From Candidatus Accumulibacter similis (GTDB taxonomy: Bacteria; Pseudomonadota; Gammaproteobacteria; Burkholderiales; Rhodocyclaceae), in contig CP054595.1 of the NCBI GenBank assembly GCA_013347225.1, positions 3,964,415-4,028,414 of the forward strand: a stretch of 64,000 bases of DNA, written 5' to 3'. Shown here one piece after another: positions 1 through 64,000 of the stretch. Each line of letters starts with the position of its first letter. Position 1 is the first letter of the stretch. Below the pieces are notes generated by a model. That model made no database searches. It worked only from the letters and a program-made list of their open reading frames with translations, and was not told the DNA's origin. Both the position numbers and the translations under genes were made by a program.

Positions 1-2
1 GC

Positions 3-266
3 TGGCAGCAGAAGGAAACCGAGTTTCGCCAGCGACAGATCGATCGTGACGCCGCCGCACGCAAGCAGGAGGAACAGGAAGCGGCAGCGAAGCGCCTGCA
101 GCGCGACTGCATGCTGGCCAGGAAGTCGCTCGAGAACCTGCAGAACGCAAACGCCGTTGCGCGATACGACGACAGGGGCGAGCGTGTCTATCTCGGCGAC
201 AAGGAACGGACGGCCCTGATCCAGCAGCGCAAGCAGGAAATCGAGGCAAGATGTTCCGGCAAATGA
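3..266 (+). CDS. C-terminal part of a hypothetical protein (DUF4124-like tail)
   Basis: An open frame runs from the window edge to a TGA at 264-266, so only the last 87 residues are visible. The segment is rich in Gln, Glu, Arg and Lys and should be helical (possibly coiled coil) over its first 50 residues, with one Cys in the middle (RDCMLARKSL) and one close to the end (EARCSGK). The stretch RYDDRGERVYLGD resembles the tail of small periplasmic DUF4124-type proteins common in betaproteobacteria, but the diagnostic N-terminal domain lies outside the window. No function is assigned. It is followed by a 146-base non-coding stretch before the aldolase gene. Confidence 0.55.
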   Translation, partial: WQQKETEFRQRQIDRDAAARKQEEQEAAAKRLQRDCMLARKSLENLQNANAVARYDDRGERVYLGDKERTALIQQRKQEIEARCSGK

Positions 267-412
267 CGGCAGGCAGCAGTGTGCGTGCCGCCGGCGCGGT
301 GGCGGCCCCGGTCAAGGCTGCCAGTCGGCGGGCAGCGGTCGCCGCTGCAGGACCGCGGTCCGCCCGGGCAGCTCCGGCTACTGCAGTGCGGCAACCACTT
401 GAGGAGAAAACC

Positions 413-1177
413 ATGAGCCTTTCTGCGAGCAGCCTCCGCTCCGGCATCAGCGATGCCGAATGGAGGCAGCGGGTCGATCTCGCCGCCTGCTACCGCCTGG
501 TGGCGATGTTTGGCTGGGACGACCTCATCTTCACCCATATCTCGGCCCGTGTTCCCGGCCCAGAGCACCATTTCCTGATCAATCCCTACGGCTTCATGTT
601 CGACGAGATCACCGCATCGAGCCTGGTCAAGGTAGATGTGCAGGGCAACAAGCTCGACGACACGCCATACGACATCAACCCCGCCGGCTTCACCATCCAC
701 AGCGCGGTGCACACAGCGCGTGCAGACGCGATCTGCGTCCTCCACCTGCACAGCGTCAACGGTGTCGCCGTCTCGGCGCAGGAGGCCGGTGTGCTGCCGC
801 TGTCGCAGCACTCGATCTTCGTTCTGTCGTCGCTCGCCTACCATGACTACGAAGGAGTGGCTCTCGTCGACGACGAGAAGCCCCGCCTGGTGCACGACCT
901 CGGCGACCGGCGTTTCCTGATGCTGCGCAATCACGGCCTGCTGACGGTCGGCCGATCGGTGGCTGAAGCCTTCGTCGCGATGTACTTCTTCGAGACGAGC
1001 TGCCGCATGCAGGTCAAGGCAATGAGCGGTGGCCTGCCGCTGCGTCACATCGCGCAGCCGATCATCGACGGCGCCCAGACGCAGTGGGAGCAGGTGACGC
1101 GCGGTGCCGGCGGTGGTCTGGCGTGGCCGGCGCTGCTGCGCCGGCTGGAGCGCAGCAATCCGGGCCATGATGCCTGA
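413..1177 (+). CDS. class II aldolase/adducin family protein
   Basis: A 254-residue protein of the class II aldolase/adducin fold, a cytoplasmic Zn-dependent family that includes L-fuculose-phosphate and L-ribulose-phosphate enzymes. The metal-binding His-x-His is in CVLHLHSVNG, and a third His is in MLRNHGLLTVG near the C-terminus, as expected for the Zn site. Substrate cannot be deduced. The frame is open from 251, but GAGGAG at 401-406 sits at normal distance before ATG 413, and the upstream residues are low-complexity Ala/Arg, so 413 is chosen. Downstream, 1183-1222 is GC-rich with short inverted repeats but has no T-run. Confidence 0.85.
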   Translation: MSLSASSLRSGISDAEWRQRVDLAACYRLVAMFGWDDLIFTHISARVPGPEHHFLINPYGFMFDEITASSLVKVDVQGNKLDDTPYDINPAGFTIHSAVHTARADAICVLHLHSVNGVAVSAQEAGVLPLSQHSIFVLSSLAYHDYEGVALVDDEKPRLVHDLGDRRFLMLRNHGLLTVGRSVAEAFVAMYFFETSCRMQVKAMSGGLPLRHIAQPIIDGAQTQWEQVTRGAGGGLAWPALLRRLERSNPGHDA

Positions 1178-1302
1178 AGCGAGGCGTCGGCGGCGACGCC
1201 GACCGGCGCGGCCAGCGGCTGGCCCGGACAGTTGCCGGCCCGACTGACGGGGGGCGCCGACCCACGCTGCCGGCTGGCCGGCAGCCGCAGCCGCCGATGC
1301 GG

Positions 1303-1308
1303 TAGAAT
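1303..1308 (+). promoter_or_regulatory. -10-like box (TAGAAT) for cutA-dsbD
   Basis: TAGAAT overlaps the first possible cutA ATG (1307). If it is the true -10, transcription starts near 1315 and the usable start would be GTG 1316, giving a leaderless message. No good -35 hexamer is seen at 16-18 bases upstream, so support is moderate. Confidence 0.4.
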
Positions 1309-1639
1309 GCGCGGCGTGAACACCCTCCTCGTCCTCACCAATCTGCCCGACCAGGCGGCGGCACGGTCGCTGGCCGAACAGCTCGTCGCGGCGCGCCTCG
1401 CTGCCTGCGTCAATATCCTGGCGCCCTGCCGCTCTGTGTACCGCTGGCAGGGGAAGGTCGAGACGGCCGACGAGGTGCCGCTGCTGATCAAGACGAGTTC
1501 CGAGCGTTTCGCCGAGCTGGCGGAGGCGATCCGCGCCAGCCATCCGTACGCGCTGCCGGAGGTGGTCGCGCTCGACATTGCCGCCGGCCTCCCCGAGTAT
1601 CTCGCCTGGGTGACGGCCGAAACCGCGCCATCGGCCTGA
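1307..1639 (+). CDS. cutA: divalent-cation tolerance protein CutA
   Basis: About 108-110 residues, the usual length of CutA, a trimeric ferredoxin-like-fold protein linked to copper and other divalent metal tolerance. Recognisable family features are NTLLVLTNLPD at the N-terminus, ACVNILAPCRSVYRWQGK in the middle, and SHPYALPEVVALDI followed by YLAWV at the end. An in-frame extension to 1232 is Arg/Gly-rich and not family-like. ATG 1307 is taken here, but GTG 1316 is equally plausible because a TAGAAT box covers 1303-1308. dsbD follows after 17 bases, a pairing frequent in proteobacteria, so the two are probably co-transcribed. Confidence 0.9.
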   Translation: MRGVNTLLVLTNLPDQAAARSLAEQLVAARLAACVNILAPCRSVYRWQGKVETADEVPLLIKTSSERFAELAEAIRASHPYALPEVVALDIAAGLPEYLAWVTAETAPSA

Positions 1640-1656
1640 GCAGGCCGGAGGCGCCG

Positions 1657-3426
1657 ATGCTCCGCTGCCTGCTCCCGCTGCTGCTGCTACTGCTGGCGAC
1701 GCTGACCCAGGCGGAGGAGTTCCTCGACCCGGCGGTGGCCTTCAAGCCGAGCGTGCGCGCGCTCGACGGGCAGACGCTCGAGGTCCGCTTCAGCATCGCC
1801 AAGGGATATTACCTGTACCGCGACAAGTTCCGTTTTGCCGCCGATGCGGCGACGATCCGCCTCGGCACGCCGCTGCTGCCGCCGGGCAAGGAGAAGCACG
1901 ACGAGACCTTCGGCCGCGTCGAGGTGTACTACGATCAGGTGCTCATCCGGCTGCCGGTCGAACGCAACAGCTCCGGGCCGCTGCCGCTGACCCTGCGCGT
2001 CAGCTCACAGGGCTGTGCCGATGCCGGCATCTGTTACCCACCGCAGCAGCAGTCGCTCGCCGTCGAACTGCCCGACCCGGCGGCGGTGGCGGCGATCGCC
2101 GCACCGGCATCGGCAGTCGCCAGCGGCGACGAGTCCGGCCGCATTGCGCAGCTCTTCCGCCATGCCGGCTTCTGGCTGCTGCTCGGCAGCTTCTTCGGCT
2201 TCGGTCTGCTGCTGTCGCTGACGCCCTGCGTCTTTCCGATGATTCCGATCCTGTCGGGCATCATCGTCGGCGCCGGCCGCGCCGGGCAAGGCGTCTCGCA
2301 TGCGCGCGGCTTCCTGCTGTCGCTGGCCTACGTGCTGGGGATGGCGGCAACCTACGCCGCTGCCGGGGTCGCCGCCGGCCTCACCGGCACGCTGCTGGCG
2401 ACGACGCTGCAGAATCCCTGGGTTCTCGGCACCTTCGCCGGCGTCTTCGTTCTCCTGTCGCTGTCGATGTTCGGCTTCTACGAACTGCAGTTGCCGACCT
2501 TCCTGCAGACCAGGGTGTCGGAGGAAGCGAGCCACATCCGTGGTGGCTCGCTGCCCGGCGTCGCGGCGATGGGGGCGTTGTCGGCGTTGATCGTCGGTCC
2601 CTGCGTCGCCGCACCACTCGCCGGCGCCCTGCTCTACATCGGCCAGAGTGGCGATGCGCTCCTCGGCGGCGCGGCGCTGTTCACTATGGCGCTCGGCATG
2701 GGTACGCCGCTGCTCGTCGTCGGCGCCAGCGCCGCCACGCTGCTGCCGAAGTCCGGACCGTGGATGGAAGCGGTCAAGAGGGCCTTCGGCGTCATCCTGC
2801 TGGCGACTGCCGTCTGGCTGGTGTCGCCGGTGATCCCGGTGGTCGTGCAGATGCTCGCCTGGGCACTGCTGCTGATCGTGCCGGCAATCTACCTGCACGC
2901 GCTCGACCCGCTGCCGCCACACGCGAGAGGCTGGCAGCACTTCTGGAAGGGAGTCGGCATCGTCATGCTGCTCTTCGGGGCGGCGATGCTCCTCGGCACG
3001 CTCGCCGGTTCACGCGACCCACTGCAGCCGCTCTCGGTATTGCGCAGCAGTGCCGCGAGCAACGAGGCGAGGCCCCTGCCCTTCGTCCGCGTGCACACGG
3101 TGGCGGAACTCGACAGCCGGCTGGCCGCTGCCGGACGGCCCGTGCTGCTCGATTTCTATGCCGACTGGTGCGTCTCGTGCAAGGAAATGGAGCGCTTCAC
3201 CTTCGCCGATCCGCGCGTGCAGGCGAGGCTGGCGGGCTGGACCCTGCTGCAGGCCGACGTCACCGCCAACTCGGCGGCCGATCAGGCCCTGCTGCAACGC
3301 TTCCAGCTTTACGGCCCGCCGGGAATCATCTTCTTCGACCGGCAGGGGCGCGAGATCAGCGGCATCCGTGTCGTTGGCTTCCAGAGTGCCGAGGACTTCC
3401 TCGGCCTGCTGGCGCGCGTCGACTAG
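1657..3426 (+). CDS. dsbD: thiol:disulfide interchange protein DsbD
   Basis: A 589-residue inner-membrane electron conduit that carries reducing power from cytoplasmic thioredoxin to the periplasm for DsbC and cytochrome c maturation. All three modules are present: a signal peptide (about 1-19) and periplasmic alpha domain with Cys120 and Cys126 (GCADAGICYP); a multi-span membrane domain with the redox pair Cys191 (LTPCVFPMIP) and Cys316 (GPCVAAPLAG); and a C-terminal thioredoxin-like gamma domain with CVSC at 505-508 (YADWCVSCKEMERF). Length and cysteine pattern match full-length DsbD. It follows cutA at 17 bases. It converges on the beta-helix gene with only 7 bases between the stops. Confidence 0.95.
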   Translation: MLRCLLPLLLLLLATLTQAEEFLDPAVAFKPSVRALDGQTLEVRFSIAKGYYLYRDKFRFAADAATIRLGTPLLPPGKEKHDETFGRVEVYYDQVLIRLPVERNSSGPLPLTLRVSSQGCADAGICYPPQQQSLAVELPDPAAVAAIAAPASAVASGDESGRIAQLFRHAGFWLLLGSFFGFGLLLSLTPCVFPMIPILSGIIVGAGRAGQGVSHARGFLLSLAYVLGMAATYAAAGVAAGLTGTLLATTLQNPWVLGTFAGVFVLLSLSMFGFYELQLPTFLQTRVSEEASHIRGGSLPGVAAMGALSALIVGPCVAAPLAGALLYIGQSGDALLGGAALFTMALGMGTPLLVVGASAATLLPKSGPWMEAVKRAFGVILLATAVWLVSPVIPVVVQMLAWALLLIVPAIYLHALDPLPPHARGWQHFWKGVGIVMLLFGAAMLLGTLAGSRDPLQPLSVLRSSAASNEARPLPFVRVHTVAELDSRLAAAGRPVLLDFYADWCVSCKEMERFTFADPRVQARLAGWTLLQADVTANSAADQALLQRFQLYGPPGIIFFDRQGREISGIRVVGFQSAEDFLGLLARVD

Positions 3427-3433
3427 CGCCCTC

Positions 3434-4765
3434 CTACTGCAGTGCGCCGGGCGACAGTGGCTTGCCCGGCGGCAACGCCAGCGTCGTCGCTGGCAGCCGG
3501 AATTCCGCCGTCGGCGTCAGGCTCTGGCCGCGGACGAAGCCCGGCGCCTTCGCCCTGCCGCGCAGCGGCGACGCCTGCGGCAACACGAAAGGCAGACCGT
3601 CGACGTCGACCAGGGTCGCGACCTCGACGGACTGGTTGCCGTCATGGCGCCCCGCTCCCTGCGGTGCAAGGATGCCGCGCCCGACGAGCAGGTTGTTGAT
3701 CGTCCAGACTTCGGTCCCTGCCGGCAGGCGATCGCTCCAGACCTGCAGGAAACGCCCGCCGGGCGTGTCGTCGACCAGGGTGTTGTGCACCAGATAGAGC
3801 GCGTTGTCCGGCCAGCGTTCGCCTTCGGCACCGTAGGAAACCACGACCGGATTGTCGGTTGTGGCGCTCTGCCCGATGATGTTGCCGATCACCCAGGCGA
3901 CACCACCGTTGGGAAACTCGAGTTCGTACGAGGCGCTGCCGGTGGCGCCGTCGACGAGCAGGTTGTAGAGGATCGAACTCGTGCGCGCCCGCGACTTGAT
4001 CAGGTGTCCGAGATGGCCCTGCTGAAAACGGCTGCCGCTGACCTTCAGGCGGGCAATCGTTCCAGCATAGAGCAGGTGGTGCAGCGCGCCGGCATGGCGG
4101 GGAGCGGCGCCGAACTCGCTGTCTTCGACTTCGAGCACGGCATCGGCGGCGTTGCTCGTCAGGATGCCCATTTCGTTGTCGAAGAAGGCGCAGCGGACGA
4201 CCTTCAGGTGCCCGGTCTCGAAACGGATGCCGGCGCCGTTGCCGGCGGCGACGCGCGCGCCGCGAAACTCGAGGTTGTCGATCGTCATCTGCGCGCTGCG
4301 CACCACCCACAGCGCCTTGCCCTCGGCATTGTCACCGTCGGCGATGAGGACCGGCCGCTTGCCGACCCCGCGAATCGTCAACCGCTCCTGGGTCCACACG
4401 ACTGCCTGCCGCCGGTACTCCCCGGGACGAATCTCGATCGTGTCCCCATCGCGTGCCAGCCGTGCCGCTTCGCTGATGCTGCGCACCTGTTCCCGCTCGC
4501 CGACGACGATCGTCCGGCCGCCACCTGCCGGTTTGCTGTCGGCGACCGGACGCTGATTGACCGCCCGCCCGCCGGCGGCAGCATCGGCAGGGATCGGGGC
4601 GGTCGCCGGACTGGCGGGTGGCGGCCGCACGACCTCCAGCTTTCCCTGCTCGTTGCGGCGAATGGTGCCGAGCTCGGTCGGTGCCGGCGGCAGGTTGTCG
4701 GCCGCCAGCGGGCCGGCGAGCGTCGCCAGTGCAAGCGCGGCAGCGACGAGCAGTCGCCGACTCAT
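3434..4765 (-). CDS. secreted right-handed parallel beta-helix protein
   Basis: A 443-residue protein with a clear Sec signal peptide (MSRRLLVAAALALATLAGPL, cleavage after AA-D near residue 22). A Pro/Ala-rich linker follows to about residue 85. Repeated strand-turn units then run to about 380, with recurring patterns such as LTIRGVGKRPVL, MTIDNLEFRG, LKVVRCAFFDN and WVIGNIIG, typical of pectate-lyase-like beta-helix proteins. No catalytic residues could be identified, so polysaccharide binding, lyase or scaffold roles are all open. The frame is open to 4933, but the signal peptide fixes the start at 4765. It lies 88 bases downstream of kup on the same strand. Confidence 0.75.
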   Translation of the reverse strand: MSRRLLVAAALALATLAGPLAADNLPPAPTELGTIRRNEQGKLEVVRPPPASPATAPIPADAAAGGRAVNQRPVADSKPAGGGRTIVVGEREQVRSISEAARLARDGDTIEIRPGEYRRQAVVWTQERLTIRGVGKRPVLIADGDNAEGKALWVVRSAQMTIDNLEFRGARVAAGNGAGIRFETGHLKVVRCAFFDNEMGILTSNAADAVLEVEDSEFGAAPRHAGALHHLLYAGTIARLKVSGSRFQQGHLGHLIKSRARTSSILYNLLVDGATGSASYELEFPNGGVAWVIGNIIGQSATTDNPVVVSYGAEGERWPDNALYLVHNTLVDDTPGGRFLQVWSDRLPAGTEVWTINNLLVGRGILAPQGAGRHDGNQSVEVATLVDVDGLPFVLPQASPLRGRAKAPGFVRGQSLTPTAEFRLPATTLALPPGKPLSPGALQ

Positions 4766-4853
4766 TCGCGGCGCCGTGCCGACGCGACGGAGGGCGACGG
4801 CGCGCCCGGCCGATGCGGCGCCGCTCGCTGCCACGTTGCCTGCCGGCTGGTCG

Positions 4854-6785
4854 TCAGCACAGCTCGACCTGCGCCCCCAGTTCGACGACGCGGTTGGGCG
4901 GCAGCTTGAAGAATTCGGTTGCGGTATCGGCATTGCGGAACATCCAGTTGAACAGCGTCTGCCGCCAGTTTGCCATACGCGCTGGGTGTCCGGGCGGCAG
5001 CCGGACGACCGTGTCGCGACCGAGGAAGAAGGAGGTGGACATCAGGTCGAAGCTCAGTCCGTGCGCGGCGCAGAGTGCGAGCGCACGCGGCAGGTCGGGC
5101 TCGTCCTTGAAGCCGTAGGCGACATGCAGGCGATGGAAGCCCTGCCCGAGCGCTTCGACCCGCACACGCTCCGCCTCCGGGACGTGTGGCACATCGGCAG
5201 CCGCCACGTTGAGTACCACCACCCGCTCGTGCAGCACCTGGTTGTGGTTGAGGTTGTGCAGCAGGGCTCGCGGCACTCCCTCGGGATGGGCGGTGAGAAA
5301 GACGCCGCAACCCCTCACCCGCTGCGGCCCCCCGACGGCGATGCCGGCGATGAAGTCGGCGAGCGGTATCGACTGCTGCCGCTGCCTTTCGCCGAGCAGC
5401 CGGCGACCCAGCCGCCAGGTCGACAGGAGGACGAAGACGCCCGCACCGACGGCCAGCGGGAACCAGCCGCCATCGACGATCTTGATCACGTTGGCGGAGA
5501 AGAAGGCGAAATCGACGACGACGAAAAAGACGAGGAAGAGGGCCGCGCGTGGCCAGCTCCACTGCCATAGCGCCCGCACGACGACGAAGGCGAGCAGGGT
5601 GTCGATCATCATCGTCAGGGTGACTGCAATGCCATACGCCGAGGCCAGGTTGGACGACGAGCGGAAGCCCAGGACGACGACGATGACCGTCAGCAGGAGC
5701 AGCCAGTTGATGTTCGGCACGTAGATCTGGCCCCTCTCGCGCTCCGAGGTGAAGCGCACCTGGATCCGCGGACAGTAGCCCAGCTGCATGGCCTGGCTGG
5801 TGAGCGAGAAGGCTCCCGAGATCACCGCCTGCGAGGCGATCACCGTCGCCGTCGTGGCGAGGACGACCAGTGGCAGGACCAGCCTTTCGTCGGGGACGAG
5901 GCGAAAGAAGGGACTGCTGATCGCCTGCGGATCGGCGAGGATCAGCGCGCCCTGGCCGAGGTAATTCAGGTAGAGCAGCGGAAAGACGAAGGCAAACCAC
6001 GCCCACTTGATCGCCCGCCGGCCGAAGTGCCCCATGTCGGCGTAGAGCGCTTCGCCACCGGTGATTGCCAGGACCACCGAGCCCAGTGCGAGGAAAGCCA
6101 TCCCCGGCTGCCCGAGGCAAAAGGAAAGCGCGTACCACGGATTGATCGCCGCCAGAACCGACGGGTTGCGCAGCACGTTCCACAGTCCGAGCAGACCGAG
6201 CGTCGCGAACCAGAACATCATCACCGGGCCGAAGAGGGCGCCGACGGCGGCGGTGCCATGGCGCTGGAAGACGAAGAGCAGGACGAGAATGGCGACGGTG
6301 ATCGGCAGCACCCACGGGCTGAGCAATGGCGTCACCACTTCCAGCCCCTCGACCGCCGACAGCACCGACATCGCGGGTGTGATGACGGCATCGCCGTAGA
6401 ACAGGGCGGCACCGAAGATGCCGAGCGCCGACATCAGCCAGAGAACCCGCGGCGTCGCGTTCGCCGTACGCAGCGCCAGCGCCGTCAGCGCCATGATGCC
6501 GCCCTCGCCCCGGTTGTCGGCGCGCATGATGAAGAGGACGTACTTCAGCGAGACGGTGATCGTCAGCGCCCAGAAGACCAGCGACAGGATTCCGAGGACG
6601 GTGCCCTCGTTCAGCGGCAGCGGATGATGGCCGCCGAATACCTCCTTCATCGTGTACAGCGGGCTGGTGCCGATGTCGCCAAAGACGACTCCCATCGCGG
6701 CCACGGCAGTGGTTGCCAGAGCCGATCGCTGGCCGCTGCCGGATGCTGCTTCTGCCGCCGATTCGGTTCTCACGCTGGTCCTCAT
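4854..6785 (-). CDS. kup: low-affinity potassium uptake protein Kup
   Basis: A 643-residue KUP/HAK/KT transporter driving K+ uptake by proton symport across the inner membrane. The hallmark VVFGDIGTSPLYTMKE lies after a short hydrophilic N-terminus, followed by about 12 hydrophobic segments (to about residue 470) and a soluble C-terminal domain ending in NRVVELGAQVELC. Length matches proteobacterial Kup. The start is ATG 6785; a second Met lies 9 bases upstream. Kup is transcribed divergently from the CorA-type gene, with 148 bases between the two start codons. Confidence 0.93.
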   Translation of the reverse strand: MRTSVRTESAAEAASGSGQRSALATTAVAAMGVVFGDIGTSPLYTMKEVFGGHHPLPLNEGTVLGILSLVFWALTITVSLKYVLFIMRADNRGEGGIMALTALALRTANATPRVLWLMSALGIFGAALFYGDAVITPAMSVLSAVEGLEVVTPLLSPWVLPITVAILVLLFVFQRHGTAAVGALFGPVMMFWFATLGLLGLWNVLRNPSVLAAINPWYALSFCLGQPGMAFLALGSVVLAITGGEALYADMGHFGRRAIKWAWFAFVFPLLYLNYLGQGALILADPQAISSPFFRLVPDERLVLPLVVLATTATVIASQAVISGAFSLTSQAMQLGYCPRIQVRFTSERERGQIYVPNINWLLLLTVIVVVLGFRSSSNLASAYGIAVTLTMMIDTLLAFVVVRALWQWSWPRAALFLVFFVVVDFAFFSANVIKIVDGGWFPLAVGAGVFVLLSTWRLGRRLLGERQRQQSIPLADFIAGIAVGGPQRVRGCGVFLTAHPEGVPRALLHNLNHNQVLHERVVVLNVAAADVPHVPEAERVRVEALGQGFHRLHVAYGFKDEPDLPRALALCAAHGLSFDLMSTSFFLGRDTVVRLPPGHPARMANWRQTLFNWMFRNADTATEFFKLPPNRVVELGAQVELC

Positions 6786-6883
6786 GACGCACATCCAACC
6801 GCGGTTCGCTGTCGCCCACGGGCCGCCACCTCGTCGATCGCCGCGAGCGCAGGCGCAACGCTCCGGGGCTCTTTGCCGAGGCG

Positions 6884-6889
6884 TACAAT
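6884..6889 (+). promoter_or_regulatory. -10-like box (TACAAT) upstream of the CorA-type gene
   Basis: TACAAT lies 44 bases before ATG 6934 in the divergent kup/corA intergenic region. No convincing -35 hexamer is visible at 16-18 bases upstream, so this is a tentative promoter. Confidence 0.35.
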
Positions 6890-6933
6890 AGCGGCTTTTT
6901 CTCGCCTTGCCCAGTCGCTTCGGGAGCACCGCC

Positions 6934-8313
6934 ATGAACCAGGAACATACGAGGCCGGCCGAACCGGATACCCTGCAGCAGCGACTCGCGGAGGTGCACC
7001 TCACCGAGGTGCGCTCGTTGCTCTCGCTGCAGAAGCTGGTCGAGGACCTGGTGCACGAACAGGGCGCGGGCGATGAAGAAGGCGTCGACAGCGAGCTCGA
7101 GCAGCAGTATCGACGGGAGCTGCGACACAAGCTGAAGCTGATGCCGGCGCGCGAAGTCGCCTACATCATCGAGTCGCTCGATGCCGCCGAGCGCCTCGTC
7201 GTCTGGGAAGAAGTCAAGGAAGGCGCCGACGCGATCCTCGCCCTGCTGCCCGACGACGTCCTCGAGGAGTTGATCGACGACAGCCACTATCGCAACGAGA
7301 AGATGGCGATCACCGCCTTCGAGCTGCGCGACGGCCGCCTGCGCCAGATTGCCGTCAACGGCCCGGACGATCTGGCGAACGTCAAACCCATCTGGGTCGA
7401 CCTGATTGCCCCGACCAAGAAGGTCCGTGGCTGGGTGGGCCAGATGTTCGACATCGATGTGCCCGATCCCGGCAACCTGACCGACCTCGAGGCGAGCGCC
7501 CGTTTCTACGTCGACGATGAAGGGCATACCCACCTGCACTCGGACTTCCTGCTCGATACCCGGGAAGAGTCACGCAACGTTCCAGTGGCGATGATCCTCC
7601 ACGAGCAGGTGCTGTTCACCGTGCGCAGCGAGGAACTGCCGGTGTTCCGTTTGCAGCGGGCACGCGCCCGCACCCGCCCCGGCTACGTCAGCAACGGCAC
7701 CGACGTGCTGATCGACCTCTACGCGGCCGACGTCGAATACTCGGCGAGTGCGCTCGAGGACATGTACGGCGAACTCGATCGCATCGGCCGGCAGGTGCTG
7801 CGCTCGCATACCAGCGACCAGGAGGCGTCGAGAATCCTGGTCGCGATCTCGGAAGCCGAGGACCTCAATGCCCGCACCCGCCGCAGCGTCCTCGACGCCC
7901 GCCGCGGCCTGTCGTTCCTGCTGCGCGGCAAGTTCCTGGCCGAAGCGCAGCATGCCGATGTGCGCGAAATCCTGCGCGACATCGAATCGCTCGACGGCCA
8001 CACGGCATTCCTCTTCAACAAGATCAACTTCCTGATGGACGCCACCGACAGCGCGATCAACATCAACCAGAACAAGGACATCAAGCGGCTGACCGTGCTC
8101 AGCGTCATCTTCATGCCGATCAACGTCATCGCCGGCATGGGCGGCATGTCGGAGTTCTCGATGATGACCGAGGGCATCCCCTGGCCGATCGCCTACACCG
8201 CCTTCGCCTGCTCGATGGTGGCGATCGGCGCCCTCACCTACTACGGCCTGCGCCACTTCGAACGGCGCCGCAGCACTGCCGCCCAGCAACTGATACAGCA
8301 CCACGCCGACTGA
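6934..8313 (+). CDS. CorA-family divalent cation transporter with MgtE-N-like domain and GMS signature
   Basis: A 459-residue protein. Residues about 45-115 (LKLMPAREVAYIIESLD, ALLPDDVLEELID) look like the helical N-domain of MgtE Mg2+ channels. Residues 150-400 form a CorA-type cytoplasmic funnel, and the C-terminus has two membrane helices (VLSVIFMPINVIAG, then YTAFACSMVAIGALTYYG). In CorA the loop between these helices carries the near-invariant GMN; here the aligned residues 404-406 are GMS (GGMSEF). Mg2+ transport is the default inference, but selectivity may differ. The start at 6934 is taken because the upstream in-frame codons do not look coding. Confidence 0.8.
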   Translation: MNQEHTRPAEPDTLQQRLAEVHLTEVRSLLSLQKLVEDLVHEQGAGDEEGVDSELEQQYRRELRHKLKLMPAREVAYIIESLDAAERLVVWEEVKEGADAILALLPDDVLEELIDDSHYRNEKMAITAFELRDGRLRQIAVNGPDDLANVKPIWVDLIAPTKKVRGWVGQMFDIDVPDPGNLTDLEASARFYVDDEGHTHLHSDFLLDTREESRNVPVAMILHEQVLFTVRSEELPVFRLQRARARTRPGYVSNGTDVLIDLYAADVEYSASALEDMYGELDRIGRQVLRSHTSDQEASRILVAISEAEDLNARTRRSVLDARRGLSFLLRGKFLAEAQHADVREILRDIESLDGHTAFLFNKINFLMDATDSAININQNKDIKRLTVLSVIFMPINVIAGMGGMSEFSMMTEGIPWPIAYTAFACSMVAIGALTYYGLRHFERRRSTAAQQLIQHHAD

Positions 8314-8331
8314 GCGGCCGCGCGGCAGGCC

Positions 8332-9612
8332 TCACCAAGCGCGGAAGACCTCCGCGGCGGCAGCCACTGTTGCCGCGACGTCGTCGGCCGAGTGCGCCGC
8401 CGAGACGAACCCGGCTTCGAAAGCCGACGGAGCGAAGTAGTGGCCGGCAGCCAGCATGGCGTGGAAGAAGCGCCTGAAGTCCTGCTGCGCCGACTGCATC
8501 ACTTCGGCGTAGGTGTGTGGGCAGGTGGAACGGAAGTAGATGCCGAACATGCCGCCGATCGACTGCGCTGAAAAGGGCACGCCGTGCCGGGCGGCCGCGG
8601 CAGCCAGGCCGTCGCAGAGGCTGCGCGTGCGTGCCGCCAGTTGCTCGTGGAAGCCCTCCGTCTGCAACAGCCGCAACGTCGCCAGGCCGGCAGCCACCGC
8701 CACCGGGTTGCCCGACAGGGTGCCCGCCTGATACACGGGGCCGAGCGGCGCGATGCTGGCCATGATGTCGCGCCGGCCGCCGAAGGCGCCGACCGGCATG
8801 CCGCCGCCGATCACCTTGCCAAGCGTCGTCAGGTCGGGAGTGATGCCGTAGAGGCCCTGCGCGCCCTGCGGGCCGACGCGAAAGCCGGTCATCACCTCGT
8901 CGAAGATCAACACGGCTCCGTGCCGACTGCACCGTTCGCGCAAGGTCTGCAGGAACGCCGGACGCGGTGCGATCAGGTTCATGTTGCCGGCGACCGGCTC
9001 GACGATCACCGCCGCGATGCTGCCGCCATGGGCGTCGAAGGCCGCGGCGACCTGCTCGCTGTCGTTGTAGTCGAGGACCATCGTGTGCTGCGCCAGGTCG
9101 GCGGGAACACCGGCCGAACTCGGGTTGCCGAGGGTGAGCAGGCCCGACCCGGCCTTCACCAGCAGACTGTCGGAGTGGCCGTGGTAGCAGCCCTCGAACT
9201 TGAGCAGCAGGTCGCGGCCGGTGAAGCCGCGCGCGAGACGGATGGCGCTCATCGTCGCCTCGGTGCCGGAGCTGACCAGGCGCACCATTTCGAGTGACGG
9301 CAGCAGTTGGCACAGCAGTTCCGCCATGTCGACCTCGCTCTCGGTCGGCGCGCCGAACGACAGACCGCCGAGCGCCGCATCGCGGACCGCAGCGACGACC
9401 TCGGGATGGGCATGACCGAGGATCAGCGGTCCCCACGAGCCGACATAGTCGATGTAGCTGGCACCGTCGGCGTCGGTGACGCGTGCGCCGGCGCCGGCGA
9501 CGAAGAAGCGCGGCGTGCCGCCGACCGAGCGAAACGCCCGCACCGGCGAATTGACCCCACCCGGGATGTGCTCCTGCGCACGCTCAAACAGTTGCTGGTT
9601 TCGTGAATTCAC
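8332..9612 (-). CDS. hemL: glutamate-1-semialdehyde 2,1-aminomutase
   Basis: A 426-residue class III PLP aminotransferase-fold enzyme converting glutamate-1-semialdehyde to 5-aminolevulinate, the C5-pathway entry to haem. The N-terminus ([20 protein letters not shown]) is diagnostic, the PLP-binding lysine is in [18 protein letters not shown], and the length equals E. coli HemL. The start is GTG 9612; upstream in-frame residues to 9651 lie inside thiE and are not family-like. It overlaps the thiE 3' end by 29 bases, so the order is thiD-thiE-hemL in one transcript. It converges on the CorA-type gene with 18 bases between. Confidence 0.95.
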
Positions 9613-10246
9613 GTCGCTTGTCCTCGAACAGGGATTGGTAGGCGGCGGCACGCGCCTGCACGTCGGCAGCCGCGAAAAGATCGCTGATCACCGCCAGCAT
9701 GTCGGCTCCCGCAGCCAGCAGCGGTGGCGCGTTGCCGAGCGCGATGCCGCCGATGGCACAGCTCGGCACGCCGAGTTCGGCGCGGCAGCGGGCAAACAGC
9801 GACAGCTCGGCCTGCGCCGCCAGCGGCTTGGTCGGCGACGGATACACCGCGCCGAAGGCCACGTAGTCGGCTCCGGCCGCCACCGCGGCCCGCGCACGCG
9901 CGAAATCGCCGTAACATGAAGCGCCGAGCAGGCAGCCGGCGGGCAGCACCTGGCGGGCGGCAGCGAGGTCGCCGTCGCTGGCCCCGAGGTGCACGCCGTC
10001 GGCCGCGACCGCCAGCGCCAGCGCCAGATCGTCGTTGATCAGCAGACGAGCGCCAGACTGGCGGCACAGCCGGCGCAGGGCGCGCGCAGTCGCCAGCCGG
10101 CTGGCGGCATCGGCATCCTTGTCGCGATACTGCACGAGGCGCGCACCACCGCGCAGTGCCGCTGCGACCGCTGCGAGGTCGCCGTCGGCTGCGAGCCCAT
10201 CGGGGGTGATCGCGTAGAGGCCGCGCAGCGGCTGCCGTTCAGTCAT
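9584..10246 (-). CDS. thiE: thiamine-phosphate synthase
   Basis: A 220-residue TIM-barrel enzyme joining HMP-pyrophosphate and thiazole phosphate to make thiamine monophosphate. Family features are [11 protein letters not shown] at the N-terminus, the substrate-binding VQYRDKDAD, the glycine-containing [10 protein letters not shown], and [12 protein letters not shown] near the C-terminus. An in-frame extension to 10366 lies within thiD and is rejected. The start overlaps the thiD stop by 8 bases and the end overlaps the hemL start by 29 bases, indicating tight translational coupling in a thiD-thiE-hemL operon. Confidence 0.93.
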
Positions 10247-11108
10247 CGAGCAACGCACGCCGCGGACGGCTGGCAAAGAAGCGATCGGGAATGAACTGCC
10301 CCATGCCGGGCCGAAAGCCGGCCGCCAGCGCCCGCCACGTGTAATCCTGCGCAGCCACGACCGCATCGTCTACCGGCAGACCGCAAGCCAACTGGGCGGC
10401 GATCGCCGAGGCCAGCGTGCAACCCGAGCCATGATAGCTGCCGGGCAGGCGGTCCCAGGCATCGCTGCGCACCAATCCGACGCCCCGCCGATAGAGCGTG
10501 TTGATCACGCGCTCGGTGTTGGCGTGCGTGCCGGTGAGCAGCACGTGCAGACATCCCAGATCGAGCAGTTGCTGCGCGCAGTCGGCAAGGGTCGGCTGCA
10601 GCCTGTCGTCACCTTCGCCAGCCTCGTCGAAGCCGCCTGTTCCATGCACCAGACGATGAGCCTCGAGCGAGTTGGGGGTGAGGATCGTCGTCACCGGCAG
10701 CAACAGCTTGCACAGGCCGCCAATCATCTCGTCGTCGGCAAGCTCGTCACCCCTGCCGGAGGCGAGAACGGGATCGACGACCAGCGGCAAGGCAGGATGG
10801 TCGGCGACGATGCCGGCGACGACGGCGATGTTCTCGATGCTGCCGAGAAGACCGATCTTGAACGCCGCCACCGGCATGTCCCCGAGCAGCGTGCGCGCCT
10901 GCTCCTCGACGCAATCGGCGTCGACGGCGACCACACTGCTGACGCCAAGCGTATCCTGGACCGTCAGTGCCGTCATCACCGACAACGGATGGCAGCCCAA
11001 CGCCGACAGCGTCATCAGGTCGGCCTGCATCCCCGCCCCGCCGGATGGATCGCTGGCGGAAAAGGTGAGAACGATCGGTGGCGACGGCGTCGCATGGCGT
11101 GGATTCAT
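10239..11108 (-). CDS. thiD: hydroxymethylpyrimidine/phosphomethylpyrimidine kinase
   Basis: A 289-residue ribokinase-fold kinase that phosphorylates HMP and HMP-P for thiamine synthesis. Visible motifs are [19 protein letters not shown] at the N-terminus (substrate loop), [26 protein letters not shown], and the C-terminal anion hole [15 protein letters not shown]. First gene of the thiD-thiE-hemL group; the thiE start overlaps its end by 8 bases. It is divergent from the rubredoxin gene, with 117 bases between the starts. Confidence 0.93.
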
Positions 11109-11151
11109 GACGGGACGATGGCCTCGGCTGCCGGTATCGGAGGAGAAACTC

Positions 11152-11181
11152 TTGGCATCAACGCCGGGGATTGGCTAGAAT
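11152..11181 (+). promoter_or_regulatory. sigma70-type promoter for the rubredoxin gene
   Basis: TTGGCA at 11152-11157 and TAGAAT at 11176-11181 are separated by 18 bases. Each matches consensus at five of six positions. Predicted transcription start is near 11188, giving a leader of about 38 bases before ATG 11226. Confidence 0.65.
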
Positions 11182-11225
11182 CGATGCGTTTCCCCGACGA
11201 TTTTACTCGAAATTCCATACACGCC

Positions 11226-11414
11226 ATGCACAGCGACAGTGACCAGCAGTATCAGACGTGGATGTGTCTCACCTGCGGCTTCATTTACGATGAAGCGGCC
11301 GGTCTGCCGGATGAAGGCATTCCGGCCGGCACCCGCTGGCGCGATTTGCCGATCAACTGGACTTGTCCGGAATGCGGAGCGCGCAAGGAAGACTTCGAGA
11401 TGGTCGAAATCTGA
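11226..11414 (+). CDS. rubredoxin
   Basis: A 62-residue one-iron electron carrier. Two cysteine knuckles (CLTCGFIYD and CPECGARKEDF) supply the four Fe ligands, with the conserved aromatic and acidic core of rubredoxins (GIPAGTRWRDLPINWTCP). The start at ATG 11226 gives the family length; the frame is open upstream but the residues do not fit. In many betaproteobacteria a rubredoxin gene precedes the Pil-Chp operon, as here, with pilG beginning 96 bases downstream behind its own putative -10 box. The electron partner cannot be deduced. Confidence 0.93.
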   Translation: MHSDSDQQYQTWMCLTCGFIYDEAAGLPDEGIPAGTRWRDLPINWTCPECGARKEDFEMVEI

Positions 11415-11425
11415 GCACAATGCGG

Positions 11426-11431
11426 TATAGT
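11426..11431 (+). promoter_or_regulatory. -10-like box (TATAGT) for the Pil-Chp operon
   Basis: TATAGT lies 79 bases before the pilG TTG start. The -35 region is weak. Expression could also come by read-through from the rubredoxin promoter, since no terminator is visible between the genes. Confidence 0.4.
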
Positions 11432-11509
11432 ACCGGCGGCAGGAAATGACGAGGATTCCGGGGCTTGGACAGCTGGTGACGATCACCCGGAACGTACTGG
11501 AGGAGAGAG

Positions 11510-11905
11510 TTGGCTGAAGCGGACAAGCTGCGCGGTGTCAAGGTGATGGTCATCGACGACAGCAACACGATCCGGCGCAGCGCCGAGATTTTTCTCGTGC
11601 AGGCAGGCTGCCAGGTATTGCTCGCCGAAGATGGTTTCGACGCGCTGGCGAAGGTGGCCGATCACCAGCCGGACGTGATTTTCTGCGATATCGTCATGCC
11701 ACGACTCGATGGCTATCAGACCTGCGCCCTGATCAAGAAGAATCAGCGTTTCCGCTCGACCCCGGTGATCATGCTGTCGTCGCGCGACGGTCTCTTCGAC
11801 CGCGCCCGTGGACGCATGGTCGGATCGGACCATTATCTGACGAAGCCGTTCACCAAGGACAGCCTGCTGCAGACCGTCGCCGCCTTTGCGCCGGCAGCGT
11901 TCTGA
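11510..11905 (+). CDS. pilG: twitching-motility response regulator PilG
   Basis: A 131-residue single-domain receiver of the Pil-Chp pathway controlling type IV pilus motility. Acidic pocket residues are in VMVIDDSN, the phospho-acceptor Asp is in VIFCDIVMPRLDGYQ, and the Lys is in DHYLTKPFTKD. The start is TTG 11510, supported by AGGAGAGAG at 11501-11509 directly before it and by the absence of a nearer ATG or GTG; such a start may tune expression down. It is the first gene of pilG-pilH-pilI-pilJ-chpA. In Pseudomonas the equivalent protein promotes pilus extension; that role is carried over by homology. Confidence 0.9.
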   Translation: MAEADKLRGVKVMVIDDSNTIRRSAEIFLVQAGCQVLLAEDGFDALAKVADHQPDVIFCDIVMPRLDGYQTCALIKKNQRFRSTPVIMLSSRDGLFDRARGRMVGSDHYLTKPFTKDSLLQTVAAFAPAAF

Positions 11906-11955
11906 ACGAAGGGCAGCGTGTCCATCGATACGGGAACCTGCAGAGGCCAGCCGCG

Positions 11956-12318
11956 ATGACCATCAGGAAGATCCTCGTCGTTGATGATTCACCAACCGAA
12001 CGCTATGTCCTCAATGAGCTGCTGACCAGCAATGGTTATCAGGTCATCACCGCCGAAAACGGGGAGGAAGGAATCGCCAAGGCGCGCAGCGAACTGCCCG
12101 ACCTGATATTGATGGACGTCGTCATGCCGGGCCTCAATGGCTACCAGGCGACACGGACGCTGACACGCGATCCGACGACACGCAGCATTCCGGTCATCGT
12201 GTGCACGACCAAAGGTCAGGAGACCGACAAGATCTGGGGTTTGCGACAGGGCGCCCACGACTACATGGTCAAGCCGGTGAATGGTCAGGAGTTGCTGGCG
12301 AAGATCGCAGCCTTGTGA
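11956..12318 (+). CDS. pilH: twitching-motility response regulator PilH
   Basis: A 120-residue stand-alone CheY-like receiver. Key residues are in ILVVDDSPTE, LILMDVVMPGLNGYQ (phosphorylated Asp) and HDYMVKPVNGQ (Lys). It is the second receiver in the operon, 50 bases after pilG; a PilG/PilH pair is the standard arrangement, with PilH thought to oppose PilG or act as a phosphate sink. pilI follows after 15 bases. Confidence 0.9.
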   Translation: MTIRKILVVDDSPTERYVLNELLTSNGYQVITAENGEEGIAKARSELPDLILMDVVMPGLNGYQATRTLTRDPTTRSIPVIVCTTKGQETDKIWGLRQGAHDYMVKPVNGQELLAKIAAL

Positions 12319-12333
12319 AATGGTGGCCGACGA

Positions 12334-12843
12334 ATGACCAAGAAGATTCGACTGCATGAGTTTCAGTCCTACCTGGCGGCACGTCTCGCCGGCACGAGCA
12401 CGCAGACGGCGGCAGGGCTGCTGGGGGTACAGGCGGGTGCGGACCACTGGCTGCTCGACCTGGCGGACTCGGGCGAGATCGTGCCGCTGACGACGCTGAC
12501 CACGGTGCCGCTGACCCGACCCTGGTTCGCCGGCCTCGCCAACATACGCGGCAACCTTTACTCGGTGGTAGACCTGGCAGCCTTCGTCGGCAAGGAAGTC
12601 ACGCCGCGCAACAGCAGCTCGCGGCTGCTCCTGATCGGCACCCGACACGGCAGCAACGCCGCCCTGCTGGTGAACCGCATGATCGGCCTGCGCAATGTCG
12701 ACGCGCTGACTCCGGAACCCGCAACCGACGACGCCCCGGCCTGGGCGCCGGAGTTGTATTCTGACAACGAGGGCCGGCGCTGGAGGAAGCTCAAGGTACG
12801 CGAACTGCTGGCCGACGAGAACTTCATGGACATAGCCGCTTGA
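12334..12843 (+). CDS. pilI: CheW-like adaptor PilI
   Basis: A 169-residue CheW-domain protein that couples the pilus receptor PilJ to the ChpA kinase. CheW features include WLLDLADSGEIVPL, WFAGLANIRGNLYSVVDLAAF and the closing segment KVRELLADENFMDIAA. It lies 15 bases after pilH and 72 bases before pilJ, in the expected operon order. Confidence 0.9.
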   Translation: MTKKIRLHEFQSYLAARLAGTSTQTAAGLLGVQAGADHWLLDLADSGEIVPLTTLTTVPLTRPWFAGLANIRGNLYSVVDLAAFVGKEVTPRNSSSRLLLIGTRHGSNAALLVNRMIGLRNVDALTPEPATDDAPAWAPELYSDNEGRRWRKLKVRELLADENFMDIAA

Positions 12844-12915
12844 GCCGGCTGCAGATCACGGGGCACGTGACGACGAGTCTGTTCTTCGTCGTGGGAACGT
12901 AACCGGAGGAGGAAG

Positions 12916-15090
12916 ATGACGTTCAAACTCAAGCTGCCGGCCTTCCTGTCGCGCCTGCAGGACGCTGCGGGTGAAACGCTGCCGACCCGCACGATTCTCG
13001 ATACGGGCGTGCCGGCGAAAAAGAAGCGGCCGATTCCCTGGCCGCCGGCGGCGCTGCACCTGTCTCACCTGCCGGTTGCCAAGCGGCTGCAGCTACTTGG
13101 CGGCGCCCTCGTTCTCGTCATGCTGGTGATCGCCGTCGTCGTCTACCGCGACAATCGGCAGGCGGGCTACAGCGCCGCCTATATCGCGACGGCCGGTGAC
13201 ATGCGCATGCTTTCGCAGCGGCTGGCCAAGGCATCGAGCCTGGCCCTGCTCGGCGATCCGGCGGCTTTCAGGCAGCTGCGCGAGTCGCGTGACAGCTTCG
13301 CCGGCAACATCGAAAGTCTGAGCAAGGGCGGTGAGCTGGCGGCGGGCTGGGTGCCGCCATCACCGGGCCGGGTGCAGCCACAACTCCAGGAACTGGCGGC
13401 GGTGTGGGAGAAGACCGACCGCAATGCCACCCGCCTGCTCGAAATGGAGAAGAATCTGGTTTCACTGGGCAAGGAGGTCGCCTCGATCAACGACCGCAAT
13501 CCGCAACTGCTCGACCTGGCGGAACAGCTCGCCGCAGTCAAGCTGCAGGGCAACGCCGGCACGCGTGACATCGCTGCAGCCAACCAACTCGTGATGCTCA
13601 CGCAACGGATCGCCAAGAATGCGAACGCGCTCCTGCTCGGCGATGCGATCGACCCGGAAGTCGCCTTCCTCCTCGGCAAGGACACCAATACCTTTCGCGA
13701 TATCGTGCACGCCCTCGGCAAGGGCAGCGAGTCGCTGCGCATTGCCGCTACGACCGACCCCGAAGCCAAGGTCAAGCTGGCCGAACTCGATGCCAGCTTT
13801 GCCGATTACCGGACGGCGGTGGGTGGCATCCTGGGCAACATGCAGCGCCTGATCATCGCCAAGCAGGCTGGCTCGCAGATCTTTCGCGACAGTGAGGAAC
13901 TGCTGCAGGTGACCGACCAGCTGGCACAGGCATACCAGGATCGGGGACTGAACCGCGCCCTCTACGGCCTGCTGATGGTCGTGCTGATCGGACTGGCGAT
14001 TGGACTGGCCGTGCTGCTGGCGAGAACCTACCTCGCCGAAAGCAAGCGGCAGGCTGAGGAAGCCGAGCGCGGCAGGCGCGAGACCGAAGCCATCAACCGC
14101 CAGAACCAGGACGCGATCCTGCGCCTGATGAATGAACTGGGTGATCTCGCCGACGGTGATCTGACGGTGACCGCGACGGTCTCCGAAGACATCACCGGTG
14201 CCATCGCCGACTCGATCAACTACACGATCGAAGAACTGCGTCTCTTGGTGGGCCGCATCAACGATGCCGCCGGCCGCGTCACGCAGGCAACCGAACTGGC
14301 GCAGCAGACGTCGAGCGAACTGCTCGCCGCCGCCGAGCGCCAGGCAGCGGAGATCAAGTCGGCCGGTCAGTCGGTCCTCGGCGTGGCGTCGACGATGACC
14401 GGTGTCTCCGGCGACGCCAAGCAGTCGGCCAAGGTGGCGCGCCAGTCGCTGGCGGCCGCGGGCAAGGGGGCGCAGGCGGTCGAGGACTCGATCACCGGCA
14501 TGAACCGCATCCGCGAGCAGATCCAGGAGACCTCCAAGCGCATCAAGCGTCTCGGCGAGTCGTCGCAGGAGATTGGCGAGATCGTCGAGCTGATCTCGGA
14601 CATCACCGAGCAGACCAACGTCCTGGCGCTGAACGCAGCCATCCAGGCGGCCTCTGCCGGCGAAGCCGGACGCGGTTTCACGGTCGTCGCCGAGGAGGTG
14701 CAGAGGCTCGCCGAACGCTCCGCCGAGGCGACGAAGCAGATCGGGGCGATCGTCAGGACGATCCAGACCGATACCCAGGACACGGTTTCGGCGATGGAAG
14801 AGTCGACCCGCGGCGTCGTCGAAGGCGCCCGCCTGTCCGATGCCGCTGGTCAGGCGCTGGCAGAGATCGGCGCGGTGACGAGAACACTGACCGACTTGAT
14901 CGAGAACATTTCGGGGGCCACCCGCCAGGCCGCCGATTCGGCAACCAGGGTCGCGCGCAAGATGCAGGAAATCCTCCTGGTCACCGGGCAGACGACTGCC
15001 GGAACGCAGAAGACGGCGACGGCAATCGGCGAACTGGCCGGCCTGGCGACCGAACTCAAGGGCTCGGTGGCCGGCTTCAAGGTCTCCTGA
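12916..15090 (+). CDS. pilJ: type IV pilus methyl-accepting chemoreceptor PilJ
   Basis: A 724-residue inner-membrane receptor. A cytoplasmic N-terminus of about 55 residues precedes a first membrane helix ([18 protein letters not shown]). A periplasmic region with tandem PilJ-type four-helix modules follows, each with a similar [20 protein letters not shown] motif, then a second helix ([20 protein letters not shown] at about 355), a HAMP region and a long signalling coiled coil. The hairpin tip motif [20 protein letters not shown] is canonical. RBS GGAGGA lies just before ATG 12916. The expected methylation-site helices are present, but no cheR or cheB homologue is encoded next to it. Confidence 0.92.
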
Positions 15091-15116
15091 GTGCCTGATT
15101 GGAGAGACTGCCGCCG

Positions 15117-18100
15117 ATGAATGCCCCGACTGATTTCGACATCGGCCCGCTGACCTGGGTCAAGAGCGAGATTGACCTCGCACTCGAACGTGCCGAGCAG
15201 GCGCTGCAGGGTTTCCCTGCCGAAATCGCTGACGATCAGGGAGACCGCCAGCAGATCAGGTTCTGCCGAACCCACCTGCACCAGGTGCAAGGCGCGCTGA
15301 CGATCGTCGGCCTCGACGGCGTCACGCAGGTGGCAGAGGCGATGGAGTTCCTCCTCGAAGCGCTGGAGAAGCAGGAACAGCCGGTCGATGCCGCAGCGGT
15401 CAGCCTCGTCGATCGCTCCCTGACGGCTCTCCGACATTATCTCGACGACCTGATCAGCGGCCAGCCCAATCAGCCCCTGCGCCTCCTGCCGCTCTATCGC
15501 GAGTTGCAGGTGGCGCGCGGTCAGAGCCGGGTGATAGCGAGCGATCTCTTCTTTCCCGACCTGCGCGTGCGCCCCCCGGCGCGCGGCGCCACAGCACAGC
15601 AGCTCGAACGCGGCGAGTTCGAGCACCGTCTGCGACAGCAGCGGGCGCATTTCCAGCGCGGCCTGCTGGCTTGGTTGCGTGCGCCAGGGGAGCGTGCCGG
15701 CGTAGCCGAGATGCTGAGTGCCGTCAAGCGTATCGAGGCCATCCAGGAGATGCCATCGGCGCGCGCGTTCTGGTGGGTCGCGACGGCTTTCCTGACCGCC
15801 CTCGGCGAAGGCGCCCTACCCGCGGATGCCGATGCCAAGCAGCTGTGCACTCGCATCGACCTGCAGACCCGGCGCCTGCTGGAGGGTTCGAGCAACGTCG
15901 CCGAACGCCTGATGCGCGACGCGCTGTATCTGGTCGGCATCGCCCGAAGCAACCATCGAACGGTGCAGAAGGTCAAGCAGGCCTACCGGCTGCCGGCCCT
16001 GATCGCAGCTGAGGTCGCCCTGGCACCGGTCGCCGAGGATGCGGTCCGGCGCCGTCTGCGCGACGCGATCACCGCCACCGAAGAGGCGTGGAACCGCTTC
16101 GCGGCAGGTACCACGCAGGCGCTGCCCGTCTTCCGTGCCAACGCGGCAACGCTTGTGGCCGTCGCCGAGGAGGCCGGACAACCCGACTTCCTGCGCCTGA
16201 CCCGGGCGATCGCCGAGGTCGCCAGCTTCCTCGGGCAGTCGCCTGTGCGCCACAGCGAAGCGCTGGCGATGGAGAGCGCGACGGCCATCCTCCTTGCCCA
16301 GAATGCACAGGAGAACCTCCAGTACCTGGACAGCAGCTTCACGCACCAGGTCGACGTGATGGCCGCCAGGATCCACGACTGCATCGCCGGCACACCGCTG
16401 CCGCCCGAGTCGGAACTGCCGGCTCTCGACGAAATGTCGCGCCAGGCGCAGGAAAAGATGCTCGTCGGCCAGGTCGCGCGTGAGATCACGAACAACCTCG
16501 CGCAGATCGAGCAGGTGCTCGACGGCTTCTTCCGCGACGCCGACAGGCGAGGTGATCTGGTACAGCTCGATGCACCGTTGCGGCAGGTCATCGGTGCCCT
16601 GACGATGATGCGCCATGAGGGCGCGGTCGCCGTCCTGCGTCACTGCACGACGGAAGTCGCACGCTTCTCGGATCCCGGTTACGAACCACAACAGGCCGAC
16701 TTCGAACGTTTGGCCGAGCAGCTGTCGCTGATCGGTTTCTTCGTCGACGCCATGCAGACGGGCGCCGCGGACTTCGAGGCTTTCGTCAGCCGCATGCGGG
16801 CGAGTGGTGAGCCAGAGGAGACCGAAGCCGAAGTGGCAACGGTCGAGCAGGAGGTCGAGCAGCAGAAGCGTGAAGCACACGCCTTGCTCGTCGCACTCAA
16901 GGAACAGCCGAGCGATGCGGCGCTGCGGCAGGAGGTGGCGCAGAACCTGACGGCACTGCAGAAGGATGCCGATCTGGTTGCCGACAAGGAACTGGGACAA
17001 CAGGCGAAGCATGTGCTCTCGGCGCTGGCTGCCGGTGGCGATGCCGCACCACAGATCGACGCGGCGATGGCGACCCTCAAGCCCGAAGTGCCGCTCGCGC
17101 CACCACCCTCCGCAGAAACCATCCAGCTCTCGCAGGCGACGGCGGAGGAAGTAGACGCCGAGTTGCTGGGGATCTTCCTCGAGGAGGCGGACGAGGTCCT
17201 CGGCAGCATCCACGACAACCTGCAGCTGCTCGAGCAGAAGCCGCACGACGTCGAGGTTCTGACCGCTCTCCGGCGCTCGGTCCACACCCTCAAGGGCAGC
17301 GGGCGGATGGTCGGCCTCAAGGAGCTGGGAGAGGCGGCGTGGTCGGTTGAGCAGGTCCTCAACCTCTGGTTGCGACAGGAGCTGGAGGTGACAACGCAAC
17401 TCCTCGACCTCCTCGGGCAGGCCTATGCAGCATTCTCCGCCTGGGTCGAGCATCTCAAGACCGGGCTCGGAGAAGTGCCCGACATCCGCCGCATGTGTGC
17501 ACTGGCGACAGCCCTGCGCGAACGCGACGATGCCGTACTGGGCGTTGCCGGTGGCACCGTCGCCACGCCGGGTGTCGCCGAAGCACCCGCAGGCGAGGCG
17601 GCGCCGACGACAGCCGCCGTCGCGATGGAGCCTGCGGCCACGCCGGAGCGTACGCGCCTGTCGATCGCACCGGCATTGGTCGGCATCTTCCGCGATGAGG
17701 CAGCGACCCACCTCGCCACCCTGCAGCGCGAGTTCGCTCTGCTCGAAGGCGACCTGACGGCACCGTCGAGCCATGAAATGTACCGCGCCGCGCACACCCT
17801 CGCCGGCATCGCGGGAACGGTCGGCCTGGCAGTCATCAAGCATCTCGGCCACGCACTGGAGCTGGCACTCGTGCGACGGAACCATGCCGCCGGTCGCGAC
17901 AGTCTCGAGGCCATCGAGACCGTCCGGCAGGCGATCGCCGAACTGGCACTGATGCTCGCCGACGTGTCCCGGGAACATGAGCCCGAGGCGATCCCCAGCC
18001 TGCTCGCGGCCCTCGATTCGCTGTACCCGGAGCTGGCCGTCGACGAGCGCCTCGAGGCGGCGGCGGCCGCGGACGAGGAACAGGTGGCCGCCGATCTCGC

Positions 18101-20483
18101 CCAGGCGGCGCCGATCGTCGTGCCGGCACCGCCGATCGCCCCGGCGATCGCCGCCGCCCCGGCGGAAGTGCCGCTCGTCCAGGACGAGTTCGACGAACAG
18201 CTGCTGCCACTGTTCATCGAGGAGGCGATTGACCTCAACCAGAACATCGCGGCACAGTTGCGCGCCTGGCGCAGCAACCCCGCCGATCCCGAGCCGGTAC
18301 GGCGGCTGGCACGCCTGTTCCACAGTCTCAAGGGCAGCGCGCGCATGGCTGGCGCGATGAATCTCGGCAACCTGACGCATGCCATCGAAACACGCATGAA
18401 GGAAGCGCAGGACGCCGGCGCCGCACCGATCGAGCTGATCGACGACATCGACAATGCTTTCGACGTCATCATCCAGCTTGTCGAACGTCTGCAGCGCGGC
18501 GAAATGGCCGATACGCCGCTCGAGATTTCCGACGCGGCAGCCAGCGAACTGGTCGGCGACGCCGCCACCGATGCCGCTGCAGACGCGGCCGAGCAAGCGG
18601 TCAGCGCCGTTCCTCGCGCCGAGGGGCCGGAAGCGGAAGCCGAGACTGCCGCGCAGCGGACGAACCTGCGCGTGCGCGCCGACCTCATCGACCGGCTGGT
18701 CAACGAAGCCGGCGAACTGTCGATCGCCCGTTTGCGCATCGAAGGCGAAATGCGAGGGATCAAGGCTTCGCTGCTCGACCTGACCGAGAACGTGATTCGC
18801 CTGCGCCGGCAGTTGCGCGAGATCGAGATTCAGGCCGAGTTGCAGATGCAGTCGCGCACCGCTGTCACCGACGAGCAGCACGCGGACTTCGATCCGCTCG
18901 AGTTCGACCGCTTCACGCGCTTCCAGGAACTGACCCGGATGATGGCCGAATCGGTGAACGACGTCGCCACCGTGCAGCAGAACCTGCTGAAGAACCTCGA
19001 CGACGCGAACGCGGCGATCATCGCCCAGGCCCGTCTGAATCGCGAGGTGCAGCAGGAACTGATGTCGGTGCGCATGGTCCCGTTCGCCAGCATTGCCGAT
19101 CGCCTGTACCGCATCGTTCGCCAGGCCAGCAAGGACACCGGCAAGCGGGCCAACCTGGAGATCCGCGGCGCGCAGCTCGAACTCGACCGCAGCGTCCTCG
19201 ACAAGATGCTGGCGCCACTGGAACACGTGCTGCGCAACGCTGTTGCGCACGGCCTCGAGGATGCGCCGGTGCGTCGGGCGAGGGGCAAGGCGGATATCGG
19301 CGAGATCACACTGACGCTGGTTCAGGAAGGGAACGAAGTCATCCTGTCGATCGCCGATGACGGTACCGGTCTCGACCTCGAACGGCTGCGCGAAAGAGGC
19401 CTCCGCTCCGGCCTGTTGCGCAGCGAGGATGCCGACAACGCGGAGCGGGTGATCGACCTGATCTTTGCCCCCGGCATCTCGACAGCCTCGCAGGTTTCCC
19501 AGCTGGCCGGCCGCGGCATCGGCATGGACGTCCTGAAGAGCGAGGTGACGAGCCTCGGTGGTCGCATCGAAGTCCTTTCCAGCGCCGGCCAGGGAACGAC
19601 CTTCCGGCTCTACCTGCCGCTCACGCTGGCCGTAACCAAGGCCCTGCTGGTGCGCTCCGGCAACCGCCATTACGCCATCCCGGCCGCCATGATCGAGCAG
19701 GCGCTCGACCTCAAGGAAAAGAGTCTGGCGCGAATCCGCGATGCTCGCGAGGCGGTCTGGACCGGCAACCACTACCCATTCAGCTACCTGCCACATCTTC
19801 TCGGCGAGCCGCAGGCGCTGCCCGAGAAGCACGTGCAGTACTGGGTTCTGCTGTTGCGCAGCGGCAGCAAGCGAGTGGCGCTGCAGGTCGACGAGCTGCT
19901 CGGCAACCAGGAAATCGTCGTCAAGAACATCGGCGCCCAGCTGGCGCGGGTGATTGGCATCGACGGCGCCACCGTCCTCGGCAACGGACAGGTCGTGCTG
20001 ATCCTCAACCCGATCGCCCTCGCCAGCCGCGACCGCCTGCCGCCAGCGGTGTCGCCGGTACCGACGGTACGACAGCCCCTGGCTGGCGATCGCAGCACGG
20101 CAACGGTGCCGACGATCATCATCGTCGATGACTCTCTGACCGTGCGCAAGATCACCAGCCGGCTGCTGGCACGCGAGGGTTACCAGGTGCTGACCGCCAA
20201 GGACGGCGTCGAAGCGCTCGAGCAGATGGTTGCCGTCGTTCCGGACGTGATGCTGGTCGATATCGAGATGCCGCGCATGGATGGTTTCGAGCTGACGCGA
20301 AACGTTCGCGCGGACAAGCGACTGGGAGCCGTGCCGATCATCATGATCACCTCACGGACGGCGGACAAGCACCGGCAGTACGCGCTCGAACTCGGTGTCA
20401 ATCATTATCTCGGCAAACCCTTCCAGGAGGACGAACTGCTGCGGCTGGTCAGCGGCCACGTCCGGGAACTGCGCCACGCTTGA
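15117..20483 (+). CDS. chpA: Pil-Chp hybrid histidine kinase ChpA/PilL
   Basis: A very large CheA-type kinase of 1788 residues. Hpt-like histidines are seen at about 55 (HLHQVQGAL), 723 (VHTLKGSGRM), 893 (AHTLAGIAGT) and 1069 (FHSLKGSARM); the first is degenerate. Dimerisation and HATPase segments follow (HVLRNAVAHGLEDAP; DDGTGLDLERL; GRGIGMDVL), then a CheW-like domain (about 1505-1630) and a C-terminal receiver (IIIVDDSLTV; phospho-Asp near 1715 in VDIEMPRMDG). ATG 15117 is preferred to an upstream TTG at 15099 because GGAGAGA at 15101-15107 is well placed. It ends the pilGHIJ-chpA operon, and its 3' end overlaps the photolyase 3' end by 35 bases on the other strand. Confidence 0.93.
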   Translation: MNAPTDFDIGPLTWVKSEIDLALERAEQALQGFPAEIADDQGDRQQIRFCRTHLHQVQGALTIVGLDGVTQVAEAMEFLLEALEKQEQPVDAAAVSLVDRSLTALRHYLDDLISGQPNQPLRLLPLYRELQVARGQSRVIASDLFFPDLRVRPPARGATAQQLERGEFEHRLRQQRAHFQRGLLAWLRAPGERAGVAEMLSAVKRIEAIQEMPSARAFWWVATAFLTALGEGALPADADAKQLCTRIDLQTRRLLEGSSNVAERLMRDALYLVGIARSNHRTVQKVKQAYRLPALIAAEVALAPVAEDAVRRRLRDAITATEEAWNRFAAGTTQALPVFRANAATLVAVAEEAGQPDFLRLTRAIAEVASFLGQSPVRHSEALAMESATAILLAQNAQENLQYLDSSFTHQVDVMAARIHDCIAGTPLPPESELPALDEMSRQAQEKMLVGQVAREITNNLAQIEQVLDGFFRDADRRGDLVQLDAPLRQVIGALTMMRHEGAVAVLRHCTTEVARFSDPGYEPQQADFERLAEQLSLIGFFVDAMQTGAADFEAFVSRMRASGEPEETEAEVATVEQEVEQQKREAHALLVALKEQPSDAALRQEVAQNLTALQKDADLVADKELGQQAKHVLSALAAGGDAAPQIDAAMATLKPEVPLAPPPSAETIQLSQATAEEVDAELLGIFLEEADEVLGSIHDNLQLLEQKPHDVEVLTALRRSVHTLKGSGRMVGLKELGEAAWSVEQVLNLWLRQELEVTTQLLDLLGQAYAAFSAWVEHLKTGLGEVPDIRRMCALATALRERDDAVLGVAGGTVATPGVAEAPAGEAAPTTAAVAMEPAATPERTRLSIAPALVGIFRDEAATHLATLQREFALLEGDLTAPSSHEMYRAAHTLAGIAGTVGLAVIKHLGHALELALVRRNHAAGRDSLEAIETVRQAIAELALMLADVSREHEPEAIPSLLAALDSLYPELAVDERLEAAAAADEEQVAADLAQAAPIVVPAPPIAPAIAAAPAEVPLVQDEFDEQLLPLFIEEAIDLNQNIAAQLRAWRSNPADPEPVRRLARLFHSLKGSARMAGAMNLGNLTHAIETRMKEAQDAGAAPIELIDDIDNAFDVIIQLVERLQRGEMADTPLEISDAAASELVGDAATDAAADAAEQAVSAVPRAEGPEAEAETAAQRTNLRVRADLIDRLVNEAGELSIARLRIEGEMRGIKASLLDLTENVIRLRRQLREIEIQAELQMQSRTAVTDEQHADFDPLEFDRFTRFQELTRMMAESVNDVATVQQNLLKNLDDANAAIIAQARLNREVQQELMSVRMVPFASIADRLYRIVRQASKDTGKRANLEIRGAQLELDRSVLDKMLAPLEHVLRNAVAHGLEDAPVRRARGKADIGEITLTLVQEGNEVILSIADDGTGLDLERLRERGLRSGLLRSEDADNAERVIDLIFAPGISTASQVSQLAGRGIGMDVLKSEVTSLGGRIEVLSSAGQGTTFRLYLPLTLAVTKALLVRSGNRHYAIPAAMIEQALDLKEKSLARIRDAREAVWTGNHYPFSYLPHLLGEPQALPEKHVQYWVLLLRSGSKRVALQVDELLGNQEIVVKNIGAQLARVIGIDGATVLGNGQVVLILNPIALASRDRLPPAVSPVPTVRQPLAGDRSTATVPTIIIVDDSLTVRKITSRLLAREGYQVLTAKDGVEALEQMVAVVPDVMLVDIEMPRMDGFELTRNVRADKRLGAVPIIMITSRTADKHRQYALELGVNHYLGKPFQEDELLRLVSGHVRELRHA

Positions 20484-21909
20484 CGACGGCGTAGCGCTGC
20501 AGCGTGCAGCGCCTCGCCTCATCGTGGTCAACCATCGGCGCCGGCGTCTCGCGACCGACGCGGACGGCGCATGCGGCCTGCTCGGCAGCGCTCATGCGCC
20601 ATGGGGCATGGATGAATCGGTCAGGAACGGCCGCCAGTTCCGGCAGGTAGCGGCGGATGAACCTGCCGCCGGGATCGAAACGCTCGGATTGCGTGACCGG
20701 ATTGAAGACGCGGAAGTACGGCTGCGCATCGCAGCCAGTCGAGGCCGCCCACTGCCAGCCGCCGTTGTTGGCCGCAAGGTCGAAATCGTTCAATTGGCGG
20801 GCGAAGTAGGCTTCGCCGCGGCGCCAGTCGATGCCCAGATCCTTCGTCAGGAACGAAGCCACCAGCATGCGCAGCCGGTTGTGCATGTAGCCGGTGCCGT
20901 TGATCTGCCGCATGGCGGCGTCGACCAGCGGATAGCCCGTCCGCCCGGCGCACCAGTCGGCGAACGCCTGCTCGGCGGCAGCGCCCTGCTCCCAGGCGAT
21001 GGCATCGTACTCAGGCCGGAAGGAGCGCTCGACGACATGCGGAAAGCGGTCGAGAATCATGAAGTAGAAGTCGCGCCAAATGAGCTCGGACAACCAGGTC
21101 GCCGCGCCTTCGGCCCCTGGCCGCAAGGCGCCGGCGGCGATCGCCAGCGCCACCACCTGCCGCACCGAGACGGTGCCGAAGCGCAGGTGCACCGAGAGAT
21201 AGGAAACGCCCTTGACCGCCGGAAAGTCGCGCTGCTGCCGGTAGAGTGACACGCGTCCGGCGAAGTCCAGCAGCCGCTGCCGGCCGCCGGCCATGCCGGG
21301 GACGATGCCCAGAGCTCGCAGCCCGGCTTCGGCGAAGCCGAGGTCGGCCAGCGAAGGCACACCAAGCGCCATCGGCGATGCGACCAGGCGACCGCCGTGT
21401 CCGCCGTGCGGCTGCCAGTCGTCCTCGGTCAGCCGTTTCAGCCAGGCATTCCGGTACGGGGTGAAGACGGTGAAGGGCCTCCCGGCCTGGGTCAGGACCT
21501 CTTCGCCGTCGAACAGCGCCTGATCCTTGAACAACTCGAAACCGATGCCGTGCAGACGCAACGCCGCCGCTACCGCCGCGTCACGCTGCTTCGCCTGCGG
21601 CTCGTAATCCCGGTTGGCAAACACCGCCGTCACAGCCAGTTCGCGCGCCAGCAGAGGAATCTCGTCGCGCGCCCAGCCATGCCGGACAACCAGCGCGCCG
21701 CCGCGCGCCCGCAGCGCGTGGTCGAGTTCGAGCAATGACTCGCAGATGAACTCGAGGCGCCGATCGGCAGTGTGGCGCAGCGGATCGATGATCTGGCGAT
21801 CGAAGACGAAGGCACAATGAACCCGCCTGGCACGTCGCAGCGCCTCACACAGGGCCGCCTGATCGTAATCCCGCAGGTCACGCCGAAACCAGACAAGAAT
21901 GGAGTCCAC
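20449..21909 (-). CDS. phrB: deoxyribodipyrimidine photo-lyase
   Basis: A 486-residue class I CPD photolyase/cryptochrome-family protein that repairs UV dimers using light and FADH-. The N-terminal antenna domain starts VWFRRDLRDYDQAAL. The FAD-binding C-terminal half contains TWLSELIWRDFYFMIL, RTGYPLVDAAMRQI, GYMHNRLRMLVASFL and WQWAASTGCDAQPYFR, the strongest family marks. The start is GTG 21909. The last residues, after about 465, are not conserved, and this tail is what overlaps chpA (20449-20483). It is divergent from yqgE with 47 bases between the starts. Confidence 0.93.
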   Translation of the reverse strand: MDSILVWFRRDLRDYDQAALCEALRRARRVHCAFVFDRQIIDPLRHTADRRLEFICESLLELDHALRARGGALVVRHGWARDEIPLLARELAVTAVFANRDYEPQAKQRDAAVAAALRLHGIGFELFKDQALFDGEEVLTQAGRPFTVFTPYRNAWLKRLTEDDWQPHGGHGGRLVASPMALGVPSLADLGFAEAGLRALGIVPGMAGGRQRLLDFAGRVSLYRQQRDFPAVKGVSYLSVHLRFGTVSVRQVVALAIAAGALRPGAEGAATWLSELIWRDFYFMILDRFPHVVERSFRPEYDAIAWEQGAAAEQAFADWCAGRTGYPLVDAAMRQINGTGYMHNRLRMLVASFLTKDLGIDWRRGEAYFARQLNDFDLAANNGGWQWAASTGCDAQPYFRVFNPVTQSERFDPGGRFIRRYLPELAAVPDRFIHAPWRMSAAEQAACAVRVGRETPAPMVDHDEARRCTLQRYAVVKRGAVPGRGR

Positions 21910-21921
21910 CGCCGATTACCT

Positions 21922-21950
21922 TTGTGTCGGCCGCCAGCGCCGATTAGAAT
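21922..21950 (+). promoter_or_regulatory. promoter of the yqgE-ruvX-pyr operon, predicting a leaderless mRNA
   Basis: TTGTGT (21922-21927) and TAGAAT (21945-21950) are spaced by exactly 17 bases. The expected transcription start, 6-7 bases after the -10, is the A of ATG 21957 itself. No Shine-Dalgarno sequence fits between the -10 and the ATG, so the first cistron is probably translated from a leaderless transcript. Confidence 0.6.
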
Positions 21951-21956
21951 ACCAAC

Positions 21957-22517
21957 ATGCAAAGCATCGATCTGACGGATCATTTTCTCATTGCCATGCC
22001 GGCGATGGTGGACTCGTTTTTCGCCAAGTCGCTCGTTTATGTTGCCGAGCACAACCCCCGCGGCGCCCTCGGGCTGATCGTCAACCGACCAATCGACATG
22101 AGTCTCGGCAGCCTGCTCGAGCGGATCGACGTGCCGCTGCAGGCAGACGGAATCGCCAATCTGCCGGTTTTTTTCGGCGGCCCGGTACAGACCGACCGCG
22201 GCTTCGTGCTGCACCGCCCGGTTGGCCAATGGCAGTCCACTCTGGTGGTCAATGAGCACGTCGGTCTGACCAGCTCACGCGACATCCTGCAGGCGGTGGC
22301 CCAGCGCGGCCAGCCGCGTGACCTTATGGTCACGCTTGGCTACGCCGGCTGGTCCGCCGGCCAGATCGAGCACGAACTGGCACAGAATGCCTGGCTGACG
22401 GTACCTGCCCAGTTGCGCATCCTGTTCGAACTGCCCTACGAGGAACGACTGCCGTCGGCACTCGAACTGCTCGGCGTCAGCCTGACCAATCTCGTCGACG
22501 AAGCCGGGCATGCCTGA
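21957..22517 (+). CDS. yqgE: YqgE/AlgH family protein
   Basis: A 186-residue DUF179 protein of unresolved biochemical role; AlgH was first linked to alginate regulation in Pseudomonas. Family features are [47 protein letters not shown] and the [14 protein letters not shown] block. The ATG lies 6 bases after a TAGAAT -10 box, so translation is probably leaderless. The last 8 bases overlap ruvX, the classic yqgE-yqgF linkage of proteobacteria. Confidence 0.93.
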
Positions 22518-22992
22518 AGCGGCTGTGAGACCGCGGGGAACCGTCCTCGCCTTCGATTTTGGCGAAAAGCGCATCGGGGTTGCGGTTGGCGACTGGCAAC
22601 TGCGGCAGGCGCATGCGCTGACGACGATCGACGCCGCCGCGAGCGCCGCTCGCTTTGCCGCCATCGCCGCGCTGATTGCCGAATGGCAGCCGGACAGTCT
22701 CGTCGTCGGCCAGCCGCTCGCGCTCGATGGCACACCGCATGCAATGACTGCGCGCTGCACACGTTTCGCCAACCAGTTGCGCGGCCGCTTCGGTCTCATC
22801 GTCGAACCCGCCGACGAGCGGCTGACATCGGCGGACGCCGCCGCACAACTGCGCGCAGCCGGGCACGGCGCCCACCAGACACGCCGGCACCTCGATGCCG
22901 TCGCCGCCCAACTGATCCTGCAGGGCCACTTCGACGCAGCTGCGGACAGCCAGCCGATGCCGCCCGCTGAGACAACCCGGGAACTCGGATGA
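22510..22992 (+). CDS. ruvX: YqgF/RuvX putative pre-16S rRNA nuclease (Holliday-junction resolvase fold)
   Basis: A 160-residue RNase H-fold protein; homologues process the 5' end of 16S rRNA and were earlier called Holliday-junction resolvases. The motif [18 protein letters not shown] gives the first catalytic Asp, [17 protein letters not shown] the central block, and DERLTSADA the acidic block. It overlaps yqgE by 8 bases and pyrR by 4, so translation is coupled through the operon. Confidence 0.92.
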
Positions 22993-23505
22993 ACGCCCAG
23001 AAGACAACCCATGGCGTCGCATTGCCCGATGCCGAAGCGCTGTGCGTGCAACTGGCCGAACTGATCCGGCCCGACCTGCAGCCGGAAACGGTCGTCGTCG
23101 GCATCCACAGCGGCGGCGCCTGGGTTGCCCAGCGCCTGCACAAGCTGCTCGGGCTGGACAGCGAGATCGGCCTGATCGACGTTTCCTTCCACCGCGACGA
23201 CTACCGCGCGCGCGGTCTGCATCCGCGGGTGAAGCCGAGCTCGATTCCTTTCGACGTCGAGGGCCGCACGCTGATCCTGGTAGACGACGTGCTGTACACC
23301 GGCCGCACGACGCGCGCAGCGATCAACGAGCTCTTCGATTATGGCCGTCCGGCGAGGATTCAGCTCGCCGTCCTCGCCGATCGCGGCAGGCGCCAGCTCC
23401 CCATCTGCGCAGACTTCTGCGCGTGGCGAGTCGATCTCGATCCGTCCTCGGAACTGGTCCTCTCGCTGGATGACAGCGGCCGACTGCAGTGGAGCCTGGA
23501 CGAGC

Positions 23506-23513
<8 letters not shown>
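22989..23513 (+). CDS. pyrR: PyrR: uracil phosphoribosyltransferase / pyr regulator homologue
   Basis: A 174-residue type I phosphoribosyltransferase. The PRPP loop is [18 protein letters not shown], and [17 protein letters not shown] forms the early nucleotide-binding loop. In Firmicutes PyrR binds pyr mRNA leaders and attenuates transcription. Here the gene sits inside the operon with 4 to 8-base overlaps, and no attenuator is visible upstream of pyrB, so RNA regulation is uncertain and the enzyme activity is the safer inference. Confidence 0.9.
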
Positions 23514-24465
<952 letters not shown>

Positions 24466-24468
24466 GGC

Positions 24469-25725
24469 ATGGGCGAGGAAACGCTGCAGATCCGCAACGG
24501 CCGTCTCGTCGATCCGGCCAACCGGGTGGACGGACGGCTCGACCTGTTCGTTGCCGGTGGTCGCGTCGCCGCGATCGGCCAGCCTCCGCCAGGCTTCACG
24601 GCGCAGCGCGTCATCGACGCGGCCGGCATGATCGTCTGCCCGGGCCTGGTCGATCTGTCGGCACGTCTGGGTGCCATCGAGCCCGAACTGGCGGCAGCCG
24701 TCGCCGGCGGCGTCACCTCGCTGGCCTGCCCACCCGACAGCAAGCCGCCGCTCGACGAACCCGGTCTGGTCGAGCGACTGGTCAGACGCAGCGATACCGT
24801 CGGTCTGGCACGCGTCTATCCGATCGGCGCCCTCACCGAGCAACTCGCCGGCGAGCGCCTCGCCGAAATGAACGGCTTGGCACGTGCCGGCTGCATCGCT
24901 TTCTCGCAGGCCAAGCGGGCGATCGTAGACACACAGCTCCTGCTGCGCGCGATGCAGTATGCGGCGACCTTTGGCTATGCCGTCCGCCTGCGGCCGCAGG
25001 ATGACTTTCTCGCCCGTGACGGCGTCGCGCACGATGGTGAAGTCGCGTCGCGGCTGGGCCTGACCGGCATTCCGGTGGTCGCCGAAGGCATCGCCACCGC
25101 AACCGCCCTGCAACTGGCGGTGCACACCGGCGTGCGACTGCACCTGTCACGCCTCTCGTCGGCGGCGGCGATCGCTCTCGTGCGCGCGGCCAGGGACGGC
25201 GGCATGCCGGTCAGTTGCGACGTCGCGGTGCACCACCTGCACCTGTCCGAGATGGACATCGGCTTCTTCGACAGCAATGCGCGCTTCGACCCGCCGCTGC
25301 GCTCCGCCAGCGACCGCGACGCGCTGCGCAGCGCGGTCGCCGACGGCGTGGCGGCGATCTGTTCCGACCACACTCCGGTTGATGCAGACGGCAAGCAGCT
25401 GCCGTTTGCCGAGGCCCTGCCCGGCGCCTCCGCGCTTGAGTTGCTGCTGCCGTTGACGCTGCTCTGGGCGGCGCAGTCCCGGCTGCCCCTGCTCTCGGCC
25501 CTCGCCCGCATCACTGCCGATCCGGCGGCGATCCTCGGCATCGCAGCGGGTTCTCTTGGCGTCGGCGAGGCTGCCGACCTGTGCATCTTCGATCCCGACG
25601 AATCCTGGCGTGTCACGCCCGAGGCCTTGCGCAGCCAGGGCAAGCACACGCCCTACCTCGGCTACGAGCTCAGCGGCCGCGTCCACCTGACGCTCGTCGG
25701 CGGCAGGGTCGTCTTCGAAGGCTGA
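24469..25725 (+). CDS. pyrX: inactive dihydroorotase homologue (PyrC'), ATCase partner
   Basis: A 418-residue amidohydrolase-fold protein. In active type I dihydroorotases the metal pair is D-x-H-x-H; here the aligned residues 62-66 are DLSAR, so both His ligands are replaced (Ser64, Arg66). A late Asp-containing block (CSDHTPVDADGK) is retained. This matches the catalytically dead PyrC' of Pseudomonas-type ATCase, needed only to assemble the PyrB dodecamer. Position directly after pyrB supports this. A true dihydroorotase must be encoded elsewhere. Confidence 0.9.
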   Translation: MGEETLQIRNGRLVDPANRVDGRLDLFVAGGRVAAIGQPPPGFTAQRVIDAAGMIVCPGLVDLSARLGAIEPELAAAVAGGVTSLACPPDSKPPLDEPGLVERLVRRSDTVGLARVYPIGALTEQLAGERLAEMNGLARAGCIAFSQAKRAIVDTQLLLRAMQYAATFGYAVRLRPQDDFLARDGVAHDGEVASRLGLTGIPVVAEGIATATALQLAVHTGVRLHLSRLSSAAAIALVRAARDGGMPVSCDVAVHHLHLSEMDIGFFDSNARFDPPLRSASDRDALRSAVADGVAAICSDHTPVDADGKQLPFAEALPGASALELLLPLTLLWAAQSRLPLLSALARITADPAAILGIAAGSLGVGEAADLCIFDPDESWRVTPEALRSQGKHTPYLGYELSGRVHLTLVGGRVVFEG

Positions 25726-25744
25726 CGCGCCCACAGCAGCGCTC

Positions 25745-26035
25745 TCATCCTCCGAGCAGGCGCAGTACGGCATCGGCTGGCGGATCGCTGACCAGCAGCA
25801 GCTTGCGCCGCGACCTCTCACCAGAGCGGATGGCCACCGCCGCTCGCGGCACGTCGAGCAGCTGCGCGATCAGCTCGACCAGGGCCGCATTGGCGCGGCC
25901 ATCGACGGCCGCTGCCGCGAGGCGAATCTTCAGGGCATCACCATGCTCGCCAGCCACCTCGCTGCGTTTCGCCCCCGGCTGGACATGCACCGTCAGGCTC
26001 AGCATCCCCGCCGCCAGCCGCGCCCAATGGCCCAC
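25745..26035 (-). CDS. yggU: YggU/DUF167 family protein
   Basis: A 96-residue small alpha/beta protein of unknown function. The family block is VQPGAKRSEVAG followed by LKIRLAAAAVDGRANAALVE and an acidic-to-basic C-terminal half (AIRSGERSRRKLLLV). A Met at residue 11 (MLSLTVHV) is an alternative start. It lies 3 bases after the yggT stop and ends the proC-yggT-yggU group; yggS-proC-yggT-yggU order is conserved in many proteobacteria. Confidence 0.85.
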   Translation of the reverse strand: MGHWARLAAGMLSLTVHVQPGAKRSEVAGEHGDALKIRLAAAAVDGRANAALVELIAQLLDVPRAAVAIRSGERSRRKLLLVSDPPADAVLRLLGG

Positions 26036-26038
26036 GGC

Positions 26039-26578
26039 TTACAGGAACATCAGCAACAGTTGCGCGAAGACGATGGCGATCAGCGGTGACAGGTCGATGC
26101 CGCCAATGGTCGGCAGCAGGCGCTGAATCGGCCGCAGGACCGGCCGGGTGAGTTGCGATAGCGGCTGTCCGAGCGGGGAATACGGGCTGATCCAGGACAG
26201 CACGGCCTGCAGCAGCAGCGCCACGATCAGCAGGTAGATGGCAAGGCGCAGCGTGGCGAGGAGACCAGACCAGAAGACGAGTGGCAGCCATACCCCGGGG
26301 GTTGCGCCGTCAATGCCCAGGCGCACGAGGAGCACCGCCAATGCGAGCACAACCTGCAACAGGTAAGCGGGCAGCAGGCTGGCCAAGTCGAGTCCATAGA
26401 ACCCGGGCAGTGCCCTGCGCAGCGGCCTGACGAGCCAGTTGCTCAGCTCGACGACAAAGGTGCCGAGCTGGTTGTTGAAGGACACCCGGCAAGCCTGCAT
26501 GAAGAAGCGCAGCAGCAGCGCGACGGTCAGGAAGGACAGCAGCGCATCAAGCAGGAAGAGACCGGCCGCGGCGATCAT
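26039..26578 (-). CDS. yggT: YggT family integral membrane protein
   Basis: A 179-residue membrane protein with about four hydrophobic helices arranged as two repeats. Each repeat has the family pattern of a helix followed by a short amphipathic stretch: LSNWLVRPLRRALPG and LTRPVLRPIQRLLP. Function is unresolved; proteins of this family have been linked to osmotic stress and cell division. The start codon overlaps the proC stop by one base. Confidence 0.88.
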   Translation of the reverse strand: MIAAAGLFLLDALLSFLTVALLLRFFMQACRVSFNNQLGTFVVELSNWLVRPLRRALPGFYGLDLASLLPAYLLQVVLALAVLLVRLGIDGATPGVWLPLVFWSGLLATLRLAIYLLIVALLLQAVLSWISPYSPLGQPLSQLTRPVLRPIQRLLPTIGGIDLSPLIAIVFAQLLLMFL

Positions 26579-27393
26579 CAGCCATCCTGACCCAGCAGCT
26601 CACCGAGTTCGCGACCGCGCGAGTTGGCAGCCAGCACCCCAGCGATGAACCCTTCCTTGACACAGCGCTGCTCCATCGTCCGCAGCGCCGCTTCCGTCGT
26701 GCCGCCTTTCGAAGTCACTCGCTCGCGCAGCACACAGGCCGCTTCGTCCGACTGCGCGGCGAGCCTGGCGGCACCGAGAACCGTATCGATCGACAGCTGC
26801 CGTGCCTGCGCGGGCGTCAGGCCGAGGTCGCCGGCCGCCTGCTGCAGCGCCTCGATGAAGAGGAAGACGTAGGCCGGACCACTCCCGGAGATCGCCGTCA
26901 CCGCGTCCATCTTCTCCTCGTCGGCAATCCAGAGCGTGCTGCCGACCGCCTGCAGGATCCGCTCGGCGCCCAGCCTCTCGGCCATCGAGACGGCGGCCAT
27001 GGCACAGAGGCCGGTCACTCCGGCGCCAATCAGGGCTGGCGTGTTGGGCATTGCGCGGACGATCTTGCCGTAGCCACCGAGCCAGCGCGACACATCGGCC
27101 AGTCGCAGGCCGGCAGCGATGCTGATGACCAGTTGCTGCTTGAGGAACGGCAGCAGCGGCGAACAGGCTTCCCGCATCTGTTGCGGCTTGACCGACAGCA
27201 GAACGGCGTCGCAATCGAGGGCGACCGCACTCGCTGCCTCATAGCAGCGCACGCCGTAGGCCAGGCGCAGCTTGGCGCGCCCCTGCGCCCCAAGCTCGAT
27301 GACCGCGATGTCCGACGCCGCAAAGCCGGTTTTCACCAGCCCGCCAATCAGTGCATTCGCCATGTTGCCACCACCAAGGAACGTGATCTTCAT
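26578..27393 (-). CDS. proC: pyrroline-5-carboxylate reductase
   Basis: A 271-residue NAD(P)H-dependent enzyme for the last step of proline synthesis. The Rossmann motif is ITFLGGGNMANALIGGL, followed by VLLSVKPQQM, MPNTPALIGAGVTGL and the signature AISGSGPAYVFLFIEALQ, with TSKGGTTEAAL near the C-terminus. It overlaps yggS by 4 bases and yggT by 1 base, so the group is a coupled operon. Confidence 0.95.
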   Translation of the reverse strand: MKITFLGGGNMANALIGGLVKTGFAASDIAVIELGAQGRAKLRLAYGVRCYEAASAVALDCDAVLLSVKPQQMREACSPLLPFLKQQLVISIAAGLRLADVSRWLGGYGKIVRAMPNTPALIGAGVTGLCAMAAVSMAERLGAERILQAVGSTLWIADEEKMDAVTAISGSGPAYVFLFIEALQQAAGDLGLTPAQARQLSIDTVLGAARLAAQSDEAACVLRERVTSKGGTTEAALRTMEQRCVKEGFIAGVLAANSRGRELGELLGQDG

Positions 27394-28073
27394 CGTCTCT
27401 CACCAAAAATTGCCGTACCCACCCGCAGCAGGGTCGCGCCCTCTGCAATGGCCGCCTCGAAATCGTGCGACATGCCCATCGACAGGCAATCGAGCGACAA
27501 TCCATCGGCTCGCAAACGCTGACAAAGTTCCCGCAGGCGACGGAATGCGTCGCGCTGCGCGGCGAAATCGTCGCTTGCCGCCGGAATCGCCATCAGGCCA
27601 CGCAGGCGGAGTCCGGGCAGCGCTGCGACCGCCCGCGCCAGCGGCAGCAGGGCGGCCGGCGAAACGCCTCCCTTGCTCGCCTCGGCACTGATGTTGACCT
27701 GCAGGCAGACCGACAGATCAGGCTTCGTCGCCGGCCGTTGGGCGGCGAGCCGCTGGGCAATCCGCAGTTCGTCGACGGAGTGTACCCAGTCGAAGGACTC
27801 TGCCACCAGGCGGGTCTTGTTGGCCTGCAGCGCTCCGATGAAATGCCACTCGATGCCGCAGTCGCGCAATTCATCGATCTTGCCAACCGCTTCCTGCACA
27901 TAGCTCTCGCCGAAGGCTCCCTGGCCGGCGGCAGCCAGTTCGCGCAGCGCCGCCGCCGGCCAACCCTTGCTCACGGCGAGCAGCTGGATGGCAGCCGGGT
28001 CGCGACCGTAAAGGCGCGCGGCGTCGGCGATTCGCGCGCGTACGGCTTGCAGCTTGGCAGGAAGTGTGGTCAT
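27390..28073 (-). CDS. yggS: YggS-family PLP homeostasis protein
   Basis: A 227-residue PLP-binding single-domain TIM barrel that buffers free pyridoxal phosphate and has no known catalytic turnover. The PLP lysine is in LLAVSKGWPAAALRE. GESYVQEAVGKID, WHFIGALQANKT and CLSMGMSHDFEAAI are family marks. The frame is open far upstream but ATG 28073 gives the standard N-terminus. A TATACT box on this strand at 28105-28100 may be its -10. It is divergent from pilT with 69 bases between the starts, the usual yggS/pilT arrangement. Confidence 0.93.
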   Translation of the reverse strand: MTTLPAKLQAVRARIADAARLYGRDPAAIQLLAVSKGWPAAALRELAAAGQGAFGESYVQEAVGKIDELRDCGIEWHFIGALQANKTRLVAESFDWVHSVDELRIAQRLAAQRPATKPDLSVCLQVNISAEASKGGVSPAALLPLARAVAALPGLRLRGLMAIPAASDDFAAQRDAFRRLRELCQRLRADGLSLDCLSMGMSHDFEAAIAEGATLLRVGTAIFGERR

Positions 28074-28142
28074 AATCGGGCGTCGCGCAGGTTGTTGCCA
28101 GTATAACACCGCGCCCTGCCCACCGCCCGAGGACCGAACCGG

Positions 28143-29189
28143 ATGGACATCACCGAACTGCTGGCTTTCAGCGTCAAGAACAAGGCTTCCGACCTCCACC
28201 TCTCGTCCGGTCTGCCGCCGATCATCCGTGTCAACGGCGATGTCCGGCGAATCAACCTGCCGGCGATGGAGCACAAGCTCGTGCACGGCATGGTGTACGA
28301 CATCATGAGCGACGCGCAGCGCAAGCAATACGAGGATACCCGCGAGTGCGACTTCTCGTTCGAAATTCCCAACCTCGCCCGTTTTCGCGTCAACGCCTTC
28401 GTGCACAACCGGGGCGCCGGCGCGGTCTTCCGGACGATTCCGTCGAAGGTCCTGACGCTCGAGGATCTCAACTGCCCACGCATCTTCAAGGATATCTCGG
28501 AGTATCCACGCGGCATCGTCCTCGTCACCGGTCCGACCGGCTCCGGCAAATCGACCACCCTGGCGGCGATGATCAACCACGTCAACGAGAACGCCTACCA
28601 TCACATCCTCACCGTCGAGGATCCGATCGAGTTCGTGCACCAGCCGAAACGATGCCTGATCAACCAGCGCGAGGTCGGCCCGCATACGCTGTCGTTCCAG
28701 AACGCACTGCGATCGGCGCTGCGCGAGGACCCGGACGTCATTCTCGTCGGCGAGATGCGCGACCTCGAAACCATTCGCCTCGCACTGACCGGCGCCGAGA
28801 CCGGTCACCTGGTTTTTGCCACGCTGCATACCTCGAGCGCGGCCAAGACGATCGACCGCATCATTGACGTCTTTCCGGCAGCCGAGAAGGAAATGGTCCG
28901 CTCGATGCTCTCCGAGTCGCTGCGTGCGGTCATCTCGCAGACCCTGATGAAGACCAAGGACGGACAGGGGCGGGTCGCGGCACACGAAATCCTGATCGGC
29001 ACGCCGGCGATCCGCAACCTGATCCGCGAGAACAAGGTGGCGCAGATGTATTCCGCGTTGCAGACGGGGCAGCAGTTCGGCATGCAGACGCTTGACCAGG
29101 CACTGATCGAACTCGTCAGGCGCAACATCGTATCGGCACCCGAGGCGCGACTGAAGGCGGCCAACAAGGATGCCATCCCTGGCGCATAA
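28143..29189 (+). CDS. pilT: type IV pilus retraction ATPase PilT
   Basis: A 348-residue hexameric secretion ATPase that depolymerises pili to power twitching. The N-terminal domain begins MDITELLAFSVKNKASDLHL. Walker A (GPTGSGKSTT) is near residue 130, the Asp box is HILTVEDPIEFVH, Walker B is DPDVILVGEMRD, and the His box is HLVFATLHT. The retraction-linked AIRNLIRENK element is present. pilU follows at 26 bases with RBS AGGAGG. These genes are distant from the pilGHIJ-chpA operon but act in the same machine. Confidence 0.96.
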   Translation: MDITELLAFSVKNKASDLHLSSGLPPIIRVNGDVRRINLPAMEHKLVHGMVYDIMSDAQRKQYEDTRECDFSFEIPNLARFRVNAFVHNRGAGAVFRTIPSKVLTLEDLNCPRIFKDISEYPRGIVLVTGPTGSGKSTTLAAMINHVNENAYHHILTVEDPIEFVHQPKRCLINQREVGPHTLSFQNALRSALREDPDVILVGEMRDLETIRLALTGAETGHLVFATLHTSSAAKTIDRIIDVFPAAEKEMVRSMLSESLRAVISQTLMKTKDGQGRVAAHEILIGTPAIRNLIRENKVAQMYSALQTGQQFGMQTLDQALIELVRRNIVSAPEARLKAANKDAIPGA

Positions 29190-29215
29190 CCAGCCGTTCA
29201 ATCAGGAGGATCCGC

Positions 29216-30355
29216 ATGGAAAACGATCAGGCTTTGAAGTTCATGCACGAACTGCTGCGCCTGATGGTCCAGAAGCATGGCTCCGACCTTTTCATCACCG
29301 CCAACTTTCCGCCGGCGATCAAGGTCGATGGCAAGGTGATCCCGGTGTCGAGCCAGCCGCTGCTGCCGCAGCACTCGGCGGAACTGGCGCGCGCGCTGAT
29401 GAACGACCGTCAGGCATCCGAGTTCGAGGCCACCAAGGAATGCAACTTCGCCATCTCGCCCGCCGGCATCGGTCGCTTTCGCGTCAACGCACTGGTGCAG
29501 CAGGGACGCGTCGCAGTGGTCTGCCGGACGATCAATCTGACCGTACCGACGCTGGACGAACTGGGGCTGCCGCCGGTTCTCAAGGATATCGCGATGACCC
29601 TGCGCGGTCTGGTCGTCTTCGTCGGCGGCACCGGAACCGGCAAGACGACCTCGCTCGCGGCACTGGTCGACCACCGCAACCAGAACAGCCAGGGGCACAT
29701 CATCACCATCGAGGATCCGATCGAGTTCGTGCATGACCACAAGAAATCGATCGTCACCCAGCGCGAGATCGGCGTCGATACAGACAGTTGGGAAGTGGCA
29801 CTCAAGAACACCCTGCGCCAGGCACCGAACGTCATCATGATGGGCGAGATTCGCGATCGGGCGACCATGGACTATGCGATCGCCTTCGCCGAGACCGGCC
29901 ACCTCTGCCTGGCGACCCTGCACGCCAACAGCGCCAACCAGGCCATCGACCGGGTGATCAACTTCTTTCCCGAGGAGCGCCGGCACCAGTTGCTGATGGA
30001 CCTGTCGCTCAACCTGCGTGCCCTGGTCTCACAGCGCCTGCTGCCGAAGAGGGATGGCAAGGGACGTGTGCCAGCGATCGAGATCATGCTCAATTCGCCG
30101 CTCATTTCCGACCTCATCTTCAAGGGTCAGGTACAGGAGATCAAGGACGTCATGAAGCGGTCGCGCGAGCTCGGCATGCAGACCTTCGACCAGGCTCTCT
30201 TCGACCTCTACGAGGCCGGGCTGATCACCTATACGGACGCCCTGCGCAACGCCGACTCGCTCAACGACCTGCGGCTGCAGATCAAGCTGCATGGCAAGGA
30301 GTCGAAGGACCGCGATCTCACCGCCGGGCTGGGTCACCTCGGCATCGTCGAGTGA
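29216..30355 (+). CDS. pilU: PilT-dependent pilus retraction ATPase PilU
   Basis: A 379-residue PilT paralogue. Walker A reads GGTGTGKTTS near residue 138, the Asp box is IITIEDPIEFVHD, Walker B is APNVIMMGEIRD, and the His box is HLCLATLHANSANQ. The longer C-terminus after about 345 distinguishes PilU from PilT. It is co-transcribed with pilT. PilU supports high-force retraction but needs PilT. Confidence 0.94.
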   Translation: MENDQALKFMHELLRLMVQKHGSDLFITANFPPAIKVDGKVIPVSSQPLLPQHSAELARALMNDRQASEFEATKECNFAISPAGIGRFRVNALVQQGRVAVVCRTINLTVPTLDELGLPPVLKDIAMTLRGLVVFVGGTGTGKTTSLAALVDHRNQNSQGHIITIEDPIEFVHDHKKSIVTQREIGVDTDSWEVALKNTLRQAPNVIMMGEIRDRATMDYAIAFAETGHLCLATLHANSANQAIDRVINFFPEERRHQLLMDLSLNLRALVSQRLLPKRDGKGRVPAIEIMLNSPLISDLIFKGQVQEIKDVMKRSRELGMQTFDQALFDLYEAGLITYTDALRNADSLNDLRLQIKLHGKESKDRDLTAGLGHLGIVE

Positions 30356-30386
30356 AGCCCGCGGGCAATGGTGCCTGGAAGATCCC

Positions 30387-31526
30387 TCAGCGGCGATTGC
30401 TGCCGGCGACCATGCGGAACTCGTAAAGCCGGCACTCCAGCGCGCCGTTGAACAAGGGCGTCCTTCGGCTCGGTGTCAACCGCACCATCCTCGGCAGACG
30501 GGTATCGGCGCTGATCAGGCAAATCGTCCAGCCGGCGAACCGACGCTTCAGCGCACTGCCGAGCAAGGGGTAGAAACGTGCCAGTTCATCGTCGTCGGAA
30601 ACCCGCTCGCCGTAGGGCGGGTTGCTGACCATGATGCCGCTCGCAGCCGGCGCCTCGATTTCGAGCAGGTTGCCGGTTGCGAGACGGACCGCCGGCAGCA
30701 GACCGGCACGATCGAGATTGGCGAGGCTTGCGCGTACCGCCACAGGCGAAATGTCGCTGCCGAATATGGCCATCTCGGTCGCCGTGCGCTCCCCGGCCCG
30801 TGCCCGCTCGAGAAGACCCTGCCAGAACTCCGGCTGAAAATGCCGCAGGCGCTGAAAGGCGAATTCGCGCCGCGCGCCCGGCGCCCGGCCGAGCGCCATC
30901 TGTGCCGCCTCGAGAAGGAAGGTGCCACTGCCACACATCGGGTCGAGCAACGGCACACCCGGCTGCCAGCCGCTGAGACGAAGGATGCCGGCGGCAAGGT
31001 TCTCCTTCAGCGGCGCGTCGACGGTCTTCTGCCGGAAGCCGCGCTGATGCAACGGCGCCCCCGAGGTATCGACATAGAGGGTGCATTCGTTGGGGCTGAG
31101 AAAAGCCTGAATCCTGACGTCCGGCTGGCGCGTATCGACGCTCGGCCGACTGCCCGACTCGCGTCGGAATCGGTCGCAGACAGCGTCCTTGATGCGCAGC
31201 GTGACGAACTCGATGCTTTTCAGCGGACTCTTCTGCGCCGTGACATCGACGCGGATCGTCTGCCGCGTCAGGAACCAGCGTGGCCAGGGCGTCTCCAGTG
31301 CCAGACGATAGACGTCGTCTTCGCTGCCGTAGGGCGCCCGTGCCACCCGCCAGAGGATGCGGGTGGCAATCCGCGAGTCGAGATTGGCCCGGTAACAGAC
31401 AGGCCACTCGCCACGGAAATGCACACCGCCAGCGATCGCCGCGAGCTCGCCGGCACCGGCCGCCGCCAGGTCCTCGGCCAGCAGATGTTCCAGGCCGCGT
31501 GGGCAGCTGGCAAAGAATTCTTCCAT
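30387..31526 (-). CDS. THUMP-domain class I SAM-dependent RNA methyltransferase (RlmL N-half type)
   Basis: A 379-residue methyltransferase. An N-terminal THUMP/ferredoxin-like region (about 1-155) precedes a Rossmann methyltransferase with motif I LLDPMCGSGTFLLEAA and motif IV IMVSNPPYGERV, the NPPY typical of base N-methylation. It corresponds to the RlmL half of the E. coli RlmKL fusion, which makes m2G2445 in 23S rRNA; the RlmK half is absent here. The exact target is inferred by family only. hemJ lies 19 bases upstream of it on the same strand. Confidence 0.85.
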   Translation of the reverse strand: MEEFFASCPRGLEHLLAEDLAAAGAGELAAIAGGVHFRGEWPVCYRANLDSRIATRILWRVARAPYGSEDDVYRLALETPWPRWFLTRQTIRVDVTAQKSPLKSIEFVTLRIKDAVCDRFRRESGSRPSVDTRQPDVRIQAFLSPNECTLYVDTSGAPLHQRGFRQKTVDAPLKENLAAGILRLSGWQPGVPLLDPMCGSGTFLLEAAQMALGRAPGARREFAFQRLRHFQPEFWQGLLERARAGERTATEMAIFGSDISPVAVRASLANLDRAGLLPAVRLATGNLLEIEAPAASGIMVSNPPYGERVSDDDELARFYPLLGSALKRRFAGWTICLISADTRLPRMVRLTPSRRTPLFNGALECRLYEFRMVAGSNRR

Positions 31527-31545
31527 TGTCGTTCGCTGCTCCTGG

Positions 31546-31962
31546 CTAGAACGGCTTGAACACTGCGAGATAGGTCACTGCCAGCAACAGCAGCACCGGC
31601 AACTCGTTGAACCAGCGATACCAGACGTGGCCGCGCCGACTGCGCTGTGCCGCGAAGTCGCGCAGCAAACGCCCGCAATAGGCATGATAGGCGACCAGCA
31701 ACAGCACCAGCGCCGTCTTCGCGTGCAGCCAGCCGCCGCCGAAGCCAAAGCCGAACCATAGCCAGAGACCAAGGGCGACGGCAAGTACACCGATCGGCGT
31801 CATGAAGCGATACAGCTTGCCGGCCATCAACAGCAGGCGCTGCCGCTCAGCCTCGCTGCCTGGCGGCACCATCGCCAGGTTCACGAAGATCCGCGGCAGG
31901 TAGAACAGGCCCGCGAACCAGCTCACCACCATCCACAGGTGCAGCACCTTGACCGTCAGCAT
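31546..31962 (-). CDS. hemJ: HemJ-like protoporphyrinogen oxidase (CopD-related membrane protein)
   Basis: A 138-residue protein with about four membrane helices. The N-terminal VKVLHLWMVVSWFAGLFYLP carries the conserved His of HemJ, and GWLHAKTALVLLLVAYHAYCG the conserved Lys and second His region. HemJ oxidises protoporphyrinogen IX in the haem pathway in bacteria lacking HemG or HemY. The start overlaps the upstream epimerase-like gene by 7 bases. Distinction from a CopD-type copper protein rests on the short single-domain length and the motifs. Confidence 0.8.
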   Translation of the reverse strand: MLTVKVLHLWMVVSWFAGLFYLPRIFVNLAMVPPGSEAERQRLLLMAGKLYRFMTPIGVLAVALGLWLWFGFGFGGGWLHAKTALVLLLVAYHAYCGRLLRDFAAQRSRRGHVWYRWFNELPVLLLLAVTYLAVFKPF

Positions 31963-32864
31963 CGGCCGTTCCTTTCTCGCACGGCAGCGGCAACGCCATC
32001 AGCGACCTGCGGATAGCGCAGGCGCCAACGCAGTTCCTCGCGGGCACGCCGGTTGAGCAGACGGCGTGACTCAGTCATGAACGACAGCTGCAGCGGCGAC
32101 AGCAGTTCCTCTGCCTCGCGCCGCGAAACGCGCGGGACTCGCGGCAACTCGAAGTGATCCGCCACGAGGTCGAAATACTCGCCCATCTTGATGCGCGAAT
32201 CGTCGCTCGCGTTGTACGTCCGGTTGCTCCGTCCGTGGCGCAGCGCGGCACGGGCCAGCAGCGCCAGATCCTCGGCATGGATGTGGTTGGTATACACGTC
32301 ATCGGCGTCACACAACGCGGGGCTGCCCTTGCGCAGCCGCTCGATCGGCAGGCGGTCGGCGGCGTAAATGCCGGGCGCCCGCAGGATGCTGACGACGACG
32401 CCGCGCCGGCCAAGCAGGCGCAAGCGCCGCTCGGCGTCGACACGGCGGCCAGCGCGGGCGGTAGCCGGCCGCAGAGGGCGTGTCTCGTCGACCAGTTCGC
32501 CGTCACAGTCGCCGTAAACACCGCTGGTGCTTATATACACGATTCGCTGTGGTAGACTCCTGCCCCGTGCCAGCGCTGCCAGCAGCGAGCGTGTCCGGGG
32601 ATCGCGGCTGTCGCCTGCCGTGCGCTTGCCGTCATGCGTCGGAGGTGGCGCCAGATGCACCACGAGATCGGCCAGACCGGCGAGTCGCCGCAGGCTTTGT
32701 GGCTGATCGAGGTCGGCGAGAAGCGGCCTGGCACCCCTTTCGCGCCAGAAGGCGCACTGCTCGCGCTCGCGTACCAGCGCCAGAACGCGGTAATGGCCGA
32801 GCAGATGGGGCAGCATGCGGCGCGCCACGTCACCGCAACCAACGATCAATAGTCTTCGCACCAC
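31956..32864 (-). CDS. NAD-dependent epimerase/dehydratase (SDR) family protein
   Basis: A 302-residue extended short-chain dehydrogenase-fold protein. The nucleotide-binding motif is LLIVGCGDVARRM, and the catalytic region includes VYISTSGVYGDCDG; the expected Tyr-x3-Lys is not obvious after it (RRVDAERRL), so catalysis may be altered, as in SDR5-type atypical members. The start is GTG at 32864 or 32861. A TAGAAT box on this strand (32873-32868) puts transcription initiation at about the GTG, suggesting a leaderless message. It is upstream of hemJ with a 7-base overlap; its role in that context is unknown. Confidence 0.78.
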   Translation of the reverse strand: MVRRLLIVGCGDVARRMLPHLLGHYRVLALVREREQCAFWRERGARPLLADLDQPQSLRRLAGLADLVVHLAPPPTHDGKRTAGDSRDPRTRSLLAALARGRSLPQRIVYISTSGVYGDCDGELVDETRPLRPATARAGRRVDAERRLRLLGRRGVVVSILRAPGIYAADRLPIERLRKGSPALCDADDVYTNHIHAEDLALLARAALRHGRSNRTYNASDDSRIKMGEYFDLVADHFELPRVPRVSRREAEELLSPLQLSFMTESRRLLNRRAREELRWRLRYPQVADGVAAAVRERNGRC

Positions 32865-32867
32865 ATG

Positions 32868-32873
32868 ATTCTA
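32868..32873 (-). promoter_or_regulatory. -10-like box (TAGAAT) at the epimerase-like gene start
   Basis: Read on the minus strand the sequence is TAGAAT, ending 4 to 7 bases before two in-frame GTG codons (32864, 32861). This spacing would give a leaderless transcript. No good -35 is seen. Confidence 0.4.
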
Positions 32874-32900
32874 CCGGATCGGGACTCTGACGGAGAGACA

Positions 32901-33974
32901 ATGGATCACCAGGTGGTTGTAAAGCCGAGCGGGCATGCCTTCTCCGTCGCCGCGGACGAGAGCATCCTCGCTGCCGCACTCCGGCAGGGATTGAACCTTC
33001 CCTACGGCTGCCGCGATGGCGTCTGCGGCACCTGTCGCGGTCGGATTCTCAGCGGCGAGGTGGCGCATGGCAACGCGTCGACTGCCGTTCTGGGCGAAGC
33101 CGACCGGCTTGCCGGCTTCGCCCTCCTCTGCTGCGCCACCGCGAGAACCGATCTCTGCATCGAGACCCGGGAAGTCAGCTCGCTAGGCGACGTACCCATC
33201 CGTACCCTGCCGGCGCGCGTGCACCGGCTCCTGCGCGCGGCTGCGGACGTGATGATCGTTGAACTGCGATTGCCGAGCAGCGAGCGTCTGCAGTTTCTCG
33301 CCGGCCAGTACGTCGACATCCTGCTCAAGGACGGCAAGCGACGGTCGTTCTCGCTCGCCAATGCTCCGCACGACGACAGCCTGTTGCAGTTGCACGTCCG
33401 GCGCATAGCGGGTGGCCAGTTCACCGAACACGTCTTCAGCAGCATGCGGGAGCGCGACCTGCTGCGCCTGCGCGGTCCGATGGGCAGCTTCTTTCTGCGC
33501 GACGACTCGACGAAGCCGGCGCTGCTGGTCGCCGGTGGCACCGGCTTCGCGCCAATCAAGGCGATCGTCGAGCACGCCCTGGCGCAGCGCAGCACGCGAC
33601 CGATGGACATCTATTGGGGTGCGCGCCAGCAGGCCGACCTCTACCTCCTGCAACTGGCGCAGCAATGGGCGGCGCAGCATCGCTGGATTCGTTTCGTCCC
33701 GGTCCTGTCCGACTCGCCGCCCGCCGACGGCTGGCATGGCCGCACGGGCCTGGTGCACGTGGCGGCGATGCACGACCACCCCGACCTGTCGCGCCACCAG
33801 GCCTATGTCTGCGGCGCACCGGCCATGGTTGCTGCGGCCCGCCGGGACTTTCTTGACCACTGCCGGTTGCCGGCTGACGAGTTCTTCGCCGACTCCTTCG
33901 ATTACGCGCCCGACACGCAGCAGGCGATCGCCACCGGCACTCTGTCGGAGATGAAGGTACCACCGCATGACTGA
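32901..33974 (+). CDS. 2Fe-2S ferredoxin/FAD/NAD(P)H oxidoreductase (CDP-glucoseen-reductase-like)
   Basis: A 357-residue soluble electron-transfer flavoprotein. A plant-type ferredoxin domain at 1-90 has ligands in CRDGVCGTC and a fourth Cys in LLCCATA. A ferredoxin-reductase module follows, with the FAD motif RSFSLAN and the nucleotide motif VAGGTGFAPIKAI, and a C-terminal YVCGAPAMV. This order is shared by CDP-6-deoxy-glucoseen reductases and phenol/methane monooxygenase reductases; no such oxygenase is nearby, so the partner is unknown. ATG 32901 follows GGAGAGA. The last 8 bases overlap the HDOD gene. Confidence 0.85.
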   Translation: MDHQVVVKPSGHAFSVAADESILAAALRQGLNLPYGCRDGVCGTCRGRILSGEVAHGNASTAVLGEADRLAGFALLCCATARTDLCIETREVSSLGDVPIRTLPARVHRLLRAAADVMIVELRLPSSERLQFLAGQYVDILLKDGKRRSFSLANAPHDDSLLQLHVRRIAGGQFTEHVFSSMRERDLLRLRGPMGSFFLRDDSTKPALLVAGGTGFAPIKAIVEHALAQRSTRPMDIYWGARQQADLYLLQLAQQWAAQHRWIRFVPVLSDSPPADGWHGRTGLVHVAAMHDHPDLSRHQAYVCGAPAMVAAARRDFLDHCRLPADEFFADSFDYAPDTQQAIATGTLSEMKVPPHD

Positions 33975-35142
33975 GGTCTACCTGTCGCGCCAGCCACTGG
34001 TCAACCGGCAGAGCCGGATCATCGCCACGCGACTGCTGCTGCACCTCGCCGCCGAAGGTGGCATGCCGGCAGCGGTGATGGCGCTCGACTCGCTCGCCGG
34101 CGTCTGGCCTACCGGCGGCAAACCACTGTTCGTCAGTTGCCCGGCCGCCACGATCGACGCCCGCCTGCTCGACTGGTTGGCACCCGAGAACGCAACGATC
34201 GAGTTGCCGGCGGCCTGCCTGCTCGGCGAGCACGGTCCGGACCTGATCGCCGCGATCCAGACCTGGCAGCCGACGATCTGCCTGCAGTTCGACCCGCAGG
34301 CGACGCAGGCACTGTCGATCGGGCTGCAGTACCGCTTCATCGGCTTCGACGCGCAATCGCTGAGCAACGCCCAGCTCAAGCTCCTCGCTGCACGCACCAA
34401 GAGCTACGGCATGGGCATCGCCTTCCAGGTAACGACGACAGCCGACTTTCGCGCCAGCATGGACGCCGGTGTGACTGCCGCTGCCGGCTGGTTCTTCACC
34501 ACGCCCAGTGGCATCCCGGCCAAGACACTCAGCGCCAGCCAAGCGAACATCATGCGCGTGCTCAACCTGGTGCGCAACAACGCCGAGATCCGGGAGATCG
34601 AGGCAGCGCTGAAGCAGGACGTGGCGATCTCCTACCGGCTGTTGCGCTACATCAATTCGGCCGGCTTCGGTCTGTCCTGCGAGATCCAGTCGTTTCGCCA
34701 CGCGGTGACGATGCTTGGCTACGACAAGCTAAATCGCTGGCTGTCGCTGCTGCTGACCACGGCCAGCAAGGATCCGATGGCACCCGCGCTGATGCACACG
34801 GCGCTTGTCAGAGCGCGCCTGATGGAGCTTCTGGCCGCCGGCCTGGTCGACAAGTCAGAGTACGACAACCTGTTCATCACCGGCGCCTTTTCGCTGCTTG
34901 ACGCGCTGCTGGGTCTCGGCATGGAGAAGATTCTCGACGCCATGCGGCTGCCCGAGCCGATTTCCGACGCGCTGCTCGGCAATGGCGGCCGTTACCGGCC
35001 TTTTCTTGACTTGGCGCTGGCCAGCGAGGCCGGTGACGGACGCGCCATCGCCGAGCAGGCGGCAATGCTCGGGCTGACGGCAGCGCAGTTCAACAGCGCG
35101 CAGTTGCAGGCACTGGCATTTGCCGACGCGATGGAGTTCTGA
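33967..35142 (+). CDS. HDOD-domain protein with degenerate EAL-like N-terminus
   Basis: A 391-residue signalling protein. Residues 1-190 align by pattern with YuxH-type EAL domains (YLSRQPLVNRQSRIIATRLLL) but lack an EAL or equivalent catalytic motif, so c-di-GMP hydrolysis is unlikely. Residues about 195-390 form an HDOD domain (NAEIREIEAALKQD, ISYRLLRYINSAGF, SFRHAVTMLGYDKL). Such proteins usually modulate other signalling enzymes. It overlaps the preceding flavoprotein gene by 8 bases, which suggests co-expression. Confidence 0.82.
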   Translation: MTEVYLSRQPLVNRQSRIIATRLLLHLAAEGGMPAAVMALDSLAGVWPTGGKPLFVSCPAATIDARLLDWLAPENATIELPAACLLGEHGPDLIAAIQTWQPTICLQFDPQATQALSIGLQYRFIGFDAQSLSNAQLKLLAARTKSYGMGIAFQVTTTADFRASMDAGVTAAAGWFFTTPSGIPAKTLSASQANIMRVLNLVRNNAEIREIEAALKQDVAISYRLLRYINSAGFGLSCEIQSFRHAVTMLGYDKLNRWLSLLLTTASKDPMAPALMHTALVRARLMELLAAGLVDKSEYDNLFITGAFSLLDALLGLGMEKILDAMRLPEPISDALLGNGGRYRPFLDLALASEAGDGRAIAEQAAMLGLTAAQFNSAQLQALAFADAMEF

Positions 35143-35279
35143 TCAGCTATCGACTGCTGGCCGCTCCCAGCGCCGCAGACCGCGACCCGGGTGCTACGGC
35201 GACGCGCGCTGGGCTACTCTACAGCTAGCCGATTGCCACTGGAAGCGCCGGCAGTGAACCCGCGGCGACCCACAGCCCG

Positions 35280-35990
35280 TCATTCGCCCAGATACGCCGC
35301 ACGCACCTTCGGGTCAGCCAACAACCGGGGGGACTCGTCCGTCACAGTGATCTCGCCGCTTTCCATGACATAGCCGCGCTGGCTTATTTCCAGCGCCAGC
35401 TTGGCGTTCTGCTCGACGAGGAGGATGGTCATTCCCTCGCTGGCGACGGCACGGATCACCTCGAAGATCTTCTGCACCATGATCGGTGCGAGTCCCATCG
35501 ACGGCTCGTCAAGGAGCAACAGGCGCGGCTTGCTCATCAACGCGCGGCCGATGGCCAGCATCTGCTGTTCACCACCAGAAAGCGTTCCCGCGACCTGCTG
35601 TGCCCTCTCCTTGAGTCGGGGGAAGAGCCCAAGCACATGTTCCAGATCGCGTGCCACCGCCGTCCTGTCGTTGCGGGCGTAGGCGCCCATGTACAGGTTC
35701 TCGAGCGTCGTCATGCGCGGGAAGACCCCCCTGCCCTCCGGCACCAGCGCAATGCCCTCGGTTACCAGGGCATGCGGCGGCACCTGCAGAAGTTCCTTGC
35801 CACGGTAGCGCACGTTGCCACCCGCCGGCTCGAGCAGGCGCGCCAGCGCACGCAGGGTGCTGCTCTTGCCGGCGCCGTTGGCACCGATGAGGGCCACCAT
35901 CTCGCCCTCGCTGACATGAAAGCTGATGCCGCGAACCGCCTGAATGCCGCCGTAGGAAACCCGCAAGCCATTGACGTCGAGCATGTTCAT
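35280..35990 (-). CDS. livF: branched-chain amino acid ABC transporter ATPase LivF
   Basis: A 236-residue ABC ATPase. Walker A is GANGAGKSST, the signature is LSGGEQQML, and Walker B is LLLLDEPSMGLAP; length and C-terminal RAAYLGE fit LivF. It is the last gene of livKHMGF, 18 bases after livG. The 137 bases between it and the convergent HDOD gene show no T-rich terminator. Confidence 0.93.
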   Translation of the reverse strand: MNMLDVNGLRVSYGGIQAVRGISFHVSEGEMVALIGANGAGKSSTLRALARLLEPAGGNVRYRGKELLQVPPHALVTEGIALVPEGRGVFPRMTTLENLYMGAYARNDRTAVARDLEHVLGLFPRLKERAQQVAGTLSGGEQQMLAIGRALMSKPRLLLLDEPSMGLAPIMVQKIFEVIRAVASEGMTILLVEQNAKLALEISQRGYVMESGEITVTDESPRLLADPKVRAAYLGE

Positions 35991-36008
35991 CCGTTTCTTT
36001 CGCGTCGC

Positions 36009-36776
36009 CTAGCCACCGAGGTAGGCCTCGATGACGCGCGGATCCTTCTGCACCACGGCCGGCACGTCCTCGCAGATCTTCTCGCCATAGTCGAGAACCG
36101 CGACCCGGTCGCACAATCCCATCACCAGCTTGACATCATGCTCGATGAGGAGGACTGTCACGCCGTCGCGGCGAATGCCCTCCACGAGTACGCGCAATGC
36201 TTCCGTCTCGGTACCGTTCATCCCCGCCGCCGGCTCGTCGAGCGCCAGCAGTTTGGGTTCGGTGGCGAGAGCACGCGCGATCTCGAGCCGTCTCTGATCG
36301 CCGTAGGACAGGTGCCGCGCATAGTCATGCGCCCGCTCGTGGATGCCCACGTAGTGCAGGAGTTCGTCGGCGCGCCGCGCGATCGCCGCCTCTTCGGCGC
36401 GGGTCGCCGGGTTGCGGCTGATCGCGCCGAAGACGCCGGCGCGCGTCCGCAGGTGACGCCCGACCATGACATTCTCCATCGCCGTCATGTTGCCGAACAG
36501 GCGGATGTTCTGGAACGTCCGTGCAATGCCGACCTCGGCAGCCTTGTGCGGCGCGTCGGCCTCGAGCCTGACGCCATCGAAGAGAAAATGGCCGCTCTCG
36601 TTGCGGTAGAGACCGGTCAGGCAATTGAAGAAGGTCGTCTTGCCGGCACCGTTCGGTCCGATCAGCCCGTAGATCTCGCCGCGCAGGATGGTCAGGGAAA
36701 CATCGTGCAGCGCCTTGACGCCGCCGAAATGCTTGGCAACTTCCTGTGCCGCGAGAAGTGTCTGCCGCTCAGCCAT
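36009..36776 (-). CDS. livG: branched-chain amino acid ABC transporter ATPase LivG
   Basis: A 255-residue ABC ATPase with Walker A GPNGAGKTTFF, a Q-loop in GIARTFQNIRLF, the signature LSYGDQRRLEIARA and Walker B LLALDEPAAGMN. The YGD signature variant is usual for LivG. The frame extends to 36827 inside livM, but MAERQTLLAAQEV at 36776 fits the family. It lies 2 bases after the livM stop. Confidence 0.93.
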   Translation of the reverse strand: MAERQTLLAAQEVAKHFGGVKALHDVSLTILRGEIYGLIGPNGAGKTTFFNCLTGLYRNESGHFLFDGVRLEADAPHKAAEVGIARTFQNIRLFGNMTAMENVMVGRHLRTRAGVFGAISRNPATRAEEAAIARRADELLHYVGIHERAHDYARHLSYGDQRRLEIARALATEPKLLALDEPAAGMNGTETEALRVLVEGIRRDGVTVLLIEHDVKLVMGLCDRVAVLDYGEKICEDVPAVVQKDPRVIEAYLGG

Positions 36777-36778
36777 GC

Positions 36779-37855
36779 TCAGTCCGTCGCCTCGGCGAGT
36801 TCGCGCCGGCGCAGCGACGACGGCCACAGGCCCGCCGGACGGAAACGCATGACCAGTACCAGAGCCAGCCCGAAAACCAGCATGCGCAGGCTCTCGGGAT
36901 CGATGATCATGCGTCCGAAGACTGCCTGCTGCAGCGGCTCGATACCGTAGCGCAGCGCCTCCGGCAACCCCGTCAGCAGAATGGCGCCGAGAATCACGCC
37001 CGGAATGTGTCCCATGCCACCGAGGACCACCATCGCGAGAATCGTGATCGATTCCATCAGCGAGAAGCTCTCCGGGCTGACGAAACCCTGCATCGCGGCA
37101 AAGACGCCGCCAGCGATACCGCCGAATGAAGCACCCATGGCAAAGGCCAGCAACTTGATGTTGCGGGTGTTGATGCCGCAGGCCTTGGCGGCCACTTCAT
37201 CCTCGCGAATCGCCTGCCAGGCCCTGCCGATACGCGAGTTCTGCAGGCGGATGTTGACGACAATGACCAGTGCCGCCAGCGCGACCAGCAGGAAGTAATA
37301 CTTCTGCGGACCCGAAATGGAAACGCCGAAGAAGGTACTGCTCCGGGCGAAGGAAAAATCCCCGATCCGGACCGGGTCGATCAGGGTGATGCCCTGCGCA
37401 CCGTTCGTGATGTTGATCGGGGCGTTGAGGTTGTTCATGAAGATGCGGATGATCTCGCCGAAACCCAGCGTGACGATCGCCAGGTAGTCACCACGCAGCT
37501 TGAGCGTCGGCGCCCCCAGCAGGACACCGAAAAGACAGGCCAGCGCCGCGCCGCACGGGAGAATGACCCAGAATGGCAGGTGGATGCCGAAGTGTGGTGA
37601 GGCCAGGAGCGCGTAGCAGTAGGCCCCGACCGCGTAGAAGGCAACATAACCGAGATCCAGCAGACCGGCATAGCCGACGACGATGTTCAGACCCAACGCC
37701 AGGAAAACGTAGAGGATCGCGAAGTTGGCGATGCGCACCCAGGCCTGCCCGCCGAGGGCGGCGACAAAGGGAACGGCGAGCAGGACACCGACGACCAGCA
37801 GCAGTCCCAGCCAGTGCTGCCGCCAGTATGGATGCTTCGTTGTCGGGCCGTTCAT
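36779..37855 (-). CDS. livM: branched-chain amino acid ABC transporter permease LivM
   Basis: A 358-residue permease with about ten hydrophobic segments. The LivM block GLNIVVGYAGLLDLGYVAFY and the cytoplasmic coupling loop (GRAWQAIREDEVAAKACGIN) are clear. The start overlaps the livH stop by 4 bases. It works with LivH as the membrane channel fed by the LivK-type lipoprotein. Confidence 0.93.
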   Translation of the reverse strand: MNGPTTKHPYWRQHWLGLLLVVGVLLAVPFVAALGGQAWVRIANFAILYVFLALGLNIVVGYAGLLDLGYVAFYAVGAYCYALLASPHFGIHLPFWVILPCGAALACLFGVLLGAPTLKLRGDYLAIVTLGFGEIIRIFMNNLNAPINITNGAQGITLIDPVRIGDFSFARSSTFFGVSISGPQKYYFLLVALAALVIVVNIRLQNSRIGRAWQAIREDEVAAKACGINTRNIKLLAFAMGASFGGIAGGVFAAMQGFVSPESFSLMESITILAMVVLGGMGHIPGVILGAILLTGLPEALRYGIEPLQQAVFGRMIIDPESLRMLVFGLALVLVMRFRPAGLWPSSLRRRELAEATD

Positions 37856-38775
37856 GCGCGGTCTCCTGTCCGCTCGCCGAACAATCCCGAAGGACGGAAC
37901 ATCAGCACGATGATGAGCACCATGAAGGCGAAGATGTCCTGGTAGTGGCTACCGAGGAAGTTGCCGGTAAGGTCGCCGATGTAGCCGGCACCGAGGGCCT
38001 CGATGATTCCCAGCAGCAGGCCGCCGGCCATCGCACCCGCCATGTTGCCGATGCCGCCGAGAACTGCCGCCGTGAACGCCTTCAGGCCGAGCATGAAGCC
38101 CATCTGGTAATGCGCGATCTCGTAGTACGAGCCGACCATGCAGCCTGCCAGCGCACCCAGAGCCGAGCCGATGATGAACGCCATGGCAATCACGCGATCG
38201 ATGTCGACACCCATCAGGAGTGCGACGTGCTGGTTCTGCGCCGTCGCCCGCATCGCCATGCCCATGCGTGTGCGGTGCACGAGATAGGTCAGTCCGACCA
38301 TCACCAGCGCCGCGAGGACGACGATCGCGACCTGCACGTTGGTGAAGCTGGCGCCACCGAACTCGTAGATCTGCTTGTCGATCATCGGCGGGAAGGTGAT
38401 GTAGTTGCGACCCCAGATGATCATCGCAACGTTCTGCAGGACGATCGACATGCCGATCGCCGTGATCAGCGGCGTCAGTCGCGGCGCATGCCGCAACGGC
38501 CGGTAGGCCACGCGCTCGAGACCCCAACCGAGCACCATGCAGGCGACGACCGCGATCAGCAGGCCGATGCCGAGAATGAGCAGCGGCGGCATGCCGCTGC
38601 CGGCGAGCGAGACGATGACCGTGAACGCCACCATCGTGCCGATCATGACGACCTCACCATGGGCAAAGTTGATCAGCCCGATGATGCCGTACACCATCGT
38701 GTAACCGAGCGCGACGAGCGCATAGACGGCACCGAGGGTGAGGCCGTTGATCAGTTGCTGCAGGAGAGTGTCCAT
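37852..38775 (-). CDS. livH: branched-chain amino acid ABC transporter permease LivH
   Basis: A 307-residue permease. The N-terminal LINGLTLGAVYALVALGYTM and INFAHGEVVMIG are diagnostic, and the coupling loop carries RATAQNQHVALLMGV. In-frame sequence upstream to 38916 overlaps the intergenic hairpin and is rejected. It is separated from the solute-binding gene by 171 bases containing a strong inverted repeat, which probably lowers expression of the permeases relative to the binding protein. Confidence 0.93.
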   Translation of the reverse strand: MDTLLQQLINGLTLGAVYALVALGYTMVYGIIGLINFAHGEVVMIGTMVAFTVIVSLAGSGMPPLLILGIGLLIAVVACMVLGWGLERVAYRPLRHAPRLTPLITAIGMSIVLQNVAMIIWGRNYITFPPMIDKQIYEFGGASFTNVQVAIVVLAALVMVGLTYLVHRTRMGMAMRATAQNQHVALLMGVDIDRVIAMAFIIGSALGALAGCMVGSYYEIAHYQMGFMLGLKAFTAAVLGGIGNMAGAMAGGLLLGIIEALGAGYIGDLTGNFLGSHYQDIFAFMVLIIVLMFRPSGLFGERTGDRA

Positions 38776-38894
38776 GGTCAGGCTTTCCGCAACGGGGCGC
38801 CATGGGCGAACCAGAGTACTCGACTCGTGGAAGCAGCGCTTGGCAGCCCGGGAACACGTCCCGAGACGACCGAGCAACCGCGGACACAGCCAAA

Positions 38895-38924
38895 CGGAGG
38901 AAATGGCATGCGCCATTCCCTCCG
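38895..38924 (-). terminator. intra-operon hairpin (attenuating terminator) between livK and livH
   Basis: A 13-base stem with one mismatch (38895-38907 paired with 38912-38924) encloses the 4-base loop ATGC. On the minus strand it is followed by TTTG only, so termination should be partial. It may also protect the livK message 3' end. Confidence 0.6.
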
Positions 38925-38946
38925 TGCCGGTCTGCCCGGCAAGCCC

Positions 38947-40203
38947 TTACTTCTTGGCTTCGGGAGCTGCAGCGGGCGCTGCGGCGGCGGGGGCTGCGGC
39001 AGGCGCCGTGCCACCCTCGGTCTTCAGCGTGACCAGCTTGCCGTCCTTGATCTCGAAGACGGTGATCGCGCCGTTCTTGATGTCACCCTTCTCGTCGAAC
39101 TCGATCTTGCCGGTCACGCCATCGTACGAGGTCTTGCCGACTTCCGGCAGATACTTGACCGGATCGGCGGAATTGGCCCGCTTCATCGCGTCAACCAGGA
39201 CCATCACCGCATCGTAGCTGTACGGCGAATAGATCTGGATCTGGCCATACTTCCTGGTGAAGTCCTCGACGAACTTCTGGCCATTCGGCAGCTTGTCGAC
39301 CGGCAGTCCCGCCTGTGAGCAGATGACTCCTTCCGAAGCGGCACCGGCAAGCTTGATCAGTTCCGGCGAGCAGCCACCGTCACCGGTGGTGAACTTCGCC
39401 TTGATACCGAGTTCCTTGATCTGCTTGAGCATCGGGCCGCCGATCGCGTCCATTCCGCCAAGGAAGATCACGTCCGGATTCTTGGCCTTGATCTTGGTCA
39501 GGATGGCCTTGAAATCGGTCGCCTTGTCGGTGGTGAACTCGCGCGCGACGATGTTCGCACCGGCTGCCTTGGCAGCCTTCTCGACCTCGTCGGCGAGACC
39601 CTGGCCGTAGGCGGTGCGGTCGTCGATGATCGCGACCTTCTTCGCACCCATGTCCTTGACGGCGTAGGTACCGACCACCGAACCCTGCTGGATGTCGTTG
39701 GCCATGACGCGGAAGGTCGTGTTGAAGCCCTGTTGCGTATATTTTGGATTGGTCGCCGAAGGTGAAATCTGCGGCAGACCCGCCTGATTGTAGATTGCCG
39801 ACGCCGGAATCGTCGTTCCCGAGTTGAGGTGCCCGACGACGCCCGCGACCTTGGCGTCGACCAGTTTCTGGGCAACCACCGTGCCGGTCTTCGGATCGGC
39901 CTGATCATCCTCGCCGAGCAGTTCGAACTTGACGACCTTGCCGTCGATCTCCAGCTTCTTGGCGTTGGCATCTTCGACGGCCAGACGGGCACCGTTCTCG
40001 TTGTCCTTGCCCAAGTGGGCGATCGGCCCGGTCAGCGGGGCGACGTGACCGATCTTGACCACAATCTCCGGCTTCGGCGCCGGCGCCGGTGCAGCGGCGG
40101 GTGCAGGAGCAGCGGCCTTGGGTTCCTCCTTCTTCCCGCAGCCGATCAGCGCCACCGAGGCGGCGAGTACGATCAGTACACCAGGAATGTGTTCTTTTCT
40201 CAT
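38947..40203 (-). CDS. livK: branched-chain amino acid ABC transporter substrate-binding lipoprotein
   Basis: A 418-residue type I periplasmic binding protein. The N-terminus is a lipoprotein signal with lipobox LIGC (Cys at about 22), then an Ala/Pro/Lys linker. The mature fold begins VVKIGHVAPLTGPIAHLGKD and includes VVGHLNSGTTIPASAIY, which contacts the ligand backbone in LivJ/K-like proteins. The C-terminus is Ala-rich. It is strongly promoted (TTGACA-17-GACAAT) and separated from livHMGF by a hairpin. Ligand could be Leu/Ile/Val or another amide; homology does not settle it. Confidence 0.9.
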   Translation of the reverse strand: MRKEHIPGVLIVLAASVALIGCGKKEEPKAAAPAPAAAPAPAPKPEIVVKIGHVAPLTGPIAHLGKDNENGARLAVEDANAKKLEIDGKVVKFELLGEDDQADPKTGTVVAQKLVDAKVAGVVGHLNSGTTIPASAIYNQAGLPQISPSATNPKYTQQGFNTTFRVMANDIQQGSVVGTYAVKDMGAKKVAIIDDRTAYGQGLADEVEKAAKAAGANIVAREFTTDKATDFKAILTKIKAKNPDVIFLGGMDAIGGPMLKQIKELGIKAKFTTGDGGCSPELIKLAGAASEGVICSQAGLPVDKLPNGQKFVEDFTRKYGQIQIYSPYSYDAVMVLVDAMKRANSADPVKYLPEVGKTSYDGVTGKIEFDEKGDIKNGAITVFEIKDGKLVTLKTEGGTAPAAAPAAAAPAAAPEAKK

Positions 40204-40249
40204 GGGTTCATCTCCAATATTGTCGTCTTACGGGGCCAGCAAACGCGCG

Positions 40250-40278
40250 ATTGTCCGAGGCCATCAGGAACTTGTCAA
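40250..40278 (-). promoter_or_regulatory. sigma70 promoter of the liv locus
   Basis: On the minus strand a perfect -35 TTGACA (40278-40273) is followed after 17 bases by GACAAT (40255-40250). Transcription should start near 40243, giving a leader of about 40 bases with GGAG before ATG 40203. Confidence 0.7.
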
Positions 40279-40333
40279 CCACGATGTCGTTGCCTCGCTG
40301 CCGGAAATGCCGCTGCGCGTGTCATTGGTGCTG

Positions 40334-40363
40334 CAAAAAAAGAAAAACCGGCGGTTGGCCGGT
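40334..40363 (-). terminator. Rho-independent terminator of the cytochrome c gene
   Basis: On the minus strand ACCGGC, loop CAACC, GCCGGT is followed by TTTTTCTTTTTTT. This is the clearest intrinsic terminator in the window and lies 20 bases after the cytochrome stop codon. Confidence 0.9.
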
Positions 40364-40382
40364 CTCTCTGCAGCCTCAGCCC

Positions 40383-40688
40383 TCACTTCTGGCTGAGAAT
40401 CCACTTCACGAGCTTGTTGGCTTCGTCGGGAGTGACCGAGGGATTCGGCGGCATCGGCACCGGCCCCCAGACACCCTTGCCACCCTTGATCACCTTCTCG
40501 GCGAGCATGGCTTCATCCTTGGCCGTGTATTTCTTGGCCACATCCTTGTACGCCGGACCGACAACCTTCTTGTCCACCGCGTGACAAGACAGGCAGTTCT
40601 TCGACTTGGCAAGGGCCTCGTCAGCCTGCACAGCACCGGCAGACATCACGCCGGCAGCCGCCAGCAGGCACGCGTAGATCGCTTTCAT
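40383..40688 (-). CDS. small periplasmic class I cytochrome c (c551/c552 type)
   Basis: A 101-residue precursor with a Sec signal peptide (MKAIYACLLAAAGVMSAGAV, cleavage near QA-DEA) and one haem site CLSCH. The distal Met ligand is in the GPVPMPPNP segment, typical of c551/c8 carriers, and the C-terminal helix ends ANKLVKWILSQK. It probably shuttles electrons to terminal reductases or oxidases. A GTG at 40694 is possible, but GGAG sits 7 bases before ATG 40688. It is monocistronic, with its own promoter and a strong terminator. Confidence 0.93.
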   Translation of the reverse strand: MKAIYACLLAAAGVMSAGAVQADEALAKSKNCLSCHAVDKKVVGPAYKDVAKKYTAKDEAMLAEKVIKGGKGVWGPVPMPPNPSVTPDEANKLVKWILSQK

Positions 40689-40727
40689 GCTCACACTCCG
40701 TTCAGGTAAAGGGATTGAAACGCCCCG

Positions 40728-40755
40728 ATATTATTTCAGTTTGGCCCGCTTGCAA
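40728..40755 (-). promoter_or_regulatory. putative promoter of the cytochrome c gene
   Basis: On the minus strand TTGCAA (40755-40750) and TAATAT (40733-40728) are 16 bases apart in an AT-rich patch that stands out from the GC-rich surroundings. Predicted leader is about 30-35 bases. Confidence 0.45.
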
Positions 40756-40901
40756 AGCATCGCGAACCGGCCGCCGCCGATGCCAGGGCAGCGCGCAGCG
40801 GGCGCATACCATGCAACGCGCGCCGCTGCCTCGCGTTGACCGCGCCGGCGCGAGCGATCACCCGGCGTAGATGCCCGACCACGGCCCCCGGCTGCCCGTC
40901 G

Positions 40902-42758
40902 TCAGGCGCCGCGCAGCCGGCCGAGGTCGCGCACGGCGCCGGTTGCCGCCGAGGTCGCCATCAGCGCGTAGGCCTGCAGGGCCCGCGAAACGACGCGCGC
41001 GCGTGCCGCTGCCGGTCGCCAGGCGGACTCGCCGCGCGCATCCATCGCTGCCCGCCGCCGCGCCAGTTCGGCATCAGCGACGGCGAGATGGATGCGACGG
41101 GCGGGTATGTCGATCTCGATCAGGTCGCCTTCCTCGACGAGGCCGATCGCCCCGCCTTCGGCTGCCTCCGGCGAGACGTGACCGATCGACAGACCCGAGG
41201 TGCCACCCGAGAAGCGCCCATCGGTCAGCAGGGCGCAGGCCTTGCCCAGCCCCTTCGATTTGAGGTAGGAGGTCGGATAGAGCATCTCCTGCATGCCCGG
41301 ACCGCCCTTCGGTCCTTCGTAGCGAATCACCACCACCTCGCCCGCGTGCACCTGATCGCCGAGAATCGCCTGCACCGCGTCGTCCTGGCTCTCGAAGACC
41401 CGTGCCCGCCCGCTGAACACCCAGATGCTGGCATCGACGCCGGCAGTCTTGACGATGCAGCCATCGCTGGCGATGTTGCCGTAGAGAACGGCGAGGCCAC
41501 CATCCTGCGAATACGCGTTGGCAATGTTGCGGATGCAGCCGCCGGCGCGGTCGAGATCGAGGTCGGCGTAACGACGGTTCTGCGAGAACGCCGTCTGCGT
41601 CGGAATGCCACCCGGCGCCGCCCGGTAGAACTCGCCCACCGCCGCCTCCGGCGCGCGCAGCACGTCCCAGCGATCGATCGCTTCGCCAAGCGTCGCCGCA
41701 TGTACCGTCGGCACGTCGCGATGGATCAGGCCGGCGCGGTCGAGCTCGCCGAGGATGGCGAAAATGCCACCGGCTCGGTGCACGTCCTCCATGTGGTAGT
41801 CCGGCGTTGCCGGAGCGACCTTCGCCAGGCAGGGTACGCGACGCGAGATGCGGTCGATGTCGTCCATCGTGAAATCGACGCCGCCCTCCTGTGCCGCCGC
41901 CAGGATGTGCAGCACCGTGTTCGTCGAACCGCCCATCGACACGTCGAGCGCCATGGCGTTCTCGAAGGCGGCCAGACTGCCGATCGAACGGGGCAGCACC
42001 GCGGCGTCGTCGTGCTCGTAGTAGCGCCGGCAGAGGTCGACGATCTGGCGGCCGGCCTGGAGAAACAACCCGCGGCGATCGGCATGGGTGGCCAGCAGGC
42101 TGCCGTTGCCCGGCAGCGAAAACCCGAGCGCCTCGGTCAGGCAGTTCATCGAATTGGCGGTGAACATGCCCGAACAGGAGCCGCAGGTGGGACATGCCGA
42201 GCGCTCGAAGGCCTCGACCTCGGCGTCGGAGCAGTTGCTGTCGCCGCCCTTGACCATCGCATCCACCAGGTCGATCGCCACCACCTTGCCGCCCCATTGC
42301 ACCTTGCCGGCCTCCATCGGGCCACCGGAGACGAAGATCGTCGGGATGTTCACGCGCATCGCCGCCATCAGCATGCCGGGAGTGATCTTGTCGCAATTCG
42401 AGATGCACACCATGGCGTCGGCACAATGGGCATTGACCATGTACTCGACCGAGTCGGCAATCAGGTCGCGCGAGGGCAGCGAGTAGAGCATGCCGTCGTG
42501 CCCCATGGCGATGCCGTCGTCGATCGCTATCGTGTTGAACTCCTTGGCCACGCCGCCGGCGGCCTCGATCTCGCGCGCGACCAGTTGCCCGAGATCCTTG
42601 AGATGCACATGCCCGGGAACGAACTGGGTGAAGGAATTGACGACGGCGATGATCGGCTTTCCGAAATCACCATCGGCCATGCCGGTGGCACGCCAGAGGG
42701 CGCGCGCGCCGGCCATGTTGCGGCCATGGGTCGAGGTGCGTGAACGATAGTGCGGCAT
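40902..42758 (-). CDS. ilvD: dihydroxy-acid dehydratase
   Basis: A 618-residue Fe-S dehydratase forming 2-keto acids in Ile, Val and pantothenate synthesis. Cluster cysteines are in [12 protein letters not shown] and [11 protein letters not shown]. Metal and active-site blocks [15 protein letters not shown] and [20 protein letters not shown] are intact. RBS GGAG precedes ATG 42758. It is divergent from lgt, with overlapping -10 regions at 42799-42814. Downstream, 40756-40901 has no recognisable feature. Confidence 0.95.
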
Positions 42759-42798
42759 CGCTGATCTCCATTCGAAAACCCGCCTCGAAGCGACGGGC

Positions 42799-42814
42799 TA
42801 TAATGTCGATTCTA
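42799..42814. promoter_or_regulatory. divergent -10 boxes for lgt (+) and ilvD (-)
   Basis: A perfect TATAAT on the plus strand (42799-42804) points to lgt, and TAGAAT on the minus strand (42814-42809) points to ilvD, only 4 bases apart. Polymerases at the two sites would exclude each other. -35 elements are weak on both sides. The plus-strand box covers ATG 42803, which argues against that codon as the lgt start. Confidence 0.5.
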
Positions 42815-42841
42815 TCCGAAAGCCCCCGGGGTATTGGCACC

Positions 42842-43639
42842 GTGTTGATCCATCCGCAGTTCGACCCAGTCGCCGTCTCACTCGGCCCGCTGAGTGTACA
42901 CTGGTACGGGCTGATGTATCTCGTCGCGTTCGTCCAATTCTGGTGGCTCGGCAAGTACCGGCTGCTGCATCAGCCACAGTTCGCCCGCTCGGGCTGGACC
43001 GTGCAACAGCTCGACGATCTGCTGTTTTACGGGGTTCTCGGCGTGATCACCGGCGGCCGTCTCGGACAGGTCCTGTTCTACGAGCCCGGCTACTACCTGC
43101 GCGAGCCGCTGCAGATTCTCGCGGTCTGGCGCGGTGGCATGTCCTTCCACGGCGGCCTGCTGGGCGTCCTGCTGGCGATGGCATTGTACGCCCGCAAGAC
43201 GGCTCGCCAGTGGCTCGAAATCACCGACTTCATCGCGCCGCTGGTGCCGCTCGGCCTGGCTGCCGGGCGTGTCGGCAACTTCATCAACGGCGAACTGTGG
43301 GGCCGTGCGGCGGATCCGTCGCTGCCCTGGGCGATGATCTTCCCGGCGGTGGACGAATTGCCGCGCCACCCGTCGCAGCTCTATCAGGCCGGGCTCGAAG
43401 GCCTGCTGCTGTTCGTCGTGCTCTGGCTCTACGCGCGCCGGGAGCGGCCGCGCGGCGCCGTCTCGGGTGCCTTTCTCGTCGGCTACGGAATCCTGCGCTG
43501 GGTGGCCGAGTATTTTCGCTCGCCCGACGCAGGGATTTTCGGCCTTTCCCACACCGTCAGCATGGGGCAGTGGCTGTCACTGCCGATGATCGCTGCCGGC
43601 ATCATGTTGATCGTCGCCGCGGGCCGCCAGCGCGCCTGA
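42842..43639 (+). CDS. lgt: prolipoprotein diacylglyceryl transferase
   Basis: A 265-residue inner-membrane enzyme that attaches diacylglycerol to the lipobox Cys of prolipoproteins. The N-terminus [20 protein letters not shown] is the family start; the essential HGG is in [13 protein letters not shown], and the Lgt signature [14 protein letters not shown] is intact. Seven membrane segments are expected. The start is taken as GTG 42842: the alternative ATG 42803 lies inside the TATAAT box and its extra residues are not conserved. It precedes malonyl-CoA decarboxylase by 37 bases. Confidence 0.93.
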
Positions 43640-43676
43640 GCTGCCCTGTTGCAGGGCCGCGGCCAAGGAGAACCAG

Positions 43677-45062
43677 ATGGCAGAAGGTATGGTGGTGCGC
43701 GGGCTGCGCCGTGTGCGGACGCTGCTCGCCGAAGGGAGCGCGTCGCGTGGCCTCACGGGCAAACAACTGCTGCAGGTACGCGCGCTCCTGCACGAATGCG
43801 CCGGCGGTGTCGGCGGCGAGATCTCGGCCCGGCAACGCGCCGCCCGTCTCGCCGGCGCCTACCAGCATCTCGACGACGAGGGGCGGGCCACCTTCCTGCG
43901 ACTCGTCGCCACCGAATTCGGGCCCGATCCGCAGCGGGTAGCCGAAGCGCACGCAGGCTACCAGGAGGCCATCGGCAGCGACCAGCAGTGGGCTGCCGAA
44001 TCGGCGCTGCGGAATGCCATGCGCTCGACGCGCCTGCGCATCCTGACGCAGTTCAACGCCCTGCCGCAGGGCGTCAAGTTCCTCGTCGACCTGCGCGCGG
44101 ACCTGCTGCGCTACGCGACGCAGGATCCGGCGCTGCGCTCGCTCGATCGGGAACTCGAATCGCGGCTGGGCGCCTGGTTCGATGTCGGCTTCCTGGAACT
44201 GCAGCGAATCACCTGGAACTCGCCGGCAACACTGCTGGAGAAGCTGATCGAATACGAGGCGGTGCATGAGATCCGTTCGTGGAACGATCTCAAGAACCGG
44301 CTCGATTCCGACCGGCGCTGTTACGCTTTCTTCCATCCGCGCATGCCGATGGAGCCGCTGATCTTCGTCGAGGTGGCGCTCGTCGACCGCCTCGCCGACA
44401 ACGTGCAGGCGCTGCTCGACGAGCACGCGCCGGTGTTCGACGCCCAACGCGCCACGACGGCGATCTTCTACTCGATCTCCAATACCCAGGCCGGACTGCG
44501 CGGCGTTTCCTTCGGCAACTTCCTGCTCAAGCGCGTGGTCGACGACCTCAAACGCGATTATCCGCGGCTGGTCAGCTTCGCCACCCTGTCGCCGCTGCCG
44601 ACTTTCTGCCGCTGGGCAGAGAAGAACCCCGAGGCCTGGCGGAAAGCGTTCACTCCGGCCGACCTCGAACGGATCGGACGCCACCTGCCGGCCGACACGC
44701 TGCCACCGGCAAGCGCCAGCGACCTGCAGGGCGTGCTTGCCGACAGCCGCTGGAGCCAGGATCCGCGCCTGACGCGCGCGCTGCAGCACGGGCTGCTGCG
44801 CCTGGCGGCGCGCTACCTGATGACGACGGCCAAGGGCGGCCGCCCCTACGATCCGGTCGCCCGCTTCCACCTCGGCAACGGCGCCCGCATCGAGCGCCTC
44901 AACTATCTGGCTGACACCTCGGCCCGCGGCCAGAAGCAGTCCTACGGCCTGATGGTGAATTATCTCTACGACCCTGATACCATCGAATCCAATGTCGAAG
45001 CGTTTTCGCGCAGCGGCGAGATTGCCGCCGCTGCAGCCATCCGTCGCTCTGCCCGTGACTGA
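43677..45062 (+). CDS. malonyl-CoA decarboxylase
   Basis: A 461-residue soluble enzyme converting malonyl-CoA to acetyl-CoA and CO2. An N-terminal helical domain (about 1-170) precedes a GNAT-like catalytic domain. Conserved blocks include [37 protein letters not shown] and [16 protein letters not shown]; the catalytic Ser and His are in family regions of this kind, with [17 protein letters not shown] near the end. RBS GGAG precedes ATG 43677. In a storage-polymer-forming organism it may tune malonyl- and acetyl-CoA pools; that is inference. Confidence 0.92.
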
Positions 45063-45112
45063 GTCCGTCCGGCCGGAGCGTCTCCTGTTCCTCTTTAGAG
45101 AAAGCACTGCAC

Positions 45113-45586
45113 ATGAGTCAACGTCCATTCAAGGTCCTCGGAATCCAGCAGATCGCCATCGGCGGTCCGGACAAGATGAAACTGCGTCAACTCTGGGTCG
45201 ACATGCTCGGCCTCGAAATCACCGGCAACTTCGTCAGCGAGCGCGAGAACGTCGATGAAGACATCGCCGCCATGGGCAAGGGCCCGTTCAAGGTCGAGGT
45301 CGACCTGATGCAGCCGGTCGACCCGGAGAAGAAGCCCGCCGTACATGCCACGCCGCTCAATCACGTCGGCCTGTGGATCGACGATCTGCCGCAAGCGGTT
45401 GAATGGCTGACGGCCAACGGCGTTCGCTTCGCACCGGGCGGAATCCGCAAGGGAGCCGCCGGCTTCGACATCACCTTCCTGCACCCGAAAGCCAGTGCCG
45501 AATTCCCGATCGCCGGCGAGGGCGTGCTGATCGAACTGGTGCAGGCACCACCCGAGGTCGTCGAGGCTTTCGCCCGCATCGCCTGA
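45113..45586 (+). CDS. VOC family protein resembling methylmalonyl-CoA epimerase
   Basis: A 157-residue vicinal-oxygen-chelate fold with two beta-alpha-beta-beta-beta units. The second half ([36 protein letters not shown]) closely follows methylmalonyl-CoA epimerase, supplying His and Glu metal ligands. The first ligand position, normally His in a DHIAIAV-type strand, reads QQIAIGG, so a Gln replaces it. Position 50 bases after malonyl-CoA decarboxylase suggests an acyl-CoA role. Glyoxalase or ring-cleavage functions cannot be excluded. Confidence 0.7.
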
Positions 45587-45599
45587 CCACCATGAGCAA

Positions 45600-45627
45600 C
45601 CGGCAGTCCCGCCCCGGGCACTGCCGG
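45600..45627. repeat. inverted repeat after the VOC gene
   Basis: CCGGCAGT (45600-45607) pairs with ACTGCCGG (45620-45627) around a 12-base GC-rich loop, 13 bases after the VOC stop. There is no T-run, so it is at best a Rho-assisted 3' end. Confidence 0.4.
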
Positions 45628-46011
45628 CTGCCCGCGACATCAGCCGGCGCCGCGATTGCGGCGCCCCCTGCGCACCGGCGGCAGCGTCCGGTCTTTTGCG
45701 CCGCCGGAGAATCCGCAAACCCAAGCCACGCCGCAACGATCCACTGCTTGCGCGCGCCGGCCTGAGTTGCCACTGACGCGGCCACAGGCGGAGGTGACGC
45801 CGCAGGCGACGACGCCCCCAACGGGCTCAGCCGTCAGCCGGGCGGCCTTGCCGTCACTGCCGCGGCTCGCTGGCGACAAGCCCGGGACAGCGGCTGCGTA
45901 GGCGCTGCCGGCGTGCAGCGGACGATTTCCCTCAAGTCCTCCTGCCTGCGGCCGTTGGTCTAAGCATCACGGTTGTCCTCGCCAGCAGACACTCCCCAGC
46001 ACACTGAGCCA
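45628..46011. other. non-coding gap before the signalling island
   Basis: This GC-rich stretch has no ORF with protein-like composition. Short frames here are Arg/Ala/Pro-rich and have no convincing RBS. A TTG at 45973 is in frame with the hemerythrin kinase but no RBS supports it. No tRNA, repeat or clear promoter was recognised. Confidence 0.5.
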
Positions 46012-49000
46012 ATGAACAGGATCGATTTTCTGCCTTGGGATGACAGTTTCGACACCAGCCTGCCGGAGGTTGACGGCCAGCACCGGCGACTGGTCACACT
46101 CATCAACGCCCTCGCCAGCCATGTCGCCTTCAGGACGAACATCCCGCAACTCGGCGAGATGTTCGATGAGCTCGTCAACTACGCCGTCTACCACTTCCAG
46201 ACCGAGGAGGCGATTTGGCATGAGTACCTTGCCGGCGATCAGTCCGAACGCGATCACCGGGTGACCCACGCCAGCTTCGTGCAGGAAGTGTCACGACTGC
46301 GCGCCCAGCAGGATGCGTGCCAGACGGCGCGGGCTGCCGAAGAGACCCTGGCTTTCCTGACACGCTGGCTGATCTCTCATATCCTCGAGAGCGACCGTTA
46401 CATGGCCTGCACCGTCGCGGCGCTGCGCACCGGCCTGTCACGCGAAGCGGCGCAACGGCACGCCAGCGCGGAAATGGCGCAGGGTGTGCGGACGCTGGCC
46501 GACATCGTCCTGTCGATCAATGCGACACCAGCCACCAACGCCCTGCACCTGATGTCCGAACTGGCCGAACTGCGGCAAACGCAGGCCGAACTGCAGCACG
46601 AGAGCGAGAAGAATCGGGCCTTGCTGCGCGCCGCCAGCGATGGCGTCCATGTCCTCGACGCGGTGGGCAACATCATTGAGGTCAGCAACTCCTTCTGCGC
46701 CATGCTCGGCTGCGCACGCGAAGAACTCGTCGGCAGCAACATGGCGTCCCGTGACGTACGCTTCGCCGACGGAGACGGATTGAGCAGGCTGCGCCAGGAG
46801 CTCGACAGTCCACAACGGCGAGTACTGCACACCCGCTACCGCCACCGGGATGGCAGCCTGATCGACGTCGATGTCAGCGGCGTGCCGGTGACGATCGAGG
46901 GGCAACGACTGCTGTTCTATTCCGCCCGAGACGTCAGCGAGCGCAAACAGGCTGAGAAACAACTGGCGGAGGAGCGTCAGCGCCTGGCGGACCAGCTTCG
47001 TTTCACCGCCCGACTGCTCAACACGATTCCCAATCCGGTCTTCTTCAAGGACGAGAACGGTCGCTACCTGGGCTGCAACACCGCCTTCGAGAAGTACGTA
47101 GGGATCGAGCGCCGCAACCTGATCGGTCGCACGATGCACGACATCGCCCCCGCCGCCCTCGCCGACCGGTATCTGGCCGCCGACCGGGCGCTGTTCGAGC
47201 AGCGCGGAACGCAGTCGTACCAGGCGCAGGTGCGTTACGCGGACGGCACGCTGCACGACGTCGTCTTCAACAAGGCGACGTTCAACCGGTCCGACGGCAG
47301 CCTGGGCGGACTGGTCGGCATCATGCTCGACGTCAGCGAACGCATGCGGATGGAACGTGCTCTGCAGCAACAGGCAGCGTTCACCGACGCCATCATCGAG
47401 GCGATGGGCGATGGGGTCGCCGTCTGCCACGAAATCGCGGCGCCACCGCTGGTCCGTTTCACGGTCTGGAACCCTGCGATGCAGCAGCTGACCGGCTACA
47501 GCCAGAATGAAGTCAATCAGGCTGGCTGGCAACGGGTGCTGCAGGTCGACGACGAACGGCAGGATGAGGCTTTGCGGCGTGCCAGGCGCATGCGCCGCGG
47601 CGACCACCTGCGCGGCGAGGAGTGGACGATCCGCCGCCGTGACGGCGAGCGGCGGACGCTGCAGGTGCACACGACCTTCGTCACGCCGCCTTCCGGCGGC
47701 GTACACCTGCTGCTGGTGCTGCGCGATGTCAGCGCGAGGAAGGCCGCCGAACAACTCGTGCGGCAGCAGCGCGACCTCGCGCAAAGCTACCTCGACACGG
47801 TACAAAGCCTGATGCTGGCGCTCGACTCCGAGGGTCGGATCACGATGATCAACCGCGCCGGTCGCGAACTGCTGGGCTACGGCGAAGGCGAGCTGCTCGG
47901 CAGGTGCTGGTTCAGCACCTGTCTGCCGCAACCGAAAGGACGAGAGCAGAGCCTGCCGTTCTTCCGGCGGATCATCGCCGGCGAACTCGATGCCAACCGG
48001 TCGAGTGAAGACAGCGTCCTTTGCCGCGACGGTTCGCAACGCCTGATCGGCTGGAAGACCGGCCCACTGACCGACGATGCCGGGCGCATCGTCGGCACGC
48101 TGAGCTCCGGTGCCGACATTGGCGAGCGCAAGGAAGTCGAGGCCGAACTCGATCGACATCGTGCGCATCTCGAAACCCTGGTCGCCCAACGGACTGCCGA
48201 GCTGTCGCTGGCCAAGGATGCCGCGGAAAGTGCCAACCGGGCAAAATCGGAGTTCCTTTCGAGCATGAGCCACGAACTGCGAACACCGATGAACGCCATC
48301 ATCGGCTTCGCCCAGATGCTCGAGTACGAAGGCGAGCTCAGCACCGACCAGCAGGACAGCGTACATGAGATCCTCCAGGCGAGCCGCCACCTGCTCGAGC
48401 TGATCAACGAAGTCCTCGACCTCGCCCGGATCGAATCCGGACGCATCCAACTGTCGCTCGAGACGACCGAGATCGCTGCCGTCGTCGACGACTGTCGGCA
48501 CCTTGTCGAGCCGTTGGCGCTGGCCCGCGGGATTACGCTGACGATCGATGTCCCTACCGGTGCAGCGGTGTACGCCGACCGGATCCGTCTCAAGCAGGCG
48601 CTCCTCAACCTGCTGTCGAATGCCATCAAGTACAACCGCGAGGGAGGCAGCGTTCACCTGGGCGTCGAACAGCAGCGCACGGCTGCCGGGCTGCGTCAGC
48701 GCTTCCGCGTCACCGACAGCGGCATCGGCATCGCTGTCGGGCGCCTTGGCGAGGTCTTTCAGCCCTTCACCCGCCTGCAGGGTGAAAACAGCGAGATCGA
48801 GGGCACCGGCATCGGACTGACGATCACCAAGCGCCTGGTTGAACTGATGGATGGTGAAATTGGCGCCGAGAGCGAGCCCGGAGTCGGCAGTCGCTTCTGG
48901 ATCGACATCCCGGCCGCCACCCTTGATCGCCAGGGCAGCACCACCGATCAGGGCCACTACGCGCAGGCGGTGATACCGGCGGCCAGCGATGAACGGCGCG

Positions 49001-49380
49001 TCCTGTGCATCGACGACAATCCGTCGAACCTCAAGCTGATGACGCAGATCCTCGGCCGTCACGGCAACCTTCGCCTGCTCACCGCGCATGCTCCGCAACT
49101 GGGAATCGAGCTGGCGCTGGCGCACCAGCCGCATCTCGTCCTGCTCGACATCAACATGCCCGGCATGGACGGCTACGAGGTTCTCGCGGTGCTCCAGCGC
49201 AATCCGGCGACCCGCCGCACGCCGGTCATCGCCATCACGGCCAATGCCCTCGCCCGCGACGTTGAACGCGGCCGCGCGGCAGGCTTTCTCGACTACATCA
49301 CGAAACCGATCGACGTCGCCGCCTTCCTGAACGTCGTCGACCAGGCGCTGGAGAAGCAACGATCGGCACGGCCGCAGTGA
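46012..49380 (+). CDS. hemerythrin-PAS-histidine kinase-receiver hybrid sensor
   Basis: A 1122-residue soluble hybrid kinase. Residues 1-135 are a bacteriohemerythrin with all seven di-iron ligands: His24, His61, Glu65, His82, His86, His123 and Asp128, so O2, NO or redox sensing is likely. About four PAS domains follow (roughly 195-320, 335-450, 465-580, 590-710). HisKA His754 is in MSHELRTPMNAI, then HATPase (LLNLLSNAIKYNRE; GIGLTITKRL) and a receiver with phospho-Asp1046 (LLDINMPGMDGY). ATG 46012 starts the hemerythrin fold. It is 16 bases before the next kinase gene. Confidence 0.9.
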   Translation: MNRIDFLPWDDSFDTSLPEVDGQHRRLVTLINALASHVAFRTNIPQLGEMFDELVNYAVYHFQTEEAIWHEYLAGDQSERDHRVTHASFVQEVSRLRAQQDACQTARAAEETLAFLTRWLISHILESDRYMACTVAALRTGLSREAAQRHASAEMAQGVRTLADIVLSINATPATNALHLMSELAELRQTQAELQHESEKNRALLRAASDGVHVLDAVGNIIEVSNSFCAMLGCAREELVGSNMASRDVRFADGDGLSRLRQELDSPQRRVLHTRYRHRDGSLIDVDVSGVPVTIEGQRLLFYSARDVSERKQAEKQLAEERQRLADQLRFTARLLNTIPNPVFFKDENGRYLGCNTAFEKYVGIERRNLIGRTMHDIAPAALADRYLAADRALFEQRGTQSYQAQVRYADGTLHDVVFNKATFNRSDGSLGGLVGIMLDVSERMRMERALQQQAAFTDAIIEAMGDGVAVCHEIAAPPLVRFTVWNPAMQQLTGYSQNEVNQAGWQRVLQVDDERQDEALRRARRMRRGDHLRGEEWTIRRRDGERRTLQVHTTFVTPPSGGVHLLLVLRDVSARKAAEQLVRQQRDLAQSYLDTVQSLMLALDSEGRITMINRAGRELLGYGEGELLGRCWFSTCLPQPKGREQSLPFFRRIIAGELDANRSSEDSVLCRDGSQRLIGWKTGPLTDDAGRIVGTLSSGADIGERKEVEAELDRHRAHLETLVAQRTAELSLAKDAAESANRAKSEFLSSMSHELRTPMNAIIGFAQMLEYEGELSTDQQDSVHEILQASRHLLELINEVLDLARIESGRIQLSLETTEIAAVVDDCRHLVEPLALARGITLTIDVPTGAAVYADRIRLKQALLNLLSNAIKYNREGGSVHLGVEQQRTAAGLRQRFRVTDSGIGIAVGRLGEVFQPFTRLQGENSEIEGTGIGLTITKRLVELMDGEIGAESEPGVGSRFWIDIPAATLDRQGSTTDQGHYAQAVIPAASDERRVLCIDDNPSNLKLMTQILGRHGNLRLLTAHAPQLGIELALAHQPHLVLLDINMPGMDGYEVLAVLQRNPATRRTPVIAITANALARDVERGRAAGFLDYITKPIDVAAFLNVVDQALEKQRSARPQ

Positions 49381-49396
49381 GCCCGGGACTGCACCG

Positions 49397-51781
49397 GTGA
49401 ACAGCGATACGACTGCAACGCGGCCCGTCGTCTGGTCGTTGAAGACGCGCATCACCGCCCTGACGCTGGCGCTGTTCCTGCTCGCGATCTGGTCGATGAC
49501 CCTGTACGCGACGCGCAGCCTGCGCCAGGACATGACGCACCTGCTCGGTGAGCAGCAGTTCTCGACGACCACGATCATCGCCGCCCAGCTCAACGCCGAA
49601 CTCGACACGCGGCTGCAGGCTCTGACACGGGTTGCCGGCGAGATTCCTCCTGCCCTGCTCGGCAAACGGGCGGAACTGCAGCGTTTCCTCGAACAGCGCA
49701 CGACGTTCCAGAGCCTGTTCAACGGCGGCACACGAGTCCGCGATGGCAATGCCCTGACGCTCGCCAGCGTTCCCTACCTGCCACAGCAGATCGGCAGCAG
49801 CTATGCCGACCGCGACTACATGGTCGCCGCCCTCAAGGAAGGCCGGACCAGCATCGGCCGACCGGTCATCAGCCGGACGCTCAACTCGCCAGCGATCGCT
49901 CTGGCGGCGCCCATCCGCGACCCGAACGGAAAGGTCATCGGGGCGCTAACCGGGGTCATCGATCTCGGCCGGCCGAACTTTTTCGATCGCATCGTCGACC
50001 AGCGCTACGGCAGGACCGGCGGCTACCTGATCATCGCTCCGCAGCATGCCCTGATCGTTACCGCAACCGACCGGTCGCGCGCGGTGTCGCCGATGCCCGT
50101 GGCCGGTGCCAACCGCAACCACGACCGTTTTGTTGGCGGCTACGAGGGTTATGGAGTCGCGCGCAATTCGCGTGGTGTCGAAGAACTGGCGGCGGCAAAG
50201 CGGATCGCGGTCGCCGGCTGGTTCCTCGTCAGCGTACTGCCGACGAGCGAGGCCTTCGAACCCATCGTCGCGCTGCAGGCGCGGGTGTTGCTGGCAGCGC
50301 TGGTTCTCAGCATGCTGGTTGGCACGGTCGGCTGGTGGTTCCTCAGCCGCATGCTGCGGCAGCAGTTCGCGCCCATGCTCGCCGCTTCGGCGCTGCTCGC
50401 CGACCTGTCGCAGACCACCGGCCCGGTGTTGCAACCGCTGCCGTCGGCAACTGCGGACGAGGTCGGGCAATTGATTCGCAGCTTCAACCTGCTCCTCGAG
50501 TCGCTGGCGCAGCGCGAGGCGGCCCTGCAGGAAAGCGAGCAGCACTACCGCACGCTGGCCGACGGCGGTTCGGCGCTGATCTGGAGCGCCGGGACGGATC
50601 GGCTGGCAACCTACTTCAACGAGCCATGGCTGCGCTTCACCGGCCGGTCACTGCAAGAACAGATCGCTGCCGGCTGGGCCGCAGGCGTTCATCCGGAGGA
50701 TCTCGATGGCTGTCGGCGCAGCTACGACAGCCACTTCGAGCGCCGCCAACCGTTTCGCCTGGAGTATCGCCTACGTGCCAGCGACGGCGAGTACCGCTGG
50801 ATCGAGGATGCCGGCAATCCACGCTTCGACCGAGCGGGCGAGTTCATCGGCTATATCGACTTCTGCCAGGACATTTCCGAGCGCAAACGGGCGACAGACG
50901 AACTCGAGCAGCACCGCCACCATCTCGAAACTCTGGTCGCGGCGCGAACGGCGGCGCTCGCCAGTGCCAAGGAAGCGGCGGAAGCCGCCAACGTCGCCAA
51001 GACCGAGTTTCTCTCGCGCATGAGCCATGAACTGCGAACGCCGCTCAACGCCATCCTCGGCTTCGGCCAGTTGCTCGCCATGCCTGGCGACGCCCCGCTG
51101 TCGGCCGAGCAGGCCGACAGCGTGCAGGAGATCCTTCGCGCCGGCCGCCACCTGCTCGAGCAGGTCAACGAAGTACTCGACCTGGCGCGCGTCGAGAGCG
51201 GGCGCATCGAGCTGACCCTCGCAGCCGTGCCCTTGGCGCCCGTCGTCGCCGAGTGCGTGGCACTCGTCCGCCCGCTCGCCGAGGCGCGCGGCATCCGCAT
51301 CGCGGCCGACATCGACGACGTGGCGCTGCTGGCTGACGCCACACGCCTGAAGCAAGTGATCCTCAACCTGCTCTCCAATGCCATCAAGTTCAATCGCGAG
51401 CAGGGCGCGATCCACATTGCCGGCACACGCAGCGACGGGCGGCTGCAACTCGCCGTCAGCGATACTGGCCGCGGCATCGCCAGCGAACAGTTGCAGCGCC
51501 TGTTCCAACCTTTCGAGCGACTGGCGTCGTCGTACGACGGAATCGAGGGCAGCGGTGTCGGGCTGGCGCTGACGCAACGGCTGGTCGAAGCGATGGGTGG
51601 CATGATCCGCATTGACAGTCAGGTCGGGGTCGGCAGCACATTCCGGTGCGACCTGCCGCTGGCGAACCTCGCCCACGAGGCTGCCGAGGCGACGGCGCAC
51701 GGAGTGGGGGCCAGTCCGGACACGCGCACTTCTTCGGGGCTGCCTCAGACGCTCGCCACCGACCGAATGGAGGAAGAATGA
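49397..51781 (+). CDS. membrane histidine kinase with double-Cache, HAMP and PAS domains
   Basis: A 794-residue sensor kinase. A first membrane helix (ITALTLALFLLAIWSMTLYA) precedes a periplasmic dCache domain (about 50-290), a second helix (LLAALVLSMLVGTVGWWFL), HAMP, PAS (about 385-505), HisKA with His544 (MSHELRTPLNAI) and HATPase (LNLLSNAIKFNRE; GSGVGLALTQRL). No receiver is attached. The start is GTG 49397 with a weak RBS. Its stop overlaps the start of the HD-GYP regulator (ATGA), so that protein is the likely phospho-acceptor. Confidence 0.88.
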   Translation: MNSDTTATRPVVWSLKTRITALTLALFLLAIWSMTLYATRSLRQDMTHLLGEQQFSTTTIIAAQLNAELDTRLQALTRVAGEIPPALLGKRAELQRFLEQRTTFQSLFNGGTRVRDGNALTLASVPYLPQQIGSSYADRDYMVAALKEGRTSIGRPVISRTLNSPAIALAAPIRDPNGKVIGALTGVIDLGRPNFFDRIVDQRYGRTGGYLIIAPQHALIVTATDRSRAVSPMPVAGANRNHDRFVGGYEGYGVARNSRGVEELAAAKRIAVAGWFLVSVLPTSEAFEPIVALQARVLLAALVLSMLVGTVGWWFLSRMLRQQFAPMLAASALLADLSQTTGPVLQPLPSATADEVGQLIRSFNLLLESLAQREAALQESEQHYRTLADGGSALIWSAGTDRLATYFNEPWLRFTGRSLQEQIAAGWAAGVHPEDLDGCRRSYDSHFERRQPFRLEYRLRASDGEYRWIEDAGNPRFDRAGEFIGYIDFCQDISERKRATDELEQHRHHLETLVAARTAALASAKEAAEAANVAKTEFLSRMSHELRTPLNAILGFGQLLAMPGDAPLSAEQADSVQEILRAGRHLLEQVNEVLDLARVESGRIELTLAAVPLAPVVAECVALVRPLAEARGIRIAADIDDVALLADATRLKQVILNLLSNAIKFNREQGAIHIAGTRSDGRLQLAVSDTGRGIASEQLQRLFQPFERLASSYDGIEGSGVGLALTQRLVEAMGGMIRIDSQVGVGSTFRCDLPLANLAHEAAEATAHGVGASPDTRTSSGLPQTLATDRMEEE

Positions 51782-52842
51782 ACGACCAACTGCGCTACCA
51801 GGCCCGCATCTTCATCGTCGACGACGAAGCAGCGAATCTGAAGCTGTTAGGCAAGATGCTCGCCAGCCGGAACTATCAAGACCTCGTGGCAATCCAGGAT
51901 CCGCGCCAAGTCCTCGATCGCTATCAGGCCAGGCGCCCCGACCTGATCCTGCTCGACATCAACATGCCGCATCTCGACGGCTATCAGGTGATGGCCCAGC
52001 TCAAGGCGCTCCAAGACCCGCTGCTGCCACCGATCGTCATCCTCACCGCCCAGCACGGACGCGAGACCCTGCTCAAGGCACTCGCTGCCGGCGCGCGCGA
52101 TTTCATCGGCAAGCCATTCGACATGGCCGAACTCCTGATGCGGGTCAAGAACCTGCTCGACGCCCACCTCGCGCACCGCATGCTGCATGATCAGAAGGGC
52201 ATTCTCGAAGAAATGGTGCGCATGCGCACCGACGAACTGAACCAGACCCGCCTGCAGGTCGTGCGGCGCCTCGGTCGCGCGGCGGAGTACCGTGACAACG
52301 AGACCGGCTACCACATCCTGCGCATGAGCGAGTACTCGGCCCTGCTTGCCAGCCACCTCGGCTGGAGCGACGGAGCCAGCGATCTGATGCTCAACGCCAG
52401 CCCGATGCACGACATCGGCAAGATCGGCATCCCCGACGCCGTCCTGCTCAAGCCCGGCCGTCTCGATGCGGACGAAACGGCGATCATCCGCACACATCCC
52501 GAGATCGGTGCCAATATCCTCGCCGGCGACGACTCCGAGCTTCTCCGCCTTGCCCGGACCATCGCCCTCACCCACCACGAGAAGTGGGATGGCAGCGGCT
52601 ACCCCGCTGGCCTGCGCGGCCTCGCGATCCCGCAGGCCGGGCGGATCGTCGCCGTCGCCGATGTCTTCGACGCACTGACCTCGAACCGGCCATACAAGAA
52701 AGCCTGGACGGTCGACGAAGCGGTGGCCTACGTCATCGACAACGCCGGCAGCCATTTCGATCCCGAGGTGGTGGATTGCTTCCGGCAACACCTGCCGGAG
52801 ATCCTCGCCATTCGCGATCAGCATCAGGAACCGCTCGATTGA
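51778..52842 (+). CDS. response regulator with HD-GYP c-di-GMP phosphodiesterase domain
   Basis: A 354-residue RpfG-like regulator. The receiver (1-120) has FIVDDEAANLKLL, phospho-Asp in LILLDINMPHLDGYQ, and Lys in DFIGKPFDMAE. A helical linker leads to an HD-GYP domain with the HD pair in MHDIGKIGIPDAVLLKPGRL and the GYP motif in HHEKWDGSGYPAGL, both complete, so c-di-GMP hydrolysis is expected. RBS AGGAAG precedes ATG 51778, which overlaps the upstream kinase stop by 4 bases. In a pilus-bearing organism its output probably affects attachment. Confidence 0.92.
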   Translation: MNDQLRYQARIFIVDDEAANLKLLGKMLASRNYQDLVAIQDPRQVLDRYQARRPDLILLDINMPHLDGYQVMAQLKALQDPLLPPIVILTAQHGRETLLKALAAGARDFIGKPFDMAELLMRVKNLLDAHLAHRMLHDQKGILEEMVRMRTDELNQTRLQVVRRLGRAAEYRDNETGYHILRMSEYSALLASHLGWSDGASDLMLNASPMHDIGKIGIPDAVLLKPGRLDADETAIIRTHPEIGANILAGDDSELLRLARTIALTHHEKWDGSGYPAGLRGLAIPQAGRIVAVADVFDALTSNRPYKKAWTVDEAVAYVIDNAGSHFDPEVVDCFRQHLPEILAIRDQHQEPLD

Positions 52843-52860
52843 CCGCAACCGGGGCCACCG

Positions 52861-54180
52861 ATGAAAGACACGCTTTGCCGCACCCTCCTCGTGCTCTGCC
52901 TGGTGCAGCCCGCCGTGGCTGCGTGCGCGCCCGATCGCCTGGCGCGCACGCGGCCAGCGGCCAACTGCGCGTCTGCATCTGGCCGGACTACTACGGGATG
53001 ACGTTCCGCAACCCGAAGACGCAGGAACTCAGCGGCGTCGATATCGACAACGCGCGCGAACTCGCCCGCGATTTCAACGTCGGACTGCAGTTCTTCGATG
53101 GTTCGTTCGCCCGCCTGATCGCCGATGTCTGCAGCGACCGCTGCGACATCGCCATGGTCGCCATCAGCATCACGCCGCAACGGCAGGAGAAGCTCCGCCT
53201 CGCGCAACCGCATCTCAGCAGCGACATCTACGCCATCACGACGAGGACCAATCGCCGCACCCAGGCATGCGCGGATATCGACAGGCCCGGGACGGTCGTC
53301 GTCGCCAGGGGGACCCTGCACGACTGAAGCAGGTGATCGTCAACCTGCTCTCGAACGCCATCAAGTACAACCGCGCACACGGCACGGTCCGCCTCGGCAG
53401 CACCGGCGCCGGCGATCGGCTGTGCTGCACCGTCAGCGACACTGGACGTGGCATCGCCAGCGAACACCTGCCGCGACTGTTCCAGCCCTTCGAGCGCCTC
53501 GAATCATCCTATGACGGGATCGAAGGCAGCGGTGTCGGGCTCGCCCTGACCAGGCGTCTGCTCGAAATGATGGCCGGGAGCATCGCCGTCGACAGCCAGG
53601 TCGGCGTCGGCAGCACCTTTCGCTTCGATCTGCCGCTCGCACCATCACCCGCCGAAACGGCGACGGGCGCAACCCGGAGCATGGCTACGCCAGTGGCCGC
53701 GGTTGTCGACACCGCGCCGCCGGCAGCCGACAGGCAGCGACGGTGGCGCCGCATCCTGCACGTCGAGGACAACGCGGCCAACCTGAAACTGGTGCGCAGA
53801 CTGCTCGGCGAACGCCCCGACGTCGAACTGGCCGACGCCGGCAGTGGCGAGCTCGGCGTCGCACTGGCCCGGGCAACCACCCCGGACCTCATCCTGCTCG
53901 ACCTCAACCTGCGGGCCAGGATGGGTTCGCCACCTTGGGCCGGTTGCAGGCGCACCCGTCAGCCGCGTCGATACCGGTGATCGCCATCACCGCCAACGGC
54001 ATGCGCGGCGACATCGATGACTACCGGAACCGCGGTTTTGCCGCCTGCCTGACCAAACCACTGGACGTGCGCCACTTCCGCGACGTTGTCGATCGCTTTC
54101 TCGACCGCGAGGCAGACGGCGCGGCACGACTCGAGCACGGGCCAGCCAATCCCACCGGCCCTGGCGCGCCACCAGTCTAG
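52861..54180 (+). pseudogene. remnant of a solute-binding-domain hybrid histidine kinase
   Basis: Three lesions can be read. (1) ATG 52861 encodes a signal peptide (MKDTLCRTLLVLCLVQPAVA), but a -1 type shift near 52930-52960 is needed to reach the family-3 solute-binding domain (LRVCIWPDYYGMTF, 52967 onward). (2) That domain is cut at 53311-53328, where the sequence passes directly into a HATPase (DPARLKQVIVNLLSNAIKYN), losing the rest of the sensor, the membrane helix and HisKA. (3) The receiver (RILHVEDNAANLKLV) loses frame near 53911, where LDLNL should continue as PGQDG; the rest is readable in another frame to 54180. It is paralogous to the upstream kinases and presumably non-functional. 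Confidence 0.85.
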
Positions 54181-54334
54181 TCTCCGTGTGGCGGCACGCG
54201 CGCGAGGCATCGACGGTGCCGGCGACGTCCTGTGCACCCGCCGTTGTCCCGCTCACCAGCGCTGCGCACGACTCCGCCGTGGCCCGTGGAACGTAGTCGT
54301 CGCCGCCACGAGCCCGGCCGAGCCAAGGGACGAT

Positions 54335-54386
54335 TGCACGTTTTGTGCAGAAAATCATTCATTTCTGCGGCAGAATGTACGATAAT
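54335..54386 (+). promoter_or_regulatory. ppk2 promoter region with nested inverted repeats
   Basis: TGCAC-GTTTT-GTGCA (54335-54349) is immediately followed, and overlapped, by GCAGAAA (54347-54353) paired with TTTCTGC (54362-54368). GATAAT at 54381-54386 is a likely -10, with TTCATT at 54358-54363 as a weak -35 (17-base spacing). The AT-rich palindromes overlap the -35, as expected of an operator. The binding protein is unknown; no obvious Pho box was recognised. Confidence 0.45.
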
Positions 54387-54415
54387 TGCCAGCCTGATGC
54401 TTTCGAGCGCAGGGA

Positions 54416-54435
54416 TGCGGGCAACTGTGCCCGCA
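54416..54435 (+). promoter_or_regulatory. hairpin in the ppk2 leader
   Basis: TGCGGGC and GCCCGCA form a 7-base stem with loop AACTGT in the predicted leader, 37 bases before ATG 54473 and upstream of the strong GGAGGAGGTG ribosome site. It could affect mRNA stability or translation. Confidence 0.4.
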
Positions 54436-54472
54436 CTGCACGATTGCAGTCAGCAACATGGAGGAGGTGTCA

Positions 54473-55531
54473 ATGAGTGAACTGCAACCCACCAACGAAG
54501 AAACCGTGACGGGCACAGCGAGTCCGGCGGCGAGCGTGAGCGTCGGCGAAGCGCCGGCGGCGCCGGCAGCAGTGGCTGTGCCGGCCAAGGCCGCGAGCAA
54601 GGCTTCGACACGAGCTGCCAAGGCTGCGGAGCAACAGACAGAGGCCAAGCCGGCGAAGGCGAAGGCCCAGAAGGTCGCCAAGGCGAAAGGCACCGCTGCA
54701 GCCGCCACGACGACGCCCGCCATCGGCCTGGGAGAGGTCGCACCCGTGCGCAAGCCGAAGATGGACACCAAGAACTACGAAAAGGCACTCTCCAAGCTGC
54801 AGATCGAGCTCGTCAAGCTCCAGGAGTGGATCAAGTTCAAGAAGCTCAAGGTGGTCGTCATCTTCGAGGGCCGCGATGCCGCCGGCAAGGGGGGCTGCAT
54901 CAAGCGCATCACCGAGAGCCTCAGCCCGCGCGTCACGCGCGTAGCTGCTCTGCCGGCGCCGACCGACCGCGAGTCGACTCAATGGTATTTCCAGCGTTAC
55001 GTGCAGCACCTTCCGGCCGGCGGCGAAATGGTCCTCTTCGACCGCAGCTGGTACAACCGGGCCGGTGTCGAGCGCGTGATGGGCTTCTGCACTGAAGAGG
55101 AGTACCGCGAGTTCCTCCGCACCTGCCCGGAATTCGAGAGAATGCTGGTGCGCAGCGGCATCATCCTGATCAAGTACTGGTTCTCGGTCAGCAACGAGGA
55201 GCAGGAGCGCCGCTTCCAGAAGCGCATCTTCCATCCCGAAAAGCACTGGAAGCTGAGCCCGATGGACCTGCAGTCGCGCGCCCGCTGGGTCGAGTACTCG
55301 AAGGCGAAGGATGCGATGTTTGCGCACACCGACATCAAGCAGGCGCCGTGGTACGTGGTCAACGGTGACGACAAGATGCGCGCCCGCCTGAACGTCATCA
55401 CGCATCTGTTGAACATGATCGATTACGAGGACCTGACGCCCCAGCCGATCGTCCTGCCGCCACGCCAGGAAGAGGGTGGCTACGTGCGCCCGCCGATCTC
55501 CGACCAGACCTTCATTCCCGAAATCTACTGA
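54473..55531 (+). CDS. ppk2: polyphosphate kinase 2 with Ala/Lys-rich N-terminal tail
   Basis: A 352-residue PPK2. Walker A is in GRDAAGKGGCIKRI near residue 135, and the lid/Walker B blocks are FDRSWYNRAGVERVMGF and RRFQKRIFHPEKHWKLSP. Its single-domain architecture suggests a class I enzyme that makes NTP from NDP and polyphosphate, or the reverse. Residues 1 to about 92 are a disordered Ala/Lys/Thr-rich tail resembling histone-H1-like repeats, absent from typical PPK2. ATG 54473 is chosen over 54458 because GGAGGAGGTG (54460-54469) serves it. A clear terminator follows. Confidence 0.93.
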   Translation: MSELQPTNEETVTGTASPAASVSVGEAPAAPAAVAVPAKAASKASTRAAKAAEQQTEAKPAKAKAQKVAKAKGTAAAATTTPAIGLGEVAPVRKPKMDTKNYEKALSKLQIELVKLQEWIKFKKLKVVVIFEGRDAAGKGGCIKRITESLSPRVTRVAALPAPTDRESTQWYFQRYVQHLPAGGEMVLFDRSWYNRAGVERVMGFCTEEEYREFLRTCPEFERMLVRSGIILIKYWFSVSNEEQERRFQKRIFHPEKHWKLSPMDLQSRARWVEYSKAKDAMFAHTDIKQAPWYVVNGDDKMRARLNVITHLLNMIDYEDLTPQPIVLPPRQEEGGYVRPPISDQTFIPEIY

Positions 55532-55577
55532 GGGAGGCCGTGCAACGGCGTGCATCGCGCCGCCAGGTCCAAGAACA

Positions 55578-55599
55578 AACCCCGCCGAAGCGGGGTTTT
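55578..55599 (+). terminator. Rho-independent terminator of ppk2
   Basis: CCCCGC, tetraloop CGAA, GCGGGG, then TTTT, extended by an AA/TT pair at the base of the stem, 46 bases after the ppk2 stop codon. The downstream gene is convergent. Confidence 0.85.
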
Positions 55600-55658
55600 C
55601 CTTGCCTTTGCTGCGCAACACGCGGCATCCGGAGGTGCCGCTGCCCCGCTCGACTGCG

Positions 55659-56105
55659 CTACTTGTAATAACCGACAGCGCACACCTGATCACCGATGCG
55701 GGTGACGTAAGCGACCTTGACCACCGGATCGGTCTGACCCGGACGCGGCCACATGTAGGTCACCTCGCCGATCGTCCCCTCCTTGGCGGCAGCGTACACC
55801 TCCTCGCCGAGCGGTTTGCCGGCCTTGTCCTTGAGCGCCTTCAGGCTCTGGCCGACGAGCGTCGGATGCGCCGTGAAGTTGCCATCGGGACCGCCGCAGT
55901 AGGGGTACAGATCACGATCCTTGAAGCCACCCTCACCCTTGGTGAACATCACCAGCGCCTTCGCCTTGTCGGCCTTGACGGCAGCGGCGGCCTTCTCGAG
56001 CATGGCTTTCGCCTCGGCGGGCGTTCCGTACTCTGCCGCCAGGGCATTGCCGGCTAAACCCAGAAATGCGGCGGCAGAAAGCATGGCCAGTTTCTTGCGT
56101 AGCAT
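55659..56105 (-). CDS. secreted single-Cache-like domain protein
   Basis: A 148-residue protein with a Sec signal peptide (KKLAMLSAAAFLGLAGNALA, cleavage near AA-EY). The mature part has the pattern of a stand-alone Cache domain: a helix (AEAKAMLEKAAAAVKADKAK), GEGGFKDRDLYPYC, DGNFTAHPTLVGQSLKALKD, and the closing strand (VVKVAYVTRIGDQVCAVGYY). Such proteins occur near chemoreceptors or cytochromes, but the ligand is unknown. Two Cys residues could form a disulfide. ATG 56105 follows GGAGGG; an in-frame extension to 56147 is unlikely. Confidence 0.8.
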   Translation of the reverse strand: MLRKKLAMLSAAAFLGLAGNALAAEYGTPAEAKAMLEKAAAAVKADKAKALVMFTKGEGGFKDRDLYPYCGGPDGNFTAHPTLVGQSLKALKDKAGKPLGEEVYAAAKEGTIGEVTYMWPRPGQTDPVVKVAYVTRIGDQVCAVGYYK

Positions 56106-56285
56106 CGTAACCCTCCTTGTCAGGTTGTCACGCGGCGCCCCGGCCAACAGCCTGTGCGAGTACCGCGTGCGAGAGGCAAATCCCCCCGCGCGGCATGGTA
56201 GCCGAAAAATGCTGTGCAGGGGCGACCGGCATCGATCGCGCCGCCGGGCGGCCGTGGCCCGACCGGCTCCGTCGACGCCCCTGCG

Positions 56286-57044
56286 TCACCCCGCGCCCTG
56301 GTCTTCCGGCTTGCCGGCGCGCCGCGCATGCCGCGCGCGCCAAGCCATCGCCATCTCGAAAGCGGCTTGCGTGAAGCTCAGGATCTCGGCGAACTCCTCG
56401 TCGCTCAGCGCGCGCGCCTCATCATTGCTGCGATAGACATTGACGAACTGATGTTCGCGCACGGTCTGCAGCACCAGCCTGCCGACGCCCAGAGCCTCGA
56501 GGGTCTGCCACAGCTCGGGGTTCGACGCCCGCGTGAAGCGCATGACGAAACCGACCGGATCGTTGCGGCCAAAGACCGCCGCCAGGCGCAGGATCAGTTC
56601 GAAGGACAGGGCCAGGCGCCCGTTCTCGATCGCCTCGATCAGGGTCGGATCCTTGAGGTCGATCGCCTGGCCAACTTCGGCGATCGTCAGCCCGGCCGTC
56701 TCGCGCACGGCACGCAATGCGGCACCGGTCTTCGCCCACGCCGCCGTATCGCCGACGCCGGGCAGAACGGCGCGCACCACCTCGCTCGCGGCGTCGATCG
56801 GGTGCCCCTCCTGCAGCGCCCGGCCGACCTTGCCGGCAGTCTGCAGCGCCCGCCCGGCGACCACCGTCGCCGAACTGAGGTCGAGGAACCTGCCGGCCAT
56901 CGCCCGCACCTGGTCGACGATTCCCGGTTCGCTCGCGGGCGGGTTGGCAGGTGCCGCCTCCGCCGGCACCGTCTTCCTGCTTTTGCTCCGGCTGCCGCCG
57001 GCTGCTGGCTTGCGCCTTCCTGATGATGAGGGCGGGGTACTCAT
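56286..57044 (-). CDS. helix-turn-helix (XRE-like) domain protein
   Basis: A 252-residue protein. Residues 1-45 are Ser/Lys/Pro-rich and disordered; about 48-115 are helical (MAGRFLDLSSATVVAGRALQ); 115-170 contain an XRE-type HTH (LRAVRETAGLTIAEVGQAID, then PTLIEAIENGRLALS). The C-terminal 80 residues are helical, with an acidic DDEFAEI-like stretch, and unfamiliar. RBS AGGAGAGG precedes ATG 57044. It lies 110 bases downstream of the HlyD/SecA-like genes on the same strand and could be their last cistron or a regulator; neither is shown by the sequence. Confidence 0.65.
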   Translation of the reverse strand: MSTPPSSSGRRKPAAGGSRSKSRKTVPAEAAPANPPASEPGIVDQVRAMAGRFLDLSSATVVAGRALQTAGKVGRALQEGHPIDAASEVVRAVLPGVGDTAAWAKTGAALRAVRETAGLTIAEVGQAIDLKDPTLIEAIENGRLALSFELILRLAAVFGRNDPVGFVMRFTRASNPELWQTLEALGVGRLVLQTVREHQFVNVYRSNDEARALSDEEFAEILSFTQAAFEMAMAWRARHARRAGKPEDQGAG

Positions 57045-57154
57045 GGTGATCCTCTCCTGAGGGGGGCTGGAAGCAGTGCCGGCATCTGGCACATCGACAA
57101 CCGCTACAGTACAGGCGGCGAGGCAGCAGGGGCAAGCGACAGCGCTGCGGCAAG

Positions 57155-58048
57155 CTAGAACGCCCTCGGCGGAGCCGCCGCCGGCTGGCGCGCCACGCCC
57201 GCGGCACCAGTCGCAGCACCCGCCGGGCTGCCACCGACGCCGGCGATGCTCGCCTTGCACTTGATCCCCGCCGGCAGTTTCAATCCCGGGTTGGCCATTT
57301 CGAGGCGGACGCCGAAGGTGCCGCTGGCGGCATCGTGGACGCGGTCGATGACCTTCACCTTCGCGACATGGCGGCCGCCGACCGGCGGCTCGGGCAATAC
57401 CTCGACGTTCTGCTCGAGCGCCAGCTTGCCGAAGGCCTCGATCGGCATCAGCACCTCGACGAACAGCGTGCCGATGTCGGCCAGGCGCAGGATCGGCTTG
57501 CGCAGGTCGCGGTTGTCGGCCAGTTCGCCGGCGCTCAGCAGACGATCGACGACGACGCCGTCGACCGGGCTCCTGATTGTCCGCAGGCGCAACAGCTCGG
57601 ACAGGCGGCGGTACTCGATCTCGGCCAGCCGGCGATCGTCGCGCGCCTCGACCAGCTCGGACTCGGCCAGCCGCTTCTCGGTCAGCGCCTCGTCGCGGTC
57701 GTGCAGCGAAATGAACGACTGGCCGGCGAGCTTCTCGCGCCGGTTGTACTTGGCGGTCGCGAACTCGACCCGGCTCTCGCCGGTCCGCACGCGCCCCTGC
57801 ATCGTCGAGCGGTAACGCGCCGCCTCGGTCGACGCCCGTTCGGCGCCCGAATCGAGCGTCACCAGCACCTGCCCGGCCTTCACCATGTCGCCGCGGTCGA
57901 CCCAGATCTTCTCGATCAGCCCCTCGCTCGCCGCCCGCACCTCGACCGTCCGGCTCGGCTCGATGATGCAGTCGAATTCGCCGGTCAGCGCCGGCCCGCC
58001 CAGCAACGCCAGCAGCACGCCGCCGCCGGTCCGCATCGCCCCGTTCAT
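57155..58048 (-). CDS. small HlyD-family periplasmic adaptor
   Basis: A 297-residue membrane-fusion-type protein. A short signal sequence (MRTGGGVLLALLGGPALTGE) precedes a lipoyl/barrel-sandwich half (VRAASEGLIEKIWVDRGDMV, KAGQVLVTLDS), a helical hairpin (about 70-150), the returning lipoyl half (LRTIRSPVDGVVVDRLLSAG) and a beta-barrel region (GTLFVEVLMPIEAFGKLALE). The tail is Ala/Pro/Gly-rich. It lies 3 bases after the SecA-like stop, with RBS GGGAG. Adaptors of this type normally dock on ABC or RND pumps, none of which is visible. Confidence 0.85.
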   Translation of the reverse strand: MNGAMRTGGGVLLALLGGPALTGEFDCIIEPSRTVEVRAASEGLIEKIWVDRGDMVKAGQVLVTLDSGAERASTEAARYRSTMQGRVRTGESRVEFATAKYNRREKLAGQSFISLHDRDEALTEKRLAESELVEARDDRRLAEIEYRRLSELLRLRTIRSPVDGVVVDRLLSAGELADNRDLRKPILRLADIGTLFVEVLMPIEAFGKLALEQNVEVLPEPPVGGRHVAKVKVIDRVHDAASGTFGVRLEMANPGLKLPAGIKCKASIAGVGGSPAGAATGAAGVARQPAAAPPRAF

Positions 58049-58051
58049 CGT

Positions 58052-60061
58052 CTACTCCCCTCTTCCGGCAAAGGCCAGAGACTTCTCGACCCGCTGCTCC
58101 TGTTCCATCGTCTGCCGCCGGATGCGCGCATTCTGCCGCTCGGCAGCACCCTGCGCCAGCCACCGCAGCAGCCGCCCGAGCAGCGGCGGCAGCAGGCCAT
58201 CGGCCGCCTCGCGCGCCCGCAGCCAGCCGAGCCACGGTCCGGCATGGGCGACGAAGAGCTCGTCGTCGAGCGCGACGATCGCCTCGCAGGAGCCCGGGTC
58301 GCCCTGCCGCCCGGCGCGACCGAAGAGCTGCCGGTCGATGCGCGCGGCGTCATGGAACTCCGACAGGATGACGTGCAGCCCGCCGGCCGCGCGCACGGCA
58401 TCGCTGAGGACGATGTCGGTGCCCCGCCCCGCCATGTTGGTCGCCACCGTGATCCGCCCGGGCGTTCCCGCCTGCTTGATGATCTCGGCCTCGTGCGCAT
58501 CCTGGCGCGCATTGAGCACCTCGTGCGGCAGCCCGGCCGCCAGCAGCCGCTGACTGGCGACCTCGGAGGCCGCCACCGAACGCGTGCCGATCAGCACCGC
58601 CCGCCCGCCGGCGCGCATCTCGCCGGCGCGTTCGACGACCGCGGCCCAGCGCCGCTCGCTGTCGCGATACACGCGCTCTCCGAGATCGCGGCGGATCATC
58701 GGCTCGTTGGTCGGGATGGCGACGACGTCGAGCGCATACACCGAACGCATTTCCGGCGCCACCTCGGTGGCGGTGCCGGTCATCCCGGCGAGACAGAGGT
58801 AGCGGCGGAAGAAGCGCTGGTAGGTGATGCGCGAGATGGTGTCGCGCCGTTTCGAGAGGTCGATTCCCTCCTTGACCTCGAGCATCTGGTGCAGGCCACG
58901 CTCCCATGAGCGGTCGGGCAGCACGCGCCCGGTGTATTCATCGACGATCTGCAGCTTGCCGTCGACGACCAGGTAGTGCCGGTCGAGCTGGAACAGTTGC
59001 AGCGCCGACAGCGCCTGCTCGACGAGTTCCTCGCGCGCGCGTGCGATTCCCCACAGGCCGGGCAGGCCGCGGGCGAACTCGCCGACGGCGCCGCGTCCGG
59101 CGTCGGTCAGTTCGATGCTGCGCTCGTGGCGTCGCAGCCGGTAGTGCTCCTTCGCCGCCAGGCCGGCGGCCAGCGCCAGCGCCTGCTCATAGAGTGCCCG
59201 CCCCTGCGGGTCTTCGGTGTCGCTGGAGATGATCAACGGCGTGCGCGCCTCGTCGATCAGCACGCTGTCGGCTTCGTCGACGATGGCGTAGAAGAGTCCG
59301 CGCAGCAGCGCCGGTGCGGCGGCGCGCTGCGGCGTGCCGGCCAGCCAGCCGTCGACGAGGGCGCGGTGGGCGCTGCGGCTGCGCTTCTGGCTGATGCGGT
59401 CGCGCAGGTAATCGAAGACCAGGTCCTTGTTGACGCAATAGCCGACTTCACAGGCGTAGGCGGCGACGCGCTCGTCGCGCTCCTGGCCGGGGACGACGAG
59501 GCCGACGCGCAACCCGAAGAAGGCGTAGACCGGCGCCAGCAGTTCGGCATCGCGCCGCGCCAGGTAGTCGTTGACGGTGATCACATGCACCGGCGCGCCG
59601 GCGAGGGCGACGGTCACCGCCGGCAGCACGGCGGTCAGCGTCTTGCCCTCGCCGGTCTGCATCTCGGCCAGCCTGCCGTGCAGGAGCGCGTGCCCGCCGA
59701 GAAGCTGTACCGGGTAGTGACGCAGGCCGAGCAGCCGCGTGCACACCTCGCGGACGAGCGCGAAACACTCGACGACCGGCGCCGCGGCGAGCCCATCGCT
59801 CGCCAGCTGCAGGCGGACGGCTGCGGCGCGGCGGCCAAGTTCGCTCTCGTCGAGCCCGGCGAGCACATCGGCCAGCGCTTCGACCTCTGCCACGAAGCGC
59901 CGCCCGCGCTGCCGGCGCAGCGGCGCGCCGCGCTTTGCCCAGCGCCCGCCGAGGCGACCGAGCAGGCGGTCGAAGCGACTGTCGCGCAGGTCGCCGCGCT
60001 CGGGGTAGAGTCCGGGCGCAAAGGCATGCACCTGCCAGCCGGCGAGCAGCGCCCTAGACAT
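58052..60061 (-). CDS. short SecA-like motor ATPase (NBD1-PPXD-NBD2 only)
   Basis: A 669-residue protein; housekeeping SecA is about 900. NBD1 has Walker A in LAEMQTGEGKTL (GEGKT 137-141) and Walker B in VDEADSVLIDEARTPLIIS (261-279). A PPXD-like crosslinking region occupies about 285-400, shorter than in SecA. NBD2 has MAGRGTDIVL (543-552) and RIDRQLFGRAGRQGD (574-588). It ends about 80 residues after NBD2, so the helical scaffold, helical wing and Zn-binding C-tail are absent. An extra stretch of about 25 residues lies before the DEAD motif (227-254). ATG 60061 overlaps the M50 gene by 8 bases. It is not the housekeeping secA. Confidence 0.85.
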   Translation of the reverse strand: MSRALLAGWQVHAFAPGLYPERGDLRDSRFDRLLGRLGGRWAKRGAPLRRQRGRRFVAEVEALADVLAGLDESELGRRAAAVRLQLASDGLAAAPVVECFALVREVCTRLLGLRHYPVQLLGGHALLHGRLAEMQTGEGKTLTAVLPAVTVALAGAPVHVITVNDYLARRDAELLAPVYAFFGLRVGLVVPGQERDERVAAYACEVGYCVNKDLVFDYLRDRISQKRSRSAHRALVDGWLAGTPQRAAAPALLRGLFYAIVDEADSVLIDEARTPLIISSDTEDPQGRALYEQALALAAGLAAKEHYRLRRHERSIELTDAGRGAVGEFARGLPGLWGIARAREELVEQALSALQLFQLDRHYLVVDGKLQIVDEYTGRVLPDRSWERGLHQMLEVKEGIDLSKRRDTISRITYQRFFRRYLCLAGMTGTATEVAPEMRSVYALDVVAIPTNEPMIRRDLGERVYRDSERRWAAVVERAGEMRAGGRAVLIGTRSVAASEVASQRLLAAGLPHEVLNARQDAHEAEIIKQAGTPGRITVATNMAGRGTDIVLSDAVRAAGGLHVILSEFHDAARIDRQLFGRAGRQGDPGSCEAIVALDDELFVAHAGPWLGWLRAREAADGLLPPLLGRLLRWLAQGAAERQNARIRRQTMEQEQRVEKSLAFAGRGE

Positions 60062-62201
60062 CGAAGCGGGCGAGGAAGAGTTGCCGCAGCCGGCGTCCCC
60101 ACTGCGTTGCGAGCGGCTCGGCGTGGTGGTGGAAGCGGACGAAGACGCGCGTGCCGATCTCCGGGCTGCCGACCTCCGGCGGCAGTTCGAGGTCGAACTG
60201 GAACAGCCGCTGCAGCGTCCTGAGACCCTCCGGGTCACGCGGGTCGGTGGCGTGCGGGCCGCCGCCGGCGAGCGCCAGCGCCTTGCCCGGCAACCGCTCG
60301 TGGCCGCCGGGAACTTCGCGCAGCAGGTGTGCGGCGTAGGTCCGGTCGAGGCGGTCGGCGAGCTTGACCTCGACCTGGGTGCGCCGTTCGCGGACGAGCG
60401 CGATGTCGTCCTGGCCGACGACGACGCGCACGAGTCGCGGCGGGCCGCTGTCGATGTAGCCGAGGAGCTCTCCCTGGCGGACGTAGCGCCCCGGCAGATC
60501 CGCGGCGCGCGCCAGCTTCAGTCGCCCCGGCAGGCCGGCGACGACGAGCAGGGCGTCGAGTTTCTCCTCGGCACGCGCCAGCGTCACCCGCTCGCGCTGC
60601 AGGTCTTCCTGGATCGCCGCCGCCTGCGCGCGGTCGTCGAACATCAGCGCCGCGTACTGCACCGCGTACTGGCGGACGCGCGCGCGGCTCTCGTCGGCCT
60701 GCGCGGCGAGCGCCGGGTCGCGCATCGCCAGCAGCACCTCGCCGCTGGTGAGGATCGCCTCGGGGCTGGCGAAGAGATGCTCGACGAAGCCGTTGGCGGC
60801 GGCGCGCACTTCGGCGTTCTCGGGCACCCAGACGACGCCTTCGGCATGGGTGCGCAGCGGCAGCGGCACGGCGAAGACGAAGAGCACGAGCAGTGCCAGG
60901 CCGCCGAAGGTGACGATGCGGGCACGGCTGCGCGTGTGCTGCAGTTCCGGGCTCGACACGACGTACGACAGCCCCTTGGCGAGCGGCCGCAGGAACATCG
61001 TGATCGCCGCCCAGATCGCCAGGACGACGCCGATGAAGAAGAATTCGCCGGCGATGAAGAGGATGATGGCGATCATCACCAGCGTGCGGTAGACGAACGA
61101 GGCGGCACCGTAGAAGAGGAACCAGCGGCGCTCGCCGGGGCTTGCCAGCGGCGGTTCGAGGTGCGTGACGCCGAGGAGGTATCGCTTGGCGAGCCACTGC
61201 CAGTACTGGTTCGAGCGGTTGCCGAGGTTGGGAATCTCGATCAGGTCGGCGAGGACGTAGTAGCCGTCGTAGCGCAGCAGCGGGTTGCCGTTGAAGAGCA
61301 GCGTCGAGGCGCCGGCGACGACGACGACGTTGAAGGCGATCGAGCGCAGCAGGCCGGGTTCGACGGCGACCCAGAGGAGCATCGCGATGCCGGCGATGAA
61401 GAGTTCGACGAGGATGCCGGCGGCGCCGACCAGCGCGCGCCGCCACTTGCTGCGGAAGGCGCCGGCGGCGCTGGCCTCGACGTAGGGGATCGGCGCCAGC
61501 ACCAGCAGCATGATGCCCATCTCGTGCACTTCGCCGCCGCCGGCCTTGACTGCGTAGCCATGCCCGAGTTCGTGCAGGCCCTTGAGGAGCGGGTAGATCA
61601 GCCAGAGCAGCAGCAGGTTGTCGGTGGCCAGCAGCTGGTCGCTGAGGTTGGCGGTCAGTTCGGACCAATGGACGCCGGCGAGGACGGCCGCCGGCAGGAC
61701 GACGAGGAGCCAGAGGGCGACGCCGGGACGGCCGGCGAGCGGCTGCAGCAGCGGCCAGCTGCGCGCCAGGAAGGCGTCGGGATCCCACAGCGGGATGCGG
61801 ATCGACATCGGGTTGATGACGCTCTGCAGGAGTTTCTGGCGTTTCTGCTGGCGGCCGCGTTCGCCGAGTTCGTCGATGTCGGGCGGCAGGTCGGCCTGCA
61901 GCAGGTCGCCGGCGTGCAGTTGCGCGAGCAGGCGGATCACTTCGTCCTGCGTCGGTGCGTCGGCGCCGGCTTCGGCGGCGACCTGGTGCCAGATGGCGTC
62001 GATCGTCCGCTCGCCGTCGAGCAGGCGGACGACGCGATGGGCGCCGGGGCTGAAGCGGTGCAGCTTGCCGGCGGCGCTGTCGTGCAGGACGTACCACAAC
62101 TGGCCGCGGAAGCGCTGCCGCTGGATGCGGGCGTGCGCGCGCAGCGCCGGCCGCAGGGCGGCGACGCGGTACCACGAGGCGCTGAGGAAGGGGCCCGCCA
62201 T
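60054..62201 (-). CDS. M50-type membrane metalloprotease fused to HlyD, with PqqD-like N-terminus
   Basis: A 715-residue membrane protein. Residues about 30-105 match the PqqD pattern (LWYVLHDSAAGKLHRFSPGA, LLDGERTIDAIWHQV). Hydrophobic segments from 158 include the zinc motif HELGH (210-214) and the second site-2-protease motif NPLLRYDG (306-313), giving two His, Glu and Asp. More helices follow to about 445, then a lipoyl/barrel-sandwich region (VRAANGFVEHLF-like pattern at 465-475, GRYVRQGELLGYIDS) and a HlyD-like tail. The architecture resembles proteins annotated as 'peptide zinc metalloprotease'. It is 7 bases downstream of the GAF-HlyD gene and overlaps secA-like by 8. Confidence 0.85.
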   Translation of the reverse strand: MAGPFLSASWYRVAALRPALRAHARIQRQRFRGQLWYVLHDSAAGKLHRFSPGAHRVVRLLDGERTIDAIWHQVAAEAGADAPTQDEVIRLLAQLHAGDLLQADLPPDIDELGERGRQQKRQKLLQSVINPMSIRIPLWDPDAFLARSWPLLQPLAGRPGVALWLLVVLPAAVLAGVHWSELTANLSDQLLATDNLLLLWLIYPLLKGLHELGHGYAVKAGGGEVHEMGIMLLVLAPIPYVEASAAGAFRSKWRRALVGAAGILVELFIAGIAMLLWVAVEPGLLRSIAFNVVVVAGASTLLFNGNPLLRYDGYYVLADLIEIPNLGNRSNQYWQWLAKRYLLGVTHLEPPLASPGERRWFLFYGAASFVYRTLVMIAIILFIAGEFFFIGVVLAIWAAITMFLRPLAKGLSYVVSSPELQHTRSRARIVTFGGLALLVLFVFAVPLPLRTHAEGVVWVPENAEVRAAANGFVEHLFASPEAILTSGEVLLAMRDPALAAQADESRARVRQYAVQYAALMFDDRAQAAAIQEDLQRERVTLARAEEKLDALLVVAGLPGRLKLARAADLPGRYVRQGELLGYIDSGPPRLVRVVVGQDDIALVRERRTQVEVKLADRLDRTYAAHLLREVPGGHERLPGKALALAGGGPHATDPRDPEGLRTLQRLFQFDLELPPEVGSPEIGTRVFVRFHHHAEPLATQWGRRLRQLFLARFDV

Positions 62202-62208
62202 GCCGCGC

Positions 62209-64000
62209 CTACGGCAGCCAGGTCCAGGCCTGCAGGCGCAGCCAGTCGCTCAGGCGGTGCGTCCAGATCCAGGCGTAGCTCTGCGCGCCGGCGTCGATCT
62301 TGCCGACGCCTTCCATTCCCGGGCGCAGCTTGAGGTCGCTGCGCGCCAGCCGCGCTTCGACGCGAAAGACGTTCCTGCCGTCCTCGGCTTCGGCGGTGGC
62401 GATGTTCTGCACCTCGAAGTCGAGGGCTTCGCCGGCCATGCCGGCGAGGACGAGGCGGCCGCTCTGGCCGGGACGGACGTCGCGGATGTCGCGATCCTCG
62501 ACCTTGAGAATGACCCGCCAGGCGTCGAGCGGGGCGATCTCGAAGAGCAGCTTGCCCTGCTCGACCGGCGAGCCGAGGAGCTGGCTGAGGTCGCCGGAGA
62601 CGACGACGCCGTCGAACGGGGCGACGATGCTGGCGCGTGCGAGCTTCTCCTCGACCAGCGCGAGTTGCGACTCGGCCTGCTGCATCTGCGCCAGCGCGAC
62701 GTTGGCGTTGGCGCGCTCGTGCCGGGCCAGGGCGTCGCGGTAGCGGCCTTCGTGCTGGCCGCGTTCGGAGCGCCAGCGCTGCCGTTCGACGAGGAGGTCG
62801 CGCTCGTCGAGCGTCGCCAGCACCTGCCCCTGGCGGACGATGAAGCCGGCGCGCACGGGTGCCTCGCGCAGGAAGCCGTCGAAGGGGGCGACGGCGGCGC
62901 GCTGCACTTCGCCTTCGACGACGGCGCGGGCGTTGACGCGGTAGTCGCCGTCGAGGAAGAGGATGCCGAGGAGGACGAGGGCGGCGGCGGCGAGCCCGAC
63001 GCGCAGGCCCGGCCGGCGGCGGTCCCGGAGGTGGCGCCAGGTGTCGCGCAGGCGGTACGCGAGGCGCCCGGCGAACCAGCGGTGCAGTTCGATGCGGCTG
63101 GCGAGGAGCGGCGCGAGCAGCGTGCCGACGGCCTCGCAGCTGCGCACTTCGTCGCTGGTGAAGGGGTTCGCGCGCGCGAAGCTGAGGACGCCGATGCCGA
63201 GACCCCGGTGTTCGAGGACGACCGAGCAGACGGCGCGCGCGCCGGCGAGGTCGCGGTGGGCGATGGCGATGCCGCCGTCCGCTTCGTCGAGCGGCGGCTG
63301 GACGATGCTGCGGCGCTGGTCGAGCGCCTCATCCATGGCGTTTTCGAGGGCGGTGACGAACTGGCTCTTCCTTTCGAAGAAGGCGGAGTGCGAGAGGGCA
63401 AGCAGGCGCGCCTGGCCGCGACGGTCGATGCCGAGCGCGACGCGGTCGCAGGCGAAGCGGCTGGCGAGGTCGTTGACCACCGCCAGCGCCAGGTCCGGCA
63501 GGCGTTCGTGTTCGGCGGCGACGGCGAGGACGTCGAGTGCGCTGCGCGCGCGCTCGACGCCTTCGGCGTCGGCGACGCTCTGCCGGCGCAGGAAGAGCGT
63601 CTCGATCCAGCCGATGCCCCAGTGCAACTGTCGCAGAACGTGTTGCAGTGCGTCGTCGGGGCGCTCGGCGAGGTCGAGGATGACGGCACCGTGCAGGCGC
63701 CCTTCGAGTTCGACCGGGTAGGCGACGACGACGAGCGCGCCGGGCTGTCCGTACAGCACCTTGCCCTGGCGTTCGCCGAGGCATCGTTCGGCAGCCGGTG
63801 CGAGGTAGCCGACGTCGGTCTGCGCCGAAGGCCAGACGGCGGCCGGGACGAAGGTGCCGCCACCCTGTTCGAGCAGCAGCAGCGCCGCGCGCACCTCTTC
63901 GATCTGCAGGCATTGCAGCGCCAGCCAGCTGCTGCAGAAGTCGGCGGCGGTGGCGGCAGAGGCGAAGGCGGACCAGTGGTCAGCGGAAGCTGTCCAACCG
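62209..64000 (-). CDS. GAF-HlyD fusion adaptor (5' end outside window)
   Basis: The frame is open through the window edge, so the start is missing; at least 597 residues are encoded. The N-terminal part contains one partial and one fuller GAF-like domain (FCSSWLALQCLQIEEVRAAL; LPDLALAVVNDLASRFACDR). A membrane helix (GLRVGLAAAALVLLGILFL) leads to a HlyD adaptor with lipoyl halves (VAPFDGFLREAPVRAGFIV; ASIVAPFDGVVVSGDLSQLL) around a coiled coil, then a barrel (DRDIRDVRPGQSGRLVLAGM). A cytoplasmic GAF sensor on an adaptor could gate export by a ligand. It is the first visible gene of the SecA-like cluster. Confidence 0.82.
   Translation of the reverse strand, partial: GWTASADHWSAFASAATAADFCSSWLALQCLQIEEVRAALLLLEQGGGTFVPAAVWPSAQTDVGYLAPAAERCLGERQGKVLYGQPGALVVVAYPVELEGRLHGAVILDLAERPDDALQHVLRQLHWGIGWIETLFLRRQSVADAEGVERARSALDVLAVAAEHERLPDLALAVVNDLASRFACDRVALGIDRRGQARLLALSHSAFFERKSQFVTALENAMDEALDQRRSIVQPPLDEADGGIAIAHRDLAGARAVCSVVLEHRGLGIGVLSFARANPFTSDEVRSCEAVGTLLAPLLASRIELHRWFAGRLAYRLRDTWRHLRDRRRPGLRVGLAAAALVLLGILFLDGDYRVNARAVVEGEVQRAAVAPFDGFLREAPVRAGFIVRQGQVLATLDERDLLVERQRWRSERGQHEGRYRDALARHERANANVALAQMQQAESQLALVEEKLARASIVAPFDGVVVSGDLSQLLGSPVEQGKLLFEIAPLDAWRVILKVEDRDIRDVRPGQSGRLVLAGMAGEALDFEVQNIATAEAEDGRNVFRVEARLARSDLKLRPGMEGVGKIDAGAQSYAWIWTHRLSDWLRLQAWTWLP

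Follow-up and report, generated by a model that had tools for sequence, protein, structure and literature searches.

A hemerythrin-PAS hybrid histidine kinase of apparent two-part ancestry, paired with a predicted c-di-GMP phosphodiesterase in Candidatus Accumulibacter similis

What does a histidine kinase that carries a hemerythrin domain respond to, and which protein receives its output? Accumulibacter experiences alternating anaerobic and aerobic conditions during phosphorus removal, and the question is raised by a gene, here called HK1, located in a 64,000-nucleotide stretch of the Candidatus Accumulibacter similis genome (contig CP054595.1, positions 3,964,415 to 4,028,414 of the forward strand; hereafter, the window). 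The HK1 open reading frame lies on the plus strand and extends from a TTG at 45973 or an ATG at 46012 to position 49380. The ATG aligns with a methionine in all six orthologues from the genus, which are distributed over six of 28 genus genomes, and the protein counted from this codon consists of 1122 amino acids.

HK1 (46012–49380) begins with a bacteriohemerythrin domain of four helices (46012–46428, + strand; model residues 1–139), identified by Pfam, NCBIfam, a structural model, and fold matches. Two linker helices seen in the model (residues 144–157 and 159–198; 46429–46605, +) and conserved in a 30-row alignment, A1, lead from the hemerythrin to the first of four PAS regions (about residues 199–715; 46606–48156, +), recognized by Pfam and by NCBIfam TIGR00229 in four stretches. 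The transmitter contains a HisKA domain with the phosphoacceptor His754 (48241–48441, +) and an HATPase_c domain (48577–48918, +), followed by a receiver with Asp1046 (49000–49338, +). The corresponding Pfam spans are residues 19–131 (Hemerythrin), 744–810 (HisKA), 856–969 (HATPase_c), and 997–1109 (Response_reg). The HisKA histidine, the N and G boxes of the HATPase, and the receiver aspartate place HK1 among the hybrid histidine kinases, and the Pfam scan thus bears out the preliminary description of a hemerythrin fused to about four PAS domains, a kinase, and a receiver. No membrane segment is predicted in HK1, where no 19-residue hydropathy window exceeds 1.6, in contrast to the neighboring kinase HK2. 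The Pfam scan of HK1 returned no Hpt domain and no heme or FIST domain.

The amino-terminal domain possesses the complete bacteriohemerythrin ligand set of five histidines, one glutamate, and one aspartate, formed by H24, H61, E65, H82, H86, H123, and D128; a direct count from the ATG at 46012 reproduces exactly the numbering given in the preliminary description. The domain scores 44.2 bits against Pfam Hemerythrin (PF01814; cut-off 25.3), and the first 199 residues of HK1 score 98.4 bits against NCBIfam TIGR02481 (cut-off 51.75) and 96.4 bits against the bacteriohemerythrin model NF033749 (cut-off 84). An AlphaFold2 model computed from 30 sequences (mean pLDDT 82) adopts a four-helix hemerythrin fold. 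DcrH-Hr, the hemerythrin domain of the Desulfovibrio vulgaris chemoreceptor DcrH, is the best solved match by profile search (3.1e-25) and the best structural match to the model (Foldseek TM by target, 0.85; VIA-align Z, 17.5–17.8), followed by bacteriohemerythrin 4xpx. Family scores, ligand conservation, and predicted fold together give good support to the earlier proposal that HK1 carries a functional di-iron hemerythrin, which we treat as a prediction.

Is this domain the sensor, or does it accompany sensors located elsewhere in the protein? Strong matches to HK1 residues 1–199 (at least 63% identity) occur in six of the 28 genus genomes, and while the hemerythrin identity of the orthologues to the window HK1 drops to 63%, the seven ligands, His754, and Asp1046 stay identical in all six. 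Several hemerythrin substitutions are tolerated, and the linker is fast-evolving (median dN/dS among the six orthologues: 0.29 for the hemerythrin domain, 0.43 for the linker, and 0.06 for HisKA). The higher rate of the hemerythrin relative to the kinase core, like the presence of four PAS regions, would suit a scenario where sensing falls to the PAS domains and the hemerythrin is a passenger that serves for dimerisation or scavenges oxygen. We consider this scenario very unlikely, given that the seven ligands are invariant in a domain where nearly half of the positions vary (71 of 131 invariant) and that the module, which is shuffled among kinase, GGDEF, and HD-GYP outputs, retains them in all 80 named relatives; the scan pattern used to collect these relatives itself demanded the motif around H123, so conservation of that residue is biased, and the other six ligands are free of this bias. 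Six of the ligand columns in alignment A1 show no variation, and the H86 column is nearly invariant, with a gap in one row (L028). Ligand retention of this extent is far beyond chance. With the di-iron domain taken as a sensor, the main signal may still enter through the PAS domains.

The sensor module is common. Among the 80 named loci that encode it, the outputs comprise 37 kinase motifs, 32 GGDEF, and 2 HD-GYP, and nine loci display neither, four of which are interrupted by a contig end. A tree of the sensor module requires eight changes of output type. The A. similis genome, a single contig of 5,039,009 bases, contains 11 hemerythrin places, including a second hemerythrin hybrid kinase (L063:4505-7522, C1 at about 2.346 Mb) that also carries a receiver plus an HPt place, and a hemerythrin fusion of the chemoreceptor type (L067).

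Two genes follow HK1 on the same strand. HK2 (49397–51781, +), separated from HK1 by 16 bases, encodes a dCache-like region (Pfam dCache_1, below cut-off), two hydrophobic segments, a PAS domain, HisKA, and HATPase. The transmitters of HK1 and HK2 are mutually nearest in the genome (58% identity, 266 bits), the next match reaching 39% and 152 bits. The HK2 gene overlaps by seven bases a response regulator (51775–52842, +) composed of a receiver and an HD-GYP domain. The regulator scores 117.7 bits against Pfam HD_5, and its receiver motif and the catalytic HD and HHExxxGxGYP motifs are intact, which makes it a predicted c-di-GMP phosphodiesterase. Outside the genus, regulator orthologues are found at 28 places among 395 family genomes, at 49–77% identity. 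The HD[IV]GK motif is retained in 26 of 28 regulator orthologues, the GYP motif in all 28, and the receiver motif in 27.

The proximity of HK1 to this regulator led to the earlier suggestion, based on gene order only, that HK1 acts upstream of it. A comparison across the family supports this suggestion. All 28 regulator places outside the genus were counted, and in 26 of them a kinase scores above 190 bits against the HK1 transmitter; in 24 of these loci the kinase is directly adjacent to the regulator on the same strand. The control consisted of 20 loci with other receiver-HD-GYP genes of the genus, drawn from 41 such matches, and a kinase of this kind was present in one of the 20. The two regulator loci that lack the kinase are L236, whose sequence ends 492 bases past the regulator, and L253, a second regulator copy in genome G147. 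The pairing of kinase and regulator is therefore supported by comparative sequence evidence that goes beyond adjacency. In eight loci of other genera (L234, L247, L248, L250, L251, L252, L254, and L259), a single HD-GYP regulator has two kinases of this family close by, a situation also seen in the window, and an arrangement of several kinases per regulator thus looks recurrent.

The phosphate could nevertheless take another path. HK1 carries a receiver of its own and lacks an HPt domain, and ten HPt places exist in the genome, as would be needed if phosphate passed from HK1 to its own receiver, then to a separate HPt protein, and on to another regulator, with the HD-GYP regulator serving HK2 only. 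We judge this relay improbable, as most regulator-linked kinases of other genera are also hybrids and are often the sole family kinase beside the regulator; a receiver in HK1 is consequently no argument against the pairing. If HK1 does serve the HD-GYP regulator, phosphate may go first to the receiver of HK1, because the kinase carries one; the ten HPt places could divert some of it elsewhere, and the regulator may respond chiefly to HK2. A hybrid kinase adjoining a receiver-HD-GYP regulator is also found in RpfC-RpfG, where the kinase, RpfC, is membrane-bound and includes an HPt domain. HK1 lacks both the HPt domain and the membrane segments, and on Pfam and hydropathy it falls outside the RpfC type.

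The regulator-linked kinases also bear on the origin of HK1. We compared two sets of proteins: 34 regulator-linked kinases from 26 loci, picked at more than 190 bits to the HK1 transmitter, and 45 other hemerythrin kinases that were not score-selected. The latter comprise 13 from the family genomes and 32 named ones, which derive from the 36 named loci (among the 80) with a HisKA motif after exclusion of four from Accumulibacter; identical sequences (L047/L173 and L045/L171) are counted twice in the sets. Against HK1 residues 745–970, the regulator-linked kinases score 181–292 bits, a range whose lower bound is partly set by the selection, versus 114–171 bits for the hemerythrin kinases. Against residues 1–199, all 45 hemerythrin kinases score 61–228 bits and none of the 34 regulator-linked kinases yields a significant match. 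A hemerythrin domain is found in none of the 34, and the sensors of the nine that were scanned with Pfam are PAS, GAF, dCache-like, receiver, or HPt domains.

In a transmitter tree, HK1, HK2, and HK3 (a third kinase of the same type, present in some relatives) group with the 34 regulator-linked kinases and split from the 45 hemerythrin kinases across branches with SH-aLRT support of up to 100; the trees are of a quick kind and came with long-branch warnings. Nesting of HK1 within either of two hemerythrin-kinase groups, picked after viewing the tree, was rejected (p = 4e-42 and 1.9e-5). In a coarser AU test, a topology that puts HK1 and all 45 hemerythrin kinases on one side of a branch was not rejected (p = 0.57), which fits a basal position of HK1 in the regulator-linked family and stops short of proving that it nests there. 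In 80-residue windows along HK1, the hemerythrin kinases are favored until about residue 360 and once more at 441–560, the result is tied or weak at 361–440 and 561–720, and the regulator-linked kinases are clearly favored from about residue 731; windows of this length give no position for the joint between sensor and kinase. The coiled coil that precedes HisKA looks nearest to those of hemerythrin kinases and was not used as evidence of ancestry, because HK2 carries a similar one. Since the sensor end of HK1 matches the hemerythrin kinases and its transmitter matches the regulator-linked kinases, we conclude from sequence comparison that HK1 is probably of two-part ancestry, uniting a widespread hemerythrin/PAS sensor array with the kinase type that serves this HD-GYP regulator. 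Either gain of the sensor or exchange of the kinase end may have produced this arrangement.

How would the hemerythrin influence the regulator? We hold with moderate confidence that HK1 is a cytoplasmic redox- or O2-responsive sensor kinase that sets the phosphorylation of the downstream HD-GYP regulator and, through it, the hydrolysis of c-di-GMP. O2 or the redox balance of the cell would set the oxidation state of the di-iron pair. That state, or alternatively the binding of a small molecule, would alter the hemerythrin bundle, and this change would travel through the two linker helices and the PAS array to HisKA. The altered kinase output would raise or lower phosphorylation of the regulator's receiver, and c-di-GMP would be degraded or spared as a result. 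HK2, through its dCache region, and HK3 in relatives would feed other signals into the same regulator. We favor redox or O2 over NO as a first guess because two described hemerythrin c-di-GMP enzymes follow the redox state of their iron, according to the available text of PMC9388753 and PMC8846402. Omics data from Accumulibacter, as far as the available part of PMC6446978 describes them, record a hemerythrin gene that is up in anaerobic stages, when FNR is active; this may be a gene other than HK1.

Detection of NO by the di-iron site, in place of O2 or redox, would tie denitrification to c-di-GMP in the way that NosP does via NosK and NosR, where NO sensing is linked through a kinase to a regulator of the receiver-HD-GYP type (PMC12570481, available part). 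The nearest NCBIfam model to our regulator is indeed NosR (NF053512), at 159.9 bits; this score is far below the cut-off of 400 and leaves the regulator outside the NosR family. HK1 also lacks a heme or FIST domain, and the hemerythrin c-di-GMP enzymes described in the available parts of PMC9388753 and PMC8846402 answer to iron redox state, so we regard NO sensing as unlikely. The NosP-NosK-NosR system shares with the HK1 locus a gas sensor, a kinase, and a receiver-HD-GYP regulator, gas sensing being a prediction for HK1. It differs in having a separate heme sensor protein, a kinase with no recognized sensor, and a degenerate NosR motif, as described in the same source; at the HK1 locus, the putative di-iron sensor belongs to the same polypeptide as the kinase, and the regulator has intact HD-GYP motifs.

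With redox or O2 sensing as the preferred reading, the closest relatives in design are other hemerythrin fusions. DcrH has the closest solved hemerythrin domain and the same set of seven ligands, but its hemerythrin is C-terminal and its output is that of a chemoreceptor (PMC9388753, in part), whereas HK1 bears an N-terminal hemerythrin on a kinase. In Bhr-HD-GYP of Ferrovum sp. PN-J185 and Bhr-DGC of Vibrio cholerae, an N-terminal hemerythrin controls c-di-GMP, as proposed for HK1; in these proteins, the available text places the enzyme in direct fusion with the hemerythrin (PMC9388753, PMC8846402), whereas at the HK1 locus a kinase stands between the sensor and the HD-GYP enzyme. Bhr-66 of Methylomonas denitrificans FJG1 combines an N-terminal bacteriohemerythrin with PAS-like folds, is proposed to be an O2-sensing two-component part, and has a response regulator histidine kinase and a polyphosphate kinase in its neighborhood (PMC12607906, available part). 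Its likeness to HK1 is one of description: Bhr-66 is itself a prediction, from a gene of 1785 bp that is far shorter than HK1.

HK1, HK2, and the regulator co-occur in six of the 28 genus genomes and, in some of them together with HK3, make up a cassette. HK3 follows in four of the six (L120, L121, L122, and L123) and is missing in L126; it is intact in L120, L122, and L123, and shortened near residue 993 in L121. In the window, the regulator is followed by a solute-binding (SBP_bac_3) gene of which a deletion has left the 5' part (52861–53323, +) and by an HK3 remnant with HATPase and receiver in a broken frame (53321–54204, +), both identified by Pfam and locus comparison. Relative to L120, a deletion of about 3.1 kb joins the start of the solute-binding gene to the end of HK3, with a three-base overlap at the joint.

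The cassette is flanked on the left by a glyoxalase_4 family gene (45113–45586, +; Pfam), which we take to be mce from its position next to malonyl-CoA decarboxylase, and on the right by polyphosphate kinase 2 (ppk2; 54458–55531, +; Pfam and NCBIfam). The interval between the two genes (45587–54457) is the insertion site, filled by the cassette in five of the 28 genus genomes, where mce and ppk2 lie 7.5–12 kb apart. In 19 of the 28, the spacing is 205–1084 bases and the cassette is absent there; all these distances were read by hand from match tables. Genome G207 has a gap of 5.4 kb and its cassette on another contig, mce and ppk2 are not neighbors in G217 and G211, and neither gene was found in G210. 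Over 10.8 kb, the cassettes of G207 and G205 share 93.8% identity. Because the mce and ppk2 proteins of G207 are more distant from those of the five genomes with the cassette at this site, the near-alike sequences suggest that the cassette has been transferred between Accumulibacter genomes.

Part of this picture is already known: hemerythrin signaling fusions have been recorded in genome surveys, and hemerythrin kinases are common in databases. The characterized fusions named in the available part of PMC9388753 are only a chemoreceptor, a c-di-GMP enzyme, and an ATPase. In the open PMC literature, we found no biochemically characterized hemerythrin histidine kinase, and none that was biochemically tested is described in the available text of PMC9388753, PMC4919030, PMC12607906, PMC3770913, or PMC13401364. 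Three points read from genome comparison would be new: the conserved pairing of this kinase type with an HD-GYP regulator, a two-part origin of HK1, and a cassette that was inserted whole. Tentatively, HK1 might be viewed as a natural graft in which a hemerythrin/PAS sensor array was joined to a kinase whose dedicated partner is an HD-GYP protein. The fusion would then have a defined c-di-GMP output and would sit in a portable cassette, carrying one phosphodiesterase and up to three kinases, that moved between Accumulibacter genomes. At this locus, a hemerythrin kinase comes with a partner that can be identified and an output that can be measured, so two or three proteins would suffice to test directly how the di-iron domain signals to the kinase. 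If the proposed mechanism is true, Accumulibacter has a means of coupling O2 or redox state to c-di-GMP.

Promoter and terminator scans returned nothing useful. FNR-like sites were considered and set aside: the window contains 27 two-mismatch matches against seven expected, an excess that probably reflects coding bias, and none of them lies in the segment before HK1 (45587–46011). The ppk2 gene next door was likewise dropped as evidence of a link to polyphosphate, because mce and ppk2 neighbor each other in genomes without the cassette. In G216, a genome in which HK1 was not found, L124:9058-10896 has the appearance of a cassette remnant, with parts of HK2 and the regulator and a shortened stretch between them. 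Upstream in the window, an open frame of 1794 residues (15099–20483) contains four HPt places and looks CheA-like, presumably belonging to a type IV pilus chemotaxis system.
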